Shown: one piece after another, positions 1 through 64,000 of the stretch
How the letters are laid out: each line of letters starts with the position of its first letter
Position numbering within the stretch: the first letter of the stretch is position 1
Assembly: GCF_900103185.1 (NCBI RefSeq)
Contig: NZ_FNJD01000011.1
Location: forward strand, 1 to 64,000
Direction: 5' to 3'
Source: Sulfitobacter litoralis
Lineage (GTDB): Bacteria > Pseudomonadota > Alphaproteobacteria > Rhodobacterales > Rhodobacteraceae
Length of the DNA: 64,000 nucleotides
Notes under the pieces: model-generated
Told to the model about the DNA's origin: nothing
The model's database searches: none
The model's input: the letters and a program-made list of their open reading frames with translations, nothing else
Translations under genes and position numbers: made by a program

Positions 1-1
1 A

Positions 2-268
2 CAAACCCAAGGCAAAATCGAACGCTGGCACCAGACCATGAAGAACCGGGTTCTGCTGGAAAACTACTACCTGCCAGGCGATCTTGAGCGTCAGATCGGG
101 GCCTTCGTCGAATACTACAACAACCAGCGCTACCACGAGAGCCTGAACAACGTCACGCCAGCCGACGTCTACTTTGGCCGCGACAAAGCCATTCTGAGGG
201 AAAGGGAAAAGATCAAGAAGCAGACAATCCGCCAACGTCGCTTGCAACACCAAAAACAAGCCGCATAA
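2..268 (+). mobile_element. IS3-family transposase (OrfB/integrase core), C-terminal part
   Basis: The open frame runs in from outside the window and ends at the TAA at 266-268. The visible 88 residues begin QTQGKIERWHQTMKNR, which is the last catalytic block of an IS3-type DDE transposase: the glutamate of GKIERWHQ is the third acidic catalytic residue. The following segment, with EYYNNQRYHESL and NVTPADVYFG, is the usual C-terminal region of IS3-family OrfB proteins. The upstream part cannot be judged, so it may be either a complete or a decayed copy. The element sits beside a truncated membrane-protein gene and a tRNA-derived repeat, which fits an island end. Confidence 0.85.
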
Positions 269-341
269 TCAACTACACATACGAGCCAGAGCCTCCAATG
301 CTCAAACCGCTCTGATGCCCCATTTTATATGACGACGGACA
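269..341. mobile_element. Probable right end of the IS3 element
   Basis: Non-coding stretch after the transposase stop. It ends in GACGGACA at 334-341, and IS3-family elements characteristically end in CA. Exactly at 342 an open reading frame from another gene begins and continues in phase, which places the insertion junction near 341. The left end and any target duplication lie outside the window, so the exact terminus is an inference. Confidence 0.45.
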
Positions 342-473
342 CGTCAAACGCTGCTTCTTTATAATGGAAAATACGCCGAAGCTATCCTATCACCTGTTGC
401 GTTGCTGTTTATCGCACTTACAATTGGTGTAATGGTCCGTGCATTTATGGTATCTCAAAGGAAAGCCGAATGA
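342..473 (+). pseudogene. C-terminal stub of a membrane protein interrupted by the IS
   Basis: From 342 a frame with no in-frame start codon near the IS border encodes 43 residues and stops with TGA at 471-473. It contains one clear hydrophobic helix (ILSPVALLFIALTIGVMVRA) followed by a short basic tail (SQRKAE), as in the last helix of a transport permease. The stop overlaps the ATG of the downstream GntR gene in an ATGA arrangement, so the two genes were probably translationally coupled in one operon. The 5' part appears to have been displaced by the IS3 insertion. The family could not be recognised from so short a piece. Confidence 0.6.
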
Positions 474-1249
474 AGCAGCACGCGCCGATCACCGATCAAA
501 CAGACCCCACTCCAATGCTAAAAAAGGCAATGCAGCGCGAGATGGCGATCGAAGGTGCGACTAAAAGGCAAGCGCTACGCGTTGTACTTGTCTGGGCGAT
601 CAACAGTGGCACACTACCTGCTGGCTTCCGTCTGCCTACAGAAACAGATTTAGCACGTGGCCTTGGGGTTAGCATAGGAACCGTGCAGACCGCACTGGGG
701 CAGGTGCAAGATCTCGGCCTAATTAAGCGCCGACGGGGCGATGGGACAAGGGTACTTGATAGCTCCGTCTTGCCGTCCAGTATTTGGCATTTCCGAATGC
801 ACTCCATTGAGACAGGTAACGTGTTTCGCATTCTTGACCAACGGATTGAAATTGCGAGCACTGACGCATCTGGCCGCTGGTGCGAGCATTTGGGGCATTG
901 TCCAGAATATACGGTGATCCGACGAAGCATAAAGGGAACGGATGGAATGTGTGTGGGCGCGGAGATGATCCTTGACGCTCGATTGGTGCCCGCGGCCAGC
1001 ATCACGGCACACGCGCTTCGACAATCCAACGTTCGGACGGTTTTGGAGGCCCGCCTCGGGGTGGTCGCAATTCAAGGCAAGCGGCAGGTAACGCTCGGAG
1101 GTATCGACCCGAGACAATCAGCGCTTTTCGAATTATCAACAGACGTGCCAATTTTCGAAGTCGAAGCCAGCACATTCCTCACAGACCAACGCCCATTCTA
1201 CTTTCAGACTTTGTATGTTCCCGCTGACCGTATCGCATTGGAATTTTAG
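470..1249 (+). CDS. GntR/HutC-family transcriptional regulator
   Basis: A 259-residue protein. Residues about 35-95 form a GntR winged helix, with AGFRLPTETDLARGLGVSIG as recognition region and the wing GLIKRRRGDGTRVL. The C-terminal two thirds resemble a UTRA effector domain (small-molecule binding). A 30-residue N-terminal extension precedes the HTH. The start ATG overlaps the stop of a truncated membrane-protein gene, suggesting that the regulator once controlled a transport operon now broken by an IS. Its bases are visibly more AT-rich than the later genes, in keeping with an island location. The ligand is unknown. Confidence 0.85.
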   Translation: MKQHAPITDQTDPTPMLKKAMQREMAIEGATKRQALRVVLVWAINSGTLPAGFRLPTETDLARGLGVSIGTVQTALGQVQDLGLIKRRRGDGTRVLDSSVLPSSIWHFRMHSIETGNVFRILDQRIEIASTDASGRWCEHLGHCPEYTVIRRSIKGTDGMCVGAEMILDARLVPAASITAHALRQSNVRTVLEARLGVVAIQGKRQVTLGGIDPRQSALFELSTDVPIFEVEASTFLTDQRPFYFQTLYVPADRIALEF

Positions 1250-1648
1250 CTTTTCCGAATGTGACGCTCCCCTTCGACCCGAATCGATTTCTGATGGGCG
1301 ATACGACCAACGTCAGCCTTCAGCCCGCATCTCCGACTTCTTTCTGAGCATAGAAAATGTCCGTAAACGGTATTTCGCAATAAACACTTAATCTTACTCA
1401 AAAGATAAAAGTGTTGCGACCTTTAGAAATCACAAGTGAGGACGGGGCCCTTCTATGTACCAATGACCATCATAAAAGGTGCGGTCGTCTCTCTCAACTT
1501 GTGATCTTAATGCGCGATGTCAGGTCAAAGGTCGTATGTGAGCGTGGGACACCCAGGTCGTAACCTATTGATTCCCCTTCTACCGCATTCGGTTTTCGTG
1601 GGACACCTACTTCCATATTTCATTGGGATATAGTACACTTCTGAGAGG
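1250..1648. other. Intergenic stretch at the island edge, no gene seen
   Basis: About 400 bases of relatively AT-rich DNA with no supportable coding region on either strand. It holds two copies of an 11-bp direct repeat (annotated separately) and ends at the 21-bp tRNA-Glu-derived repeat. This arrangement is what one expects just inside an integrated element: arm-type integrase sites next to an attachment core. No integrase gene is visible in the window. Confidence 0.5.
1543..1607 (+). repeat. Paired direct repeat CGTGGGACACC (possible integrase arm sites)
   Basis: CGTGGGACACC occurs at 1543-1553 and again at 1597-1607, 54 bases apart, both in the same orientation and within about 110 bases of the tRNA-derived attachment repeat. 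Tyrosine integrases bind short direct repeats (arm sites) flanking the core, so this is a candidate arm pair. The role is inferred from position only. Confidence 0.4.
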
Positions 1649-1669
1649 CCCCTACGGGCTGCCACTTGT
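1649..1669 (+). repeat. 21-bp copy of the tRNA-Glu 3' end (attachment-site remnant)
   Basis: Bases 1649-1669 are identical to 1928-1948, which cover the T-arm end, acceptor strand and CCA of tRNA-Glu plus five bases downstream. The match stops abruptly on the 5' side (G1648 against T1927), and no tRNA body precedes it. Such an isolated tRNA 3' end is the classic far-end (attR) mark left by tyrosine-recombinase integration into a tRNA gene. The second tRNA-Glu at 1869 would then be a neighbouring intact copy. Confidence 0.7.
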
Positions 1670-1868
1670 GCCTTTCCAGCATTAGCATAGACTTATAGGC
1701 CTTTGCGCTGCTATTTATCAGCGCGCTTTGAGGCTGGTACCGCCCCTTGTGAGCCCCACACGAGCACTGCGCGAGATGTAATTTTTCGCCCGATTTTCGT
1801 GTTTTTCCTGCGCAGTTTCTCTTGCGCCTTGCTACTGCTTTCCCTAAAGAAGCGCTCACAAGTTAAGT

Positions 1869-1943
1869 GGCCCGTTCGTCTATCGGTTAGGACGTCAGGT
1901 TTTCAACCTGAAAAGAGGGGTTCGACTCCCCTACGGGCTGCCA
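1869..1943 (+). tRNA. tRNA-Glu (anticodon UUC)
   Basis: A 75-nt cloverleaf including an encoded CCA at 1941-1943. The acceptor stem pairs GGCCCGT with ACGGGCT (one G-U pair). The anticodon stem TCAGG/CCTGA flanks the loop TTTTCAA, with the anticodon TTC at 1902-1904. The T-arm carries GGTTCGACTCC. A 21-bp piece of its 3' end is duplicated upstream at 1649. Confidence 0.95.
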
Positions 1944-2111
1944 CTTGTACTTTCCCCCAATCTATAGTTGCCGCAGTTACTGGCCCACCCGACGGTCGGT
2001 TCGGGCCTGCAGTGGCATGGCGCTGCAAGACTGGGCCGCACCAATCATGTCTGACGCCGAGGGCAGCGTGCAAAACGCGGCTTGACGGGTGCCGGAACAA
2101 CTGTCATCGAA
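1944..2111. other. Spacer between tRNA-Glu and the riboswitch
   Basis: No gene supported. This region should contain the promoter of the riboswitch-btuFCD transcript, but no convincing -35/-10 pair was identified by eye. Confidence 0.3.
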
Positions 2112-2290
2112 ATGCGGTCGGTTTCCTTCGGGAAATAATAGGGAATTCGCCATTCGAGCTTGGTCTTGGATGAACCGAAACTGCCCCCGCAACTGTAGAC
2201 GGTGAGCTACCTCCATCATGCCACTGGGCCCTTTGGCCCGGGAAGGCGGGGACAGCCGCGATCCGTCAGTCAGGAGACCTGCCGACACTG
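2112..2290 (+). promoter_or_regulatory. Cobalamin (AdoCbl-type) riboswitch
   Basis: The conserved core elements occur in order: GGTTTCC followed by AATAATAGGGAA near 2120-2145, CCGAAACTGCCCCCGCAACTG near 2174, the B12 box GCCACTG at 2220-2226, the hairpin GGGCCCTTTGGCCCGGGAAGGCGG, and the closing segment GTCAGGAGACCTGCCGAC ending at about 2286. The 3' GCCGAC can pair with GTCGG near 2117 to form P1. It lies 155 bases upstream of a B12-type ABC transporter on the same strand, so binding of cobalamin is expected to reduce expression of btuFCD. Confidence 0.95.
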
Positions 2291-2444
2291 AACCTGAAAC
2301 ACCGGGCGGGGTTGCTCGGGAGAGGATGATGATGGGACCGAGCCTTACGACACGCGCAGACCACCTAGCGCCCGCGCGCCGTTTTGCTGGCCCCTTCTCT
2401 TTCTATTCAAAGACCCCGGCGTCGGACCAACCGGAGCCTTCGAC

Positions 2445-3476
2445 ATGACAACCACACGCGCAAAAGCGACATTTACCGGACTGACCCTGATCGCCTCTCT
2501 AGCAGGGAGCACCGTGCTGGCGGCAGAAACAACCTATCCGCTGACCATCGATAATTGCGGCCACAGTCTGACCTTTGATAGCGCCCCCGAGGCCACCGTG
2601 ACCATCGGGCAATCCACGACCGAGATCCTGTATCTTCTGGGCCAGCAGGACCGGATCAAGGGGACGTCGGTCTGGTTCAGCTCTGTCCTGCCAGAATTCA
2701 ACGAAACCAACGCCGCCATCGACCGGTTGGCCGACAATGACCCCAGCTTTGAAAGCGTTCTGGCCAAACGTCCCGATCTGGTCACCGTCATGTATGAATG
2801 GCACGTCGGTCCCGAAGGTATGGTTGGCACCCGCGACAGCTTTCACGAGGTTGGCGTTCCGACCTATGTGATGCCCACCGACTGCGCCGCAAAGGACAAT
2901 ACGGTCGGGGCGGATGGCACGCGATCTGAACTGTTCACCACCCAGCAGCTCTATACCAGCATCGAGGAACTTGCCCGGATCTACAACGCGCAAGATGCCG
3001 GTGCCGCCCTGCTGCAAGATCTGCAATCGCGCGAAGCAAAGGCCGTGGCCAAGGCCAAATCGCTGAACCTGCCTCAGGGGACATCAGCGTTGTTCTGGTT
3101 CTCAGCGTCGGAAATGGCGGCGGACCCCTATGTCGCCGGCCAGCAGGGTGTGCCCGCCTATATGATGGACAAGCTTGGCGTCGAAAACGTTGTGACCTCG
3201 GCCGAGGAATGGCCGCTGGTAGGCTGGGAAACACTGGCGAAATCCGATCCGACTTTCATTGTTCTTGCCAAGATGGACCGTCGCCGCTTTCCGGCCGATG
3301 ATATCGAGAAAAAGCGCGAATTCCTGATGACTGACCCCGTCGCCCGCGAGATGACCGCCGTGAAAGAGGGCCGGATCATCACCATGGACGCCCATGCGAT
3401 GGACCCGACCGTGCGCGCGATCTATGCGCTCGAGACGATGGCCGACGCGCTGTCCGGTTTCGATCTGGCCGAATGA
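2445..3476 (+). CDS. btuF: Periplasmic corrinoid/cobalamin-binding protein of an ABC importer
   Basis: A 343-residue secreted protein with a Sec signal peptide ending near ALAAE at residues 25-28. The body is of the class III (BtuF/FhuD/TroA-type) binding fold: an N-terminal lobe with VTIGQSTTEILYLLG, a linking helix near residues 165-205, and a C-terminal lobe with MDKLGVENV and DPTFIVLA. It is about 75 residues longer than E. coli BtuF. It is the first gene after a cobalamin riboswitch and overlaps btuC by ATGA, so cobalamin or a precursor is the likely ligand. A siderophore cannot be excluded from the protein alone. Confidence 0.85.
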   Translation: MTTTRAKATFTGLTLIASLAGSTVLAAETTYPLTIDNCGHSLTFDSAPEATVTIGQSTTEILYLLGQQDRIKGTSVWFSSVLPEFNETNAAIDRLADNDPSFESVLAKRPDLVTVMYEWHVGPEGMVGTRDSFHEVGVPTYVMPTDCAAKDNTVGADGTRSELFTTQQLYTSIEELARIYNAQDAGAALLQDLQSREAKAVAKAKSLNLPQGTSALFWFSASEMAADPYVAGQQGVPAYMMDKLGVENVVTSAEEWPLVGWETLAKSDPTFIVLAKMDRRRFPADDIEKKREFLMTDPVAREMTAVKEGRIITMDAHAMDPTVRAIYALETMADALSGFDLAE

Positions 3477-4525
3477 CCGCAATCGACCGCCCCGTAATGC
3501 GCAGACCGCAGTGGCACTGGTGGGTGATTATCCCGCCCGCGCTGTTGGCCGCGCTGCTGTTTGGTGCTGCCATCGGCGAGGTCTCTATCCCGCCGCAGGT
3601 GGTGCTGAAAGTGCTGGCCAATAAGGTGCTGAACGCGGGCTATGCGGTCGACAAGATCGACGAAGGCATTGTGTGGAACTACCGCATGGCGCGGGCCGTG
3701 GTCGCGATGTGTTGCGGGGCCGGTCTGGCACTGTCAGGCGTCGTGTTGCAGGCGCTGCTGCGCAATGCGTTGGCAGACCCTTATCTGCTGGGCATCTCGG
3801 CGGGCGCGTCGACGGGTGCCGTCGCGGTGACCATCCTCGGGCTGGGGGGGGGTGCGATCTCGCTGTCCATCGGGGCCTTCAGCGGGGCGCTTGTGGCCTT
3901 TGCCTTTGTCGCCGTGCTGGCGCAGGCGGCGGGGGGCGGCGTCGGGCTGCGGGCAGCGGGTGTGATCGTGCTGGCAGGCATTGCGGGCAGCCAGATGTTC
4001 AACGCCCTGACCGCACTGATGATCACCAAATCCGCGAATGCGGAACAGGCCCGCGCCATCATGTTCTGGCTCTTGGGAAACATGTCGGGCGTGCGTTGGC
4101 CGGATGTGTTCAGTGCGTTGCCTGCCGCGATGATCGGTCTGCTGGCCTGCCTGTGGCACGCCCGCGCGCTGGATGCCTTTACCTTCGGCAGCGACAGCGC
4201 CGCGTCCTTGGGCATTCCGGTGCGCCGCGTGCAGCTGCTGCTGATCGGCACGGCGGCGCTGGTCACGGCGGTGATGGTCTCGGTGGTCGGGGCGATCGGC
4301 TTTGTGGGACTGGTGATCCCCCACGCCATGCGCATTGTCGTAGGGCATCGTCACGCGATCCTTGTGCCTGCATCTGCACTGGCTGGAGCGGTATTTTTGG
4401 TCTTTGCCGATGTGATTTCGCGGGTGATCGTACCGGGCCAAGTGCTGCCCATTGGCGTCGTTACCGCTTTGGTCGGCGCGCCTGTGTTTGCGCTGATCCT
4501 GATTGGCAAAAGGACGTCGCCATGA
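3473..4525 (+). CDS. btuC: FecCD/BtuC-type ABC transporter permease
   Basis: A 350-residue inner-membrane permease of the FecCD family with about ten hydrophobic helices. It shows the hallmark segments RAVVAMCCGAGLALSG, LADPYLLGISAGAST, and near the C-terminus FVGLVIPHAMRIVVGHRH, the coupling region that docks on the ATPase. It overlaps btuF (3473-3476) and btuD (4522-4525) by four bases, so the three genes form a translationally coupled operon under the B12 riboswitch. Confidence 0.9.
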   Translation: MTAIDRPVMRRPQWHWWVIIPPALLAALLFGAAIGEVSIPPQVVLKVLANKVLNAGYAVDKIDEGIVWNYRMARAVVAMCCGAGLALSGVVLQALLRNALADPYLLGISAGASTGAVAVTILGLGGGAISLSIGAFSGALVAFAFVAVLAQAAGGGVGLRAAGVIVLAGIAGSQMFNALTALMITKSANAEQARAIMFWLLGNMSGVRWPDVFSALPAAMIGLLACLWHARALDAFTFGSDSAASLGIPVRRVQLLLIGTAALVTAVMVSVVGAIGFVGLVIPHAMRIVVGHRHAILVPASALAGAVFLVFADVISRVIVPGQVLPIGVVTALVGAPVFALILIGKRTSP

Positions 4526-5289
4526 TCCTGTCGTGTCACGAACTGGGCTGGCGGGTGCGCAACCGCGCCATTGTCAACGATGTGTCCTTGTCCTTGCGAC
4601 CGGGCGAAAAGCTGGGGCTGATCGGGCCGAACGGATCGGGTAAATCCACGCTGCTGCATATGCTTGCCGGTATTCAGAAACCGTCGCGCGGGCGGGTCGA
4701 ACTGGACGGCGCACCGCTTGCAAAGATGCGCCAGCGCGACATTGCGCAGCGGCTGGCGTTGGTCGAACAACACGCCGACACGGCTGACCGTATCACCGTG
4801 CGCCATGCCGTTGAACTGGGCCGCACACCGTGGCTGTCGGCCCTGCGCGGGTGGAGCCATCAGGATGATGCCATCGTGACGCAGGCCTTGGCGGATGTGG
4901 ACCTGTCGGGCTTTGGCGACCGGCACTGGCATACGCTGTCGGGCGGTGAACAACAGCGCGTACATATCGCGCGTGCCTTGGCACAAAGGCCGCAAGTGCT
5001 GCTGCTGGACGAGCCGACGAACCACCTTGATATCCGGCACCAACTGTCGATCCTCGAGCTGATCCAGCGCCTGCCAACCACCGCCATCATCGCGCTGCAT
5101 GACCTGAACCAAGCCACCCTTTGCGACCGTATCTGCGTGCTGGAAAACGGCACCCTGCGAGCCATTGGCACCCCGTCCGAGATCATGAACGAACCTCTGC
5201 TGCGCGAGGTGTTTGGCGTCTGCGGGCATTTCCTTGTAGATCCGGCGGATAACGCGCAGGTGATCCGCTTTCACACGGCGACCCATTAA
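4522..5289 (+). CDS. btuD: ABC transporter ATP-binding protein for cobalamin-type substrates
   Basis: A 255-residue ATPase. It has Walker A GPNGSGKST near residue 40, the Q-loop in LVEQHADT, signature LSGGEQQR, Walker B VLLLDEPTNHLD and the switch histidine in IIALHDLN. The family is the one pairing with FecCD permeases. The start is the ATG at 4522, which overlaps the btuC stop. A much longer open frame upstream is only read-through of the alternative phase of btuC. It energises import of the ligand captured by BtuF. Confidence 0.9.
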   Translation: MILSCHELGWRVRNRAIVNDVSLSLRPGEKLGLIGPNGSGKSTLLHMLAGIQKPSRGRVELDGAPLAKMRQRDIAQRLALVEQHADTADRITVRHAVELGRTPWLSALRGWSHQDDAIVTQALADVDLSGFGDRHWHTLSGGEQQRVHIARALAQRPQVLLLDEPTNHLDIRHQLSILELIQRLPTTAIIALHDLNQATLCDRICVLENGTLRAIGTPSEIMNEPLLREVFGVCGHFLVDPADNAQVIRFHTATH

Positions 5290-5394
5290 GCCGCGCAACC
5301 TGCACACCATTTGACAACTATCTTATGCATCCGGTCGGGAACCTTCCGCGCTCTCCTTAGGTTTAACCCAAGGATCCTGAAGGAGTAGCGACAG

Positions 5395-6912
5395 ATGACC
5401 GATAAAAAGCAGACCCCTCCCACCACCACTGACGCCGGTATTCGCGTTCAAAGCGATGAACATTCGCTGACCGTTGGCCCCGATGGCCCGATCGTGCTGA
5501 ATGATGCCTATCTTCTTGAACAGATGGCGAATTTTAACCGCGAACGCATTCCAGAGCGTCAGCCCCACGCCAAAGGCTCGGGCGCGTTTGGCACATTCGA
5601 AACGACGCAAGACGTGTCGAAATACACGATGGCGAATATCTTTCAGCCCGGCGCGACATGCGATGTGGTGATGCGGTTTTCAACCGTAGCAGGCGAACGC
5701 GGCAGCCCTGACACATGGCGCGACCCGCGCGGCTTTTCGGTCAAGATGTACACCGACGAAGGCATCTTTGACATGGTCGGCAACAACACCCCGATCTTCT
5801 TTGTACGCGACCCTATCAAGTTCCAGCAATTCATCCGCAGCCAGAAACGCCGCGCCGACAACAACATGCGCGACCACGACATGCAGTGGGACTTCTGGAC
5901 CCTGTCGCCAGAAAGCGCGCATCAGGTGACCTATCTCATGGGCGACCGCGGTATTCCGAAAAACTGGCGCGAGATGAACGGCTATTCCAGCCACACCTAT
6001 TCGCTGGTCAATGCCGAGGGCGAGAAATTCTGGGTCAAGTTCCACTTCCACACCGATCAGGGCGACGGCAATGCCTACCTTAGCCAGGAAGAAGCCGACA
6101 AGCTGGCGGGGACCAACGGCGATTATCACCGCGCCGATCTGTTCAATAACATCCGCGACGGGAACCACCCCAGCTGGACGCTCATGTGGCAGATCATGCC
6201 CTATGAGGATGCCAAGACCTATCGCATCAACCCGTTTGATCTGACCAAGGTCTGGCCGCACGAGGACTACCCGCTGATCGAGGTCGGCAAGCTGACCCTG
6301 AACCGCAACCCTACCGATTTCCATACAGAGATCGAACAGGCCGCGTTCGAGCCGAACAATATGGTGCCGGGCGTGGGTCTGTCGCCGGACAAGATGCTGA
6401 TGGCACGCGGCTTTGCCTATGCTGACGCGCACCGAGCGCGGCTGGGGGTGAACTACAAGCAGATTCCCGTCAACAAGCCCGTGTCACCCACGCATAGCTA
6501 TTCAAAGGATGGTGCGGGCCGGACTGAAAAGGTTTCTGATCCGGTGTACGCGCCCAACTCCTACGGTGGGCCCTCCGCGCAGCCGCACCAGCATGAGGCT
6601 GGCCTGTGGTATTCCGACGGTGAAATGGTGCGTCAGGCCTATACCCTGCGCCCTGATGATGACGACTGGAGCCAGGCTGGCAAGCTTGTCCGCGAGGTCA
6701 TGGACGCTGACGGCCGCGCGCGTCTGGTGTCGAACGTAGTGGGGCACCTCTGCGACGGTGTCAGTGAAAAGGTGCTCGTCCGCGCCTTTGAATACTGGCG
6801 TAATGTCGACAAGGAAACCGGCGACAAGATCGAAGCCGGAGTGCGTGAAAAGCTGGGCGGTGAATCCAAGGCCCCCGGTATGGCGTCAGCGCTAAGCATT
6901 GGCGGCAAGTAA
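5395..6912 (+). CDS. katA: Monofunctional heme catalase
   Basis: A 505-residue catalase dismutating hydrogen peroxide, in the small-subunit size range. The catalytic His58 lies in [16 protein letters not shown] and Asn131 in [10 protein letters not shown]. The heme-ligand Tyr342 lies in RGFAYADAH, where the second position is Gly, a small departure from the usual consensus. NADPH-type region residues such as [13 protein letters not shown] are present. No signal peptide is seen, so it is cytoplasmic. A strong ribosome site (AAGGAG) precedes the ATG. A TTGACA at 5311 could be a -35 box, but no good -10 or OxyR site was found. It is monocistronic, followed by a hairpin. Confidence 0.95.
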
Positions 6913-6939
6913 CACCGACCTATCTATTGCACGCGATCA

Positions 6940-6961
6940 GCGGGGCCTTATCGGGCCCCGC
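6940..6961 (+). terminator. Hairpin terminator after catalase gene
   Basis: GCGGGGCC (6940-6947) can pair with GGCCCCGC (6954-6961) around a six-base loop, followed by only three Ts. It separates the catalase gene from the convergent panC. Confidence 0.6.
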
Positions 6962-6985
6962 TTTGCTATGTCTAGTTTCGCTGTG

Positions 6986-7831
6986 TTATCCGACGGCGAT
7001 ATTGTCGATCAGCCGCACACCGGCCAACCAAGCGGCTGCAAGCAAGCGTGCAGGACGGTCGGGCGTGGTCATCAGTTCCAACCGGTCGGCAGATCGCAAA
7101 TCAAGGTATTCCACCTGCGTAAATCCCGCGCGTTCAATCCGCTTTACCGCCACCGCGCGCAAGACTTCAAGATTGCCCCCCGCGCGCAGCCCCTCTGACA
7201 TCTCCTCCATCGCGCGGTGCAATTCTGGTGCCCACGTACGGGCGCGATCCGACAGCATCAGGTTGCGCGACGACATGGCCAACCCGTCTTCTTCGCGAAT
7301 GGTCGGACAACCGACGACCTCGATCGGTAGGTCCAGATCGCGGGCCAGACGGGTGACCACCTGCAGCTGCTGATAGTCCTTTTCGCCAAAGAACGCCTTG
7401 TCGGCTTGGGTCTGGGTGAACAGTTTGGTCACGATGGTCGCAACCCCGTCAAAGTGCCCTGTCCGATGCGCACCGCACAACCCTTGGGTGATGCCATCGA
7501 CGGATACGGTCGTCGCAAAGCCATCGGGGTACATCTGCGCCCCATCAGGCACGTAAACCACATCCGCCTTCAACGAGATCAGCTTGCGCGCGTCCTCTTC
7601 TTCGGTGCGGGGATAGTTCTTGTAATCATCGGGGTTGTTGAACTGCTTAGGGTTGATGAAGATCGTCACGATCACGCGGTCGCAGGCCGCTTTTGCAGCC
7701 CGTACGAGGCTCAGGTGCCCCTGATGCAGCGCACCCATCGTGGGCACGACGGCGACGCTTTCGCCCGCGGCTTTCCAGCCGGCGACTTTGCTGCGCAGTT
7801 CAACCAGCGTGCGGATAATTTCGGGTGTCAT
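6986..7831 (-). CDS. panC: Pantothenate synthetase
   Basis: A 281-residue enzyme condensing pantoate and beta-alanine with ATP in coenzyme A synthesis. Family motifs are [15 protein letters not shown] (HIGH-type nucleotide site) near residue 30, [18 protein letters not shown] and the KMSKS-like [11 protein letters not shown]. Length is normal. Its ATG overlaps the TGA of panB by four bases, so the pair is coupled in the order panB-panC. Confidence 0.97.
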
Positions 7832-8655
7832 GTTTTAGAAACCTCGTCAGAAAATACATGGTCAGGTCCGGGGAAGGATCGCGCCGTGATCTCGTCGGCA
7901 TAGGCCTGAACCGCGGCTTTTGCGTCATCGCCCAGATGGGCGTAGCGCTTTACGAATTTCGCCTTGAAGGCGGTGAACAGTCCCAGCATGTCGTCGACCA
8001 CCAGAATTTGCCCGTCGCATTGCGCGGATGCACCGATGCCGATGGTGGGGATGGCGACGGTTTCGGTGATCTCGTTGGCCAGCGCTTGCGGTACTTTTTC
8101 AAGCACCACGGCAAAGGCCCCTGCCCGCGTCACCGCCTGCGCGTCGGCCATCAGCTGCGTGCCTGCCGCGCCGCGCCCCTGCACCTTATAGCCGCCAAGC
8201 GTGTGGATCGACTGCGGCGTCAGCCCGATATGCGCCATCACCGGAATGCCCCGCTTGGTCAGAAAAGCTATGGTGTCTTCCATCACCTCACCTCCCTCGA
8301 GCTTGACCGCGCCGGCACCGGTTTCACGCATCAAACGCGCCGCGTTTTCAAAGGCTTGCGCCGGGCTTTGTTCATAGCTGCCGAACGGCATATCGATTAC
8401 CAACATCGACTGTGTCAGCCCGCGCCGCACCGCTTGACCGTGCAGGATCATCATCTCCATCGTGACCTCGAGCGTCGACGGCAGCCCGTGCAGCACCATC
8501 CCCACTGAATCCCCCACCAGCACAAAGTCGCAGATGCCATCCATCACCTGTGCCATCGGCGTCGTATAGGCCGTCAGGCTCACCAGCGGAGCCCCCCCTT
8601 TTCGAGCCAGAATATCCGTCGGCATCGGGGCAGTCTTGCGGGCTGTTGCGCTCAT
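7828..8655 (-). CDS. panB: 3-methyl-2-oxobutanoate hydroxymethyltransferase
   Basis: A 275-residue enzyme making ketopantoate from 2-oxoisovalerate and methylene-THF. Signature segments are [26 protein letters not shown] (metal and substrate site), [17 protein letters not shown] and [18 protein letters not shown]. The start was set at the ATG at 8655 because AAAGGA stands at the right distance and homologues begin here. The open frame continues 31 codons further upstream without a plausible start. It overlaps panC by ATGA. Confidence 0.95.
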
Positions 8656-8810
8656 CTTGGCGGTCCTTTGTATAAGGTACGTCATTGCAATCACTGTGGC
8701 GCATGCACAGGCATGGGCCGGCTTGCGCATGCTTCTAGACCAAAACATCGCGGTTGAGGTAGCAAAACCCGAAAGAATTTACGCGTGTCGCAGCGTCAGT
8801 CGATTTAATG

Positions 8811-9755
8811 CTACTCTGACGGGATGGGCGGGACGGTCTGCGCACGGTGTCCCCTAGGTATGGTCAACACCAGCAGGCACACCACGACCAGTCCTACACC
8901 GATCCACCCCAAGGCGGGCAAGCGTTCGCCCACAATGACCACGGCCAGCACCGCCGCAACCACCGGTTCAATCAGCGTCAGGGTGGTGGCCGTACTGGCC
9001 CGCACCCGTGACAGCCCGTACCCGAAACAGATGTAGCCCAGAAACATCGGCACAAACGCCATATAAAGCCCGACCGCCGCATTGCCCCATGAGGCCAGCA
9101 GCGGGCCACCCGTTACGATCAGCACGGGCATGAGAAACATTCCTCCCAGACCAAAGGTCGCGCCCATCACGACAGATGACCGCACGCCACGCAACATCAC
9201 CGACCGCGCCGTCCAGCTATACAGCGCATAGGTAAAGCCCCCCAGCAGGCCAAGCGCCACGCCAAGCGGGACAGATGAACCGCCCACAGCGCTGTGGCTG
9301 CTCCCCTCGGCCAGACAAATCAACACCATCCCCGCAACGCCCGACAGCGCGCCGACGGTCCAGCGCAGGGTCAGCAAGGATCGTTCCATCACATATTCAA
9401 TAAGAGCGGCAAACAAGGGCGCGGTGCCGATGGTGACGACGGTGCCGATGGTCACCCCCGCCAGCCGCATCGCGCTGTAAAAGGCCAGCGGATAAATCAT
9501 GACGGCCAAGGCCCCCAGCACAAGAAGCCCGCGGTGCTGCCAAAGTGCGGCGCGGGCCCGCGCAATGCCGCGCAATGCCAGCAAAGCCTGTCCGAGACCG
9601 CCAATCCCCATAGCAGCAGCCCCGATGGCAGCCGCGCTGACATCGGGGGCGAAAGTCGCGGCCGTGCCTGTCGTGCCCCAAACGGTACCCGCGAACAGTA
9701 CCCCCGCGATGCCACGCGCATTACTTTGACCGCCTGCATTGGCCGCGTTTGTCAT
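8811..9755 (-). CDS. DMT-superfamily (EamA) transporter
   Basis: A 314-residue membrane protein with ten predicted helices arranged as two EamA repeats: residues about 15-130 with GTVWGTTGTAA and the second repeat from LGVALGLLGGFTYALY. The end ERLPALGWIGVGLVV is typical of EamA exporters of amino acids and metabolites. The start is uncertain: 9755 gives a sensible N-terminus, while 9797 would add 14 polar residues. It is not in an obvious operon and the substrate is unknown. Confidence 0.85.
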   Translation of the reverse strand: MTNAANAGGQSNARGIAGVLFAGTVWGTTGTAATFAPDVSAAAIGAAAMGIGGLGQALLALRGIARARAALWQHRGLLVLGALAVMIYPLAFYSAMRLAGVTIGTVVTIGTAPLFAALIEYVMERSLLTLRWTVGALSGVAGMVLICLAEGSSHSAVGGSSVPLGVALGLLGGFTYALYSWTARSVMLRGVRSSVVMGATFGLGGMFLMPVLIVTGGPLLASWGNAAVGLYMAFVPMFLGYICFGYGLSRVRASTATTLTLIEPVVAAVLAVVIVGERLPALGWIGVGLVVVCLLVLTIPRGHRAQTVPPIPSE

Positions 9756-9820
9756 AGGGTCACACCTACCGTCTTTCAGCCCGCCACGCCCGCGCAATGA
9801 AGGCCGCCGGAGTCATAGCG

Positions 9821-10861
9821 TTATTCAGAGTGCAACCGCGACACGATGCTGCTGGCTGTGACCGTGCCGATCGTCTCTCCGTCTTCGACCACGGGGATCG
9901 CCTGTCCATCGTCGCCAATCTTGCCAATCAGTTCCGACACCGGCGTTTCCGCGGCAACGGCCCCGTCCGAGCTGGCGGCCGGTGGCCCCATCACATCGCG
10001 TGCCGTCAGCACGCCAAGCGGATTCATATTGGCCACAAACTCCGCGACATATTCTGACGCGGGGTTCGAGAAAATCTCGCGCGGGGTGCCGCATTGCACG
10101 ATGCGCCCACCTTCCATGATGGCGATGCGCCCGCCGAGCTTGAAGGCTTCGTCCAGATCGTGGCTGACGAAGATGATCGTGCGTTTAAGCTCGCGTTGCA
10201 GATCAAGCAGCTCGTCCTGCAAGCGGGTACGGATCAACGGATCAAGGGCAGAGAAAGGCTCGTCCATCAGCAGGATCGGGGCTTCGGTGGCAAAGGCGCG
10301 GGCCAGCCCCACACGTTGCTGCATGCCGCCCGACAGCTCGCTGACCTTGCGGTCGGCCCAATCGGCCAGACCGACCAGCTTCAGTTGCGCCTCTGCCCGT
10401 TCAAGACGTTCGCGTTTGGGGACATCCGCCAGTTCCAGCCCAAGCGCCACGTTGTCACGCACGGTGCGCCACGGCAACAATCCGAACTGCTGGAAAACCA
10501 TTGACACACATTCACGGCGCACACGGCGCAGATCAGCGGCAGAGCTTGCGGTGACATCACAGCTCCAGTCGCCATCATGCACCCGCACCGATCCGCGCAC
10601 CAGCGGGTTCAGCCCGTTGACTGCACGCAGCAAGGTGGACTTGCCCGAGCCGGACAAGCCCATCAGAACAAGGATCTCGCCCTGTTTGACGTCAAGCGTG
10701 CAGTTATGCACCCCAAGGATCTGGCCGGTTTCGACCTCGATCTCGGCGCGGTCTTTGCCTGCATCCATCAAGGGCAGCGCCTTGGCCGGCTTCGTGCCGA
10801 ACACGATGGATACGTTGTCGAATTCAACGGCGTTTGCGGGGTTGTTCATTTGATCGCTCAT
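9821..10861 (-). CDS. choV: Choline ABC transporter ATP-binding protein
   Basis: A 346-residue ProV/OpuAA-type ATPase: Walker A GLSGSGKST, signature LSGGMQQR, Walker B ILLMDEPFSALD and switch VSHDLDEAF. It is followed by a C-terminal regulatory tail (residues about 270-346) ending in a CBS-like segment AIPVVEDGETIGTVTASS. An insertion around residues 25-45 (LMDAGKDRAEIEVETGQILG) is typical of the choline (ChoV) subgroup. It overlaps choW by ATGA. With choW and choX it forms a high-affinity quaternary-amine importer, and choline is the best guess. Confidence 0.9.
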   Translation of the reverse strand: MSDQMNNPANAVEFDNVSIVFGTKPAKALPLMDAGKDRAEIEVETGQILGVHNCTLDVKQGEILVLMGLSGSGKSTLLRAVNGLNPLVRGSVRVHDGDWSCDVTASSAADLRRVRRECVSMVFQQFGLLPWRTVRDNVALGLELADVPKRERLERAEAQLKLVGLADWADRKVSELSGGMQQRVGLARAFATEAPILLMDEPFSALDPLIRTRLQDELLDLQRELKRTIIFVSHDLDEAFKLGGRIAIMEGGRIVQCGTPREIFSNPASEYVAEFVANMNPLGVLTARDVMGPPAASSDGAVAAETPVSELIGKIGDDGQAIPVVEDGETIGTVTASSIVSRLHSE

Positions 10862-11691
10862 TTACGTGTCACCCGTAGCATCCGGTCCAGCATGATGGCG
10901 ACCACCACAATGATCAGCCCCGATTCAAAGCCAAGCCCCGTGTTCACCTGATTAAGCGCCCGCACCACCGGCACGCCCAGACCATCGGCCCCCACGAGGG
11001 CGGCGATCACCACCATCGACAGCGACAGCATGATAGTCTGGTTCAGACCGGTCATAATCTGTGGCAACGCATAGGGCAGCTCGATCTTCCACAGGGTCTG
11101 GCTGGGCTTCGCGCCAAAGGCCTGCGCGGCCTCGAGCAGCGCCTTGGGGGTCGATGCGATACCAAGCTGCGTCAGCCTGATCGGTGCCGGCAGCACAAAG
11201 ATCACCGTCGCGATCAGCCCCGGCACCATGCCGATGCCGAAAAAGACAATCGCGGGAATGAGATAGACGAAGGTGGGCAGCGTCTGCATCAGATCGAGCA
11301 CCGGTGCCATATAGCGATACATCCGCGGGCGGTGCGCCGCGGCGATGCCGATGGGGACGCCGACGCCCATACACACCACACAGGCCGACAGCACCAGCGT
11401 CAGGCTTTCGGTCGTTTCCTCCCAATAGTCCTGATTGAGGATGAACAAAAACCCCACCACGATCAGCAACGGGGTTTTCCAGTTGCGCTGGATCGCCCAT
11501 GTCAGCGCGCCGAAGACGGCGATGATGATCAGCGGATGCGGCGTTTGCAGCACCCAAAGGATTGCGTCAATCAACCACTCCATCGCGACGGCCAGCCCGT
11601 CGAACAGCCACCCGGCGTTGATCAGCAACCAATCAAAAATCGCCTCTGCGGCGTCATCAATCGGGATCTTATTGTCGGTGAGCCAGTTCAT
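10858..11691 (-). CDS. choW: Choline ABC transporter permease
   Basis: A 277-residue ProW-type inner-membrane permease. After an N-terminal amphipathic stretch there are about six to seven helices. The binding-protein-dependent transport motif appears as EAAQAFGAKPSQTLWKIELP, followed by GLNQTIMLSLSMVVIAALVGADGLG, which is diagnostic of glycine-betaine/choline permeases. It lies between choX (separated by a hairpin) and choV (four-base overlap). Confidence 0.92.
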   Translation of the reverse strand: MNWLTDNKIPIDDAAEAIFDWLLINAGWLFDGLAVAMEWLIDAILWVLQTPHPLIIIAVFGALTWAIQRNWKTPLLIVVGFLFILNQDYWEETTESLTLVLSACVVCMGVGVPIGIAAAHRPRMYRYMAPVLDLMQTLPTFVYLIPAIVFFGIGMVPGLIATVIFVLPAPIRLTQLGIASTPKALLEAAQAFGAKPSQTLWKIELPYALPQIMTGLNQTIMLSLSMVVIAALVGADGLGVPVVRALNQVNTGLGFESGLIIVVVAIMLDRMLRVTRK

Positions 11692-11729
11692 GGGAACCTC
11701 CGGAGGACTGTTATCGTGCGATCATAGCA

Positions 11730-11759
11730 AAAAGGGCCCGCCCAGTGGCAGGCCCTTTT
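11730..11759 (-). terminator. Hairpin between choX and choW (attenuator-like)
   Basis: On the minus strand AAAAGGGCC and GGCCCTTTT pair across a 12-base loop and are followed by a run of Ts. Located directly after choX, it probably stops most transcripts, so the binding protein is made in excess over the membrane components. Confidence 0.75.
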
Positions 11760-11777
11760 CACATTTTGTTGGATCAA

Positions 11778-12701
11778 TTACTCGACGATGGTCTTAGCGG
11801 CGGCCATCGCGTCGCCACCGTCACGTGTTGTAACGCCGTCCAGCCATGTGTTCAGCACGTCAGGGTTGGCCTTGATCCAGGCCGTTGCAGCATCACGTGG
11901 CTCTTCGCCATCATCCAGAATGGCACCCATGATTTCGTTCTCCATGGCGAGCGTGAATTCCAGATTATTCAGCAGCTTGCCGACGTTCGGGCATTCTTCG
12001 ACGAAACCGGCGCGGGTATTTGTGGCAACTGTCGCACCACCCAGATCGGGCCCAAAGAAGTCGTCGCCGCCTTCAAGATAGGTCAGGTCAAAGTTCGCGT
12101 TCATCGGGTGCGGTTCCCAGCCAAGAAAGACGATCGGCTCGCCCTTGGCGGACAGGCGTTTCACCTGCGCTAGCATCCCCTGCTCGGAGGATTCCTTGAC
12201 CTCGAATTCGGCCAGATCAAAAGCGTTGTCGTCAATCATCGACTGGATCAGACGGTTGCCGTCGTTGCCCGGCTCAATGCCATAAATCTGGCCGTCCAGC
12301 GCGTCTGCATTGGCTGCGATATCGGCAAAGGTCTTGATCCCCAGATCGGCGGCGGCTTTGTTCACCGCCAGCGTGTATTTCGCGCCGGTCAGGTTGGTGC
12401 GCACGGTGTCAACCGTACCGTCTTCGCGATAAGGCGCGATGTCGGCTTCCATTGTCGGCATCCAATTGCCAAGAAACACATCTACATCGCCCGCAGCCAT
12501 CGACGTATACGTCACCGGAACGGAAAGGATTTTTACGTCGGTTTCATACCCCAATGCGTCCAGCACAACGGTGGTCGCAGCGGTTGTTGCGGTGATGTCG
12601 GTCCAGCCTACGTCGGAAAAAGTGATTTCGTCACAGCTGGCCGCAGCAAGGCTGCTGGCAAGCGACAAGGTAAGCGCGGTGGTTGCTGCAAGGATTTTCA
12701 T
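11778..12701 (-). CDS. choX: Choline-binding periplasmic protein
   Basis: A 307-residue OpuAC-type binding protein. The start was set at the ATG at 12701, giving a clean signal peptide (MKILAATTALTLSLASSLAA, cleaved before ASCDEITF). The ORF runs open another 41 codons upstream, but those are not signal-like. Segments SDVGWTDITATTAATTVV, LGNWMPTMEADIAPY and FLGWEPHPMNA match the choline/betaine (ChoX/ProX) family, and tryptophans in these motifs form the aromatic cage for the quaternary amine. It is the first gene of choXWV. Confidence 0.92.
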   Translation of the reverse strand: MKILAATTALTLSLASSLAAASCDEITFSDVGWTDITATTAATTVVLDALGYETDVKILSVPVTYTSMAAGDVDVFLGNWMPTMEADIAPYREDGTVDTVRTNLTGAKYTLAVNKAAADLGIKTFADIAANADALDGQIYGIEPGNDGNRLIQSMIDDNAFDLAEFEVKESSEQGMLAQVKRLSAKGEPIVFLGWEPHPMNANFDLTYLEGGDDFFGPDLGGATVATNTRAGFVEECPNVGKLLNNLEFTLAMENEIMGAILDDGEEPRDAATAWIKANPDVLNTWLDGVTTRDGGDAMAAAKTIVE

Positions 12702-12823
12702 GGCAGAGGAACTCCCGTTATGTTTATTGTTGGTCGCGCAATAGAGCGCTATCGCGCCCTTCGATGCAACCCGATTTCTATAGGACCGCGCGGCATGATG
12801 CAGTGCGGACAAGGAGAAAACCA

Positions 12824-12877
12824 ATGATCCGCATGCCCCAATTTCACCGTCCGCTTTACGCAGGTCGCCCCGCGTGA
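12824..12877 (+). CDS. 17-codon leader ORF overlapping dgoK
   Basis: The short frame MIRMPQFHRPLYAGRPA starts at the ATG at 12824 with a strong ribosome site AAGGAG seven bases upstream. Its TGA at 12875-12877 overlaps the GTG start of the kinase gene in a GTGA arrangement. The kinase itself has no separate Shine-Dalgarno sequence, so the small ORF may deliver ribosomes by translational coupling. Whether the peptide has a function is unknown. Confidence 0.5.
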   Translation: MIRMPQFHRPLYAGRPA

Positions 12878-13761
12878 GCGGCGCAAGCCCTGCGTGGATC
12901 GGCGTCGATGTCTCAGACGGACATGTGCATTTGTGGGTGCATGATCCCCGTGGTGACGTGCTGGCACAGGCCGACGGGCCAGTTGCCGATTTGCCCGCCG
13001 AGGCGGGGTTTGTTGCCGCACTGACCGACCTGCTGTCGCCCTATTTGTCAGATCACCAGCGCTTGCCGGTGATTGTGGCTGGGCTGCCTGCCCTGCCCGC
13101 ACACAGTCTGAGGCCGGTGCCAGCGCTGCCCGTTGACGGGGTTTTGGGTCTGGATGCCGACGACCCACGCTTGGATTTACGCGCAGTGCCGGGGCTGAAA
13201 CAGGCCACTCCGCCGCAGATGATGCAAGGCCCCGAAACTGCGATCGCGGGCTACCTGCAAGCACTGCCAGAGTTTGACGGCGTAATCTGTACTCTTGATG
13301 CACAGTCTACATGGAGCCACATCAGCGCCCGCGAGGTGGTCAGCTTTCAAACATTCATGACACCGGCGATGGCACTCCAGCTCGGCGGTGCCGCCCCCCT
13401 GTCGCAGGCCGTTGCCGGCGGGACGCTGATTGAAGAGACGTTTGACACGGCCGTGAATGACATCATGGCCCGCCCTCAAAGTTTTGGCACCGCCCTTGCC
13501 GAGACTTCTGCGCAAGCCGCCCTTGAGGGGGCCAGTCCCGATACAGGCTGGTCGCGGCTGATGGGGGCTCTTATCGGGCTCGAGCTTGCCGGATCGCGCC
13601 CCTACTGGCTGGGCCGCGAAGTCGTGATCCTATCGGATAGCCCGCTTTCGGCACTCTATACACGCGCGCTCAAAGCGCAGGGTGTCTTGGCACAAGATGT
13701 CTCGCGCAGGGAGCAACTGCGCGCAGGGCTTCAGGTCTGTGCAGAGGCAAGCGTCAACTGA
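12874..13761 (+). CDS. dgoK: 2-dehydro-3-deoxygalactonokinase family protein
   Basis: A 295-residue sugar kinase of the DGOK family, which phosphorylates 2-keto-3-deoxy-galactonate in the De Ley-Doudoroff galactose pathway. It starts with IGVDVSDGHVHLWVHD (phosphate 1 motif equivalent) and contains the family-specific MMQGPETAIAGYLQ segment and GTLIEETF. No DgoA aldolase, dehydratase or transporter gene is adjacent, so the physiological sugar cannot be fixed from context. The GTG start at 12874 overlaps a leader ORF. Confidence 0.8.
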   Translation: MSGASPAWIGVDVSDGHVHLWVHDPRGDVLAQADGPVADLPAEAGFVAALTDLLSPYLSDHQRLPVIVAGLPALPAHSLRPVPALPVDGVLGLDADDPRLDLRAVPGLKQATPPQMMQGPETAIAGYLQALPEFDGVICTLDAQSTWSHISAREVVSFQTFMTPAMALQLGGAAPLSQAVAGGTLIEETFDTAVNDIMARPQSFGTALAETSAQAALEGASPDTGWSRLMGALIGLELAGSRPYWLGREVVILSDSPLSALYTRALKAQGVLAQDVSRREQLRAGLQVCAEASVN

Positions 13762-13787
13762 CGAGACGGGCACACCTAAGGGGAAGC

Positions 13788-13806
13788 CCCCGGCCTTAGG
13801 CCGGGG
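13788..13806. terminator. Bidirectional hairpin between dgoK and dppF
   Basis: CCCCGGCC (13788-13795) and GGCCGGGG (13799-13806) form an eight-base GC stem with the dppF stop codon in the loop. There is no T-run, but its place between two convergent genes fits a transcription end. Confidence 0.5.
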
Positions 13807-14767
13807 TGCCACCGTTCTCGGGAAAGAAGCAGGCCGCCGCATGGTGGCCTTGGGTCAGTTCGGGCCGTTCAGAACGGCATTTATCCTGCACCTTCCAACA
13901 CCGTGGCGCAAAGGGGCACCCGTCGGGAATGGCCAAGGGCGATGGCAGTTCTCCCTCCAGCTTGATCCGTTCTTTCGCGGCACGGGGGTCTGCTTGCGGC
14001 GTCGCCGACAGCAGCGCTTTGGCATAAGGATGAAACGGCGTGCCGAACACATCCTCGCGGCTACCGCGTTCGACGGCACGGCCCAGATACATCACGATCA
14101 CCTCGTCGGCGACGTGACGTACAACGCTAAGGTCATGCGAGATGAACAGATAGGCCAGTTGCAGACGTTCCTGCAGATCGACCAGCAGGTTCAACACCGA
14201 GCTCTGGATCGACAGGTCCAGCGCGGACACAGGCTCGTCCAGCACCAGCACTTTGGGGTCCAGCATCAACGCCCGCGCAATCGCGATCCGCTGGCGTTGC
14301 CCGCCGGAGAACATATGCGGATAGCGGTCAAAATGCTCAGGCCGCAAACCCACCAACCCCAGCATCTCGCGCGCCTTGGCAGTACGCTCCTTGCTGCTCA
14401 TGTCGGGGCGGTTGATCTTGAGAGGTTCTTCGAGGATCGCGCCGATCCGCTGGCGCGGGTTGAGCGAGCCATAGGGGTCTTGGAACACGATCTGCACCGA
14501 TTTACGCAGCGATGCCCAGTCTTCGCGGACCACGGGTTTGCCATCCAGTGTCAGCGATCCGGCGGTCGGGTCCTCGATCATCGTGACCATCCGCGCGAGC
14601 GTCGATTTCCCGCAGCCGCTTTCGCCTACGACGGCCAGCGTCTTGCCGGGATACAGCGCGAAATCGAGCCCGCCGACGGCCTTGAGCGTGCGCGGCTTGC
14701 GAAACAGCCCGCCGCCGACTTCGTAGTGACGCTCTAGCGCCGTTGCAGTCATCACAGGTGCGGTCAT
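13796..14767 (-). CDS. dppF: Dipeptide/oligopeptide ABC transporter ATPase (DppF/OppF type)
   Basis: A 323-residue ATPase with Walker A GESGCGKST, the typical VFQDPYGSLNPRQRIG Q-loop region, signature FSGGQRQR, Walker B VLVLDEPVSALD, and the C-terminal oligopeptide-transporter extension with cysteines (CPFAPRCWKVQDKC) common to this family, often an Fe-S or metal site. The start at 14767 overlaps the dppD stop (ATGA). It is the last gene of the six-gene transport and peptidase operon. Confidence 0.93.
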   Translation of the reverse strand: MTAPVMTATALERHYEVGGGLFRKPRTLKAVGGLDFALYPGKTLAVVGESGCGKSTLARMVTMIEDPTAGSLTLDGKPVVREDWASLRKSVQIVFQDPYGSLNPRQRIGAILEEPLKINRPDMSSKERTAKAREMLGLVGLRPEHFDRYPHMFSGGQRQRIAIARALMLDPKVLVLDEPVSALDLSIQSSVLNLLVDLQERLQLAYLFISHDLSVVRHVADEVIVMYLGRAVERGSREDVFGTPFHPYAKALLSATPQADPRAAKERIKLEGELPSPLAIPDGCPFAPRCWKVQDKCRSERPELTQGHHAAACFFPENGGTPA

Positions 14768-15741
14768 GATGCGACCCTTTCGTCTGTGTTCAAGGGGTAA
14801 AAACAACGCGCATAGCCCAGATCAGGGCCCAAGGCGGGCGGCGCTTCGGACTTGCATTTGGCGTTGGCGAATTTGCAGCGTGGCGAAAACAGGCATCCTG
14901 CGGGGCGGTCGAATTGCCCCGGCACCACGCCCGGAATGGTCGGCAGCCGCTTTTCTGTCGCCCGCTCTGGCAGCGCGTCCAGCAGCGCCGAGGTATAGGG
15001 GTGGTGCGGCGCGTCAAATAGCGGGATCACCGGCTGCTCTTCGATCTTTTGGCCCGCATATTGCACGCTGACCCGTTCGGCGGTTTCCGCAACCACGCCC
15101 ATGTCGTGCGTGATCAAGACCAACCCCATGCCGGTTTCCTCGCGCAGGGATGCCAGCAGGTCAAGGATCTGCGCCTGAATGGTCACATCCAGCGCCGTGG
15201 TGGGTTCATCAGCAATCAGCAGCTTGGGCTTGCAGGCAATCGCCATGGCGATCATCACACGCTGGTTCATCCCGCCCGACATCTGGTGCGGGAAGGCGGA
15301 CAGCCGCTTTTCGGGATCGGGGATGCCGACCTGTTCAAAGAGCTCAATCGCGCGTTTCTGACGTTCGCGGCGGCCCATGCCAAGATGCACCCGTAGGGCC
15401 TCGCGGATTTGCCAGCCGACGGTAAAACACGGGTTCAGGGATGACATCGGTTCCTGAAAGATCATCGCCAGATCATTGCCGACGATCTTGCGGCGCGCTT
15501 TGGCATCCATCGTCAGCAGGTTGTGCCCGTCAAAGGTCAGCTCGTCCGCGGTGACGGTAGCCGTCCAGGGCAGCAGCCCCATCAGCGCCAGCATCGACAC
15601 GGATTTACCCGACCCGCTTTCCCCCACAATCGCGAGGATTTCGCTTTCGTTCACGTCTTGGTCGACCCCGTCCACCGCCCGGAACTTGCCCGAGGCCGTG
15701 GCGAAATCAACGCTTAGGTTTCTAATACGCAAAAGTGTCAT
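14764..15741 (-). CDS. dppD: Dipeptide/oligopeptide ABC transporter ATPase (DppD/OppD type)
   Basis: A 325-residue ATPase: Walker [10 protein letters not shown], the [17 protein letters not shown] segment, signature MSGGMNQR, Walker [13 protein letters not shown], and the C-terminal cysteine motif [14 protein letters not shown]. It pairs with DppF as heterodimeric motor. It lies three bases after dppC and overlaps dppF. Confidence 0.93.
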
Positions 15742-15744
15742 GGC

Positions 15745-16650
15745 TCAGCTCCGTTTCAGTTTCGGATCAAGCGCGTCGCGCAGGCCGTCACCCATGAGGT
15801 TGATCGCCAGCACGGTCACAAGGATCGCCACGCCGGGGAAGGTCACGACCCACCACGCGCGCAAAATGAACTCGCGTGCTTCGGCCAGCATGGTGCCCCA
15901 TTCAGGTGTGGGCGGCTGCGCCCCCATCCCCAGAAAGCCCAAAGCCGCCGCATCAAGGATCGCGGTCGAGAATGACAGCGCGGCCTGCACGATGATCGGC
16001 GCAAGGCAGTTGGGCAGCACGGTGACAAACATCAGCCGGAATATCCCCGCCCCTGCCACACGCGCCGAGGTCACGTAATCCTTTTGCCGTTCTGACATGA
16101 CGCTGGCACGGGTCAGGCGCACATAGTGCGGCTGCAATACAATCGCGATGGCGATCATCGCGTTGGTCAGCGATGGCCCAAGAATCGCCACCAGCACCAG
16201 CGCCAGCAGCAACGACGGGAATGCCAAAACGATATCCATCACGCGCATGATGATGCTATCGACCCATTTGGGTGCAAAGCCCGCGATTAGGCCGATGATG
16301 ATCCCGCCGCTCGCCGCGATTGAAACAACGACGACCCCCACAAAGAAAGAATAGCGCGCGCCCACGATCAGACGCGACAGCATATCGCGTCCCAGCGGGT
16401 CGGTGCCCAGAATATGGGTCCAGCTGCCGCCCTCTTGCCACGCGGGTGGCTGTAGGGTGGCGGCGCGGAATTGCTCGGTTGCGTCATGCGGCGCGACCCA
16501 AGGGCCGAACAGCGCCAGAAAGGCGAAGACCGCAAAGATATACAGCCCGATGACAGCGCCGCGGTTTTCGCGGAAGTAGAACCAGAATTCGCGCAAGCGG
16601 CCCGGACGTTCCTGAACCATTGCGGCCTCGGCAGAGAGTGCGTCGTCCAT
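15745..16650 (-). CDS. dppC: Dipeptide ABC transporter permease (DppC type)
   Basis: A 301-residue inner-membrane protein with an N-terminal OppC_N helix (NRGAVIGLYIFAVFAFLALF), about six helices in all, and the family marker LGTDPLGRDMLSRLIVGAR. The coupling motif is near ARVAGAGIFRLMFVTVLPN. It partners with DppB, whose ATG-stop boundary is one base away. Confidence 0.94.
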   Translation of the reverse strand: MDDALSAEAAMVQERPGRLREFWFYFRENRGAVIGLYIFAVFAFLALFGPWVAPHDATEQFRAATLQPPAWQEGGSWTHILGTDPLGRDMLSRLIVGARYSFFVGVVVVSIAASGGIIIGLIAGFAPKWVDSIIMRVMDIVLAFPSLLLALVLVAILGPSLTNAMIAIAIVLQPHYVRLTRASVMSERQKDYVTSARVAGAGIFRLMFVTVLPNCLAPIIVQAALSFSTAILDAAALGFLGMGAQPPTPEWGTMLAEAREFILRAWWVVTFPGVAILVTVLAINLMGDGLRDALDPKLKRS

Positions 16651-16651
16651 A

Positions 16652-17659
16652 TTATCGCTTTCTGATTTTGGGGTTGATGACGCCGTACAGCATGTCGACG
16701 GTCAGGTTCACGACCATCACCATCACAGCAATCAGCAGCAGCCCGCCCTGAACCACGGGGTAATCGCGGCGGAAAATACTATCGACCATCCACTTGCCGA
16801 TGCCCGGCCAGCTAAAGATCGTTTCGGTCAGGATCGCGCCGGCCAGCAGCGTGCCCACCGACAGACCAATCACGGTGATCACGGGGATCAGCGCATTACG
16901 CAGCGCGTGGATGCCGTTGATCCGTCCCGGCGACATGCCTTTGGCGCGCGCGGTGCGGATGTAATCCTCGCCCAGAACTTCCAGCATGGCCGACCGCGTC
17001 TGGCGCGCGATCACGGCCAGCGGGATCGTCCCTAGCACAATCGTCGGCAAGATCAGATGCCGCACCGCCGAAATAAACGCGCCCTTCTGGCCTGACGCCA
17101 GACTGTCGATCAGCATAAAGCCGGTGGGGTTGGGGAAATAGTACAGCAGATCGATCCGCCCCGACACAGGCGTCCATTGCAGGTTGCCCGAAAAGACAAT
17201 GATCAGCAGCAACGCCCACCAGAAGATCGGCATCGAATAGCCCACCAGTGCCGTGGACATCAGCGCCCGGTCAAAAAACTTGCCTCGGTTCACCGCCGCA
17301 ATCACCCCCGCCGGAAGGCCAAGCGCGATGGCAAAGATCATCGCACAGACCGACAGCTCAAGCGTCGCGGGGAACAGCGTAAAGAATTCGTCGAACACCG
17401 GGCGCTTGGTGACAAAGCTATTGCCCAGATCGCCCTGAAGCACGCCGGTCAGATAGTCCCAGAATTGCACATAGATCGGCTGGTCATAGCCGAATTGTTT
17501 GGCCAGTTGGGCATAGCGTTCATCAGAGATTCCGCGCTCGCCCGCCATCACTTGGATGGGGTCACCCGGCAGCGCGCGGATGAACCCGAAGGAGATCAGC
17601 GTCACCCCGATGAAGGTCGGGATGAACGTCAGCAGTCGTCCCAGAACATAGTTCAGCAT
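16652..17659 (-). CDS. dppB: Dipeptide ABC transporter permease (DppB type)
   Basis: A 335-residue permease starting LNYVLGRLLTFIPTFIGVTL, with the DppB marker PGDPIQVM and the coupling region TARAKGMSPGRINGIHALRNA. Six helices are predicted. Its ATG lies inside the 3' end of the preceding M24 peptidase gene (seven-base overlap), so peptidase and permease are co-translated. Confidence 0.94.
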   Translation of the reverse strand: MLNYVLGRLLTFIPTFIGVTLISFGFIRALPGDPIQVMAGERGISDERYAQLAKQFGYDQPIYVQFWDYLTGVLQGDLGNSFVTKRPVFDEFFTLFPATLELSVCAMIFAIALGLPAGVIAAVNRGKFFDRALMSTALVGYSMPIFWWALLLIIVFSGNLQWTPVSGRIDLLYYFPNPTGFMLIDSLASGQKGAFISAVRHLILPTIVLGTIPLAVIARQTRSAMLEVLGEDYIRTARAKGMSPGRINGIHALRNALIPVITVIGLSVGTLLAGAILTETIFSWPGIGKWMVDSIFRRDYPVVQGGLLLIAVMVMVVNLTVDMLYGVINPKIRKR

Positions 17660-18762
17660 TTTATCACCATCAGCTCTTTGGGGAAGTTGGTCAGCGTTTC
17701 ATAGCCGTCGTCGGTAATCAGCACGTCATCCTCGATGCGCACGCCGAAATTTCCGATCTCGTAGAGGCCGGGTTCATTGGTGTAAACCGTTCCGGCGGGT
17801 AAAGTCATGTGGTTGCCCCGCATGATATAGGGGGCCTCGTGGACTTCGCGACCAAGTCCGTGGCCGGTCTTGGTACGGATACGGTCCCCATAGGGCGATG
17901 CTTCCAGCACAGAAATCACGGCGTCATCGATCTCATGCGCAGTCACCCCCGCACGGGTCACGGCAAGGCCGGCCATATTGGCGCGCAGCACGGTGTCATA
18001 GACATCGCGACCCTCGTCGGTCACGTGATCCAGAAAAACGGTGCGGGTAATGTCGGCGGCAAAGCCGTTCTTGCGCGCGCCGAAATCCAGCAGCAGCGCG
18101 TCGCCTGCCTTGACCGCGTAATCTTCGCGGGCGTGGGCATGGGGCCGGGCCGAGCCATCTGCGGCGGCCACGATGGGACCAAAGGACAGGTCATCCGCCC
18201 CTTCGGCAAACAGCGCCTGTACCAGCGTCTGTTCAATCTGCTTTTCGCTCTGGCCCAGCTTGACGCTGTCCAGCGTCCGCTGCAGGGCGCGTTCGGAAAT
18301 CGCGATGGCCTCGCGCAGGGCAGAAATATCTTCAGGGGTTTTGATCATCCGCAGTGCCGAGATTTCGCGCTCTGCATCGGTGATGATCAGATCGGGTTGC
18401 GCGTCTTTGAACGCATGGTGCACGAACACGCGCATCACCTGCCCCTCAACCGCCAGCGACGTGATGCCCAAATGCTGCGTAAGCGCGGCAAAGGCATCGG
18501 CATAGCCTGTCTGATCACGCCAATCGAATACCGCACCGTCAAATCCGACTGTATCCCAGCTGCCCAGTTCAAGGTTCGGCAACAGCACAGCCGCGGGTTT
18601 ATCCGCAGGGATCACCAGAACAAAGGGGCGTTCGTGGCTCATAAAGCTTTGGCCAACGGCACGCGAAAAATTGGGCCCGGGCACCAGCGCCACGGCATCG
18701 ACGCCCAAATTGGCGGCCACAGCGGCATAGTCGGCAAGACGTTGGGAGAGATTTTCTGACAC
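17653..18762 (-). CDS. M24-family metallopeptidase (Xaa-Pro aminopeptidase-like)
   Basis: A 369-residue creatinase/prolidase fold protein. The C-terminal pita-bread domain has all five metal ligands: Asp in LLLDFGA, Asp in AADITRTVF, His in GHGLGREVHE, Glu in TNEPGLYE and Glu in VRIEDDVLIT. The N-terminal creatinase-like domain covers residues 1-140. No signal peptide, so it is cytoplasmic. Placed between dppA and dppB in a tight operon, it probably cleaves the imported peptides. The family also includes creatinase and ectoine hydrolase, so a non-peptide amide substrate remains possible. Confidence 0.85.
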   Translation of the reverse strand: MSENLSQRLADYAAVAANLGVDAVALVPGPNFSRAVGQSFMSHERPFVLVIPADKPAAVLLPNLELGSWDTVGFDGAVFDWRDQTGYADAFAALTQHLGITSLAVEGQVMRVFVHHAFKDAQPDLIITDAEREISALRMIKTPEDISALREAIAISERALQRTLDSVKLGQSEKQIEQTLVQALFAEGADDLSFGPIVAAADGSARPHAHAREDYAVKAGDALLLDFGARKNGFAADITRTVFLDHVTDEGRDVYDTVLRANMAGLAVTRAGVTAHEIDDAVISVLEASPYGDRIRTKTGHGLGREVHEAPYIMRGNHMTLPAGTVYTNEPGLYEIGNFGVRIEDDVLITDDGYETLTNFPKELMVIKC

Positions 18763-18854
18763 GGGGGGTTGCGCCTTTCGTTAACGTGGCCGGGGCCTAG
18801 AATAGAGGAAGGGACGGCGCGATATGCACCGTCCCCATTGCTTTGTCATCGCTG

Positions 18855-20444
18855 TTATTGCGACAGACCAACCTGGTTGAAGATGTGGCCACCCAGCGGG
18901 TGCACAACATAGTTTTCAACTTCGGGGCGCATTGGCATGTAAACAACCGAATGCGCGATGGTTGCCCAAGGGGCTTGGTCTTTGAAGATTTCCTGCGCTT
19001 TTTCATACAGCGGCGCACGTTCTTCTTGTGTCGGCAGAACCTTGGCTTCCTGAACCAGGGCGTCGAATTCCTCGTTGCACCATTGTGCGCGGTTGGATTT
19101 CTCTACGCCGTCGCAGCCCAGCAGAACCGCGAGGAAGTTGTCGGGGTCACCGTTGTCACCTGTCCAACCCAGCAGAACGGCACCATCGCGGTCTTTCGCT
19201 TTGGAACGCTCAAGGTATTCACCCCATTCGTAAGAAACGATCTCTACGTCGACACCGACCTTAGAGAAATCTTCCTGCATCAGCTCCGCCATACGGCGGG
19301 CATTGGGGTTGTAGGGACGCTGAACCGGCATCGCCCAGATTTTCAGCGTCAGGTCGGATACCCCTTCGGCTTCCAGCGCGGCTTTCGCGGCTTCGGGATC
19401 GTATTTGTCATCCTCGATCGCGTCGTTGTAGGACCACATTGTTGGCGGCAGCGGGTTCTTGGCAATCTCGCCGGAGCCCTGGAAAACCACGTCGATGATC
19501 GCTTGCTTGTCGATCGCCATGTTCAACGCTTTGCGCACGTTGGCGTTGTCGAACGGAGGCATCTGCGTGTTGTACGCCAGATAGCCCACGTTCAGGCCCT
19601 CTTGCTCCATCACGACCACATCTTCGGCGTCTTTCATCGCCTGCACGTCCGCAGGGTTCGGATAGGCCATCACGTGGCATTCGCCCGCCTGAACCTTCTG
19701 GTAACGCACGCTTGCGTCAGGTGTGATCGCAAAGATCAACGCTTCGACTTTCGCCGGGTCACCCCAGTATGCGTCGTTGCGCACGTAACGGATCACGGCG
19801 TCTTTCTGGTAGGCTTGGAAGGTGAACGGACCGGTGCCGATGGGCGCCTGGTTCAGCATTTCCGGCGTGCCGGCTTCCAGCATCGCGTCAGCATATTCCT
19901 TGGACACGATCGACGCGAAATCCATCGCCATGTTTGCGATGATTGGCGCTTCGGCACGGGTCAGGTTGAACTGAACGGTATAATCGTCAACCTTTTCAAT
20001 GCTTTCGATCAGATCTGGCATCGACATCGCACCGTAGTATTCCCACGTGCCGCCCGATACTTTGTTGTAAGGGTTTTCGGCGTTGCCCTGACGGTCAAAG
20101 CTAAAGATCACGTCATCGGCGTTAAAATCACGCGTGGGCGTGAATTGCGCGTTGCTGTGAAACTTGACGCCCTTGCGCAGCTTGAACGTGACGGTTTTGC
20201 CGTCTTCGGACACGTCCCAGCTTTCGGCCAGCGCGGGAATGGTTTCGGTTGTGCCGACCTTGAATTCCGCCAAGCGGTTGTAGACCGGGTGGCTGGACGC
20301 GTCAAAGGTCGTGCCCGATGTGTACAGGGCCGGGTCAAAGCCTTCGGGCGACCCTTCCGAGCAATAGACCAGCGACTGCGCCTGCGCCGCAACGCCAAGC
20401 GTGCTCAGCAGCAGGCCAGTGGCCATGATTTTCTTGAAAGACAT
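18855..20444 (-). CDS. dppA: Periplasmic dipeptide/oligopeptide-binding protein
   Basis: A 529-residue class C (DppA/OppA) binding protein. The start at 20444 is supported by AGGAG and gives a signal peptide cleaved near AAQAQS. The mature N-terminus LVYCSEGSPEGFDPALYTSG is typical of DppA. FKLRKGVKFH, NMAIDKQAI and VGVDVEIVSYEWGEY are further family segments. It is the first gene of the operon, ahead of the M24 peptidase. Confidence 0.93.
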   Translation of the reverse strand: MSFKKIMATGLLLSTLGVAAQAQSLVYCSEGSPEGFDPALYTSGTTFDASSHPVYNRLAEFKVGTTETIPALAESWDVSEDGKTVTFKLRKGVKFHSNAQFTPTRDFNADDVIFSFDRQGNAENPYNKVSGGTWEYYGAMSMPDLIESIEKVDDYTVQFNLTRAEAPIIANMAMDFASIVSKEYADAMLEAGTPEMLNQAPIGTGPFTFQAYQKDAVIRYVRNDAYWGDPAKVEALIFAITPDASVRYQKVQAGECHVMAYPNPADVQAMKDAEDVVVMEQEGLNVGYLAYNTQMPPFDNANVRKALNMAIDKQAIIDVVFQGSGEIAKNPLPPTMWSYNDAIEDDKYDPEAAKAALEAEGVSDLTLKIWAMPVQRPYNPNARRMAELMQEDFSKVGVDVEIVSYEWGEYLERSKAKDRDGAVLLGWTGDNGDPDNFLAVLLGCDGVEKSNRAQWCNEEFDALVQEAKVLPTQEERAPLYEKAQEIFKDQAPWATIAHSVVYMPMRPEVENYVVHPLGGHIFNQVGLSQ

Positions 20445-20514
20445 TCGATTTACTCTCCTGGTTGGTAAAGTGGTATGTCCCCACGGCCTCTTTGGGCCGA
20501 TGAGGGCGATAGGG

Positions 20515-21165
20515 TTAACGCCTGAGGGGTAACATTTCGCGCCGGCTTTCCACCGGCGCGGCCTCATTCTGTCCGATTTCCCCGGACTTATCGTATTTCA
20601 TCCGACCGACCCATAATATGCGGGCCTGCCGATCTGTCTTGTTGGACCAGCAATGGGGCGTGGTACCCAGATAATGCAGGCTGTCGCCCGCCGTCATCAG
20701 ATACTCCCGTTCGCCAACCATCTGCGAGATCTCTCCCTCAAGGATATAGATGATCTCTTCGCCTACATGGGTCACTGTTTCGGACTCGTAGCCGGGCGGG
20801 ACATTCATCACATAGGATGTCATCTCGTGACCCGCGCGTTCAGCACCGATCTGTTCATATTCAATCGACGATCCTGCCACTGCAAAACGGGGCCGTCCGG
20901 CACCGCGGGTCAGACTGTCGACCGTACGCGGGGTGCGCACAAAGAAATCCGTATCTACCTCAAGCGCGGCGGCGATCTGGCTAAGCGTGCCAAGCGTCGG
21001 CGTCGCATTGGCACGTTCCACCTGGCTCAGATAGCCGACCGACACACCGGACGCGGCGGACAGCTGCTGCAATGTCATCGCCATACGGTGACGCTGCATC
21101 CGCATGCGATCGCCCAATCCATCCGGTGGCGAAAGCGTTGCCGCCTGTATCGCTGTTGTTGACAA
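20515..21165 (-). CDS. XRE-family regulator with C-terminal cupin domain
   Basis: An N-terminal helix-turn-helix (residues about 20-75 of the 216-residue form) contains LQQLSAASGVSVGYLSQVER. A cupin_2 barrel follows, with THVGEEIIYILEGE and the late PHCW histidine. Such proteins sense small amines or peptides and regulate the adjacent catabolic operon. The start is uncertain: TTG at 21165 with GGGGGA upstream is chosen, TTG at 21219 would add 18 residues. It sits 70 bases upstream of dppA on the same strand and is the natural candidate regulator of the dpp operon. Confidence 0.85.
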   Translation of the reverse strand: MSTTAIQAATLSPPDGLGDRMRMQRHRMAMTLQQLSAASGVSVGYLSQVERANATPTLGTLSQIAAALEVDTDFFVRTPRTVDSLTRGAGRPRFAVAGSSIEYEQIGAERAGHEMTSYVMNVPPGYESETVTHVGEEIIYILEGEISQMVGEREYLMTAGDSLHYLGTTPHCWSNKTDRQARILWVGRMKYDKSGEIGQNEAAPVESRREMLPLRR

Positions 21166-21233
21166 ATAATCCCCCGAAAGCACGCTTTGGCGTATCTTGG
21201 CGCACAGACTGTCGCGCAACTTTGTTTACGTCA

Positions 21234-21250
21234 ACAATAAAAATTATTGT
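21234..21250. promoter_or_regulatory. AT-rich palindrome upstream of the XRE-cupin gene
   Basis: ACAATAA and TTATTGT form a perfect 7-bp inverted repeat around AAA, 69 bases before the chosen start. It could be an autoregulatory operator. No second copy was found before dppA, so the assignment is weak. Confidence 0.25.
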
Positions 21251-21469
21251 CAGAGTGAAAACACCTCTAGTTGCCGCGACGGCACTTTGCGTTGAACCCG
21301 ACACGGATCGCCCACCGTGGCACAGGACCGATTCTATTTATACGTGCACACGCCCCGCTTTCCGATAAACGCACATTTTTTAGGCAAACGCTAGAAAAAA
21401 CGACACGGACCGCGCCATCAGCCCGCTTGCGCCGTTGCAACAATCAGCCCCACGACACACGCTAAACAG

Positions 21470-22276
21470 ATGACTATGCCCCCACCTCTGCTGGTGTTTA
21501 CCGACCTTGATGGCACGTTGCTGTCGCATACCTCCTATCGCTGGGACGCGGCCACACAGGCGCTGGATATACTGCGCGATATCGGTGCGGCGCTGGTGAT
21601 CGCCAGCTCCAAATCTGCCCCGGAGATCATAGAGATTCGCGCCCAATTGGGCTGGACCAATTGCCCCGCGATCATTGAAAACGGCGCAGGCATTCTGCCC
21701 CCCGAGAGCACCGACACACCCAAAACGGAGACCTATGTCCGGCTGCGCCGCGCACTGGACAGCTTGCCCGCCAACCTGCGTGACCCGTTCTGCGGGTTCG
21801 GTGATATGACGGTGGCGCAGATCGCGCAGATCACGGGCCTGTCGCACAGCGGTGCCGCTAACGCGGCGGAGCGGGCCTTTTCTGAACCTGGCATCTGGTC
21901 CGGCAGCGCCCAACTGCGCGCCGCATTTATCGACGCCTTGCACGACCACGACATCCATGCCCGCGAAGGCGGCAGATTTCTCACACTCTCCTACGGGCGC
22001 ACCAAGGCCGACCAGATGGCCGCGCTGACCGATGCCTTTGCGCCGCGCCATACGCTCGCGCTTGGCGATGCCCCCAACGACATAGAGATGCTGCAAGCGG
22101 CAGATTTCGGCGTCATCGTTGCCAACCCTCACCGTGACCCCCTGCCCCCGATGCCCGGCGAAGACACGGGCCGGATCACCCGTACCGCCCTTGCCGGCCC
22201 CGCTGGGTGGAACACCGCCGTGCTTGATATGATCGCGCGTCTGAATCTGAACGAAGGAGCGACAAAGCATGGCTGA
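21470..22276 (+). CDS. HAD-IIB phosphatase, glucosyl/mannosyl-3-phosphoglycerate phosphatase type
   Basis: A 268-residue HAD phosphatase with the nucleophile motif FTDLDGTLL (Asp12, Asp14), a C2-type cap, and the metal motif LALGDAPNDIEML near residue 200. IENGAGIL is typical of the mannosyl-3-phosphoglycerate phosphatase family. It overlaps the downstream glycosyl-3-phosphoglycerate synthase by eight bases, so it should dephosphorylate that product to glucosylglycerate (or mannosylglycerate), a compatible solute. Confidence 0.85.
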   Translation: MTMPPPLLVFTDLDGTLLSHTSYRWDAATQALDILRDIGAALVIASSKSAPEIIEIRAQLGWTNCPAIIENGAGILPPESTDTPKTETYVRLRRALDSLPANLRDPFCGFGDMTVAQIAQITGLSHSGAANAAERAFSEPGIWSGSAQLRAAFIDALHDHDIHAREGGRFLTLSYGRTKADQMAALTDAFAPRHTLALGDAPNDIEMLQAADFGVIVANPHRDPLPPMPGEDTGRITRTALAGPAGWNTAVLDMIARLNLNEGATKHG

Positions 22277-23489
22277 TTTTCATCAAAACGGAAATATCGC
22301 GACGTTGCACAATCTGCGCACCCGCTCTCAGGCCGAGATGACCTACGAGCTTGAAACATTCGCGCAGACCCGCAAAATGACGCTGATCCTGCCGTGCCTC
22401 TATTCCGAGCTACGAACCGAAGCGATGCCCCGCATTCTGGATGAACTTTCCAAGGTCACCTATCTGCACCGTATCATCATCGGTCTGGACCGCGCCGACG
22501 AGGCACAGTTCCGCCACGCCAAAGAGTTTTTCAAAGGCTTAAACCAGAACCATATTGTGATTTGGAACGACAGCCCGCGCATGCAAGCGCTTGAGGCTCA
22601 GCTCCAAGATATGGGGCTCGCCCCCGCCGAGAAGGGCAAAGGCAAAAATGTCTGGTCCTCTCTCGGGTATCTGATCGCTTGTCAGGACAGCGCCGTGATG
22701 GCGATCCACGATTGCGATATTGTCACCTATACCAACGACCTGCTGGCCCGCCTGATCTATCCGGTCGCCAATGCGAATTTCCCCTATCAGGTCGCCAAAG
22801 GCTATTACGCGCGGGTGGGCAGCGACAAGCTGAACGGGCGGGTCACGCGGCTGCTGGTTAGCCCGCTGCTCATAGCGTTGAAAAAGGTCGTGGGGGATCG
22901 TGACTATATCGATTACCTGCGCGCCTTCCGCTATCCGCTGTCGGGCGAATTTGCCATGCGTACCAATATCCTGCCCGACCTTCGCATTCCATCCGACTGG
23001 GGGCTAGAGATTGGCGTGCTGTCAGAGGCATGGCGCAACCTCGCGCCGAAATCCGTCTGCCAAGTCGAAATCGCCGACGACTATGACCACAAGCACCAAG
23101 ATCTAAGCGAGGCCGACGCCGATGCGGGGCTGAACCGCATGTCCACCGACATCTGCAAGGCGATTTTTCGCAAGCTGGCGGCAGACGGCACGGTGTTCAC
23201 ACCCAATGTCTTTCGCACGCTCAAGGCGACCTACTACCGCTGTGCGCTGGATCTGCTGGATGCCTATTACAACGACGCCAAAATGAACGGGCTCAGCATC
23301 GACCGCCACAAGGAAGAGCGCGCGATCGAGCTCTTTACCGAGAATATCATGCGGGCGGGACACTTCTTTCTCGATAACCCGCACGAGACCCCCTTTATCC
23401 CCACCTGGAACCGCGTTCATTCCGCCGCGCCTGAATTTCTCGCCAAACTACGCGAGGCCGCGGCAGCGGATGACGCCGAATACAACTAG
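22269..23489 (+). CDS. gpgS: Glucosyl-3-phosphoglycerate synthase (GT81-like)
   Basis: A 406-residue cytoplasmic GT-A glycosyltransferase. It has LILPCLYSEL at the nucleotide-binding strand, the metal-binding DxD equivalent AIHDCDIVTY near residue 145, and the acceptor region AFRYPLSGEFAMR and SDWGLEIGVL, all characteristic of glucosyl-3-phosphoglycerate synthases. It transfers glucose from an NDP-sugar to 3-phosphoglycerate. It is coupled to the upstream phosphatase gene and converges on a putative glucosylglycerate phosphorylase gene. Confidence 0.85.
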   Translation: MADFHQNGNIATLHNLRTRSQAEMTYELETFAQTRKMTLILPCLYSELRTEAMPRILDELSKVTYLHRIIIGLDRADEAQFRHAKEFFKGLNQNHIVIWNDSPRMQALEAQLQDMGLAPAEKGKGKNVWSSLGYLIACQDSAVMAIHDCDIVTYTNDLLARLIYPVANANFPYQVAKGYYARVGSDKLNGRVTRLLVSPLLIALKKVVGDRDYIDYLRAFRYPLSGEFAMRTNILPDLRIPSDWGLEIGVLSEAWRNLAPKSVCQVEIADDYDHKHQDLSEADADAGLNRMSTDICKAIFRKLAADGTVFTPNVFRTLKATYYRCALDLLDAYYNDAKMNGLSIDRHKEERAIELFTENIMRAGHFFLDNPHETPFIPTWNRVHSAAPEFLAKLREAAAADDAEYN

Positions 23490-23513
23490 CTGAGGGCCGC
23501 GCAGGCGGCGGGG

Positions 23514-25262
23514 TCAGAACCGGTTGGTGATCCACATGCATTGATAGGGGGCCAGCGTGATGTGATCCGCGCTGGCGTCGATCAAATCATCGCTGATCAG
23601 GTCCAGCCACGGTTGATCCTCGATCAGGTTCAGCGCCGCCGCCGAAATCGCGACAGAGGCGTCGCTGACGTTGTGCAGCGCAAAGATCGACTGTTTGCGG
23701 TCCAGACTTTGCCGCCACACGCCGAACACACGGTCATCTTGCAGGTTCACGGTGAATTGCGTCGCATTGGGGTGAAATGCCTTTTGTTTCTGCCGCACCT
23801 TTAGCCGCGCCGACAGATCGCCCAATACCTGCGACTGCGCGCTGGATGCATCGGCCAGCCGGTCGCGCAAGCTCGGATAATCCCATCGGTGTCGGTTGAT
23901 CGCGCGGCTCATCCCGCGATGTTCGACCTGCGCGTGATCATTGGGTGTCGCCAGCATGGCGTGAATGTAGAAGGCGGGTATCCCCTCCAGCGACATGACG
24001 ATGGTCTGCGAACAGATGAACCGCGCATGATGATGGTCATCCTCGCCCTTAAAGGTCCGCGACAGCGCGTCGTAAAAGGTCGTGTTCAGCTCGTACGGGC
24101 TTTGCCCGCCGTCAGGCAGGCTGCGCATCGATACCAACCCGCCGACCTGTAACACCGTATCAATGACCTGTTGCTTTTCATCCTCGGGCAACAACCCTTC
24201 GGCGGGGCGCATGCCGATGCCGTCGTGACTGGCGGTAAAATTCAGATACGCGCAGCCCATCGGCGCGGGCGGCATGGTGCGCTGCCAGCGCCGCAGATGC
24301 GCCCCGTTTCCCGACATCATCGCATGCAAAATCAGCGGCGGCAGCGGGAAATTATAGATTGCATGCGCCTCGTCCCCCGCGCCGAAGTAGCTTAGGTTTT
24401 CGGCCTTGGGTACATTGGTTTCCGTCAGCAAAATGATCTTTTCGGGCGCATAATCACACAGCAACCGCATCAGCCGGACAATCGCATGGGTCTGCGGCAG
24501 ATGGATCGACGGCGTGCCGATCTGCTTCCATAGAAACGCCACCGCATCCAGCCGAATGATCTGCACGCCATTGTCCACATGCAGGCGAATGATCCGCAAA
24601 AACTCCAGCAGCACCTCGGGGTTGCGGAAATCGAGGTCGACCTGATCGTGGCTAAAGGTGCACCACACGTGACGCGGCCCATTGGGGGTCTCTACCTCTT
24701 GTAGCAGCGGCGTTGTGCGCGGGCGCACCACATCGCGCAGATCATCCTGCGGCGAGGCTTCGAAAAAGAACGTGTCAAAAGGGGACTGACCCTGACGGTA
24801 CGCATTGAACCAATTACCCTGACTTGAGACGTGGTTCAGCACCAGATCCGACATCAGAGTAAAATCGGCGGCGATGCGATTAATATCAGGCCAGTCACCC
24901 AGCTGTGGGTTCACCGCGCGGAAATCGGACACCGCAAAGCCGTCGTCAGACGTATAGGGAAAGAACGGCAGAATATGCACGCTATTCAAAATTCCGCGTA
25001 GATATCGGTGCAGGAAATCGTTCAGTAGATCCAGCGGTTTATGCGCACCATCCACAATCGAATTGCCGTATGTAATCAACAGCGCATCCTGTTCCGACCA
25101 CAGCGTATTGCCCGCCACACGGCCCCTCTTGCGCCGGGTTGTGTCCTCGGGCCAAAAGGCGTCCAATACCATGCTGGCCAAAATGTCGACATCCAGTTCG
25201 GGGTAGATTTCGCCCAGCAATGCACGAAGCCGATAGCCGAGAGAACGCGCGCTGTCCGTCAT
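23514..25262 (-). CDS. GH13_18 glycoside phosphorylase, probable glucosylglycerate phosphorylase
   Basis: A 582-residue alpha-amylase-superfamily enzyme of the sucrose-phosphorylase group. The nucleophile Asp239 lies in IIRLDAVAFLWK, the acid/base Glu281 in LLTETNVP, and the stabilising Asp347 in TASHDGIG. LPFFPYTSDDGFAVSDF is the typical first conserved region. Members of this group phosphorolyse sucrose, sucrose-6-phosphate or glucosylglycerate. The convergent neighbourhood with a glucosylglycerate synthase and phosphatase, 24 bases away, favours glucosylglycerate as the substrate. Confidence 0.8.
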   Translation of the reverse strand: MTDSARSLGYRLRALLGEIYPELDVDILASMVLDAFWPEDTTRRKRGRVAGNTLWSEQDALLITYGNSIVDGAHKPLDLLNDFLHRYLRGILNSVHILPFFPYTSDDGFAVSDFRAVNPQLGDWPDINRIAADFTLMSDLVLNHVSSQGNWFNAYRQGQSPFDTFFFEASPQDDLRDVVRPRTTPLLQEVETPNGPRHVWCTFSHDQVDLDFRNPEVLLEFLRIIRLHVDNGVQIIRLDAVAFLWKQIGTPSIHLPQTHAIVRLMRLLCDYAPEKIILLTETNVPKAENLSYFGAGDEAHAIYNFPLPPLILHAMMSGNGAHLRRWQRTMPPAPMGCAYLNFTASHDGIGMRPAEGLLPEDEKQQVIDTVLQVGGLVSMRSLPDGGQSPYELNTTFYDALSRTFKGEDDHHHARFICSQTIVMSLEGIPAFYIHAMLATPNDHAQVEHRGMSRAINRHRWDYPSLRDRLADASSAQSQVLGDLSARLKVRQKQKAFHPNATQFTVNLQDDRVFGVWRQSLDRKQSIFALHNVSDASVAISAAALNLIEDQPWLDLISDDLIDASADHITLAPYQCMWITNRF

Positions 25263-25872
25263 GATCTACTGCCTTGTATAAGTGCCATTTCCAAAACCCT
25301 AGCGCAGACAACTGCGCGCGACGAGCCAGCATGCCGCGGCCCCCGCCCTGAGGGCACTAAACCCAGAAGGTCAGGAAAACCCGTCTGATTAAGAGGCGCA
25401 ACGCCCAATCGACGGGCATTTGACGGACCCCGAGGGCGGGATCAGCCTGCAACGGGCCAGATAGTTCAGAACGGTCAGAGAATGCGGTCTGGTCCTCACA
25501 GCTTGCCCACTTGCTAATACAGCGCCTCGGGGAACGAAGATGATCGACAGGCAATTTTTTGCCCGCGACGTCAAAGCGGTTCGCCGCAAGATTGAAATCC
25601 CCTCTCGCCCAGCGCGACATTTGGTATTTTCAGTTTGGATTTCCGACTTAAAAGCGGCCCTAGCGGGTTAAGACACCTTTTGTCAGCGAGGGTAGCTTTG
25701 GCACTTTAGCCTTCTGGTCCCGCAATCTTCTATTCTGGGGATGCCTTCTATTCTGGGCCTGCGTCGCCCTATCTAGCTGATATATATCTCGCATGCTATT
25801 TTGCCGCGATAGCTCGCCCATCTCTTTCCTCTCCCCCTTCCACTAGGGTTTCGTTGCATTGTCGCTTTGCGC
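25263..25872. other. 610-base gap without a recognisable gene
   Basis: Short frames exist on the minus strand (for example 25357-25620), but they have no ribosome site or recognisable domain. A 13-base direct repeat CTTCTATTCTGGG lies at 25727 and 25745. The composition is more AT-rich than its neighbours, so a decayed mobile element is possible but not shown. Promoters for the phosphorylase gene should lie near its left edge. Confidence 0.35.
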
Positions 25873-26874
25873 TTAGATGTGCAGCGTATGTTGCGCACGG
25901 CCAGCGTGCTTGGAGCGGTAGAGCGCCGCATCAGCGTCCGACAAGACATCCTCCGCGACGGCATCCTGCCCCTTGTCGACCCAAATGCTGCCAATGCTGG
26001 CCGAAATCCTGCAGGCCGCACCGTCAAAATCAATTGGCCGCTCTAGCCGTGCTATGATCCGATTGCCAACCTCAGTGAGATGGGCACCGTCTGTGATACC
26101 GGGTAGAAGGACCGTAAATTCGTCACCGCCGACGCGGGCAATGGTATCGATCTCTCGGGTGGTGTCGATCATCACACGCGCGGCAGCCTGTAGCACATGA
26201 TCGCCCGCCGCATGCCCCATGCTGTCATTGACCACCTTAAAGTAATCAAGATCGATCTGCATCACCGCGAACCCCTTTTTCCCCGCAATAAGACGTGCAA
26301 GCACATGGTCCATCGCACGGCGGTTCTTGAGACCCGTCAGCGTGTCAGTAAAGGCCTGCTCTTCCGCGGCGATCTTGGCGACCTCTAGCTTCTGGTTCAA
26401 CGCACGCGAAGCCGCCATCGCCGCCGATTTCGCCTCTATGAGATATAGCATTTCAACCGCTAGATCCGTTGGCGCAAAATCTGCATTGCTTAGCCGATAC
26501 GCGCGTACCCCGTTCAGGATTGAGATCCCGAAGGACAGGTTGATGACGCAATCGTCTTCCGCGGTTTCTGCATCCTGCCCCCCACTGCGATCCGGCAGTG
26601 GGACCAATACCCCCTTCAATATCAATTCCGGCCTGTCACGTAGCGCTAAATGCAGCTTGCGCCCTGCCAAGGGGCGGATCTGCGCGATGCTGCAAGCCAT
26701 ATTGGGACGCCGTATGACGAACTGATCAAAGAAGTTTCTGCCAACCCATGTACCGCGATGGCACAGCTTCTGAACTGTGGGCCCCACATGACGAATACGT
26801 CCACAAGGCCGCACGATAAGATGCATCGGGCAAAGCATATCCAGCGCCGCCTCATAGGCAGCAGCGGTGATCAT
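25873..26874 (-). CDS. Diguanylate cyclase with N-terminal HNOBA domain
   Basis: A 333-residue protein. Residues about 12-160 match the heme-NO-binding-associated (HNOBA) domain, with VGRNFFDQFVIRRP. A short coiled coil follows (residues 145-175, EAKSAAMAASRALNQKLEVA), then a GGDEF domain with TDTLTGLKNRRA, the active site ARVGGDEFTVLLPG and an intact RxxD inhibitory site (REID). It overlaps the H-NOX gene by ATGA, so the pair should form a nitric-oxide (or oxygen) sensor that changes cyclic di-GMP production. Confidence 0.88.
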   Translation of the reverse strand: MITAAAYEAALDMLCPMHLIVRPCGRIRHVGPTVQKLCHRGTWVGRNFFDQFVIRRPNMACSIAQIRPLAGRKLHLALRDRPELILKGVLVPLPDRSGGQDAETAEDDCVINLSFGISILNGVRAYRLSNADFAPTDLAVEMLYLIEAKSAAMAASRALNQKLEVAKIAAEEQAFTDTLTGLKNRRAMDHVLARLIAGKKGFAVMQIDLDYFKVVNDSMGHAAGDHVLQAAARVMIDTTREIDTIARVGGDEFTVLLPGITDGAHLTEVGNRIIARLERPIDFDGAACRISASIGSIWVDKGQDAVAEDVLSDADAALYRSKHAGRAQHTLHI

Positions 26875-27467
26875 TCGCTTGCGCCCAACTCAAAGCTGCG
26901 TCCCTGTGCAAAATCCCGGTCAATGATGGTGACGATGATGATCTCCTCCCCCGCAGTGAACCCTTTGCAGTCCAATAGGGCCAATGTGCCATAATCATCC
27001 GCGATCACCCGCATAATGCCCATCATCACATACCCAAAGCCCGATACCGGCCCGCGACACGTCAGCGCGAAACGCCAGTCGTCCAGCTGCGTGACCTCCA
27101 TGGCGGGCAGACGAAGTTCCTCTATCGCGAGGGTGGCACGTTCAGGAAGATCATTGAGAGAATGGAGGAACTCTTCGAAATCGACGCCGCCGAACCGCAG
27201 CAGACGGCGCACCCCGTCACGTGCGGGGTTAGACACCAGCCAAGCGCCTAAATCCTCAAGCAGGTCCGGTATCGGGCGGTCCACCACCGCAGACAGGCGC
27301 GCAACGACCCGTGGCGTGATGGCGTCATCATAGGTCAGCATCGGCTCAAAGTCGCTCGAGCCCATTGCGCCACATAGATCGGCGCGCAGGGCGACTTGCA
27401 TCCATACCGCCCCCCCAAAACTGTCCAGCACGAACCGTTGGATCGTATGGTTGATCAGCCCGTGCAT
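26871..27467 (-). CDS. hnoX: H-NOX heme-based nitric oxide/oxygen sensor
   Basis: A 198-residue stand-alone H-NOX domain starting MHGLINHTIQRFVLDSFG. The proximal heme ligand is at His102 (EEFLHSLNDLPE), the usual position. The YxSxR motif that holds the heme propionates is degenerate: the aligned residues read ALTCR, so only the Arg is kept and Ser is replaced by Thr. The gene is coupled to the HNOBA-GGDEF cyclase, the standard partner. Ligand choice (NO or O2) cannot be read from the sequence. Confidence 0.88.
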   Translation of the reverse strand: MHGLINHTIQRFVLDSFGGAVWMQVALRADLCGAMGSSDFEPMLTYDDAITPRVVARLSAVVDRPIPDLLEDLGAWLVSNPARDGVRRLLRFGGVDFEEFLHSLNDLPERATLAIEELRLPAMEVTQLDDWRFALTCRGPVSGFGYVMMGIMRVIADDYGTLALLDCKGFTAGEEIIIVTIIDRDFAQGRSFELGASE

Positions 27468-27600
27468 CGCACCCCTCTCTGCCGCTTTCAGGGGGGAAGG
27501 TGACTAAAGACCGTTAATAAACACCCAACGGAAACAGCCCCCGAGGGGCGAAAGCCGTTCAAATTTATATCAATTCAAAGGCAAACGTCCGACAGCGCGT

Positions 27601-28296
27601 CTATTGCGACCGACTGTCAAGCCACGCAGGCAGGTGGCCAATGTCAGGCAGCACCACATCCGCTGCGGCCTCAAGATCCTGCCGTGTAGCCATTCCAGTC
27701 AGCACCGCAACACATGCCATACCCGCTGCACGGCCCGCTGCCATATCATGCAGACTGTCGCCGATCATTGCCACTTCTGACGGGGCCAATCCAACGGCCT
27801 TGGCAAAAGCCAGCAATTGCCCCGATGTGGGTTTTGCACCGTAGCCACTGTCGAAACCCGCGATAAAATCAAAGTATCCGGTCACCCCGGCCTCTCCCAG
27901 ATGCGCCCGCGCGGGGGCTTCGGCGTCATTCGTCGCAACACCAAGCGTCAACCCGCGCGTCTTGAACGCTTCGAGCAAAGCAATCAGCGGCACGGCCTCT
28001 GCCTGCGGGGCGTTTTCTGCCTCGTAATTCAACAGCTGCAATAATTCCGCCTTCGTCATCTCGCTGACCTGAGGGGCAAGCGCCTCCACGATCTCCCCCG
28101 GGGTGCCGGCAATGGCAATACTGTCAGCACAGAACGTTTGCGTCCGCACGTCAAACCCGATTTGTTGCCCCAGCAGGGCGGTCCGATCCGCATCCCCCTT
28201 GCCAAGCCGCGTGAGGAAGGAATGGGCCCATGCCTCCCATGTGGCGGCGAAATCGAACAGGGTTCCGTCTTTGTCGAACAGCAGGGCTTTGATCAT
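27601..28296 (-). CDS. HAD-superfamily hydrolase, phosphoglycolate-phosphatase-like
   Basis: A 231-residue HAD-IA hydrolase with nucleophile motif LLFDKDGTLFDF, a helical C1 cap, LGVATNDAEA as motif II and MIGDSLHDMAAGRAAGM as motif IV. Substituting Lys for Leu or Ile between the two nucleophile-motif Asp residues (DKD) is common in this subgroup. The start at 28296 lies two bases after the stop of the DUF3572 gene, so the two are co-transcribed. The exact phosphate ester substrate is unknown. Confidence 0.85.
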   Translation of the reverse strand: MIKALLFDKDGTLFDFAATWEAWAHSFLTRLGKGDADRTALLGQQIGFDVRTQTFCADSIAIAGTPGEIVEALAPQVSEMTKAELLQLLNYEAENAPQAEAVPLIALLEAFKTRGLTLGVATNDAEAPARAHLGEAGVTGYFDFIAGFDSGYGAKPTSGQLLAFAKAVGLAPSEVAMIGDSLHDMAAGRAAGMACVAVLTGMATRQDLEAAADVVLPDIGHLPAWLDSRSQ

Positions 28297-28298
28297 TC

Positions 28299-28580
28299 TC
28301 AGGTCCAATTCATCTGCGCGCCGCCCGGCAAAGACTGCCGCGCCTGCATGATACGGTCGTAGGGCACATTAATCGTGTCGCATAGCCCCGTCACCCATGC
28401 GTCATCCATCATGATAAAATCAAGCACAGCGCCAAGAAACACCGGGTCACCCGCTTGCGTGCGCAGGTCTTCGGCCGAGGCACCGGTTGCCCCCATGAAT
28501 GTCGGCATGAGGTCTTCGTTGGCAGCCAGCCAACCCAGCGCCTGCAAGGCGACTGTTTCAGCGGCATCTTGCTTCATCAT
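28299..28580 (-). CDS. DUF3572-family protein
   Basis: A 93-residue helical protein with ETVALQALGWLAANEDLMPTF at the start, matching DUF3572, an alphaproteobacterial family that often lies next to divK/pleD. Start codons ATG-ATG at 28580/28577 follow GAGGGA. An upstream extension of the frame to 28649 is judged unlikely. It is divergent from pleD (102 bases between start codons), which preserves the neighbourhood seen in other Alphaproteobacteria. Function unknown. Confidence 0.8.
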   Translation of the reverse strand: MMKQDAAETVALQALGWLAANEDLMPTFMGATGASAEDLRTQAGDPVFLGAVLDFIMMDDAWVTGLCDTINVPYDRIMQARQSLPGGAQMNWT

Positions 28581-28681
28581 ATTAAATTCCCTCGCGGCTT
28601 CATAATCGAAACACTTTGTTAACCATTCACGGCAACAAAGAGCATTCAAGCCAATTACACGCGAGCGGAGATTGAAGACAA

Positions 28682-30097
28682 GTGCCGGGTAAAGTCCTTA
28701 TCGTCGATACTGTTGCCACCAACCGCATCGCACTGAAAACCAAACTCACGACGGCCTCTTACGAGGTACGCGAGGCGACAGCGGTATCACAGGCCGTTGA
28801 AATAGCGCAGCAATGCGCGCCAGACATCATTATCGCGACGCACCACCCGGGTGGCCAAGATGCCACGCAACTGTGCCGTGCGCTTGCAGCGTCCCCCCTA
28901 ACATCACGCATGCCGGTTTTTGCGCTTGCTGACGGGGGTGATCCGGCGATCTGTATCCATTTATTAACCCAGGGCGCACAGGAGGCGATGGTAAAGCCGG
29001 TAAGCGACTTTCTTTTTCTAGGGCGGGTGCGCAGCATCATACGCGCACGAAATACGCCTGCCCCGTTTTATATGCACGAGTCTCTCTGCCCCGCGCCCGG
29101 TCTAGCGGAACCCGCCGGTGGCTTTGCGCTTCCGGGAAATTTCCAGATTGTCAGCAGTGGCCAGCCGCGGACATCGGCCTGCCTGTCGCAGCTGCGCAAA
29201 CGACTGGGCGGCATGGTGACACAAACGACGCCCCGCGATGCGCTTGCCTGTCTCAGGCAAAAGACCCTGCCCGACGTGTTTATCTTGACCCTGACCGGCG
29301 CGGACGAGACGGATGAAGAGCAGCTGCGGGTGATCTCTACCCTGCGGGCGAATGCAACCGCGCGCCACTGCGGTATCCTTGTCCTGCAGACGCAGCCCCA
29401 CCCCGTTGCCGCGGCACATGCGCTGGATCTGGGGGCAGATGATCTGATGCAGCACGGCTTTAACGCCGAAGAATTGGTGCTACGGCTTGAAGGCTTGTTG
29501 CAGCGCAAACAACAGGGGGACACGATCCGGCGCGACGTGGATGCCCGCCTGCGCGAGGCGGTGTTTGATCCGCTTACCGGTATGTACAACCGCCGCCATG
29601 CCCTCTCGGAAGTGGCACGTCTTGCGGTGCGCATGCGCCAAAAAGGGTTACCGCTGGCGGTGATGCTGGTGGATATAGACCACTTCAAACGGGTGAACGA
29701 TGCCTTCGGCCATGCCTCCGGCGACGCGGTGCTGGTCGAAACAGCGCGCCGGCTGAAATCATGTCTGCGCCCGCTGGATGTCGCTGGCCGCATCGGAGGC
29801 GAGGAGTTCTTGCTTGTGCTGCCCGGAATAACCGAGGACGAAGCGGCGCAGATGGCCAAGCGAATTTGCCGCGCCTATCGCACCACGCCGTTTACCATCC
29901 CCGCAAGCGTGCAGCCGATCCATACCACCATCAGCATCGGGCTGTGCATCGCGCAGCCGGAAGACAGCCCGCCTTTGGGCACATCGCAAAGCGCACAGGA
30001 TCTCGTCGCCCGTTTGATCGACCGTGCGGATCAAGCCCTGTACAGCGCGAAACACGGCGGGCGCGACCGAGTGGGGCTGATCCGGTCGGCCGCATGA
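28682..30097 (+). CDS. pleD: PleD-type response regulator diguanylate cyclase with degenerate receiver
   Basis: A 471-residue protein with REC (1-125), REC (about 150-280) and GGDEF (about 300-465) domains, the PleD architecture. The cyclase looks active: DPLTGMYNRRH, RIGGEEFLLVLPG and the I-site RPLD. In REC1 the phospho-acceptor position 53 is Thr (in PDIIIATHHPG), and the second acidic residue of the Mg site is replaced (IVDTVATN), so phosphorylation as in Caulobacter PleD is not expected. The start is GTG at 28682. No divK lies beside it. Confidence 0.9.
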   Translation: MPGKVLIVDTVATNRIALKTKLTTASYEVREATAVSQAVEIAQQCAPDIIIATHHPGGQDATQLCRALAASPLTSRMPVFALADGGDPAICIHLLTQGAQEAMVKPVSDFLFLGRVRSIIRARNTPAPFYMHESLCPAPGLAEPAGGFALPGNFQIVSSGQPRTSACLSQLRKRLGGMVTQTTPRDALACLRQKTLPDVFILTLTGADETDEEQLRVISTLRANATARHCGILVLQTQPHPVAAAHALDLGADDLMQHGFNAEELVLRLEGLLQRKQQGDTIRRDVDARLREAVFDPLTGMYNRRHALSEVARLAVRMRQKGLPLAVMLVDIDHFKRVNDAFGHASGDAVLVETARRLKSCLRPLDVAGRIGGEEFLLVLPGITEDEAAQMAKRICRAYRTTPFTIPASVQPIHTTISIGLCIAQPEDSPPLGTSQSAQDLVARLIDRADQALYSAKHGGRDRVGLIRSAA

Positions 30098-30206
30098 CGG
30101 TGCCACGCGGGATATTTGCAATGCGGCGAAAAACACGCCACTCTCGTGCTTGCGCGTTTAGCAATAGCCCGGACGCGTATCCCAGCCCTACAACAAAGGC
30201 CTCGCC

Positions 30207-31133
30207 ATGCTGCCCGATAAACCGATGACCGGTATTGCCATGATGCTTGGCTTTTGCATCATCGCCCCTGTGGGGGATGCGATCGCCAAACTGCTCGGGG
30301 CATCGGTGCCGCTGGGTCAGGTGGTCTTCCTCCGCTTCGCCGTCCAGCTGCTGATATTGCTGCCGATTGTGATTTTGACCGGTCGGCCCCTGATCCTGCG
30401 GGGCAAAACGCTGTGGCTGACGTTTGTGCGCACGCTGCTGCATGTCATCGGGATCGCGATGATGTTCTCCGCGCTGAAGTACCTGCCGCTTGCCGATGCG
30501 GTGGCGATTATCTTTGTCATGCCCTTCTTCATGCTGTTGCTCGGCAAATATGTCCTGAAGGAAGAGGTCGGCCCCCGTCGGCTAATCGCGTGCATCGTCG
30601 GCTTTTGCGGCACGCTGCTGGTGGTGCAACCCAGCTTTGCCGAGGTCGGCTGGCCCGCCTTGTTGCCCGTTGGCGTTGCGCTGAACTTTGCCCTGTTCAT
30701 GCTGGTGACGCGTCAGATTGCGAAACACACCGACCCGATCAGCCTGCAAACGGTCAGCGGGTTTATGGCCTTGGTGATTATGCTGCCGTTCCTGGCCCTT
30801 GGTCAGGGCATGGCGCTGCCCGCCTTGGGATGGATCGCGCCTGACACAACAGATTGGTCGCTGCTAATCGCCATGGGCGTACTGGGAAGCATCGCGCATC
30901 TGCTGATGACATGGTCCCTGCGCTACGCCCCCTCGGCAACGCTGGCCCCGATGCAATATCTCGAAATTCCCGTGGCGACGCTGGTCGGGTTGATCGTTTT
31001 TGGCGATTTCCCCAATGCGCTGGCGGCGCTCGGCATGGGGATCACTATGGCCGCGGGGCTTTATATTATTCTGCGAGAGCAGGCCACCCAGCGGCGTCTG
31101 GCCGCAGCAACGCTTGTGCAACCTGCTGCATGA
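30207..31133 (+). CDS. DMT-superfamily (EamA) transporter
   Basis: A 308-residue ten-helix membrane protein with two EamA halves. The first has VPLGQVVFLRFAVQLL and FSALKYLPLADAVAI, the second SIAHLLMTWSLRYAPSATLAPMQYLEIP. Roseobacter members of this type are often annotated as riboflavin- or S-adenosylmethionine-type exporters, but the substrate is not known. Its last 68 bases overlap the 3' end of thiN on the other strand. Confidence 0.88.
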   Translation: MLPDKPMTGIAMMLGFCIIAPVGDAIAKLLGASVPLGQVVFLRFAVQLLILLPIVILTGRPLILRGKTLWLTFVRTLLHVIGIAMMFSALKYLPLADAVAIIFVMPFFMLLLGKYVLKEEVGPRRLIACIVGFCGTLLVVQPSFAEVGWPALLPVGVALNFALFMLVTRQIAKHTDPISLQTVSGFMALVIMLPFLALGQGMALPALGWIAPDTTDWSLLIAMGVLGSIAHLLMTWSLRYAPSATLAPMQYLEIPVATLVGLIVFGDFPNALAALGMGITMAAGLYIILREQATQRRLAAATLVQPAA

Positions 31134-31758
31134 GGTCCCGTGGCACCATCAGCAGCGCGGCGGGGCGGTCCATCGAAAGCGTCAGGGCACCTGTGGCACG
31201 GTTCGATGTGCCCAAGCGCCCAAGCGGCGATAGCTCCAGCCCGTCAAGCGGCCACTCCAACCCGCGGCTTTGGCCCCGCACTGCGGCCAGCGGATATACC
31301 GACACCACATCGCCTGCCCGCGTCGGCAGGGTTATGTTTGGCGGTGCGAGAAAGATAAGCTGCGTGCCAGCGATCAGCAGGCAGCGTTGGTGCGGGTGGC
31401 GCGCCAGACTGCTCAGGGCCGCAAGCTGATGGTCCACGCGCCCGCCCGAAAATCCGACCGCCACGATCAAGGGGGCAGCCACCGACCGCAGCGCTTTGTC
31501 AAAGTCCGTCGTCTCTTGCTCTGCCAGTTTGAACTGACGCGCAGACGGGATGCGGGACAGGGTTTCGGACGATACGGAATCAAAGTCGCCGACCAGCGCC
31601 GCGACCTCTGCCCCTTGGGCAACGGCCAGATTGGCCCCACCGTCGACCGCTACGCACATCGGCGCAAGCTGCAGCGCGTCTTTCAGGTCATCCGGACCCA
31701 CCTGCCCGCCCCCAACGACCGTTATAGGGCTGTTGCTTGCAACAAACGTTGTTTTCAC
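31066..31758 (-). CDS. thiN: Thiamine diphosphokinase
   Basis: A 230-residue enzyme that makes thiamine diphosphate from thiamine and ATP. Family motifs are CVAVDGGANLA, ALVGDFDSVS (metal-binding), EQETTDFDKAL and SGGRVDHQLAAL. The C-terminal thiamine-binding part includes RGQSRGLEWPLDGL and TGALTLSM. The 3' end overlaps a convergent transporter gene by 68 bases. Confidence 0.93.
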   Translation of the reverse strand: MKTTFVASNSPITVVGGGQVGPDDLKDALQLAPMCVAVDGGANLAVAQGAEVAALVGDFDSVSSETLSRIPSARQFKLAEQETTDFDKALRSVAAPLIVAVGFSGGRVDHQLAALSSLARHPHQRCLLIAGTQLIFLAPPNITLPTRAGDVVSVYPLAAVRGQSRGLEWPLDGLELSPLGRLGTSNRATGALTLSMDRPAALLMVPRDLMQQVAQALLRPDAAGWPALAE

Positions 31759-31895
31759 GGCGATTTACCTCAAATTGGAAACAATGCCGCAATTTTGACA
31801 TTAAATGATACGTTGCAGGGCACAGATTCGAGCCGAATTGGTCTTGAACCTTATGGTAAACAGTAAGCTGCAAATAGGCAGAGGACGACCATCCG

Positions 31896-34040
31896 ATGAT
31901 GAATAACAACAAAATTCTGACGGTCTCATACGGCACTTTCTCGTGCACGTTGGAAGGCTTTGACGATTCATTCGGCACCATGAAGGCCATCGCGGAGTAT
32001 TTTCGCGATTTGTCGTCGGAGGATCGGTATTTCGGTGCAGAACCCGCACAGCCCGATGCGGAGATGCTGGCACATATCGCCCAAAAAGAGATTTCGCGCC
32101 GTGTCGAGGCGCGTCAGCAAGACGGACAGATTGTCCTGAGCGCACAAACGCCCGAAAAAGCCGCAGCGCAAGCGCAGCAAAGCCCTACCCCTGTAGCTGC
32201 ACCTGCCAGCCCGTCGGTTGTGTCGACCTCCTTTGCGCCCCGCGGGCCTCAGGAAATTTCCGCCTATTACGACGCCTACAGCGTCAACGCCTTGAAAGCC
32301 GACACAGCTAAAACCGCCCCTGCAGCTCAGGCAGAAACCGCCCCTCAGCGCGTTGATGCGGTCAGCCGCGCCGTCGAGACACCGCAGCCTGCCTACGACG
32401 CCCCTGCGCCGCAGGCCGAAACCCCCAAAGCGCCACCCGCCGAGGTGGATATCGTACCCGGCCAGCCCGACGAAGACGTCGAGGCGTTCTTCGCCGATAG
32501 CCCACGCACCACTGTGACCCTCGACGACCAGGACGCCGAAATCCAACCGGTCGCGGCACCCGCCGTCGACAGCATCGCGGCCAAACTGCAGCGCATCCGC
32601 GCCGTGGTTGCCAATCAGGATGCGCCCGCTGCGCAACATCCCCAGATCTCTGGGGATGACACTGCAGACAAAAACGAGGCAAAAACCGATGATGTGATCG
32701 CCAGTGCCATTCACGACATCGAGGATGCCTTGAATGCGGATGATACTGTCGAAGATATTGCCCACGCACGTGAAACCGATACGCAGGTTGAAGAAGCCGC
32801 AGCGCCGGCCGAAACTGCGACCCAAGACGATGACGCCTTAGAACAGCAGCCTGACCCAACAACGCAAGACGACGCGTCCGACGAAGATGATGCGCAGAAC
32901 GACGACACAGCTGAAAGCGAAGAGCTTGAAGCCGTCGAAGATACCGCGCCGCGTGGTCGCGTGCTCAAGGTGAAACGCGCCGACATCGACCGCGCCATCG
33001 CCGCGGGCGAGCTGGAAGAAGTCAAAGAAGACGCCCCCGCTGTGCTGGAAGAGACCGATAGGCCCGCCGCGCGCCTCCCGCGCGATCCAGAATCGACGCT
33101 CTCGGACGAGGACGAAGAAGATTTGGCACGCGAGCTGGCCGAGCTAGAGGCGACATTACCCTCTGCCTCCGCCGACACGCTGGCCGACGCGCCCGACGAG
33201 GATGCCGACACTGCGGTGGAAGACGAGATCACTTCGGAAGACGAAACCAGCGCGGAGGACGTATCAGAAGATACAGATGCCGAAATGTCAGAAGACGACA
33301 CTGAAACGGCGGCAGAGCCCGAAGCCGAAGCGCCCAAAGATGCCGCGCAACGTCGCAGCCTGCCAACGCTCGACGCGGATACCGGACCGGACATGAACCG
33401 TCTGCTCGCCGAAACCGACAACCAGATGGACGAACCCGAAGCCGCCACCCGCCGCGACGCGATCACCCATCTGCGTGCAGCCGTGGCCGCGAAAAAGGCC
33501 GACATCGCCCTTGGCGCGCCCGCCACGACAGAGCAGAAGAACAACGCCTACCGCAGCGATCTGGCTGAAGCGGTGAAACCGCGCCGTCCCGCGACGACCA
33601 CCGCCCGCACCGAGCGTCCGGCAGAACCACGCCCTGCGCCGCTCAAACTGGTGGCGGCACAGCGGATCGACACCCACCAGCCGCGCAACGTCACCCCTGT
33701 ACGCCCCCGCCGCGTGGCCGCAGTCGCGCCAGCTCCCGCGCCTGCTCCACAGGCCGGTGGGTTCGCTGAATTCGCCGAAGAGATGGGGGCGACCAAACTG
33801 CCCGACCTGCTGGAAGCCGCAGCGGCCTATATGGCCTTTGTCGAAGGGATGGACGAATTTTCGCGCCCGCAGCTGATGAACACAGTGCGCCAAGGCGGTG
33901 CCGATGACTTTAGCCGAGAGGAAGGCCTGCGGTCGTTTGGCCTACTGCTGCGCACCGGCAAGCTTCAAAAGCTGGACGGTGGCCGGCTCAAAGCGTCAGA
34001 GCAAATCGGCTTTCAGCCAGATGAGCGCGCCGTCGGATAA
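31896..34040 (+). CDS. Large acidic, mostly disordered protein with conserved ends
   Basis: A 714-residue protein. An N-terminal region of about 65 residues (SYGTFSCTLEGFDDSFGTMK, AEYFRDLSSEDRYFG) looks folded. Residues about 75-600 are low-complexity, rich in Ala, Asp, Glu, Pro and Gln, and very acidic around 240-490. The last 85 residues (EEMGATKLPDLLEAAAAYMA, EGLRSFGLLLRTGKLQKLDGG) form a second helical domain. No signal peptide or membrane helix is seen. It is monocistronic with a strong terminator. Proteins with the same N-terminal motif occur in Rhodobacteraceae as hypotheticals, and I do not recognise a function. Confidence 0.8.
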   Translation: MMNNNKILTVSYGTFSCTLEGFDDSFGTMKAIAEYFRDLSSEDRYFGAEPAQPDAEMLAHIAQKEISRRVEARQQDGQIVLSAQTPEKAAAQAQQSPTPVAAPASPSVVSTSFAPRGPQEISAYYDAYSVNALKADTAKTAPAAQAETAPQRVDAVSRAVETPQPAYDAPAPQAETPKAPPAEVDIVPGQPDEDVEAFFADSPRTTVTLDDQDAEIQPVAAPAVDSIAAKLQRIRAVVANQDAPAAQHPQISGDDTADKNEAKTDDVIASAIHDIEDALNADDTVEDIAHARETDTQVEEAAAPAETATQDDDALEQQPDPTTQDDASDEDDAQNDDTAESEELEAVEDTAPRGRVLKVKRADIDRAIAAGELEEVKEDAPAVLEETDRPAARLPRDPESTLSDEDEEDLARELAELEATLPSASADTLADAPDEDADTAVEDEITSEDETSAEDVSEDTDAEMSEDDTETAAEPEAEAPKDAAQRRSLPTLDADTGPDMNRLLAETDNQMDEPEAATRRDAITHLRAAVAAKKADIALGAPATTEQKNNAYRSDLAEAVKPRRPATTTARTERPAEPRPAPLKLVAAQRIDTHQPRNVTPVRPRRVAAVAPAPAPAPQAGGFAEFAEEMGATKLPDLLEAAAAYMAFVEGMDEFSRPQLMNTVRQGGADDFSREEGLRSFGLLLRTGKLQKLDGGRLKASEQIGFQPDERAVG

Positions 34041-34070
34041 GCTGGACAAACAGAAAATCCGAAACGCAAA

Positions 34071-34096
34071 ACGGCCCCCTCGGGGGCCGTTTTTTT
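34071..34096. terminator. Strong intrinsic terminator
   Basis: ACGGCCCC and GGGGCCGT form a perfect stem with a CTCG loop, followed by seven Ts on the plus strand and preceded by As, so it can also work for the convergent DUF2842 gene. Confidence 0.9.
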
Positions 34097-34145
34097 ATTG
34101 TGATGTAAGGTAAAGTATCCGCAAGCCAGGCCGGCCAAATCGGTT

Positions 34146-34376
34146 CTATTCAGCGTCGTCGCGCGCGTTCGGGTCGGCTTGACCAATGCCCTTGAACACG
34201 AACTTGAGCGGGATCGCCCAAACCACGCCAAGCGCAATATAGATCAGCAGTTCAACCCAGAACGGCGGCCGGTCAAACAGCGACACCGCGACGACAGCCG
34301 CAATGATATAGAGCGGCAGACCGACCAGAAGAATGACCAGCGCCCAACGGCGTCGTGCTTTATATCCAAGGGCCAT
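34146..34376 (-). CDS. DUF2842-family small membrane protein
   Basis: A 76-residue protein with two transmembrane helices (LVILLVGLPLYIIAAVVAVSL and LLIYIALGVVWAIPLKFVF) joined by a short FDRPPFWVE loop, and a charged tail. It matches DUF2842, an alphaproteobacterial family of unknown function, and lies downstream of purA on the same strand, 55 bases away. Confidence 0.85.
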   Translation of the reverse strand: MALGYKARRRWALVILLVGLPLYIIAAVVAVSLFDRPPFWVELLIYIALGVVWAIPLKFVFKGIGQADPNARDDAE

Positions 34377-34431
34377 CGTTGTGTCCTTTCATCAGGTGCC
34401 AAGGGCCCCGCAGGGCCCCCGGCGATATAGA

Positions 34432-35727
34432 TCAATCGGCGAAGGGGTCAGTGACCAGAATCGTATCTTCCCGCTCTGGCGAGGTCGACAGCATCGCGAC
34501 GGGGCACTGGATCAGCTCTTCGATGCGGCGCACGTATTTAATCGCGTTCGCGGGCAGATCAGCCCAGCTGCGCGCGCCTTCGGTGCTTTCGGACCAGCCC
34601 GGCACTTCCTCGTAGATCGGGGTACAGCGCGCTTGTTGATCGGCTGCCGTGGGCAGGTAATCGAGCACTTGACCGTCCAGATCGTAGCCGGTGCAGATCT
34701 TGAGCGTCTCAAACCCGTCAAGCACGTCAAGCTTGGTCAGCGAGATGCCGGTCACGCCACTGGTGACACAGGTCTGGCGCACGAGGGCCGCATCGAACCA
34801 GCCACAGCGACGCTTGCGCCCGGTGGTGGTGCCGAATTCATGGCCGCGTTCGCCCAGACGTTGACCGTCGGCATCGTCCAGTTCAGTCGGGAACGGGCCT
34901 TCGCCGACACGCGTGGTATAGGCTTTGACGATCCCTAGCACATAGTTGATCGCGCCCGGACCAATGCCGACACCCGTCGCCGCCTGCCCTGCAATCACGT
35001 TAGACGAGGTGACGAAAGGATAGGTACCAAAGTCGATGTCGAGCAGCGCGCCTTGGGCCCCTTCGAACAGGATACGCTTACCGGCTTTGCGCTTTTCGTT
35101 CATCACCTTCCAGACAGGTGCCGCATATTCAAGGATCTTCGGCGCGATCTCTTTGAGCAGTTCAACCAACCCGTCGCGGTCAATCGCTTCGACGCCCAGA
35201 CCCTTACGCAGCGGATCGTGGTGCTGCAACGCGCGGTCAACGCGGGCTTCAAGCGTGGCAGGGTCGGCCAAATCGGCAACGCGGATGGCGCGGCGACCGA
35301 CTTTATCCTCGTAGCATGGCCCGATGCCGCGACCGGTGGTCCCGATTTTGGTGCCTTTTGACGCGGCCTCTTCGCGGGCGCGGTCCAGCTCGCCGTGGTA
35401 GGGCATGATCAGCGGCGTGTTTTCCGCGATCATCAGCGTTTCGGGCGTGATCTCGACGCCTTGGGCGCGGATCGTTTCGATTTCTTTCAGCAGGTGCCAC
35501 GGGTCAAGCACAACACCGTTGCCGATAACCGAAAGCTTGCCGCCGCGTACAACACCCGAGGGCAGCGCGTGCAGCTTGTAGACCTTGCCGTCGATGACCA
35601 GCGTGTGGCCCGCGTTATGGCCACCCTGAAAGCGGGCGATGACATCGGCTCGTTCGCTGAGCCAGTCAACGATTTTGCCTTTTCCTTCGTCGCCCCACTG
35701 GGCGCCTACGACTACGACGTTGGCCAT
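34432..35727 (-). CDS. purA: Adenylosuccinate synthetase
   Basis: A 431-residue GTP-dependent enzyme of AMP synthesis joining IMP and aspartate. It has the N-terminal GTP and catalytic motif [18 protein letters not shown] (catalytic Asp and His in [10 protein letters not shown]), [23 protein letters not shown] and the signature [12 protein letters not shown]. Length is standard. Confidence 0.98.
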
Positions 35728-35943
35728 GAAGATATTCCTTTAACAGTTCAAATAACCGTGCAAACCCGTGGAGGTATAGCGACGACCGCCAAGGTCCGAA
35801 ACTGTAAAATGCAGCCAAAACGCCGCGGCGTCACATTTCTCGGCATTTATCGGCCTTGGGCGGTAAAACTTGAACCCGCCCCCATAGACTTTGGCGCGGT
35901 AGCGCCGATATTCCAAGCCAGACCAAACAAGGAAGTACCACAG

Positions 35944-36339
35944 ATGGGTTTTTTCATACGTTGGGCCTGCGCTTTTGTGCTGTTAGCCGCGACCTTTAAT
36001 CCGACGTCTTATAATTATGTCACATGGGTCATGCGCTACGGCCATATGAATCTGTCCATCGCCGTCTTGCTGGGGCTGCTGCTGCTCATCGGCTACGTTG
36101 TCTATCTGCGTGCGACGCTGCGCTCTATTGGCGGGCTGGGGATGTTGCTGGTGCTGGCACTGGTCGGGGCCAGCCTCTGGGTGCTCTATGATCTGGGGGT
36201 CCTGCGGCTGGACAACGGCAGTTTTAACCTGTGGCTCGGCCTAGTCGCACTGAGCTTTGTACTGGGCATCGGCCTTAGCTGGAGCATCTTTCGCCGCGCC
36301 GTGTCGGGGCAGGCAGATGTGGACGATGTGGAAACCTGA
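35944..36339 (+). CDS. DUF6524-like four-helix membrane protein
   Basis: A 131-residue inner-membrane protein with four hydrophobic helices: WACAFVLLAATFNPTSYNY at the start, then two central helices and LGLVALSFVLGIGLSWSIF. An acidic tail ends VDDVET. The start ATG at 35944 has AGGAAG upstream; a longer frame running in from 35395 is antisense to purA and is rejected. Small proteins of this kind are common in Rhodobacteraceae. No function is known. Confidence 0.75.
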   Translation: MGFFIRWACAFVLLAATFNPTSYNYVTWVMRYGHMNLSIAVLLGLLLLIGYVVYLRATLRSIGGLGMLLVLALVGASLWVLYDLGVLRLDNGSFNLWLGLVALSFVLGIGLSWSIFRRAVSGQADVDDVET

Positions 36340-36459
36340 AGCGAGGTTTCACACCGGCTTTCTGCCCAAGCGAGGCTACGCGGGCCAATCCTCCCTTGCC
36401 CCCATAGGCAAACTTGCCTAGACACGCCCAAAGTCAAAACCGCAGAGCCGTAGGTACCA

Positions 36460-36825
36460 ATGGAAAATGTAGTCCTGATTGTCCATCTCATTCTGGCCCT
36501 TGGCCTGATTGCAGTCGTGTTGCTGCAACGGTCCGAAGGGGGCGGCCTTGGCATGGGCGGTGGGGGCGGCGGTGCCGTTTCCGGTCGCTCGGCAGCCACG
36601 GCGATGGGCAAACTGACCTGGATCTTGGCCGCGGCCTTTATCGTGACGTCGATCACATTGACCATCATCGCGGCAGAAAAATCCGCCGGCTCCTCGGTCA
36701 TCGACCGTCTGGGCGGCACGCCACCAGCTCTGAACCAAGGTGACGCACCAGCGCTGCCCGATACCGATTCACTGCTGCCGCCGACACCTGCGGAAAACAC
36801 ACCGCAAGTTCCGACTGCGGATTAA
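36460..36825 (+). CDS. secG: SecG subunit of the Sec translocase
   Basis: A 121-residue protein with two helices (VVLIVHLILALGLIAVVLLQ and the second near WILAAAFIVTSITLTIIAA). The conserved cytoplasmic loop RSEGGGLGMGGGGG between them is typical of SecG. The C-terminal proline-rich tail is longer than in E. coli, as usual in Alphaproteobacteria. It is part of the SecYEG channel and lies just upstream of pyrG, an order found in related genomes. Confidence 0.95.
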   Translation: MENVVLIVHLILALGLIAVVLLQRSEGGGLGMGGGGGGAVSGRSAATAMGKLTWILAAAFIVTSITLTIIAAEKSAGSSVIDRLGGTPPALNQGDAPALPDTDSLLPPTPAENTPQVPTAD

Positions 36826-36851
36826 TCCAGACACTACAACAGCTTGAGGTT

Positions 36852-36897
36852 AGGCCAAGTTACGCAACAGGATGTTGCGGCTTGGCCTTGCTTTTTC
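36852..36897 (+). terminator. Hairpin terminator after secG
   Basis: AGGCCAAG (36852-36859) pairs with CTTGGCCT (36881-36888), and an inner GCAAC/GTTGC stem extends the structure. TTGCTTTTT follows. It should end the secG transcript before pyrG. Confidence 0.7.
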
Positions 36898-37002
36898 CAT
36901 CCGAATCCTGTTAGGTATAAGTCCCGTGATGCTGCGGTTTTCCGCAGCTCAATTGCTTGGCTTTTGCCGCATCAAATCTGAACTCACGGGGGCCTTCATC
37001 AC

Positions 37003-38652
37003 ATGGCACGCTATATTTTCATCACCGGTGGTGTGGTTTCCAGCCTTGGCAAAGGCCTTGCCTCTGCGGCGTTGGGGGCCTTGCTGCAAGCGCGTGGCTT
37101 TTCCGTCCGTCTGCGCAAATTGGACCCGTACCTGAACGTCGATCCCGGCACGATGTCGCCCTTTGAACATGGCGAAGTTTTCGTGACCGACGATGGTGCC
37201 GAAACCGATCTGGATCTGGGCCACTACGAACGCTTTACCGGCGTCGCGGCACGCAAGACGGATTCGATCAGCTCTGGTCGGGTCTATTCCACCGTGCTCG
37301 AGAAAGAGCGTCGCGGCGACTATCTGGGCAAGACCATTCAGGTGATTCCCCACGTCACCAACGAGATCAAGGATTTCCTGCATGTCGGCGATGACGAGGT
37401 CGACTTTATGCTGTGCGAAATCGGCGGCACCGTCGGCGACATCGAGGGCTTGCCCTTCTTCGAAGCGATCCGCCAGTTCAGCCATGACAAACCGCGCGGC
37501 CAGTGTATCTTTATGCACCTCACCCTGCTGCCCTATCTGGCAGCCAGCGGCGAGCTGAAGACCAAGCCGACGCAACACTCCGTCAAGGAATTGCAAAGCA
37601 TCGGGATCGCGCCGGATATTCTGGTCTGCCGTTCAGAACACCCGATCCCCGAAAAAGAGCGCGAGAAGATCGCCCTTTTCTGTAACGTCCGCAAAGAGGC
37701 TGTGGTCGCGGCCTATGACCTGAAAACCATCTATGACGCGCCGCTGGCCTATCACGCCCAAGGGCTGGATCAGGCCGTGCTGGATGCGTTCGATATCTCC
37801 CCCGCACCCAAGCCCGAACTGTCGGTCTGGCGCGATGTCTCTGACCGCGTGCACAACCCCGAAGGCGAGGTCAAAGTCGCCATCGTCGGCAAATACACCC
37901 AGCTTGAAGACGCCTATAAATCCATCGCAGAGGCGCTGACCCACGGTGGCATGGCCAATCGGGTCAAGGTCAAGATCGAATGGGTCGATGCAGAGGTCTT
38001 TGATCAAAGCGACGACCTGTCCTCGCACCTCGAAGGGTTCCACGCGATCCTCGTGCCCGGCGGGTTTGGCGAACGCGGTACCGAAGGCAAGATCAAGGCC
38101 GCGCAATACGCCCGCGAGCAGAAAGTCCCCTATCTGGGGATCTGTCTGGGCATGCAGATGGCCGTCATCGAAGCCGCGCGTAACGTGGCGGGCCTGACGA
38201 CTGCGGGCTCCGAAGAGTTCGACCACGAATCCACCGGCAAAAAGCGTTTCGAACCCGTCGTCTACCACCTCAAGGAATGGGTGCAGGGCAACCACAAGGT
38301 CGAACGCAAGCTGGACGACGACAAAGGCGGCACCATGCGTCTTGGTGCCTATGACGCGACGCTCAAAGAAGGATCGAACGTGGCCAATATCTATGGCACC
38401 ACGTCCATCGACGAGCGTCACCGTCACCGCTATGAGGTCGACACCGCCTACCGCGAGCAGCTTGAAAAAGCGGGTCTTACCTTCTCGGGGATGTCGCCCG
38501 ATGGCATGCTGCCCGAGATCGTGGAATGGTCCGATCACCCGTGGTTCATTGGCGTCCAGTTCCACCCCGAACTGAAATCCAAACCCTTTGATCCGCACCC
38601 CTTGTTCAAGGACTTCATCCGCGCCGCCAAGGAAATGTCGCGGCTGGTCTGA
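37003..38652 (+). CDS. pyrG: CTP synthase
   Basis: A 549-residue enzyme aminating UTP to CTP. The synthetase domain (1-270) starts [19 protein letters not shown] and includes [19 protein letters not shown]. The glutaminase domain (about 290-545) has the nucleophile in [17 protein letters not shown] and the His-Glu pair in VQFHPELKS. Length and motifs are complete. It is followed after 24 bases by rlmJ. Confidence 0.98.
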
Positions 38653-38676
38653 CCCTCGCGAAAGGCGGCCATCGGC

Positions 38677-39459
38677 ATGCTCAGCTACCAACATATCTAC
38701 CACGCCGGCAATCTGGCCGATGTTCACAAACACAGCTTGCTGGCGTGGATGTTGGGGTATCTGACGCGCAAGGACAAACCGCTGTCCTATCTGGAAACCC
38801 ATGCGGGTCGCGCGTTGTATGACCTGTCCGACACCCCTGCCCTGAAAACCGGCGAGGCGGCGCAGGGCATCGGCCGTGCCCGTGGCTGGTTTGGCAATTC
38901 GCATCCCTACGCGCAGGTGCTCGATCAGATTACGCGTGAGCAAGGGGCCGATGCCTATCCCGGTTCGCCGCTCTTGGCCGCCAAGCTGCTGCGCGACAGC
39001 GACAGCATCCATCTGGCCGAACTGCATCCCGGTGAACATGCGGCACTTGATCTGGCGATGTCGCCCTATGACGCCAAATGCCACTACCGCGACGGGTTCG
39101 ACATGGCTTTTGCCCTGACGCCCCCCACCCCGCGCCGTGGCCTGATGCTGATCGACCCGAGTTTTGAGATCAAAACCGATTACGTCGATATCCCGCGCCA
39201 CATCGGCAAGCTCGCCCGCGCATGGAACGTCGGCATCATTGCGCTGTGGTATCCGATTTTGACCAGCAAGGCGCACCAGCCCATGCTCAGCGCGCTGATG
39301 GGGGCCCACCCCGAAGCACTGCGCCACGAGGTCAGCTTTGCCCCTGCCCGCCCCGGTCACGGGATGGTCGGATCGGGCATGTTCGTGTTGAACCCGCCAT
39401 ACGGGCTCAAGGAAGAAGCGGCCCGTCTGACGGCCAAGTTCAAAACTCTCCCCAGATAA
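38677..39459 (+). CDS. rlmJ: 23S rRNA (adenine2030-N6)-methyltransferase
   Basis: A 260-residue protein of the RlmJ (ComJ-like) family: it starts LSYQHIYHAGNLADVHKHSLL and has ETHAGRALYDL (SAM site) and the catalytic-type motif MLIDPSFEIKTDY, with DPSFE in place of the more common DPPYE. VLNPPYGL lies near the C-terminus. It modifies A2030 of 23S rRNA. Probably co-transcribed with pyrG and the DUF1330 gene. Confidence 0.92.
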   Translation: MLSYQHIYHAGNLADVHKHSLLAWMLGYLTRKDKPLSYLETHAGRALYDLSDTPALKTGEAAQGIGRARGWFGNSHPYAQVLDQITREQGADAYPGSPLLAAKLLRDSDSIHLAELHPGEHAALDLAMSPYDAKCHYRDGFDMAFALTPPTPRRGLMLIDPSFEIKTDYVDIPRHIGKLARAWNVGIIALWYPILTSKAHQPMLSALMGAHPEALRHEVSFAPARPGHGMVGSGMFVLNPPYGLKEEAARLTAKFKTLPR

Positions 39460-39469
39460 GGAGCTACCG

Positions 39470-39763
39470 ATGCCCAAAGGATACTGGATCGCAAATGTCG
39501 ACGTCCGTGACGCCGAGGTCTACGACAAATACCGCGCTGCAAATGCCAAGCCTTTTGCCGATTTCGGGGCAAAGTTTCTGGTCCGCGGGGCCACGCCAGA
39601 CGTCCGCGAAGGTACGTCACACCCGCGCATCGTTGTGATCGAATTCGCCTCTCTTGCGGATGCCGTGGCCTGCTATGAAAGCGACGGGTATCAGGCGGCC
39701 AAAGACATCCGGTCGTCGGTGTCGGATGGCAATCTTGTCATCGTCGAAGGCTATGACGCCTGA
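39470..39763 (+). CDS. DUF1330-family protein
   Basis: A 97-residue ferredoxin-like (dimeric alpha/beta-barrel) protein beginning PKGYWIANVDVRDAEVYDKY and containing FASLADAVACYESDGYQAAK, the standard DUF1330 pattern. It has a good ribosome site (AAGGAG) ten bases after rlmJ. The function is not established for the family. Confidence 0.88.
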   Translation: MPKGYWIANVDVRDAEVYDKYRAANAKPFADFGAKFLVRGATPDVREGTSHPRIVVIEFASLADAVACYESDGYQAAKDIRSSVSDGNLVIVEGYDA

Positions 39764-39897
39764 GGCCACGAACAGCAGTTGTGTGCGCGTTTAGAATTGC
39801 GCTTTTTATACATCACCCCTTTGCGAATATGGGCCAATTGGAACGTCCGGCTTTGATTTGAGTTAGCCTACAACGCCCCGAACGATAAAGAGTTGCC

Positions 39898-40335
39898 ATG
39901 TTTGAACGTCTATTCCCCCGCCGCAAGCCGGACCCCAAGCCGCTGCCACAGCCGACCCCACAGCTTGCGCTTGGTGCATTGCTGGTGCGTGTGGCGCTGG
40001 CCGATCGCACCTACCGTGCGGCCGAAGTCGGGCAGATCGACCGCATTCTGGCGCAGACCTTTGGTTTGAAACCGATCGAGGCGGCGAAACTACGTGCCAC
40101 TTGCGAAGCCTTGGAACGCCACGCGCCGGGCACGCCTGAATTCGCGCAAATCCTGCGCGAGGAAGTCGCCTATGACGACCGCAAGGCGCTTGGCGATGCG
40201 ATGTGGTCCGTGGCGCTGGCCGATGGGGCGCGCGACGACGACGAGGAAATTCAGCTGCTGGCGATCGAAACTGCGCTTGGGCTCAGCGACAAAGACATGT
40301 CCGCCGCCCGCGAAAAAGCGTTGAAAGCTTTGTGA
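39898..40335 (+). CDS. TerB-like protein, first of a tandem pair
   Basis: A 145-residue helical protein of the tellurite-resistance TerB fold: ALGALLVRVALADRTYRAAEVGQIDRIL in repeat one and ALGDAMWSVALADGARDDDEE in repeat two, with acidic residues in the helix hairpins likely to bind metal. A basic N-terminus (RLFPRRKP) precedes it. It is clearly related to the next gene, so it arose by tandem duplication. No other ter genes are nearby, so a tellurite role should not be assumed. Confidence 0.85.
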   Translation: MFERLFPRRKPDPKPLPQPTPQLALGALLVRVALADRTYRAAEVGQIDRILAQTFGLKPIEAAKLRATCEALERHAPGTPEFAQILREEVAYDDRKALGDAMWSVALADGARDDDEEIQLLAIETALGLSDKDMSAAREKALKAL

Positions 40336-40372
40336 CCTTGGCCTCACGCCGCAACCGCTCTATATCACGCCC

Positions 40373-40813
40373 ATGTTTGCAGAATTCATCAAACGGCTGA
40401 CCCAGCCTGATCCCGCCCAGCTTCCCGACGGGGATGCCCGCCTTGCGCTGACCGCGCTGTTGGTGCGCATCGCCAAGTCGGATAACGAATACGCCCCGTC
40501 CGAGCGCGCGCGCATCGACCAGATCATCGCCAAACGATATGCGCTGGATGATGACGACACCGCCTCCCTGCGTGCCGACGCCGAAGCGCTTGAAGCCGAA
40601 GCCCCCGATACCGTTCGCTTTACCCGCGCGATCAAGGATGCCGTGCCCTATGACGCCCGCCTTGCCGTGATCAAAGCGCTGTGGGAAGTCGTGCTGGCTG
40701 ACGGCATGCGCTCTGACGAAGAAAACGCATTGCTGCGTTTGGTGGCCAACTTGCTGGGGGTCACAGACACCGACAGCGCCATCGTGCGCAAGCAGATTGA
40801 AGACAAAGACTAG
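40373..40813 (+). CDS. TerB-like protein, second of a tandem pair
   Basis: A 146-residue paralogue of the preceding protein, sharing LALTALLVRIAKSDNEYAPSE and LWEVVLADGMRSDEENALLR. The spacing is 37 bases, so the pair is probably co-transcribed. The basic N-terminus of its sister is missing here. Function unknown. Confidence 0.85.
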   Translation: MFAEFIKRLTQPDPAQLPDGDARLALTALLVRIAKSDNEYAPSERARIDQIIAKRYALDDDDTASLRADAEALEAEAPDTVRFTRAIKDAVPYDARLAVIKALWEVVLADGMRSDEENALLRLVANLLGVTDTDSAIVRKQIEDKD

Positions 40814-40940
40814 TTTACGCGCAGGCGGTGAATTTACGCGGGGTCAACCGTTGAATTATTGGGCGAAACCCAAGTTCTGGATTGCAAATCCCCCTTAAAA
40901 TCACCTTAACTTGCTGCGGAATGCACAATAAGGCAGCACA

Positions 40941-41717
40941 GTGACAGATCAGCCCCCCGTTATTGAGATCAACAATCTGCACAAGGCCTATGGCCCTCTG
41001 GAGGTGCTCAAGGGGGTGTCGGTCAAGGCCCCGCGCGGGCACGTCATCTCGCTGATCGGGTCGTCCGGCTCCGGTAAATCGACGCTGCTGCGCTGCTGTA
41101 ACCTGTTGGAAGACAGCCAAGAGGGCGATCTGCGCTTCAACGGCGAGGCCGTCACCTGGAAAGGCACGGGCCACAACCGCCGCCCCGCCGATCCCAAGCA
41201 AGTGCTGCGCATTCGCACGAACCTGTCGATGGTGTTTCAGCAGTTCAACCTGTGGGCCCATATGACGATTCTGCAAAACGTGATGGAGGCCCCCCTCACC
41301 GTTCTGCGCCGCGACCGCGCCGAGGTAGAGGCCGCAGCACGGGCGTATCTCGACAAGGTGGGCATCGGCGACAAATGCGATGTCTATCCAGCGCAGCTGT
41401 CGGGCGGCCAGCAACAACGCGCCGCCATCGCACGCGGGCTGTGCATGGAACCCGAAGCACTGCTATTCGACGAACCGACCTCGGCGCTTGATCCCGAGCT
41501 TGAACAAGAGGTCGTCAAAGTCATCAAGGATCTGGCCGCCGAAGGGCGGACCATGATGATCGTAACCCATGATATGAAACTGGCGGCCGATGTCTCGGAC
41601 CACGTCGTTTTCCTGCATCAGGGTTTGATCGAAGAACAAGGGGCCCCCGACGCATTGTTCGGTGCCCCTAAATCGGAACGTCTGCGCGGGTTCCTCTCGG
41701 CCACCCACGCGGACTAA
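40941..41717 (+). CDS. Polar amino-acid ABC transporter ATPase (HisP/OccP type)
   Basis: A 258-residue ATPase with Walker A GSSGSGKST, VFQQFNLWAHMT (the HisP/OccP-specific WAHMT form), signature LSGGQQQR, Walker B LLFDEPTSALDPE and the switch VTHDMKLA. The start is GTG at 40941 with AAGG upstream. It heads a four-gene transporter followed by gamma-glutamylation genes, so basic amino acids, opines or polyamine-like amines are the probable cargo. Confidence 0.92.
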   Translation: MTDQPPVIEINNLHKAYGPLEVLKGVSVKAPRGHVISLIGSSGSGKSTLLRCCNLLEDSQEGDLRFNGEAVTWKGTGHNRRPADPKQVLRIRTNLSMVFQQFNLWAHMTILQNVMEAPLTVLRRDRAEVEAAARAYLDKVGIGDKCDVYPAQLSGGQQQRAAIARGLCMEPEALLFDEPTSALDPELEQEVVKVIKDLAAEGRTMMIVTHDMKLAADVSDHVVFLHQGLIEEQGAPDALFGAPKSERLRGFLSATHAD

Positions 41718-41755
41718 AAAACGACCAAAAAACAATAAACTGGGAGACTTCAAAA

Positions 41756-42490
41756 ATGAAAACACTCGTTCTTGCCACTGCCGCACTGGCGCTCAGCACA
41801 GGTTTCGCCATGGCAGATGCCCACGGCAAGACCATCCGCATGGGGACCGAAGGGGCCTACCCTCCCTATAACTTCCTCAATGACGCGGGCGAAGTCGACG
41901 GCTTTGAACGCGAAGTCGGCGACGAGCTTTGCGCCCGTGCCGAGCTGACCTGCGAATGGGTCACCAACGAATGGGATAGCATCATCCCGAACCTGACATC
42001 GGGCAACTACGACACCATCATCGCCGGCATGAGCATCACCGACGAGCGCGAAGAAGTGATTGATTTCACACAGAACTACTTCCCGCCTGCGGCCTCTGCC
42101 TATGCCGCGAAATCGGCTGATGCCGACATCACAGGCGGCGTCGTTTCCGCGCAGACCAGCACGATCCAAGCGGGTCACGTCGCCGAATCCGGTGCCACCT
42201 TGCTGGAATTCGCCACCTATGACGAAACCGTCGCAGCCGTGAACAACGGCGAAGCCGACGCGGTTTTCGCCGATAAGGACGCATTGGTCCCCACGGTCGA
42301 GGAATCCGGCGGCGAGATGGTATTTGTCGGTGATGACGTACCACTGGGCGGCGGCATCGGCCTTGGCCTGCGCGAAAGCGACACAGAGCTGAAAGCAAAG
42401 TTCGACACCGCCATCCAGTCGATGAAGGATGACGGCAGCCTAAACAAGCTGATCATCAAATGGTTCGGCGACGACGCCAAAACATTCTGA
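41756..42490 (+). CDS. Periplasmic amino-acid-binding protein of the ABC transporter
   Basis: A 244-residue SBP_bac_3 protein. The signal peptide (MKTLVLATAALALSTGFAMA) is followed by KTIRMGTEGAYPPYNFLNDAG, typical of lysine/arginine/ornithine-type binding proteins. Ligand-contact segments GMSITDEREEVIDFTQNYF and EADAVFADKDAL are in place. A strong hairpin immediately follows, likely limiting read-through to the permease genes. Confidence 0.92.
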   Translation: MKTLVLATAALALSTGFAMADAHGKTIRMGTEGAYPPYNFLNDAGEVDGFEREVGDELCARAELTCEWVTNEWDSIIPNLTSGNYDTIIAGMSITDEREEVIDFTQNYFPPAASAYAAKSADADITGGVVSAQTSTIQAGHVAESGATLLEFATYDETVAAVNNGEADAVFADKDALVPTVEESGGEMVFVGDDVPLGGGIGLGLRESDTELKAKFDTAIQSMKDDGSLNKLIIKWFGDDAKTF

Positions 42491-42498
42491 TCCTGATC

Positions 42499-42525
42499 GG
42501 GGCGGCACGTCTGCCGCCCCCTTTT
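42499..42525 (+). terminator. Attenuating hairpin after the binding-protein gene
   Basis: GGGGCGGCA (42499-42507) and TGCCGCCCC (42512-42520) form a nine-base stem with a CGTC loop, followed by CTTTTC. It lies between the binding-protein and permease genes, the place where partial termination raises the ratio of binding protein to membrane protein. Confidence 0.8.
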
Positions 42526-42600
42526 CTCTGCCTACCGATCTGACTAAAGACCCCAATACAGACGCCCGCAAAAGGGCGCATACCACCGGGACATTTCGCT

Positions 42601-43482
42601 ATTTTTGCTTGCACCGACCCAGAAACGCTTTCCGGCCTGTCATGGCTGACGTGCTACCTGACCACGGGCAAGCATTTGGCTTTCTATGGCGCATTCGGCA
42701 CAGTGTTGCTGTTGCTTGCCATCACCGCCCCCGCAGCACTTGCCTTTGGCTTTGGCGGCGCGATGGCCGCGCGGTCGCCCTTTGCGCCACTGTCATGGCT
42801 GGGTCGCGCCTATATCGCCATTGTGCGCGGCGTGCCCGACATCGCCTTCTTCCTGTTTTTTGTCATCGCGCTGGATCAGGGAATCGAATACCTACGCCAC
42901 AAGGTGAAATGCCCCGACTGGGATCAACCGATCCGTCAGGGCAGTGACTTTCTGGTCTGTCAGGCCGCCAAAATGCCGCTTGGGAATTCGGCGCAATGGG
43001 TCCACGAAGCCTACGGCTTTTCGCTCGCCGTCCTGACCTTTGCAATCGTGTTCGGTGCCTTTGCGGCTAATGTGCTTTATGGCGCGATGCGCGCCGTGCC
43101 ACGGGCGCAGATCGAAACCGGCGAAGCCTACGGCATGAGCCCGCGCCAGACCTTCTGGCGTATCCTTGTGCCGCAGATGTGGGTCTATGCGCTGCCCGGG
43201 TTGGGCAACCTGTGGATGGTGCTGATCAAAGCAACCCCGCTGCTGTTCTTGTTGGGCATCGAAGACATCGTGTACTGGGCGCGTGATCTGGGCGGGGCCA
43301 AGACGCCGCGCTTTACTGATTACCCCCACCCCGACTGGCGCATGTGGTATTTCCTAGCACTGCTGGTCTTCTACCTTTGCTTTACCCGGGTGTCTGAAAT
43401 CGTGCTTGACCGGCTGATGCGGCGACTGACCAAAGGTCAGGCCACCGCCGGTGGTGAAGCGCAGCGAAAGGCCGCCGCATGA
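42601..43482 (+). CDS. Polar amino-acid ABC transporter permease (HisQ/OccQ type)
   Basis: About 290 residues with five to six helices. The coupling motif is AYGMSPRQTFWRILVPQMWVY, and GNLWMVLIKATPLLFLLG is typical of HisQ-like permeases. The start is unusual: no ATG, GTG or TTG lies between the in-frame stop at 42541 and TTG 42676, yet the codons before it (IFACTDPETLSGLSWLTCYL) resemble the normal N-terminus. ATT at 42601 is therefore proposed, TTG 42676 being the conservative alternative. It overlaps the next permease gene by ATGA. Confidence 0.8.
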   Translation: MFACTDPETLSGLSWLTCYLTTGKHLAFYGAFGTVLLLLAITAPAALAFGFGGAMAARSPFAPLSWLGRAYIAIVRGVPDIAFFLFFVIALDQGIEYLRHKVKCPDWDQPIRQGSDFLVCQAAKMPLGNSAQWVHEAYGFSLAVLTFAIVFGAFAANVLYGAMRAVPRAQIETGEAYGMSPRQTFWRILVPQMWVYALPGLGNLWMVLIKATPLLFLLGIEDIVYWARDLGGAKTPRFTDYPHPDWRMWYFLALLVFYLCFTRVSEIVLDRLMRRLTKGQATAGGEAQRKAAA

Positions 43483-44285
43483 CCTGTTGGGAAACGATCC
43501 AATCCTACGGGCTGCGCTCGCTTGGCTATGGTGAACGGCTGCTGCCGCGCAGTGACTTTACGCTGTGTGATCAATTCACCCTGATCGGGTCGGGCATGAT
43601 CTGGAACGTCTACTACGGATTTTTCGCGCTGATCAGCGGCTTTCTGCTGGCAACGGTTCTGGCCGTGGGCAAGGCGCACCCCAGCCCTTGGCTGCGCAAA
43701 CCGTCGGAATGGTTTATCTTTCTGTTTCGCGGCTCGCCGTTGTTCATCCAGTTCTTTTTCGGCTATTTTTTGTTCCTTAGCCTAAAATCTGTGCACCCGT
43801 TCTTTGATATGTTCACCTCCGCGTGGCTCGGGGCGTTGATCGTTTTGTTCTTTAACACCTCCGCCTACTCGGCCGAGATTTTCTATGGCGCGCTGCAATC
43901 CATCCCCAAAGGCGACACCGAAGCCGCTGATGCCTATGGCATTTCGGGCAGGCCGCGTTTCAAGCGCATCGTCTGGCCGACCATGCTGCGTTTGGCCTGG
44001 CCCGCCTATACCAACGAGGCGATCTTCTTGTTTCATGCAACAACACTGGTCTTTTTCACCGGTTTTCCGGCGCTGCAACAACGCGGCGATGCGCTTTATT
44101 ATGCCAGCTATTTTGCGGATAAAACGTTCAACCCGTTCATCCCCTATCCCATTCTCGCCGGCTATTTCATTCTACTGACACTCGTGATCATCTCTGTCTT
44201 CGGGCTGATCAATCGCCGTCTAAACCGCCACCTGCCCCAGTCATCGGTGCGGAAAATTCGCTTGCGTCTAAATCTGATCCGGTAG
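43479..44285 (+). CDS. Polar amino-acid ABC transporter permease (HisM/OccM type)
   Basis: A 268-residue inner-membrane permease with FLFRGSPLFIQFFFGYFLF, the stretch AYSAEIFYGALQSIPKGDTE and the coupling helix AADAYGISGRPRFKRIVWP, all standard in His/Glu/Gln/Arg-type permeases. It forms the heterodimeric channel with the preceding permease. Confidence 0.92.
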   Translation: MTCWETIQSYGLRSLGYGERLLPRSDFTLCDQFTLIGSGMIWNVYYGFFALISGFLLATVLAVGKAHPSPWLRKPSEWFIFLFRGSPLFIQFFFGYFLFLSLKSVHPFFDMFTSAWLGALIVLFFNTSAYSAEIFYGALQSIPKGDTEAADAYGISGRPRFKRIVWPTMLRLAWPAYTNEAIFLFHATTLVFFTGFPALQQRGDALYYASYFADKTFNPFIPYPILAGYFILLTLVIISVFGLINRRLNRHLPQSSVRKIRLRLNLIR

Positions 44286-44382
44286 TATCTATTTTTTGAT
44301 CAAATTATTTAGCGCGTGGGCGCTACTTTCGGTTTTCATGTTTTAAGAACACCGTTCACGCCCGCCGCTTGCAAGGTGTGAT

Positions 44383-45717
44383 ATGAAAAACTGGCTTCGC
44401 AAACATCCTCAGGTCCGCACAATCCGTGTGGCCGCCGCCGACCTGAACGGTCAGGCCCGTGGCAAGCGCATCCCTACGCGTTTTGCCGACAAGGTCGTAG
44501 AGGACGGCACGCGCTTTCCGATGTCGGTGCTTAACCTCGACATCTGGGGCGAAGACATCGACGACAGCCCGCTGGTGTTCGAAAGCGGCGATGCCGACGG
44601 CATCCTGCACCCGACAGAGCGTGGCTTTCTACCGATGCCATGGCTTGATGCGCCGTCCGCCCTGCTGCCGATCTGGATGTTCCACGAGGATGGCCGCCCC
44701 TATGGCGGTGACCCGCGTCATGCCCTGCGCGCGGTGGTTGATCGCTATAAATCGCGCGGGCTGACACCGGTCTGCGCAGTGGAGCTTGAATTCTTTCTGA
44801 TCGACGATTCGGGCCGCAAGCTTCAGGTGCCCCTGTCGCCGCGGTCGGGCAAACGCCGCAAGGCGGCTGAAACCCTGTCGATCCGCGCGCTTGACCAGTT
44901 CGATGAATTCTTCACCGACCTTTATGACGCCTGCGAAGAGATGGATATCCCCGCCGATACCGCGATTTCAGAAGCAGGTCTGGGCCAGTTCGAAATCAAC
45001 CTGATGCACTGTGACGATGCCCTGCGCGCCGCCGATGATGCGTGGCTGTTCAAGATGCTGGTCAAGGGACTTGCCCGCCGCCACGGCTTTGCCGCGAGCT
45101 TTATGGCGAAACCCTACGAGGATTACCCCGGCTCTGGTTTGCACACGCATTTCTCTGTGCTCGACAAGAACGGCAACAACGTCTTTGACGACGGCGGCCC
45201 CCAAGGCACCGCGATCATGCGCCACGCCGTTGCGGGCTGCATGAACGCCATGGCCGGTTGCGCGCTGGTCTTTGCCCCTCATGCCAACAGCTTTGACCGG
45301 ATGGTCCCCGGTGCCCACGCGCCCACGGGCATTTCCTGGGCCTATGAAAACCGTACCTCGTCGATCCGTATCCCGTCGGGCAGCCACAAGGCGCGGCGTA
45401 TCGAACACCGTGTGTCGGGCGGCGATGTGAACCCCTATCTGATGCTGGCCGCCGTACTGGGGGCCGCGATGAACGGCATCGAAGACGGGGCCGAACCCCC
45501 TGCCCCGATCACCGGCAACGCCTATGCCGCCGAACTGCCGCAAATTCCAGGCGACTGGAAATCCGCGATCGATGCCTTCGAAAACTCGGAAGAGGTGAAA
45601 CGCATTTTTGCCCCCGAAATGGTGCGCAACTTCATCCTAACCAAGCGCCAAGAGCTGCATTATATGCAAGAACTGACCCCGCAAGAGCAGGTCGAAATCT
45701 ATCTGGACACGGTGTAA
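44383..45717 (+). CDS. Glutamine-synthetase-like gamma-glutamyl-amine ligase (PuuA-type)
   Basis: A 444-residue GS-superfamily protein: catalytic-site segments VCAVELEFFLIDD, SEAGLGQFEINLMH, SGLHTHFSVLDKNG and the ATP-region ENRTSSIRIPSG are recognisable. It lacks the adenylylation-site context of GlnA and is close to gamma-glutamylputrescine synthetases. Such enzymes join glutamate to an amine with ATP to make it tractable for oxidation. It is the first of a four-gene block with an amidotransferase, a second GS-like protein and an oxidase, downstream of the ABC importer. Confidence 0.85.
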   Translation: MKNWLRKHPQVRTIRVAAADLNGQARGKRIPTRFADKVVEDGTRFPMSVLNLDIWGEDIDDSPLVFESGDADGILHPTERGFLPMPWLDAPSALLPIWMFHEDGRPYGGDPRHALRAVVDRYKSRGLTPVCAVELEFFLIDDSGRKLQVPLSPRSGKRRKAAETLSIRALDQFDEFFTDLYDACEEMDIPADTAISEAGLGQFEINLMHCDDALRAADDAWLFKMLVKGLARRHGFAASFMAKPYEDYPGSGLHTHFSVLDKNGNNVFDDGGPQGTAIMRHAVAGCMNAMAGCALVFAPHANSFDRMVPGAHAPTGISWAYENRTSSIRIPSGSHKARRIEHRVSGGDVNPYLMLAAVLGAAMNGIEDGAEPPAPITGNAYAAELPQIPGDWKSAIDAFENSEEVKRIFAPEMVRNFILTKRQELHYMQELTPQEQVEIYLDTV

Positions 45718-45721
45718 ACAG

Positions 45722-46411
45722 ATGGCGCGCATGAAAATCGGCATCCTCCAGACCGGCCACTCCCCCGACAACATGAAAGACGCGCTTGGCGATTATGGTG
45801 ATATGTTCGTCAAACTGCTGGGCGGGCATGATTTTGACTTTCAGATTTGGTCGGTGGTTGATGGCGACTTCCCCGCCTCTGCCGTGGATGCGGATGGTTG
45901 GCTGATCACCGGATCCAAACACGGTGCCTACGAAGACCACGACTGGATCCCACCGCTTGAACAGCTGATCCGTGGCATACGCGACGCAGGCCGCCCCTTG
46001 GTCGGCATCTGCTTTGGCCACCAGATTATCGCCCAAGCCCTTGGCGGCAAAGTCGAAAAATTCGCGGGGGGCTGGTCTGTCGGCCGGACCGAATACACCA
46101 TCGACGGCGAAACGCTGGCGCTGAACGCTTGGCATCAGGATCAGGTTACCGAACTGCCCCAAGGCGCAAAGGTCGTCGGCGCATCAGATTTCTGTGCCAA
46201 TGCCGCCCTCCTTTATGATGATCAAATCTGGACGATCCAGCCCCACCCCGAGTTTACGCAAGATTTCATCGACGGGCTGATCCGCACCCGCGGCAAAGGC
46301 GTGGTGCCCGATCACCAGCTTGAATCTGCCTCCGCCCTGCTGGACGCCCCCACTGACAACGCGAAAATCGCCGACCACATTGCAGACTTCCTCAAGAAAG
46401 AGAGATTATGA
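45722..46411 (+). CDS. Class I glutamine-amidotransferase-like hydrolase
   Basis: A 229-residue GATase1 domain with nucleophile Cys97 in LVGICFGHQIIAQALGG and the His175/Glu177 pair in IQPHPEF. It is a free-standing enzyme of the GuaA/PuuD-like type. Located between two GS-like ligase genes, it probably hydrolyses a gamma-glutamyl product or supplies ammonia; the first role would replace PuuD. It overlaps the following gene by ATGA. Confidence 0.85.
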   Translation: MARMKIGILQTGHSPDNMKDALGDYGDMFVKLLGGHDFDFQIWSVVDGDFPASAVDADGWLITGSKHGAYEDHDWIPPLEQLIRGIRDAGRPLVGICFGHQIIAQALGGKVEKFAGGWSVGRTEYTIDGETLALNAWHQDQVTELPQGAKVVGASDFCANAALLYDDQIWTIQPHPEFTQDFIDGLIRTRGKGVVPDHQLESASALLDAPTDNAKIADHIADFLKKERL

Positions 46412-47769
46412 TGTCCGACTGGCTTGAAGAGCTTCCCCCCGCAGCACGTACATATCTAGAGGGTCGACGGCTCGACGAAGTTGAATGCATCATCCCTGAT
46501 ATTCCCGGCATCGCACGCGGCAAGGCAGTGCCTGCGACGAAATTTGCGCGTCAGGAATATTTTCACCTTCCCGACAGCATCTTCTACCAGACCATCACCG
46601 GCGAATGGGGCGATGCCGCCGGTGTTGACGGCTTCATCGAAAAAGACATGATCCTGCGCCCCGATATCTCGACCGCGACCGCCGCCCCCTGGACCGGTGA
46701 CTGGACCTTACAAGTCATTCACGACGCCTATGACCGCGATGGCAACGCTGTGGGCTATTCGCCACGCAATGTGCTAAAGCGGGTCGTCGAGCTGTATCGC
46801 GCGCAAGGCTGGGAACCCGTTGTGGCCCCCGAGATGGAATTCTTTCTGGTCGCCCGCAACCTTGACCCCGCCCACGAAATCAAGCCGATGATGGGCCGCT
46901 CGGGCCGTCCCGCCGCTGCGCGACAGGCCTATTCCATGACCGCCGTGGACGAATTCGGCCCCGTGATCGACGACATCTATGATTTCGCAGAGGCGCAGGG
47001 CTTCGAAATTGACGGCATCACCCAAGAAGGCGGCGCGGGCCAGCTGGAGATCAATCTGATCCACGGTGACCCTGTGCGTTTGGCAGACGAGGTATTCTAT
47101 TTCAAACGTCTGATCCGCGAAGCCGCGCTGCGCCACGATTGCTATGCCACCTTCATGGCGAAACCCATCGCCAACGAACCCGGCAGCGCCATGCACATCC
47201 ACCATTCGGTGCTGGACGCGACAACGGGCAAGAACATCTTCTCCGGCCCGCAAGGCGGCGAGACGGACGCCTTCTACCACTTCATCGCCGGTATGCAAAA
47301 CCACATGCCCGACGCGCTGGCCGTCCTTGCACCCTATGTGAACAGCTATCGGCGCTACGTCAAAGACCACGCCGCGCCGATCAATCTGGAATGGGGCCGC
47401 GACAACCGCACCACGGGCATCCGCGTGCCCCTGTCCGGCCCAGCTTCACGCCGCGTCGAGAACCGCTTGGCCGGCATGGACTGCAACCCCTACCTCGGCA
47501 TCGCCGCCTCGCTCGCCTGTGGTTATTTGGGCCTGATGGAGCAGAAAGACCCCAAACCCGAATTCAAGGGTGACGCCTATAATGGCGACGGGGATATCCC
47601 GCAGGTTCTAGGGTCAGCACTGGATCTGTTCGAAGAGGCCACAACCCTGCACGACGTGCTAGGCCCCGAGTTCGCCCGCGTCTATGCCATCGTGAAACGC
47701 GCCGAGTATGAAGAATTCCTTCATGTGATTTCCCCGTGGGAGCGTGAGCACCTGTTGATGAACGTCTAG
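46408..47769 (+). CDS. Second glutamine-synthetase-like gamma-glutamyl ligase
   Basis: A 453-residue GS-family protein with VVAPEMEFFLVARN, TQEGGAGQLEINLIHGDP, GSAMHIHHSVLD and DNRTTGIRVPLSG. It is distinct from the first copy by about half of its sequence by eye, so it probably accepts another amine. Translationally coupled to the amidotransferase gene. The family is ATP-dependent and dodecameric. Confidence 0.87.
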   Translation: MMSDWLEELPPAARTYLEGRRLDEVECIIPDIPGIARGKAVPATKFARQEYFHLPDSIFYQTITGEWGDAAGVDGFIEKDMILRPDISTATAAPWTGDWTLQVIHDAYDRDGNAVGYSPRNVLKRVVELYRAQGWEPVVAPEMEFFLVARNLDPAHEIKPMMGRSGRPAAARQAYSMTAVDEFGPVIDDIYDFAEAQGFEIDGITQEGGAGQLEINLIHGDPVRLADEVFYFKRLIREAALRHDCYATFMAKPIANEPGSAMHIHHSVLDATTGKNIFSGPQGGETDAFYHFIAGMQNHMPDALAVLAPYVNSYRRYVKDHAAPINLEWGRDNRTTGIRVPLSGPASRRVENRLAGMDCNPYLGIAASLACGYLGLMEQKDPKPEFKGDAYNGDGDIPQVLGSALDLFEEATTLHDVLGPEFARVYAIVKRAEYEEFLHVISPWEREHLLMNV

Positions 47770-47842
47770 GTTCGCCGCACCCGCGGGAGCCTTCGGCGAG
47801 GATTTAGGACCATTTGGAAGCGGTCGAGGGGGCCTATCTGCC

Positions 47843-49147
47843 ATGAATCTGCTATATGAAAATGACGCGCCGGGGCGCTACCCCGACAGCTGGTACGCTG
47901 CGACCGCGACCCCCAGCACCCCCTACCCAACCCTAAAGGGGGACCAGCGCGCCGATGTCTGCATCGTGGGCGGCGGCTATACCGGACTGTCCGCCGCCTT
48001 GCATCTGGCACAAGCCGGACGCCGCGTCGTGCTGGTCGAGGCGCAGCGCGTGGGCTTTGGCGCATCGGGCCGCAATGGCGGTCAGCTGGGCAGTGGTCAG
48101 CGGGTCGAACAGGACGCGCTTGAAAAGATGGTCGGGGCTAACGCCGCCCGCCGTCTGTGGGACCTAGGCGAAGACGCCAAGGCGCTGGTCAAGCAGCTGA
48201 TCGCCACCCATGACATTGACTGCTACCTCAAGCCCGGTGTGGCCTGGACCGCCAGCGCGTCGACGGATGTGGACCACCTGCACGCCTATGCTGGCTTCTT
48301 GCAGGACCGCTATGGCTACGACCAGATAGAGGTGCTGGACCGCAACGCTCTGCGCAATGTCTGCGCCTCGCCCGCCTATGCTGGCGGTATTCTGGATATG
48401 GGGGCCGCGCATCTACATCCCCTGAACCTCGCCCTTGGGCTGGCACGGGCGGCGCAGGCAGCAGGGGTCGAAATCTATGAACGCAGCGCCGTGCATCACA
48501 TCACCGAAGGCAGCCCCGCCACTGTGCAAACCGATGGCGGGCGGGTCACGGCGGATCATGTGATCCTTGCCTGCAACGGCTATCTTGGCGGGCTGAACCG
48601 CAAGGTTGCGGCCAAGGTGATGCCGATCAACAACTTTATCATCGCCACCGAACCCTTGGGGGATCGCATAAAGGAAGTGTTGCCCCGTGACGTCGCCGTG
48701 GCCGATAGCAAATTCGTGGTGAATTATTTCCGGCTTAGCCATGACGGGCGGCTGCTGTTTGGCGGCGGCGAAAGCTATGGCTACCGGTTCCCCAGTGATG
48801 TCGCGGCCAAAGCCCGCAAGCCCATGGCCCAGGTTTTCCCCGCTTTGCGCGATGTAAAAATCGATTACGCTTGGGGCGGCACGCTGGCGATCACCATGAA
48901 GCGTCTGCCGTTTCTCGCACGTATTGCGCCGAATATCTTGTCGGCCTCTGGCTATTCCGGCCACGGCGTCGGCACGGCGATCCACGCAGGCCAGCTGATG
49001 GCACGTGCGATTGAAGGCGACGGCGATGGCTTTGACACCATGAGCGCCCTGCCCACCCCCAGCTTCCCCGGCGGCGGAGCCTTGCGCAGTCCGCTGCTTG
49101 CGCTGGCGATGACCTGGTTCAGTTTGCGCGATCGGCTGGGGATCTAG
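47843..49147 (+). CDS. FAD-dependent amine oxidoreductase (PuuB-like)
   Basis: A 434-residue DAO-family flavoprotein: dinucleotide motif VCIVGGGYTGLSAALHLA at about residue 35, the signature GFGASGRNGGQLGSGQR, and the C-terminal FAD-contact segment SGYSGHGVGTAIHAGQ. It resembles gamma-glutamylputrescine oxidase, which oxidises gamma-glutamylated amines to aldehydes. It lies 73 bases after the second GS-like gene, consistent with the same pathway. Confidence 0.88.
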   Translation: MNLLYENDAPGRYPDSWYAATATPSTPYPTLKGDQRADVCIVGGGYTGLSAALHLAQAGRRVVLVEAQRVGFGASGRNGGQLGSGQRVEQDALEKMVGANAARRLWDLGEDAKALVKQLIATHDIDCYLKPGVAWTASASTDVDHLHAYAGFLQDRYGYDQIEVLDRNALRNVCASPAYAGGILDMGAAHLHPLNLALGLARAAQAAGVEIYERSAVHHITEGSPATVQTDGGRVTADHVILACNGYLGGLNRKVAAKVMPINNFIIATEPLGDRIKEVLPRDVAVADSKFVVNYFRLSHDGRLLFGGGESYGYRFPSDVAAKARKPMAQVFPALRDVKIDYAWGGTLAITMKRLPFLARIAPNILSASGYSGHGVGTAIHAGQLMARAIEGDGDGFDTMSALPTPSFPGGGALRSPLLALAMTWFSLRDRLGI

Positions 49148-49242
49148 TCACAAAACATTCATGAAGCCGAGCGGTGAAAACGCTTGGTCCCACAGGCGCA
49201 TTGTTTTACCATTCTGAAAACAAACATTCAGGATATTGAAAT

Positions 49243-50421
49243 ATGACCCTGCCCGACATGCACAGCGCCGAAGCTATTCCGGACTCTGCCCGCGCCGAGA
49301 TAGAGCAGCTGTTGCAAAGCGGCGATCTGTTTCGCTACACCGCTGCTGCCGATGCGCCGGTATCCCTGCTTGAGGCCGAGTTCGCGCAAATGATGGGCAG
49401 CCGCTATGCGCTGGCAGTGTCGTCGTGCTCTGCCGCGCTGTTTTTGTCATTGCTGGCGCTGGACTTGCCGCAGAACGCCAAGGTGCTGATCCCCGGCTTT
49501 ACCTTTGCTGCCGTGCCCTCCGCTGTGATCCACGCCAATTATACGCCGGTGCTGTGCGAAGTCGGGGCGAACTACCGGATTGATATGGCGGATTTTGCCG
49601 CCAAGCTGCCGACGGTAGATGCGGTGATCATCAGCCACATGCGCGGGCATACCTCGGATATGGATGCGATCATGGCGCTTTGCGATGCCGCAGATATACC
49701 CGTGATCGAAGACGCGGCCCATTCGCTCGGCACGCTCTGGCATGACCGCAAGATAGGCACCATCGGCAAGATCGGCTGCTTCTCGTTCCAGTCCTACAAG
49801 ATGGTCAACGCGGGCGAAGGCGGTATCCTGATCACCGACGACGCCGATCTCGTGGCGCGTGCGATCATTATGTCAGGGGCGTACGAGCACAACTGGAAGA
49901 AACACCCCGGCATCGCTGACGCCTGTGCGCGGTGGCAGAACCAGCTGCCGCTTTATAACCTGCGGCTCAACAACCTGTCGGCGGTGCTGGTGCGGGCCCA
50001 ACTGGCCGAACTGCCCCGCCGTGTGGCCGACGGGCTGCGTAACCACGACTATGTCGCGGCCAAGCTGAATGCCGTTCCACAGATCGACGTCCCCGCCCCG
50101 CTCCCCCCCGAGACCCGGGCACCGGATTCCATCCAGTTCAACCTTGTGGGTCTGGACGACGCGGCCATCCGCGCCTTTGCAGATGCCAGCGCCAAGGCGG
50201 GCGTCAAGGTGCAGGTCTTTGGTCAAAGCACTGACAATGCGCGCGCTTTCTGGAATTGGCAGTTCATTCAAGATTTGCCCGACCTGCCCCAGACCCGCGC
50301 CATGTTGATGGCCGCCTGCGATGTGCGCCTGCCCGTGCAATTGCAAACCGCCGATTTAGACGCCATCGTGAATGTGCTGTTGGGGGCGCTGGCAACGGTG
50401 ACGAAATCCGCCGCGGCCTGA
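49243..50421 (+). CDS. DegT/DnrJ/EryC1-type PLP aminotransferase
   Basis: A 392-residue fold-type I PLP enzyme with the sugar-aminotransferase pattern: GSRYALAVSSCSAALFLSL, GFTFAAVPSAV, VIEDAAHSLGTLW and the Schiff-base Lys186 in FSFQSYKMVNAGEGG. Such enzymes usually aminate keto-sugars in cell-surface glycan synthesis, but no glycan genes are adjacent here, so its substrate may differ. It closes the block with a terminator. Confidence 0.83.
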   Translation: MTLPDMHSAEAIPDSARAEIEQLLQSGDLFRYTAAADAPVSLLEAEFAQMMGSRYALAVSSCSAALFLSLLALDLPQNAKVLIPGFTFAAVPSAVIHANYTPVLCEVGANYRIDMADFAAKLPTVDAVIISHMRGHTSDMDAIMALCDAADIPVIEDAAHSLGTLWHDRKIGTIGKIGCFSFQSYKMVNAGEGGILITDDADLVARAIIMSGAYEHNWKKHPGIADACARWQNQLPLYNLRLNNLSAVLVRAQLAELPRRVADGLRNHDYVAAKLNAVPQIDVPAPLPPETRAPDSIQFNLVGLDDAAIRAFADASAKAGVKVQVFGQSTDNARAFWNWQFIQDLPDLPQTRAMLMAACDVRLPVQLQTADLDAIVNVLLGALATVTKSAAA

Positions 50422-50472
50422 GGCTTCATTTTGCCAGATAAACTCCCGCCGGAGGCATCCGGCAGACACAAC

Positions 50473-50500
50473 AAAGCCCACCCGTCAGCGGATGGGCTTT
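50473..50500. terminator. Terminator between the aminotransferase gene and phaR
   Basis: AAAGCCCA (50473-50480) pairs with TGGGCTTT (50493-50500), with an inner CCG/CGG step. It serves convergent genes. Confidence 0.65.
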
Positions 50501-50538
50501 GACCGTTCTAACGCATCTAAAACGCACCGAGAAAGAGG

Positions 50539-51102
50539 TTACTTCAACTTTGACAGTTTCTCTTGCAGTTCGGCCAGCTGCTGTTTGATCGCATCAAGAC
50601 TTTCATCCTGACCGCCCCCCTTGGCGGGGCGCGCATCGCCCCCCCCCATGCCATTCCAGGGCGTCGGCATGGTGCCCGTCATCGCTTTCATAAAGGCCTC
50701 TTGCTGGGCCTGCATGACCTCGAAGCCCGGCATTTTCGACATCGGGTTGATCGTATTCATATTCTCGAGCACCCGTGCCTGACCATCGCGCAGCATATCG
50801 AACGACGATTTCAAGAACTGCGGCACGACACTGGCATCGGGGGACATATAACTGCGGACAAGATCGTTCAGCACATCCACGGGCAGCACGGATTCACCGC
50901 GGCTTTCGTGTTCGGCGATGATTTGCAGCAGGTATTGACGGGTCAGATCGTCGCCTGATTTCAGGTCTACAATCTTCACCTCTCGGCCATCGCGGATAAA
51001 GCCCGAAATATCGTCTAAAGTGACATAATCACTGGTTTCGGTATTATACAGGCGGCGGCTTGCATATCGTTTGATAAGCAGGGGCTTGACTGTTTCGGTC
51101 AC
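50539..51102 (-). CDS. phaR: PHB synthesis repressor PhaR
   Basis: A 187-residue regulator. The PHB/PHA accumulation DNA-binding domain starts KPLLIKRYASRRLYNTETSD and VTLDDISGFIRDGREV, followed by the PHB-binding central part and a C-terminal coiled coil (DAIKQQLAELQEKLSKLK). The GTG start at 51102 was chosen because of AAGGA at the proper distance and because a longer start would run into the phaP terminator. PhaR represses phasin and its own gene until PHB titrates it. Confidence 0.93.
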   Translation of the reverse strand: MTETVKPLLIKRYASRRLYNTETSDYVTLDDISGFIRDGREVKIVDLKSGDDLTRQYLLQIIAEHESRGESVLPVDVLNDLVRSYMSPDASVVPQFLKSSFDMLRDGQARVLENMNTINPMSKMPGFEVMQAQQEAFMKAMTGTMPTPWNGMGGGDARPAKGGGQDESLDAIKQQLAELQEKLSKLK

Positions 51103-51127
51103 ACTAGGTCCTTCCCAAATAGGCATG

Positions 51128-51138
51128 CTGCATTGCAG
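51128..51138. promoter_or_regulatory. PhaR operator upstream of phaR
   Basis: CTGCATTGCAG is an exact match to CTGC-N3-GCAG, the palindrome known for PhaR of Rhodobacter. It stands 26 bases upstream of the phaR start codon, consistent with autorepression. Confidence 0.7.
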
Positions 51139-51173
51139 CTTAGGGCAGCTTAAATGAAAAAGATAGGCGCCAC

Positions 51174-51201
51174 AAAAAAGGGCAGACCGCAAAGTCTGCC
51201 C
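51174..51201 (-). terminator. Terminator after phaP
   Basis: On the minus strand GGGCAGAC and GTCTGCCC form an eight-base stem followed by six Ts (As at 51174-51179 on the plus strand). It separates phaP from phaR. Confidence 0.85.
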
Positions 51202-51235
51202 TCATCAATCTTTACTGAACCAAAGGCCAGAGCGA

Positions 51236-51679
51236 TTACTTCGCTGTGGTTTTCTTTGTCGCGGCTGTCGCGTCGGCAGTTGCCTTTTTGACAGCGGCCG
51301 TTGCTTCTTCGGACATGTCCTTGCCAGCAGCCATCATCAGCTCAACAGTGTCCATCTGGACCTTTTTGGCGATCTCGGCAAAAGCGGCCATGTGCTCGGA
51401 CGCAACTTCGGCAGAAGCCGAGGTGAACTCGGTCATTGCTTTGGCATAATCAGCAGGCTCTTGCTTGGCTTTCGACATTTCCGACATTTTTGTCAGGGTG
51501 TCTTGAGTCCATTTGCTGGAAATCGCTGCGGATTTCTCAGCGGCGCTCAGGGCCACACCGGACAGCTTTTCGTTCAGCGTCGCGGTGGTTTTGAACGCAT
51601 CGTTCATTGCGGATGTGTCAACGGGGAATGCACCCATCATGTCTTTCATCATCGCGGCGAAATCTGGTGTCTTCGTCAT
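51236..51679 (-). CDS. phaP: Phasin (PHB granule surface protein)
   Basis: A 147-residue helical, amphipathic protein of the phasin_2 type, with a Met-rich start (MTKTPDFAAMMKDMM) and an Ala/Lys/Thr-rich tail (KKATADATAATKKTTAK). It coats PHB granules. The gene has its own upstream region with PhaR boxes and its own terminator, so it is a highly expressed monocistronic unit between phaC and phaR. Confidence 0.9.
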   Translation of the reverse strand: MTKTPDFAAMMKDMMGAFPVDTSAMNDAFKTTATLNEKLSGVALSAAEKSAAISSKWTQDTLTKMSEMSKAKQEPADYAKAMTEFTSASAEVASEHMAAFAEIAKKVQMDTVELMMAAGKDMSEEATAAVKKATADATAATKKTTAK

Positions 51680-51745
51680 GGTAAACTCTCCTTATGGGGG
51701 TAAGCGGCGTCTACCGCTTCGTTATGACTAAACTTAAGATAGATG

Positions 51746-51783
51746 CTGCAGTGCGGCATTGCAAGCTTTTTTCTGCATTGCAG
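51746..51783. promoter_or_regulatory. PhaR operators between phaC and phaP
   Basis: An exact CTGC-N3-GCAG palindrome (CTGCATTGCAG) lies at 51773-51783 and an imperfect one (CTGCAGTGCGG) at 51746-51756, both in the region that must contain the phaP promoter (phasin start at 51679). This matches the location of PhaR binding in related bacteria. Confidence 0.7.
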
Positions 51784-51831
51784 CATCGTCATTTCTCGAC
51801 ACTCACGCCCCTAAAAAATTGGGCAATCAGA

Positions 51832-53637
51832 TCAACCTCTTGCCCTGCGGGCCACATAGGTGCCGGGCGCATCGCCAAACGTCTCACGGCCATTTTCACC
51901 CGCAATACGTGCATCCACCTTACCGTCGGACTGATTCTCGAGCCATGCCCCCCAGCGGGGCCACCAAGACCCTTCGTGGAAGGTCGCGCCCTCTCGCCAG
52001 TCCTCGTGGTCCAGCGACACATCAGCGTTGGTATAGTGGCCGTATTTGCCTTTGCTGGGCGGATTCACGATGCCTGCGATGTGCCCCGACTGCGTCATGA
52101 CAAATGTCTTGTCAGCGCTGCCCATCAGCCCCACGCCGCGATAGCTGTCTTTCCACGGCGCGATGTGGTCCGTCTCGCAACCGACTGCCATCAGCGGCAC
52201 GTCAATGTCTTCGAGCTTTAGCCGGTGGCCCAGCAGGTCGAACCCGCCGTCGACCAGCTTGTTCTGCTGGCAAAGCCCCCGCAAATATTCCATCGCCATG
52301 CGTTGCGGCAGGTTCGCCCCGTCGCCGTTCCAGTACAGCAGATCAAAGGCGGGCGGCGTATCGCCCAGCATATAGCTCTTGATCGCAGGTCCATAGACCA
52401 GATCGTTCGACCGCAAAAACGAAAAGGTACGTGCCATGATAAGCGACGGCAGCATACCTTTATCCTGTGTCTCTGCCTCGATCCCGTCAATGAAATCATC
52501 GGTCAGGAACGGCTGAAACTCACCTTGATCGGAGAAGTCGGTCAGGGCGGTAAAGAAGGTCGCGGATTTGACCGACGTATCGCCCCGCTGTTTCATCAGC
52601 GACAGCGCCAACGCCAGTGTCGTGCCTGCAATGCAATACCCCACGGCATGCACATTGTCTTGACCCGTGATCGCCTTGGCCTCCTTGATCGCGGTCAGGA
52701 ACCCGTCTTCGATATAGTCGCCCATGCCAATGTCACGATAACTTTGGTCCGGATTGACCCATGACACCATGAACAACGTATAGCCCTGGTCCACGATCCA
52801 TTTGACCAGACTGTTCTGCTCTTTCAGATCAAGAATGTAGAACTTGTTGATCCACGGCGGAAAGATCACGATTGGGGTGGCGTCCACTTTTTCGGTGCTG
52901 GGGCTATACTGGATCAGTTCGAACAATTTGTTACGAAACACGACCTTGCCGGGGGTTGTGGCGATGTTGCGACCCAGCTCGAACGCGCTCTCATCCGCCA
53001 GCCGCACAACCAGCTCGCCGTTGTTGGCCTCTAGGTCAGCAATCAGGTTCTCAAGCCCGCGGATCAGGCTTTCACCTTCTGTGGCGACGGCACGTTCCAA
53101 AGCATCGGGGTTGGTGGCCAGAAAATTTGTCGGGCTCATCAGATCAACGATCTGGCGGCTAAAATAGCTCAGGCGTTTGCGTTCGTGCGGGGCCAGATCG
53201 GCGACGTTCTCGACCGCTTGGCCAAGCGCCTCTGCGTTGATCTGGTACTGTTGTTTGACAAAATTGAAATAGGGGTGCGATTTCCACAACGGGTTGGCAA
53301 AGCGGCGGTCCTCGGGCGCGGTATCTTCAGGAGCTTCCAGCTTGCCTTTGGCCAGCGCCTGCTGCGCCTCGACGAAGTGGCTGACAGATTTGCTCCAGTA
53401 CGACACCTGCTGCTCGATCATCTTGGCCGGATTTTGCACAGCTTCGGTCCAATAGGACGTCGCAGCCTTTGTGAACAGCTCCTGATTCGGGCCGTCCAAA
53501 CTCGCCTGATGCGTGTCCCGCCCGACCATGATCTGCGACAGTCGTGCCCCCAGCGCTTCGACCTTGCGCAGGTTTTCCTCCATACGTTCCTGTGCCTTGG
53601 AACTCTCAACGTCGGTCTTAGTTGTTTTTATTGTCAT
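51832..53637 (-). CDS. phaC: Class I polyhydroxyalkanoate synthase
   Basis: A 601-residue polymerase of 3-hydroxybutyryl-CoA. The N-terminal PhaC_N domain spans roughly 105-280, with FPPWINKFYILDL. The catalytic triad is complete: Cys335 in the lipase-like box VGYCIAGTT, Asp490 in CETDHIAPW and His519 in SGHIAG. It is divergent from phaZ with about 105 bases between starts. It makes PHB granules together with PhaP. Confidence 0.97.
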   Translation of the reverse strand: MTIKTTKTDVESSKAQERMEENLRKVEALGARLSQIMVGRDTHQASLDGPNQELFTKAATSYWTEAVQNPAKMIEQQVSYWSKSVSHFVEAQQALAKGKLEAPEDTAPEDRRFANPLWKSHPYFNFVKQQYQINAEALGQAVENVADLAPHERKRLSYFSRQIVDLMSPTNFLATNPDALERAVATEGESLIRGLENLIADLEANNGELVVRLADESAFELGRNIATTPGKVVFRNKLFELIQYSPSTEKVDATPIVIFPPWINKFYILDLKEQNSLVKWIVDQGYTLFMVSWVNPDQSYRDIGMGDYIEDGFLTAIKEAKAITGQDNVHAVGYCIAGTTLALALSLMKQRGDTSVKSATFFTALTDFSDQGEFQPFLTDDFIDGIEAETQDKGMLPSLIMARTFSFLRSNDLVYGPAIKSYMLGDTPPAFDLLYWNGDGANLPQRMAMEYLRGLCQQNKLVDGGFDLLGHRLKLEDIDVPLMAVGCETDHIAPWKDSYRGVGLMGSADKTFVMTQSGHIAGIVNPPSKGKYGHYTNADVSLDHEDWREGATFHEGSWWPRWGAWLENQSDGKVDARIAGENGRETFGDAPGTYVARRARG

Positions 53638-53742
53638 GTTAACCGTTCCTCCCTATGTTTGCACCTGCAGCATCGCGCCGACCTTTGGGGGAGGGTCCGA
53701 CAAGATGCAGGGCGCAAGGCCCCCCAACAGGAGACCCCTTAC

Positions 53743-55059
53743 ATGAAGTATATGGCATCTTACGATTTAATGGAAACGATGAGAAACACCAATCAGTGGC
53801 TTGGCGCCACCGCGTTGGCGATGGCATCGTATCCCGCTTTTGCCGCTGTTCCGAACCCCGCGCTGAACTGGATGGCCGCTTGGGGCGAAGTCACCGAACG
53901 CAGCTTTTCGCGCATGGTGGTCAAACCTGATTGGGACATTCCGCCGGCTGTTGGTGCCGATGGTCTGGATCATCCCGTCCTGATTGAAAAAGAGCTTCAA
54001 GGTCCGTTTGGCGATCTGGTGCATTTCGTTGTGCAGGGCCGCGACACGCCCAAGCGCAAGATCCTGCTGGTCGCGCCCATGTCGGGCCACTATGCGACCC
54101 TGCTGCGGTCCACCGTGATCAGCCTGATCCCCGATGCGGATTTGTACATCACCGACTGGCATAATGCCCGCGACATCCCTGTCAGCGCCGGCAAGTTCGA
54201 CGTAGAGGATTATACCCTGCGGCTCGTCGACTATATGCGCCATCTGGGCCCCGACGTGCATGTGATCGCCGTCTGCCAGCCTGCGCCACTGACCCTTGCC
54301 GCAACCGCCTATCTGGCCGAACAGGATCCCAAGGCGCAGCCCAGCTCGCTCACGTTGATTGGCGGCCCGATCGACACCGCCGCCAGCCCGACAGAGGTGA
54401 CGGATTTCGGCCACCGCGTGAACATGAACCAGTTGCAAGAGATGATGATCCAGCAAGTCGGCTTCCAGCACCAGGGCGTGGGCCGCAAGGTCTATCCCGG
54501 TCTGTTGCAGCTGAACTCTTTCATCACGATGAACGCCGAAACCCACGCCAAGGCCTTCCGCGACCAGATCATGCGCGTCGCACAAGGGACGGCAGGCGAC
54601 CATGACAAGCATAACAAGTTCTACGACGAATACCTCGCCGTGATGGACATGCCCGCCGAATTCTACCTGTCTACCGTGCAGCGGATCTTTAAGGACAATG
54701 AAATCGGCACCAACAGCTTCACGATCCAAGGCCAGCCCGTCGACATCGGCAAGATCACGGATGTTGCGGTGAAAACCGTCGAAGGCACCAAGGATGATAT
54801 CTCGGCCCCTGGCCAATGTGTCGCCGCGCTGGACCTATGCACCGGCCTGCCCGACGACAAAAAGGCCAGCCATCTTGAAGACGGCGCAGGGCACTATGGT
54901 ATCTTCGCAGGCAAAAGCTGGCGCGAGAATATCCGCCCGCTGGTGCTGAAATTCATCGATGAAAACCAGCGCACGGCCAAGGCAGCGGCCCCCCAAGCCC
55001 CCGCCGCCCCAGCCAATGCCGGCAAGACTTCGGTTCCGGCCCAGAAGTCGACAGCATAA
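53743..55059 (+). CDS. phaZ: Intracellular PHB depolymerase
   Basis: A 438-residue intracellular PHB depolymerase of the Ralstonia/Paracoccus type, with the nucleophile Cys178 in VIAVCQPAPLTLAA. Start ATG 53743 has AGGAG upstream; the frame is open much further upstream, but that part is antisense to phaC. An alanine/proline-rich tail (residues 415-438) is added. It mobilises stored PHB. The TAA overlaps the next ATG by one base (TAATG). Confidence 0.93.
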   Translation: MKYMASYDLMETMRNTNQWLGATALAMASYPAFAAVPNPALNWMAAWGEVTERSFSRMVVKPDWDIPPAVGADGLDHPVLIEKELQGPFGDLVHFVVQGRDTPKRKILLVAPMSGHYATLLRSTVISLIPDADLYITDWHNARDIPVSAGKFDVEDYTLRLVDYMRHLGPDVHVIAVCQPAPLTLAATAYLAEQDPKAQPSSLTLIGGPIDTAASPTEVTDFGHRVNMNQLQEMMIQQVGFQHQGVGRKVYPGLLQLNSFITMNAETHAKAFRDQIMRVAQGTAGDHDKHNKFYDEYLAVMDMPAEFYLSTVQRIFKDNEIGTNSFTIQGQPVDIGKITDVAVKTVEGTKDDISAPGQCVAALDLCTGLPDDKKASHLEDGAGHYGIFAGKSWRENIRPLVLKFIDENQRTAKAAAPQAPAAPANAGKTSVPAQKSTA

Positions 55060-55649
55060 TGCCCGCCGCGCCGCGTGATCTGCCCTTTGCCTGCACCTGT
55101 GGGACTATCAAAGGGACTTTGCGCGGCGTGACACCCGCACGCGGCAGCCATGCCCAGTGTCACTGTATCGATTGCCGCGCGGCCGAGGTGTACTTGAACC
55201 ACCCCGACCCTGCGCCACAGGCGGTCCAACTGTTCCAAACCACGCCCGACCGTTTCGACTTTGATCAGGGGTTCGACCGACTGGGCGTGTTTGCTTTTGG
55301 TGAAAAGAGCCTGCTGCGCTGGTATGCGACCTGCTGCGGGACGCCGATGTTCAACACGCTGCGCAAGCCCAAGCTTGCCTTTGCCAGCATCATGACCAGC
55401 GCTCTGTCCGACCCTTCGGCGCTTGGGCCCATCGTCGGCACCGGATATATCCCCACACCGTCAGGCAAAACCCGCAACGAGGGACTGCCGCGGTTGATCT
55501 GGGGGGCGCTATCGCGTGCTGCGGGGGCCAAGATAACGGGACGGTGGAAAACCAACCCCTTTATCGATCCCGATACCACGACGCCCAACCGCCCTGTGCA
55601 GATCGTGCCGCACGACCAGCGCCAAGCCATCCTCGACGCCCTGCGTTAA
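55059..55649 (+). CDS. DUF6151-like/GFA-type zinc-binding protein
   Basis: A 196-residue protein with a Cys cluster: CTCG near residue 12, CHCIDC near 35 and CC near 95 in YATCCGTPMF, the pattern of a zinc-binding CENP-V/GFA fold. It overlaps the phaZ stop by one base, so it is translated with phaZ. A role in PHB use is only suggested by coupling. Confidence 0.7.
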   Translation: MPAAPRDLPFACTCGTIKGTLRGVTPARGSHAQCHCIDCRAAEVYLNHPDPAPQAVQLFQTTPDRFDFDQGFDRLGVFAFGEKSLLRWYATCCGTPMFNTLRKPKLAFASIMTSALSDPSALGPIVGTGYIPTPSGKTRNEGLPRLIWGALSRAAGAKITGRWKTNPFIDPDTTTPNRPVQIVPHDQRQAILDALR

Positions 55650-55664
55650 TCCCGTCCTCAGTCG

Positions 55665-56375
55665 CTAGGCAGGGGCCAGGGGCAGCTTCATCCATTCCTT
55701 GATCGCTGCAGTCGTTGCCTCTGGCTGCTCCAGCGTGGGCAGATGCCCTGCCCCCTCGATCACGCGCAAAATGGCATAGGGCAGCAATTCGGCCATAAAA
55801 CTATGGCGCTTGACGGGGTTCAGCTTGCCCACCTCGCCACACATCACCAGCGTCGGCACCTTGCACTTGCGCAGCACCGCTTGCTGGTCGCGTGCCCGTT
55901 GCAAGGCGCGGGCCTGACGGATGTAGACCTCGGGTCCCATCGTGTCTGCCATATCCATCGCGATCTCTAGGATCGCCGCGCGGTTCGGGCCGGGGGCCAA
56001 CCACAAAGGGTCCAGCTCTTCGCGCATCGCATCCGCCAGCCGCCCCGACTTGACCTTGACGATCAGCATCTCGCGGGCCGCCGCGGCCTGCGGTGGTTCG
56101 GCCAGCGGACTGGCCCCAATCAGCGCCAACCGTGACAAACGGTCCGGCGCACGGCGCAAAATCTCAAGAGCGACCGCCCCGCCCAACCCCATCCCTGCCA
56201 GCGCAAACCGTTTGGGCAATTGATCCAGCAGACCGGAGGCAATTTCCTCGATCCGTTCGCCTTGGGTGATCGGGGCCACGGTAACGGCGGTTTTCGCCGA
56301 CAGTTCGGCAATCTGCGGCCAGAACACCCGCGCGTCAGACATGAGGCCGGGCAGAAGAACAAGAGGGTCAGCCAT
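55665..56375 (-). CDS. Alpha/beta-hydrolase homologue lacking the catalytic Ser
   Basis: A 236-residue alpha/beta-hydrolase fold protein (PLVLLPGLMSDARVFWPQ, oxyanion-strand region; C-terminal GAGHLPTLEQP). The nucleophile elbow reads GMGLGG: the position expected to hold Ser is Gly63, and the Asp of the CGEVGKLNP segment is also missing, leaving only the His. It is therefore probably non-catalytic or uses another chemistry. The start at ATG 56375 is preferred to 56390. Confidence 0.8.
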   Translation of the reverse strand: MADPLVLLPGLMSDARVFWPQIAELSAKTAVTVAPITQGERIEEIASGLLDQLPKRFALAGMGLGGAVALEILRRAPDRLSRLALIGASPLAEPPQAAAAREMLIVKVKSGRLADAMREELDPLWLAPGPNRAAILEIAMDMADTMGPEVYIRQARALQRARDQQAVLRKCKVPTLVMCGEVGKLNPVKRHSFMAELLPYAILRVIEGAGHLPTLEQPEATTAAIKEWMKLPLAPA

Positions 56376-56440
56376 GTATGTCCCTGTCATTAGTCATAAA
56401 TTCGCGCCACTTCGGGACACTGCTGCTGCGCCGTACCTCA

Positions 56441-57073
56441 TCATGGATAGGCGATGCCACGCAAGGGCGGAAAATCCTTATAGCGCGTGCGGCGCTGCGC
56501 CAAGGGCTCTGACGGCGACTTCCCGCCACGCAGTAACATTCCGCGCGGTGCGATATAGCTGGAAATGCTGCGCTGCGGCTCTGGTCGCCAGGTCAGGTTA
56601 AAGGCCGCGAGCTTGGGAAAGAACCACATCTCGGAATAGGGCAGATGATCATGCACCCACCACGCCAGATCGCGCCAGTCGCGGCCCTGATCATACTGGT
56701 CGGCAAACCACGGGATCACGATGCTGGCGCCCGCGATTGCCTGCGCCCCTGCCCCGCGATCCCAGATATGACATTCGATCGGGTTGTCATTGGCCGCGCA
56801 ATTCAGCTTGTGCCGGTTGCCATAGGCATTCAGCGCCGCCGACCGATACCCTGACCGCACAGCGATACGTCCAAAGGTTTCCTCTAGCGGGTCCAGCAAC
56901 GACGTGCAAAAGGCCCGCCCGTTTTCGATCGCAAGATCAGGATCGTCGGGGATATTGGGCTGTCCGTGAAAGCCCGAAATCTCAGAGTACATAAAATCGC
57001 GCATAAAGAAATGCCGGGACAGCCGGACCCGCCCAAAAGTCTCGAGGCTCCACATGCTGGCCGGTTTGCGCAT
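56441..57073 (-). CDS. Hypothetical protein resembling an M15-type peptidase
   Basis: A 210-residue protein. RHFFMRDFMYSEISG at the start, VRSGYRSAALNAYG at about 75 and ECHIWDRGAG near 100 recall the D-Ala-D-Ala/peptidase M15 fold, in which the SxHxxGxAxD metal motif is expected; here only HIWD is apparent. The family is not certain. No signal peptide is seen, so if it acts on peptidoglycan, export is unexplained. It lies between two hydrolase genes on the same strand. Confidence 0.55.
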   Translation of the reverse strand: MRKPASMWSLETFGRVRLSRHFFMRDFMYSEISGFHGQPNIPDDPDLAIENGRAFCTSLLDPLEETFGRIAVRSGYRSAALNAYGNRHKLNCAANDNPIECHIWDRGAGAQAIAGASIVIPWFADQYDQGRDWRDLAWWVHDHLPYSEMWFFPKLAAFNLTWRPEPQRSISSYIAPRGMLLRGGKSPSEPLAQRRTRYKDFPPLRGIAYP

Positions 57074-57090
57074 GGCGAAGCCCCTTTCCC

Positions 57091-57840
57091 TCAGGCCGCG
57101 GCGGCGACCTCTTCCACCGCTTGGATCAGCAGGCCCAGACAGCGGTCGTCGGAAAAGCGATGGTCCGCATCCTTGACCAGTTGCAACTGCATATCCGGCC
57201 CCTGCGCATGTTCCAGCAGCCGCACAGCGGTGGCAACGCTGACGGCGGTGTCTGCGGTGCCTTGAAGGAAACGCGTCGGGAACGGCAGATGCAGCGGATC
57301 GCGCAGCACCAGCTGTGCGCGCCCGTCCTCGATCATCCGGCGGGTGATGATGTAAGGCTCCATATAATCAGACGGCAGTTCGACCTGCCCCGTCTCGGCC
57401 AAAGTCTGTTTCTGCGCATCGGTGAAGCTGGCCCAATAGCCGTCTTCGGTGAAATCAGGGGCCGCGGCGATGGTCACCAGCCCCGCGATCCGCGACGGCA
57501 GCGCGCGCGCCAACAGCAGCGACTGCCAGCCGCCCATGGACGACCCCACCGGCAAGATCGGCCCCTCGGTCAGTGCTGCTACCGCCGCCAAGGTATCTTC
57601 GGCCCAATCGCCAATGCAGCCGTCGGTAAACGCGCCAGAGGATTCCCCGTGACCCGAATAATCGAACCGCAAGAACGCCCGCCCCTCGCGTTTGGCCCAG
57701 TCTTCAAGGAACACCGCCTTGGTGCCCATCATGTCGGATTTCAGACCGCCCAGAAACACCACGCAAGGGCCTTTTCCGTCGGTCTTGTGATAAGCCAGCC
57801 GCCGCCCTTGAGGCGTTTCCAGATACATCGGAGCCGTCAT
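57091..57840 (-). CDS. Alpha/beta hydrolase (ABHD10-like)
   Basis: A 249-residue hydrolase with an intact catalytic set: Ser in VGSSMGGWQS, Asp in QGTADTAVS and His in DADHRFSDD. LRFDYSGHGESSGAFTDG lies near residue 60. It resembles mitochondrial-type ABHD10 thioesterases. It is three bases downstream of the 77-residue ORF, probably one transcript. Confidence 0.88.
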   Translation of the reverse strand: MTAPMYLETPQGRRLAYHKTDGKGPCVVFLGGLKSDMMGTKAVFLEDWAKREGRAFLRFDYSGHGESSGAFTDGCIGDWAEDTLAAVAALTEGPILPVGSSMGGWQSLLLARALPSRIAGLVTIAAAPDFTEDGYWASFTDAQKQTLAETGQVELPSDYMEPYIITRRMIEDGRAQLVLRDPLHLPFPTRFLQGTADTAVSVATAVRLLEHAQGPDMQLQLVKDADHRFSDDRCLGLLIQAVEEVAAAA

Positions 57841-57842
57841 CC

Positions 57843-58076
57843 TCAGCCCCCCAGATAGGTGCCCTTGGCGGGGCGATAAAAGATTTTCTGATTGTGCAGA
57901 CGGCCCAGCAGATCGTCGATCCGGCGCAGGCTGTCTTTGGCGGCATCGGCGGGCAGCATCGATGCCGTTTCATTCAGCGCGTCCATCGACAGATCACGTT
58001 TGGTCACATGCAAGGCCGCTTCGATCAGGTCGATATCGCTGATCGTCAGCTCAAAGTTGCGGTTGTGTTTGGACAT
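57843..58076 (-). CDS. Small conserved hypothetical protein
   Basis: A 77-residue soluble protein (FELTISDIDLIEAALHVTKRD, RRIDDLLGRLHNQKIFYRP), predicted mostly helical. It sits immediately upstream of the ABHD10-like gene with three bases between them. I do not recognise a family. Confidence 0.65.
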   Translation of the reverse strand: MSKHNRNFELTISDIDLIEAALHVTKRDLSMDALNETASMLPADAAKDSLRRIDDLLGRLHNQKIFYRPAKGTYLGG

Positions 58077-58135
58077 GGGCTTCCCCCCTTTGGGTCAAAT
58101 GCGCGCCCCAGTCATACGGCGCGCGGCCCCAACGA

Positions 58136-59416
58136 TCAATCCGCCGCTTCGACTTCGCGCAGGCCAAGCGCCGCCAACGCCGCCGCCGCGGACATGGCTG
58201 CGAATAAAACCAGCGTTGCCACTGGCCCGATCAGTGCCGCGCCGCCACCCGCCACACCGGCGATCAGCAGCAGCCCGCCAATCACGGTGTTGGACACGGC
58301 GGCATAGGCCGACCGCTGGTCCTTGGGCGACATATCCACCAGATAGGTCGACCGCCCCTGCCGCACCCCGTGATAGGCGATCATCAGGACAAACAGCACC
58401 AGCGGCATCGCCCAGATCTGCGTCGCCATGCCAAGCAGCGCCAGCGCCACCGCCCCCACCATCGCCACTGCACCGACAATGCCGGTCAACATCAGCACAC
58501 GGCGGCTCGACCGATCCGACAACCGCCCCCAGACGTACGAGCTCAGCAGCGACGCCAAGGCCGAGGCGAGCACCAGCGCGCCAAGCTGGCCGAGGGCGGA
58601 TTGATCCTCGCCCCCCGCCAGCACCACAAAATACGGCGGCGCAAGCGATGTGGCGACCAACAGCCCGCGCACCAGTATGAACCGTCGCAGGTTTGCGTCT
58701 TCTTTGAGGATGGCAAAGCTGGCCGGCGTGGCCTTGGCGCTGTCGCTCGGGGCCTCGTCCAGCGTTGAAAACAGCAGCGCCGCCCCGCCCCACAGCAGCG
58801 CGGCCAGCGCAATCGCCGCAATCACCACGCCGCGATCCTGCACCAGCCCTGACATCAGCAACAGCGCCAGCACCAGCACACCGCCCGCGGCAACGGATCC
58901 CGCCGTGCCCGTGATCGATCCGCGCCGCGACTTGCCCACGGTCTTGCCCAAAATATCCTTATACGACACCGAACAGGCGGCACGGCTGACCGCCAGCCCC
59001 GCCAGCGCCCCGCAAATTGCCAGCCCCGCCGCTGATCCGTCCAAAGTGAGCGCCGCCAGCACGATCAACGCCGCGAAAATGCCCTGCCCCGCAGACCCCG
59101 CGACCCAAGCCCATTTGCGCCGCGCCATCGCTTGCACCCAGCCCGCCATCACGATCTGCGGTAGCAGCGCCCCCGCCTCGCGGATCGGCACCAGCGCCCC
59201 CGCATAGACCGCTGGCGCGCCAAGCGCTGTCAGCAGCCACGACAACATCAGCTTGGGGTCAATCAGCCCGTCCGCGACTTTGGTCATCGTCAGGCTGGCG
59301 ATATGGCGCAGGGCGTTCCGGGCCTCGGCCTCTTGCGCGTGGGGCGACAGGTCCTGCGCGTCGCCCTCTGCCCCCGAAAGGGTATCAAACGCCCGCTGCG
59401 CCATATCATCTTGCAT
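58136..59416 (-). CDS. MFS-type transporter
   Basis: A 426-residue membrane protein with about twelve helices. A 40-residue polar N-terminus precedes the first helix. SYVWGRLSDRSSRRVLMLTG is the loop between helices typical of MFS carriers. Strong enrichment in Ala, Gly and Leu. It is transcribed divergently from thrS. Substrate unknown. Confidence 0.85.
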   Translation of the reverse strand: MQDDMAQRAFDTLSGAEGDAQDLSPHAQEAEARNALRHIASLTMTKVADGLIDPKLMLSWLLTALGAPAVYAGALVPIREAGALLPQIVMAGWVQAMARRKWAWVAGSAGQGIFAALIVLAALTLDGSAAGLAICGALAGLAVSRAACSVSYKDILGKTVGKSRRGSITGTAGSVAAGGVLVLALLLMSGLVQDRGVVIAAIALAALLWGGAALLFSTLDEAPSDSAKATPASFAILKEDANLRRFILVRGLLVATSLAPPYFVVLAGGEDQSALGQLGALVLASALASLLSSYVWGRLSDRSSRRVLMLTGIVGAVAMVGAVALALLGMATQIWAMPLVLFVLMIAYHGVRQGRSTYLVDMSPKDQRSAYAAVSNTVIGGLLLIAGVAGGGAALIGPVATLVLFAAMSAAAALAALGLREVEAAD

Positions 59417-59588
59417 ATCTTCCGGTCCCGTCGCTTCTTGGTAATTCCCTGCAATCTATCGCATGGGGCCGCCAAGGAAAGGACCCCACCGTGATATTGA
59501 CAACCCAGACCACCGACGCCAAACAGGCCGAACGCATATAACCCGCAACCGGGCGTCTCGTAGGCGCCAAACCGACGAGGAGGCCCGA

Positions 59589-61538
59589 ATGGCCCAGATC
59601 ACCCTCACCCTTCCCGATGGCAACGCACGTCAGTACGACGCAGGTATCACTGCGGGCGACGTGGCCAACGACATCTCCAAATCGCTTGGCAAAAAAGCGA
59701 TCAGCGCCACCGTGGACGGTGCGCATTTTGATCTGGCCTGGCCGATCAACGCAGATGCCGACATCGCGATCCACACCATGGCCGACGAAGCGCAAGCGAA
59801 CGAGCTGGTGCGCCACGACCTTGCCCACATCATGGCCCGCGCCGTGCAGGACCTGTGGCCCGATACCAAGGTCACCATCGGCCCCGTCATCAAGGACGGC
59901 TGGTACTATGACTTTGACCGCAAGGAATCCTTCACCCCCGAAGACCTTGGCCTGATCGAAAAGAAGATGAAGGAAATCATCAACAAGCGTGACCCCGTCC
60001 GGACCGAGGTCTGGGACCGCGCCCACGCGATCAAGCATTACGAGGATTTGGGCGAACCTTATAAGGTCGAGCTGATCAACAGCATCCCCGGCAACGAGCC
60101 GCTGCGCATGTACTGGCACGGCGACTGGCAAGACCTCTGCCGTGGCCCGCACCTGCAACACACCGGCCAAGTCCCCGGCGACGCCTTCAAACTGATGTCC
60201 ATCGCGGGCGCTTATTGGCGCGGCGACAGCGACCGCGCGATGCTGCAACGGATTTACGGCGTGGCCTTCACCGGCAAGGAAAAGCTCAAAGCGCACCTGA
60301 ACATGCTCGAAGAGGCCGCCAAACGCGACCACCGCAAGCTGGGCCGCGAGATGGACCTGTTCCACATGCAAGAAGAAGCGCCGGGCCAGATCTTCTGGCA
60401 CCCCAACGGCTGGCACATCTATACCGAGCTTCAGGATTACATGCGCCGCAAACAACGCGCCGGCGGCTATGTCGAGGTGAACACACCGCAGGTCGTGGAC
60501 CGTAAACTCTGGGAAGCCTCCGGCCACTGGGAGAAATACCAAGACCACATGTTCATCGTCGAAGTGGACGAGGAACATGCCCGCGAAAAATCGGTCAACG
60601 CGCTGAAACCGATGAACTGCCCCTGCCACGTGCAAATCTTTAACCAGGGTCTGAAATCCTACCGCGACCTGCCCCTGCGCATGGCCGAATTCGGGTCGTG
60701 CAACCGCTATGAACCCTCGGGCGCGCTGCACGGGATCATGCGGGTGCGCGGCTTTACGCAGGACGACGGCCATATTTTCTGCGCCGAAGACCAGATCGAA
60801 GCCGAGACCGCCAAGTTCATCGAATTTCTGTCCGGCATCTACAAAGACCTCGGGTTTGAAAACTTCAGCGTCAAATTCTCGGACCGGCCTGAAAAACGCT
60901 CCGGCTCGGACGAGGTCTGGGACAAAGCCGAGGCCGCGTTGCTGTCTGCCACCCGCGCAGCTGGCATCGAACCCACGCTCAACCCCGGCGAAGGCGCGTT
61001 CTATGGCCCGAAACTGGAATTTGTGCTGACCGACGCCATCGGCCGCGACTGGCAATGTGGCACCCATCAGGTGGACTTCGTGTTGCCCGAACGGCTTGAT
61101 GCGACCTATATCGGGTCGGATGGCGCGAAACACCGCCCCGTTATGCTGCACCGCGCGACATTGGGATCATTCGAACGTTTTATCGGCATCCTGATCGAAG
61201 AACACGCAGGCAAACTGCCCTTCTGGCTGGCCCCGCGTCAGGTTGTCGTGGCCGCCATCACCTCAGAGGCCGATGACTACGTCCACGAGGTCGTCGCCAC
61301 TCTTAAGGCACAAGGCGTCCGCGCCGAGGCGGATGTCCGCAACGAGAAAATCAACTACAAGGTCCGTGAACATTCGGTCGGCAAAGTGCCGGTGATCCTT
61401 GCGGTCGGTGGCCGCGAGGTCGAAGAGAAAACCGTATCGGTGCGTCGTCTGGGCGAAAAGCAAACCTCCGTTCAGGCACTATCGGACGTAGCGAACGCCT
61501 TGGGCATCGAAGCCACACCGCCCGATCTGCGCGGCTGA
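59589..61538 (+). CDS. thrS: Threonine-tRNA ligase
   Basis: A 649-residue class II synthetase: a TGS domain ([19 protein letters not shown]), the editing domain with [12 protein letters not shown] and RGPHLQHTG, the catalytic core with [12 protein letters not shown] (zinc Cys), [16 protein letters not shown] and the C-terminal anticodon domain. The ATG at 59589 has GAGGAGG; the frame continues upstream but only as unrelated sequence. Confidence 0.98.
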
Positions 61539-61556
61539 AACCTGTAACAAACCTCT

Positions 61557-61581
61557 CGGGGCGCAACGATCTTGCGCCCCG
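61557..61581 (+). terminator. Hairpin after thrS
   Basis: CGGGGCGCAA and TTGCGCCCCG pair over ten bases with a CGATC loop, 18 bases after the stop. No T-run follows. Confidence 0.6.
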
Positions 61582-61757
61582 ATCCTGTCACTATGTTTCA
61601 AAATTGCGCCTTACGACGCGGGATTCTCACGCATTGTTACAAAAAAACCGGCGATTTCCTGACGCCTCTGTGACACACTTTGATGTGAGTAGCTTTGTCG
61701 CACCCCCCGCGGCTTAATGTCCTTATCGACACGCAACCCAATCAGGAGGAAACACCA

Positions 61758-62060
61758 ATGTCCAACACAATGAAAACCCTCGCCGTTGCCGGCGCTGTTG
61801 CCGCAGCCATGTCCGCTCATGGCACAACAGCCAATGCGGCATCCAAAGAAAAATGCTATGGCGTGGCACTTGCCGGTCAGAATGATTGCGCAGCAGGCCC
61901 CGGCACCACATGCGCCGGCACATCCGTCACTGATTACCAAGGCAACGCCTGGACGCTGGTTGACGCAGGCACCTGCGCCGAGATGGAGCTGCCCGAAATG
62001 GCTGACGGCTCCGAGCGTATGGGTTCGCTCGAAGCGCTGGACCGCGATCTGCCAGCCTAA
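61758..62060 (+). CDS. bufA: Bufferin precursor (BufA1, DUF2282 family)
   Basis: A 100-residue precursor. A Sec signal peptide ([23 protein letters not shown]) is followed by the core with four cysteines at 33, 44, 52 and 73, in [18 protein letters not shown] and GTTCAG, the typical pattern of DUF2282 bufferins. The tail is acidic. Bufferins are copper-sequestering RiPPs in which the partner BufB/BufC converts inner cysteines to thiooxazoles before export to the periplasm. A strong AGGAGGA site and the hairpin after the gene suggest high expression. Confidence 0.92.
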
Positions 62061-62084
62061 GGCCCCTTGCGGCTTAAACCCCTC

Positions 62085-62118
62085 GCCTGTGCAGCACGGA
62101 GCATCCGGCTGCGCAGGC
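62085..62118 (+). promoter_or_regulatory. Stable hairpin between bufA and bufB
   Basis: GCCTGTGCAGC (62085-62095) and GCTGCGCAGGC (62108-62118) form an 11-bp stem with one G-U pair and a 12-base loop. No T-run follows, so it is more likely an mRNA-stabilising or partially terminating element that makes precursor exceed the maturation enzymes. Confidence 0.7.
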
Positions 62119-62151
62119 CCCTTACGCGACCCCTAAGATAGGGAGCCCCCC

Positions 62152-63000
62152 ATGCCAGACGGAACCGCCCGTTTCGCCACCCTGCCCGCCAGCCCCGGCG
62201 TTGGCTATAAACCCCAGCATTTCAAAGACCTGCAAGACGATCCTGGTCCGGTACAGTGGATCGAAATCCATGCAGAGAATTACATGGGCGACGGCGGCCG
62301 TCCCCTTGCGCAGCTGCGCGCGCTGTCCGAAAAGTTCGCGCTGTCAGTCCATGGTGTCGGCCTCAGCATCGGTGGTGAAATGCCGCTCGATCGTGACCAT
62401 CTGGCCCGTCTGAAAAAGCTCTGCGACTGGGCAAAGCCCGCCAGTTTTTCCGAACATCTGGCCTGGTCCACCCATGAGAGCGAATTTTTGAACGACCTGT
62501 TGCCCTTGCCCTATACGGAATCCACCCTGTCCCGCGTGGCCGACCACATCAGTCAGGTTCAGGACACAATTGGGCGTCAAATGCTGCTGGAAAACCCCTC
62601 CAGCTACCTCGCCTTTGATGAATCCACCTTGTCTGAAACCGACTTTTTAGCCGAACTTACCCATCGAACCTCCTGCGGTTTATTGCTGGATGTCAACAAT
62701 GTGTTCATTTCGGCCCAAAACCTTGGTCTCGCGCCCCGCGACTATATCGACGCCTATCCGGTCGACGCCGTGGGCGAGCTTCACGTTGGCGGCCACGAAG
62801 AAGACAGCGTTGGTTTCAACCAGCCGCTTTTGATCGACAGCCACAGTCGCCCCGTTGTCGACCCCGTCTGGGATTTGCTGGCCTATACGCTGGACCGCAC
62901 CGGCCCCAAGCCCGTGCTGGTGGAATGGGACAATGACGTGCCCGACTGGCCGACCCTGCGCACAGAGGCAGAGCGTGCGGCGGATGTGCTGACCCGATGA
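62152..63000 (+). CDS. bufB: MNIO-family (DUF692) maturase BufB
   Basis: A 282-residue TIM-barrel iron enzyme of the multinuclear non-heme-iron oxidative family. Conserved metal-site residues are visible: VHGVGLSIGG (His67), SEHLAW (His102), LLENPS (Glu147), LLDVNNVF (Asp180, Asn182/183), ELHVGGH (His211, His215) and IDSHSRPVVDPVW. It converts Cys residues of the BufA precursor to thiooxazole. Its stop overlaps the bufC start by ATGA. Confidence 0.94.
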   Translation: MPDGTARFATLPASPGVGYKPQHFKDLQDDPGPVQWIEIHAENYMGDGGRPLAQLRALSEKFALSVHGVGLSIGGEMPLDRDHLARLKKLCDWAKPASFSEHLAWSTHESEFLNDLLPLPYTESTLSRVADHISQVQDTIGRQMLLENPSSYLAFDESTLSETDFLAELTHRTSCGLLLDVNNVFISAQNLGLAPRDYIDAYPVDAVGELHVGGHEEDSVGFNQPLLIDSHSRPVVDPVWDLLAYTLDRTGPKPVLVEWDNDVPDWPTLRTEAERAADVLTR

Positions 63001-63746
63001 CCACGCTGCAACGGTTTCGTACGCCCCTGCTGGACCCGACGCAGGACCGCCCCGAGGGGCTGCGCGGTGCCGCTGGCGCGCCCGCCGACACGCGCTATGA
63101 CGTCTACCGCAACAACGTCACCCATTCCTTAATTGCAGCGCTGCACAGCGCTTTTCCCTTGGTGCTCAAAGTATTAGGCACGCAGAATTTCGACCGGCTG
63201 GCCCCTGCCTACGTCCGTGCGCACCCGCCGACCTCTCCGCTCATGATGCATTACGGCGCTGATTTTCCCGACTTTCTCGCCGCACAACCGCAATTGTCTA
63301 AAATGGGTTACCTGCCCGACTGCGCCCGCCTCGACCTTGCCTTGCGCCGATCCTACCACGCGGCTGACAGTGCGCCCTTTGACCTCGAAACGTTCCAGCA
63401 GCTTACGCCAGAAGAGATGATGCAAACACAGCTCATCCCCGCCCCTGCGACGGTTTTGCTGCGGTCAAGCTGGCCGCTTTTTGATATCTGGCGGTTCAAC
63501 ATGCAGGCCGATGCCCCCAAGCCGCAAATGCAGGCCCAAGACGTGTTGATCACCCGCCCCGAGTTTGACCCCGCCCCGCATCTTTTGCCCCCCGGCGGCG
63601 GTGATTGGTTCGCCGCATTGGCCGAGGGCGCAACGCTTGATCAGGCCCATGACACCGCGCTGGCGCTTGTGCCTGATTTCGATCTTGGTGCGGCCTTGGG
63701 ACTGTGCTTTGCAACTGGCGCATTTCGCGCAAAGAACGGCGGATAA
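62997..63746 (+). CDS. bufC: BufC partner protein (DUF2063 family)
   Basis: A 249-residue protein, N-terminal DUF2063 region with DVYRNNVTHSLIAALHSAFP. Homologues bind precursor leaders and are required with the DUF692 enzyme for RiPP maturation. The C-terminal half contains WPLFDIWRFNM. Coupled to bufB by four bases. Confidence 0.9.
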   Translation: MTTLQRFRTPLLDPTQDRPEGLRGAAGAPADTRYDVYRNNVTHSLIAALHSAFPLVLKVLGTQNFDRLAPAYVRAHPPTSPLMMHYGADFPDFLAAQPQLSKMGYLPDCARLDLALRRSYHAADSAPFDLETFQQLTPEEMMQTQLIPAPATVLLRSSWPLFDIWRFNMQADAPKPQMQAQDVLITRPEFDPAPHLLPPGGGDWFAALAEGATLDQAHDTALALVPDFDLGAALGLCFATGAFRAKNGG

Positions 63747-63747
63747 G

Positions 63748-64000
63748 ATGCTGAAGACCCTCACCCTTTATGACCGCGCCACCCACTGGATTTCAGCGCA
63801 GGACTGGCTGCTGCCGACGCTTGCACGGTTTCTATTTGCTGCCGTCCTTATGCAGTATTTCTTTGCCTCCGGCCTTACCAAACTCGACGGGTTGGTGACG
63901 CTGAGCACCGGTGCCTATGTCCAGATTTTCCCCCGTGCGTTCGAGGCGGCGGGCTATGACGCGACAGCGCTTTCGCCGCTGCACGGGTTGGTGGCCTATG
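63748..64000 (+). CDS. bufD: DoxX-family membrane protein (BufD), 3' truncated by window end
   Basis: The first 84 residues are visible: a soluble N-terminus, then a membrane helix with LPTLARFLFAAVLMQYFFAS and LTKLDG, the DoxX pattern. The ATG is two bases after the bufC stop, so it is the fourth gene of the operon, as in other bufferin clusters. The stop lies beyond 64000. Confidence 0.85.
   Translation, partial: MLKTLTLYDRATHWISAQDWLLPTLARFLFAAVLMQYFFASGLTKLDGLVTLSTGAYVQIFPRAFEAAGYDATALSPLHGLVAY

Follow-up and report, generated by a model that had tools for sequence, protein, structure and literature searches.

Bufferins have been described as a large and widespread family of copper-binding peptides (PMC12452194). 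The regulatory genes reported in clusters of the Buf1 type are sigma and NrsF genes (PMC12452194), and in the available part of that text the words promoter, Rhodobacter, Roseobacter and thrS do not occur. Transcription of the homologous Caulobacter operon depends on the ECF sigma factor sigma-F, whose anti-sigma factor is NrsF, acting at the motif GTAACC-N16-CGAA (PMC3511200). Copper induces this operon, and mutation of sigF leads to copper sensitivity (PMC8224329). The product, bufferin 1, has been assigned thiooxazoles (stated in PMC12668002). These accounts follow the available parts of the cited texts.

Here, we examine a locus of Sulfitobacter litoralis (GCF_900103185.1, contig NZ_FNJD01000011.1, positions 1-64,000 of the forward strand) by means of profile searches, structure comparison and a survey of related genomes. 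The whole 64-kb stretch is called the window below, and bufA, bufB, bufC and the 5′ part of bufD occupy 61758-64000 of it. We will argue that the gene set, judged from its sequence, is ordinary, a further member of the Buf1 bufferins, and that what is new here is the control of the operon, which is probably exerted by a putative regulator other than the usual sigma-factor switch.

The bufABCD genes and their surroundings

The genes and associated elements, except those of the bufA promoter region, are as follows.

59463-61538, plus strand: thrS, threonine-tRNA ligase, outside the operon (TIGR00418, 655.8 bits; the true start may lie further in)
61556-61582, no strand assigned (reported on minus): GC-rich hairpin 3′ of thrS with an 11-pair stem, a possible terminator (weak; 1 observed, where shuffled sequence would give 0.9)
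61744-61749, plus strand: AGGAGG, ribosome-binding site of bufA, read from the sequence
61758-62060, plus strand: bufA, bufferin-1 precursor of 100 aa (DUF2282, 85.7 bits, cut-off 22.4)
62085-62118, plus strand: bufA-bufB intercistronic hairpin (z −3.1 for 62055-62151)
62152-63000, plus strand: bufB, MNIO bufferin maturase (PF05114, MbnB_TglH_ChrH, 341.5 bits; NCBIfam equivalog MNIO_BufB, 362.9 bits, cut-off 310)
62997-63746, plus strand: bufC, DUF2063 partner protein with an RRE-type domain (DUF2063, 83.5 bits)
63748-64278, plus strand, of which the window holds 63748-64000: bufD, DoxX-family membrane protein of 176 aa (DoxX, 37.5 bits at full length, cut-off 23.6)

The original prediction described a bufABCD operon behind thrS, and both parts of this description are borne out by the profile matches: DUF2282, DUF692/MNIO and DUF2063 genes are present in the order bufABC, followed by the DoxX gene. 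The rest of bufD was found by extending the sequence to the right, as had been proposed; the full gene, which ends at 64278, is also seen at 8749-9279 of the stored locus L002, and the 84 BufD residues inside the window have by themselves no match in Pfam or NCBIfam. The DUF2282 and MNIO profiles each have one match in the whole genome (completeness 100). The genes had also been called coupled. This is the case for bufB and bufC, which overlap by 4 bases, and for bufC and bufD, which are 1 base apart, but not for bufA and bufB, between which there is a gap of 91 bases containing a strong hairpin.

The hairpin is likely an intercistronic stabiliser or an attenuator. A structure of this kind would be expected where an abundant transcript for the precursor has to be kept apart from the enzyme transcript. 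In the relatives described below, the corresponding gaps have a mean fold z of −2.6, with z < −2 in 52 of 78 (40 shuffles each; 2 of the 80 loci were left out by length and N filters). Another hairpin, of the type CATCGCC...GGCGATG, is visible by eye between promoter and start codon in some 5′ leaders (L047, L068, L086 and others).

The precursor falls within DUF2282, a family outside which, according to the original prediction, it should not lie. BufA has four cysteines, Cys33, Cys44, Cys52 and Cys73, and their relative spacing is identical in 81 of 81 precursors (window included; one sequence is cut at its start). A putative Sec signal peptide is suggested by eye, from K6, a hydrophobic stretch and a cleavage position near ANA/AS. 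None of the NCBIfam models matches BufA. The conserved His/Asp/Glu motifs of BufB, which we take to be the ligand positions, align with those of the DUF692, TglH and MbnB structures (3bww, 8hci, 7dz9). BufB relatives also occur on plasmids: at E < 1e-20, PLSDB holds 349 records with a match, including 73 from Escherichia, 18 from Klebsiella and 8 from Salmonella, and 338 of the 349 are below 60% identity.

Since the search of the BufC sequence against solved structures gave nothing significant, its fold was predicted. The model (pLDDT 94.5, from 43 sequences) matches chains of 8hci and 8hi7 (TglHI) and of 3dee (NGO1945) with probability 1.00; the chain matched in 8hci and 8hi7 would be TglI. 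The match to the MbnABC complexes is weaker, and that to the RRE protein TbiB1 alone (5v1v) is weak, with an E value of 5.

Family models, solved structures and the predicted fold taken together support the assignment of the locus as a putative Buf1 bufferin operon. It is conceivable that the genes are instead MNIO relatives making a different product, or one that handles a metal other than copper. BufC and BufD fall under the NCBIfam cut-offs of HvfC and HvfX, respectively, which could be taken in this sense, although those models describe a sister family. BufB, on the other hand, is above the cut-off of the MNIO_BufB equivalog, and BufA is a DUF2282 protein with the four-cysteine pattern described for Buf1, and we regard a different product or metal as most improbable.

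Relatives were collected by a scan of named genomes with BufB, from which the best 80 of at least 579 loci were kept; these are called the best-80 loci. The closest among the matches listed is that of Sulfitobacter sp. HGT1, with a BufB identity of 79%, and those loci that carry a genus name are presumably all of the roseobacter type. Matches to BufA, BufB, BufC and BufD are found in all of the best 80 of at least 579 loci. Within the stored loci, thrS lies upstream in 78 of these 80, an ArsC-like gene is present in 77 (counting that of L026, which is far away) and a cold-shock gene, csp, in 72; thrS-buf-arsC-csp is therefore a common block in this clade. The loci without thrS upstream are L075, which starts inside bufA, and L037, which has other genes there.

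Some further observations concern these surroundings. In Tritonibacter mobilis (L263), the thrS-buf-arsC-csp block is located on a 1.2-Mb replicon listed as a plasmid, and thrS is unusual on a plasmid. Many loci have a minus-strand gene of 122 aa between bufD and the ArsC-like gene (10142-10510 in L054), for which only a DUF4064 match below cut-off is obtained. Downstream of the operon in L002, a 286-aa gene (10734-11594) with a lower GC content by eye lies between the csp and thyX-like genes.

A conserved double palindrome upstream of bufA

Upstream of bufA, a conserved block and, behind it, promoter-like elements were found.

61659-61692, plus strand: predicted bufA operator (30.5-bit matrix score), with palindrome 1 at 61660-61673 and palindrome 2 at 61675-61688
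61690-61695, plus strand: predicted −35 region, weak (column conservation over 118 sites)
61714-61719, plus strand: predicted −10 element TTAATG (TAnnnT-like column conservation near this offset, 118 sites)

The operator consists of 29 bases (61660-61688) that form two tandem pseudo-palindromes, TnACG-N4-CGTGA and nCACG-N4-CGTGA, spaced 15 bases from centre to centre, and the block abuts the predicted −35 box. The matrix used to score it (36.8 bits) was trained on 80 upstream sequences, each 200 bases or longer, the site of the window included; the training stretch of L091 did not contain the operator site. Among the listed titles and abstract openings on bufferins, DUF2282, DUF692 and DUF2063, none reports this operator.

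The block is found next to bufA in all 79 of the best-80 loci (best 80 of at least 579) for which upstream DNA is available. Elsewhere, scores are low: no other place in the 64-kb window exceeds 1.4 bits, positions away from the operator reach at most 5.2 bits across 1.30 Mb of the best-80 loci, and upstream sequences shuffled by mononucleotide (1620 shuffles) give at most 6.1 bits. In the L091 locus, from Shimia thalassica, the operator lies upstream of the first of two tandem bufA copies; this pair (7225-7530 and 7668 onward) stands behind a single operator.

The exact pattern has one match in the S. litoralis genome, and allowing up to two mismatches adds 2, against 3 in the control. It is present in 66 of 295 genomes of the family (Rhodobacteraceae), once per genome, with 0 for the reversed control. 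A DUF2282 match is found in 65 of these 66, the exception being genome G112, and bufA lies just downstream in 29 of the 30 exact-pattern loci inspected, the remaining one again being G112. There (L102, ca position 1500), the exact double palindrome lies beside a gene that by eye is aldehyde-dehydrogenase-like, in a genome without a DUF2282 match; this occurrence may be due to chance or to another use. A looser pattern gave 6 matches in 385 genomes of the class (5 of the own family), 4 of them in the own family and 2 outside it (2 of 380 Alphaproteobacteria), with 3 in the control. The operator is thus, in this sample, a trait of Rhodobacteraceae.

Columns beyond the operator were examined with the 118 non-redundant sites out of 141. 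At a fixed distance from the operator there are two conserved stretches, TkG (columns 31-33) and a TAnnnT-like element (columns 55-60), a pattern consistent with a weak −35 region directly after the operator, an 18-base spacer and then a −10 element. Other sites show a further, weak half-site at columns −9 to −5, which the window lacks.

Two other readings of the block have to be weighed here. Repressors commonly bind as dimers to tandem palindromes, and this block, which abuts the −35 region, could be the operator of a repressor that is released under stress. However, both palindromes are located upstream of the predicted −35 and leave the core promoter uncovered, and the upstream region of bufA in the window has no consensus promoter, so we consider repression unlikely. 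Activation is preferred over repression because of the operator position alone.

In the second reading, the block would itself serve as promoter for an alternative (ECF) sigma factor whose gene lies at another place in the genome. Here the genome offers candidates, with 15 Sigma70 region-4 matches, 10 of which are above cut-off, and CGTGA is like some ECF −10 boxes. Four half-sites at fixed spacing, together with a separate TAnnnT element, are nevertheless unlike a two-box promoter. Genes for ECF-type sigma factors are often self-controlled, yet each genome with the exact pattern has a single copy of it. We judge this reading improbable, and return below to that of a putative activator bound at a tandem operator.

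Two types of bufA promoter in the family

It had been stated that no ECF sigma gene is visible in the window and that regulation might for this reason differ from known cases. Both statements agree with our results. The contig has a single match to sigma region 4 (21737-21877, 22.9 bits), which is under cut-off and lies in a frame that is HAD-phosphatase-like (name by eye). NrsF has 0 matches in the genome, with a positive Caulobacter control, and in the window the best match to GTAACC-N16-CGAA within 260 bases ahead of bufA has 4 mismatches of 10; in the bufA upstream sequences of the named loci, this motif does no better than in shuffles. In place of a sigma-F promoter there is the conserved operator described above.

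The same comparison was made across the family. Among the 295 genomes, 211 have DUF2282 and 45 have NrsF, in 40 cases above cut-off. Scoring 105 bufA upstream sequences (30 + 75 loci) with the operator matrix gave 61 that reach 8 bits on either strand and 44 that stay below; NrsF above cut-off accompanies 0 of the 61 and 25 of the 44. When the scored sequences are joined with the exact-pattern genomes (G110 is in both), 169 of the 211 DUF2282 genomes are covered, and NrsF is present in 7 of the other 42. In this joined set, NrsF is above cut-off in 1 of 125 operator-positive genomes vs 25 of 44 operator-negative ones (Fisher p 6e-17, uncorrected for relatedness and too small, because related genomes are not independent). 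G155 has both the operator and NrsF, with NrsF on another contig, and the operator-positive genomes G129, G228 and G244 have NrsF matches below cut-off.

The sigma-F motif divides the genomes along the same line. With one mismatch, GTAACC-N16-CGAA precedes bufA in 14 of the 25 genomes with NrsF vs 0 of the 80 others scored; in the remaining 11 with NrsF, at least two positions deviate from the motif. Matches with two mismatches (6 of 25 NrsF genomes, 11 of 61 with the operator, 7 of 19 with neither) mean little, because they are frequent in genomes without NrsF too. On two Paracoccus plasmids (L265, L266), sigma and DUF1109 genes come after bufABCD.

In 19 of the 44 operator-negative genomes, NrsF is below cut-off or absent. 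Ten of these 19 have degenerate or shifted operator copies, and the other nine do not. The proximal palindrome scores at least 8.4 bits in nine of the 19, against at most 5.7 in 80 control stretches of 560 bases, and G058 and G140 (the latter already among those nine) reach 15.9 bits with the retrained full matrix. The spacing variants suggest that the two palindromes are separate dimer sites.

Comparison of the genomes thus shows that the bufferin operon of Rhodobacteraceae comes with two alternative types of predicted promoter, sigma-F/NrsF or tandem-operator. All in all, we find it likely that the locus studied here is a Buf1 operon in a family with these two types, and that it is expressed from a tandem operator and a weak sigma-70-like promoter with the help of a putative activator. 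The best reading of the pattern is that sigma-F/NrsF control was exchanged for a putative DNA-binding activator. Such a sharp, near-exclusive split, with a sigma-F promoter on one side and a private operator on the other, constitutes a clean case of regulatory exchange.

Candidate regulators and comparison with known systems

We now consider which protein might bind the operator. Between thrS and csp, or up to a fixed limit, 224 extra reading frames of at least 60 aa (many surely spurious) were collected from the best-80 loci. Among the 10 of these 224 that were run against Pfam (8 frames from 7 loci, plus 2), no match to a transcription-factor family was obtained, and one of the 10 is the second bufA of Shimia thalassica. 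In L105, which has no thrS upstream, a frame that by eye is dnaE-like takes its place, and the upstream frame of L037 has no Pfam match. The Pseudorhodobacter locus L264 has no operator, and a LysR gene lies some kb upstream.

Two copper-related candidates were also considered. A CueR gene is present elsewhere in the genome (contig C24; 163.3 bits, cut-off 147.4), but control by CueR was rejected, since the operator of a MerR-type regulator is expected between −35 and −10, whereas the conserved block sits upstream of the predicted −35. RegA is described as a copper-binding regulator (PMC9147068); in the available part of that text, "consensus" and "binding motif" have 0 occurrences.

The nearest regulator gene recognised belongs to the MarR family; located several kb downstream, it is present in 41 of the best 80 of at least 579 loci (in three it is cut by the locus end). 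In S. litoralis it is 7.8 kb downstream, outside the window (C32:72096-72593), and in Tritonibacter (L263) it occupies 13568-14065, 3.4 kb downstream of bufD. The gene is found in 270 of the 295 family genomes. These include at least 72 of the 84 without DUF2282 and nearly all genomes of the sigma-F type, and for this reason the occurrence of the gene does not follow that of the operator. The MarR protein could act on bufA as a global regulator, but the presence of the gene gives no support to this.

The question whether the regulator is dedicated or global leaves the operator itself unaffected. In the dedicated case, sigma-F/NrsF in roseobacter-type lineages would have been replaced by a transcription factor that has the bufA promoter as its sole strong target and binds as two dimers to the tandem 14-bp palindromes; to this we assign a chance just short of even. 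In the global case, a widespread protein such as a MarR-family member or a response regulator would have one of its strong sites at bufA, its other sites being single or degenerate palindromes. The scanned frames between thrS and csp (10 of 224), in which no regulator was recognised, the wide distribution of the MarR-family gene, also near the operon, and the spacing variants with their suggestion of separate dimer sites all speak for a global regulator. Against it are the single double site per genome, with nothing near its score in the loci scanned, and the occurrence of the MarR gene in genomes that lack DUF2282 or are of the sigma-F type. The global case is a serious possibility, which we hold with somewhat less than even confidence.

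With a putative activator of either kind, a scheme for the whole operon can be drawn, in which the steps of maturation are taken from the family. Most likely, two dimers of the activator would bind the operator and, upon copper or a related stress, may recruit RNA polymerase. BufA would be made with a Sec signal and presented by BufC to the iron enzyme BufB, which would convert its two central cysteines to thiooxazoles. After export, the modified BufA would bind excess periplasmic copper, with BufD assisting at the membrane. A 34-bp operator probe could be used to fish out the putative metal or stress regulator in these abundant marine bacteria.

Finally, the locus can be set against the known systems. 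The bufferin 1 operon of Caulobacter (CC3254-3257 / CCNA_03363-03366) has the same order of DUF2282, DUF692, DUF2063 and DoxX genes, as far as described in the available parts of PMC3511200 and PMC8224329, but it is of the sigma-F/NrsF type, whereas here there is neither NrsF nor a sigma-F promoter, and a double-palindrome operator is present. The oxazolin/captophorin clusters (HvfABC, FonABC) are alike in having an MNIO enzyme with a partner, thiooxazoles and a link to copper detoxification (PMC12668002, in the part available); their precursors have EGKCG repeats, while the precursor here is a DUF2282 protein. The Paracoccus plasmid clusters belong, by name, to the same bacterial family and share the bufABCD order, but their sigma and DUF1109 (NrsF-type) genes, and the lack of an operator (best scores −14.5 and −10.6 bits), set them apart from S. 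litoralis with its tandem operator.
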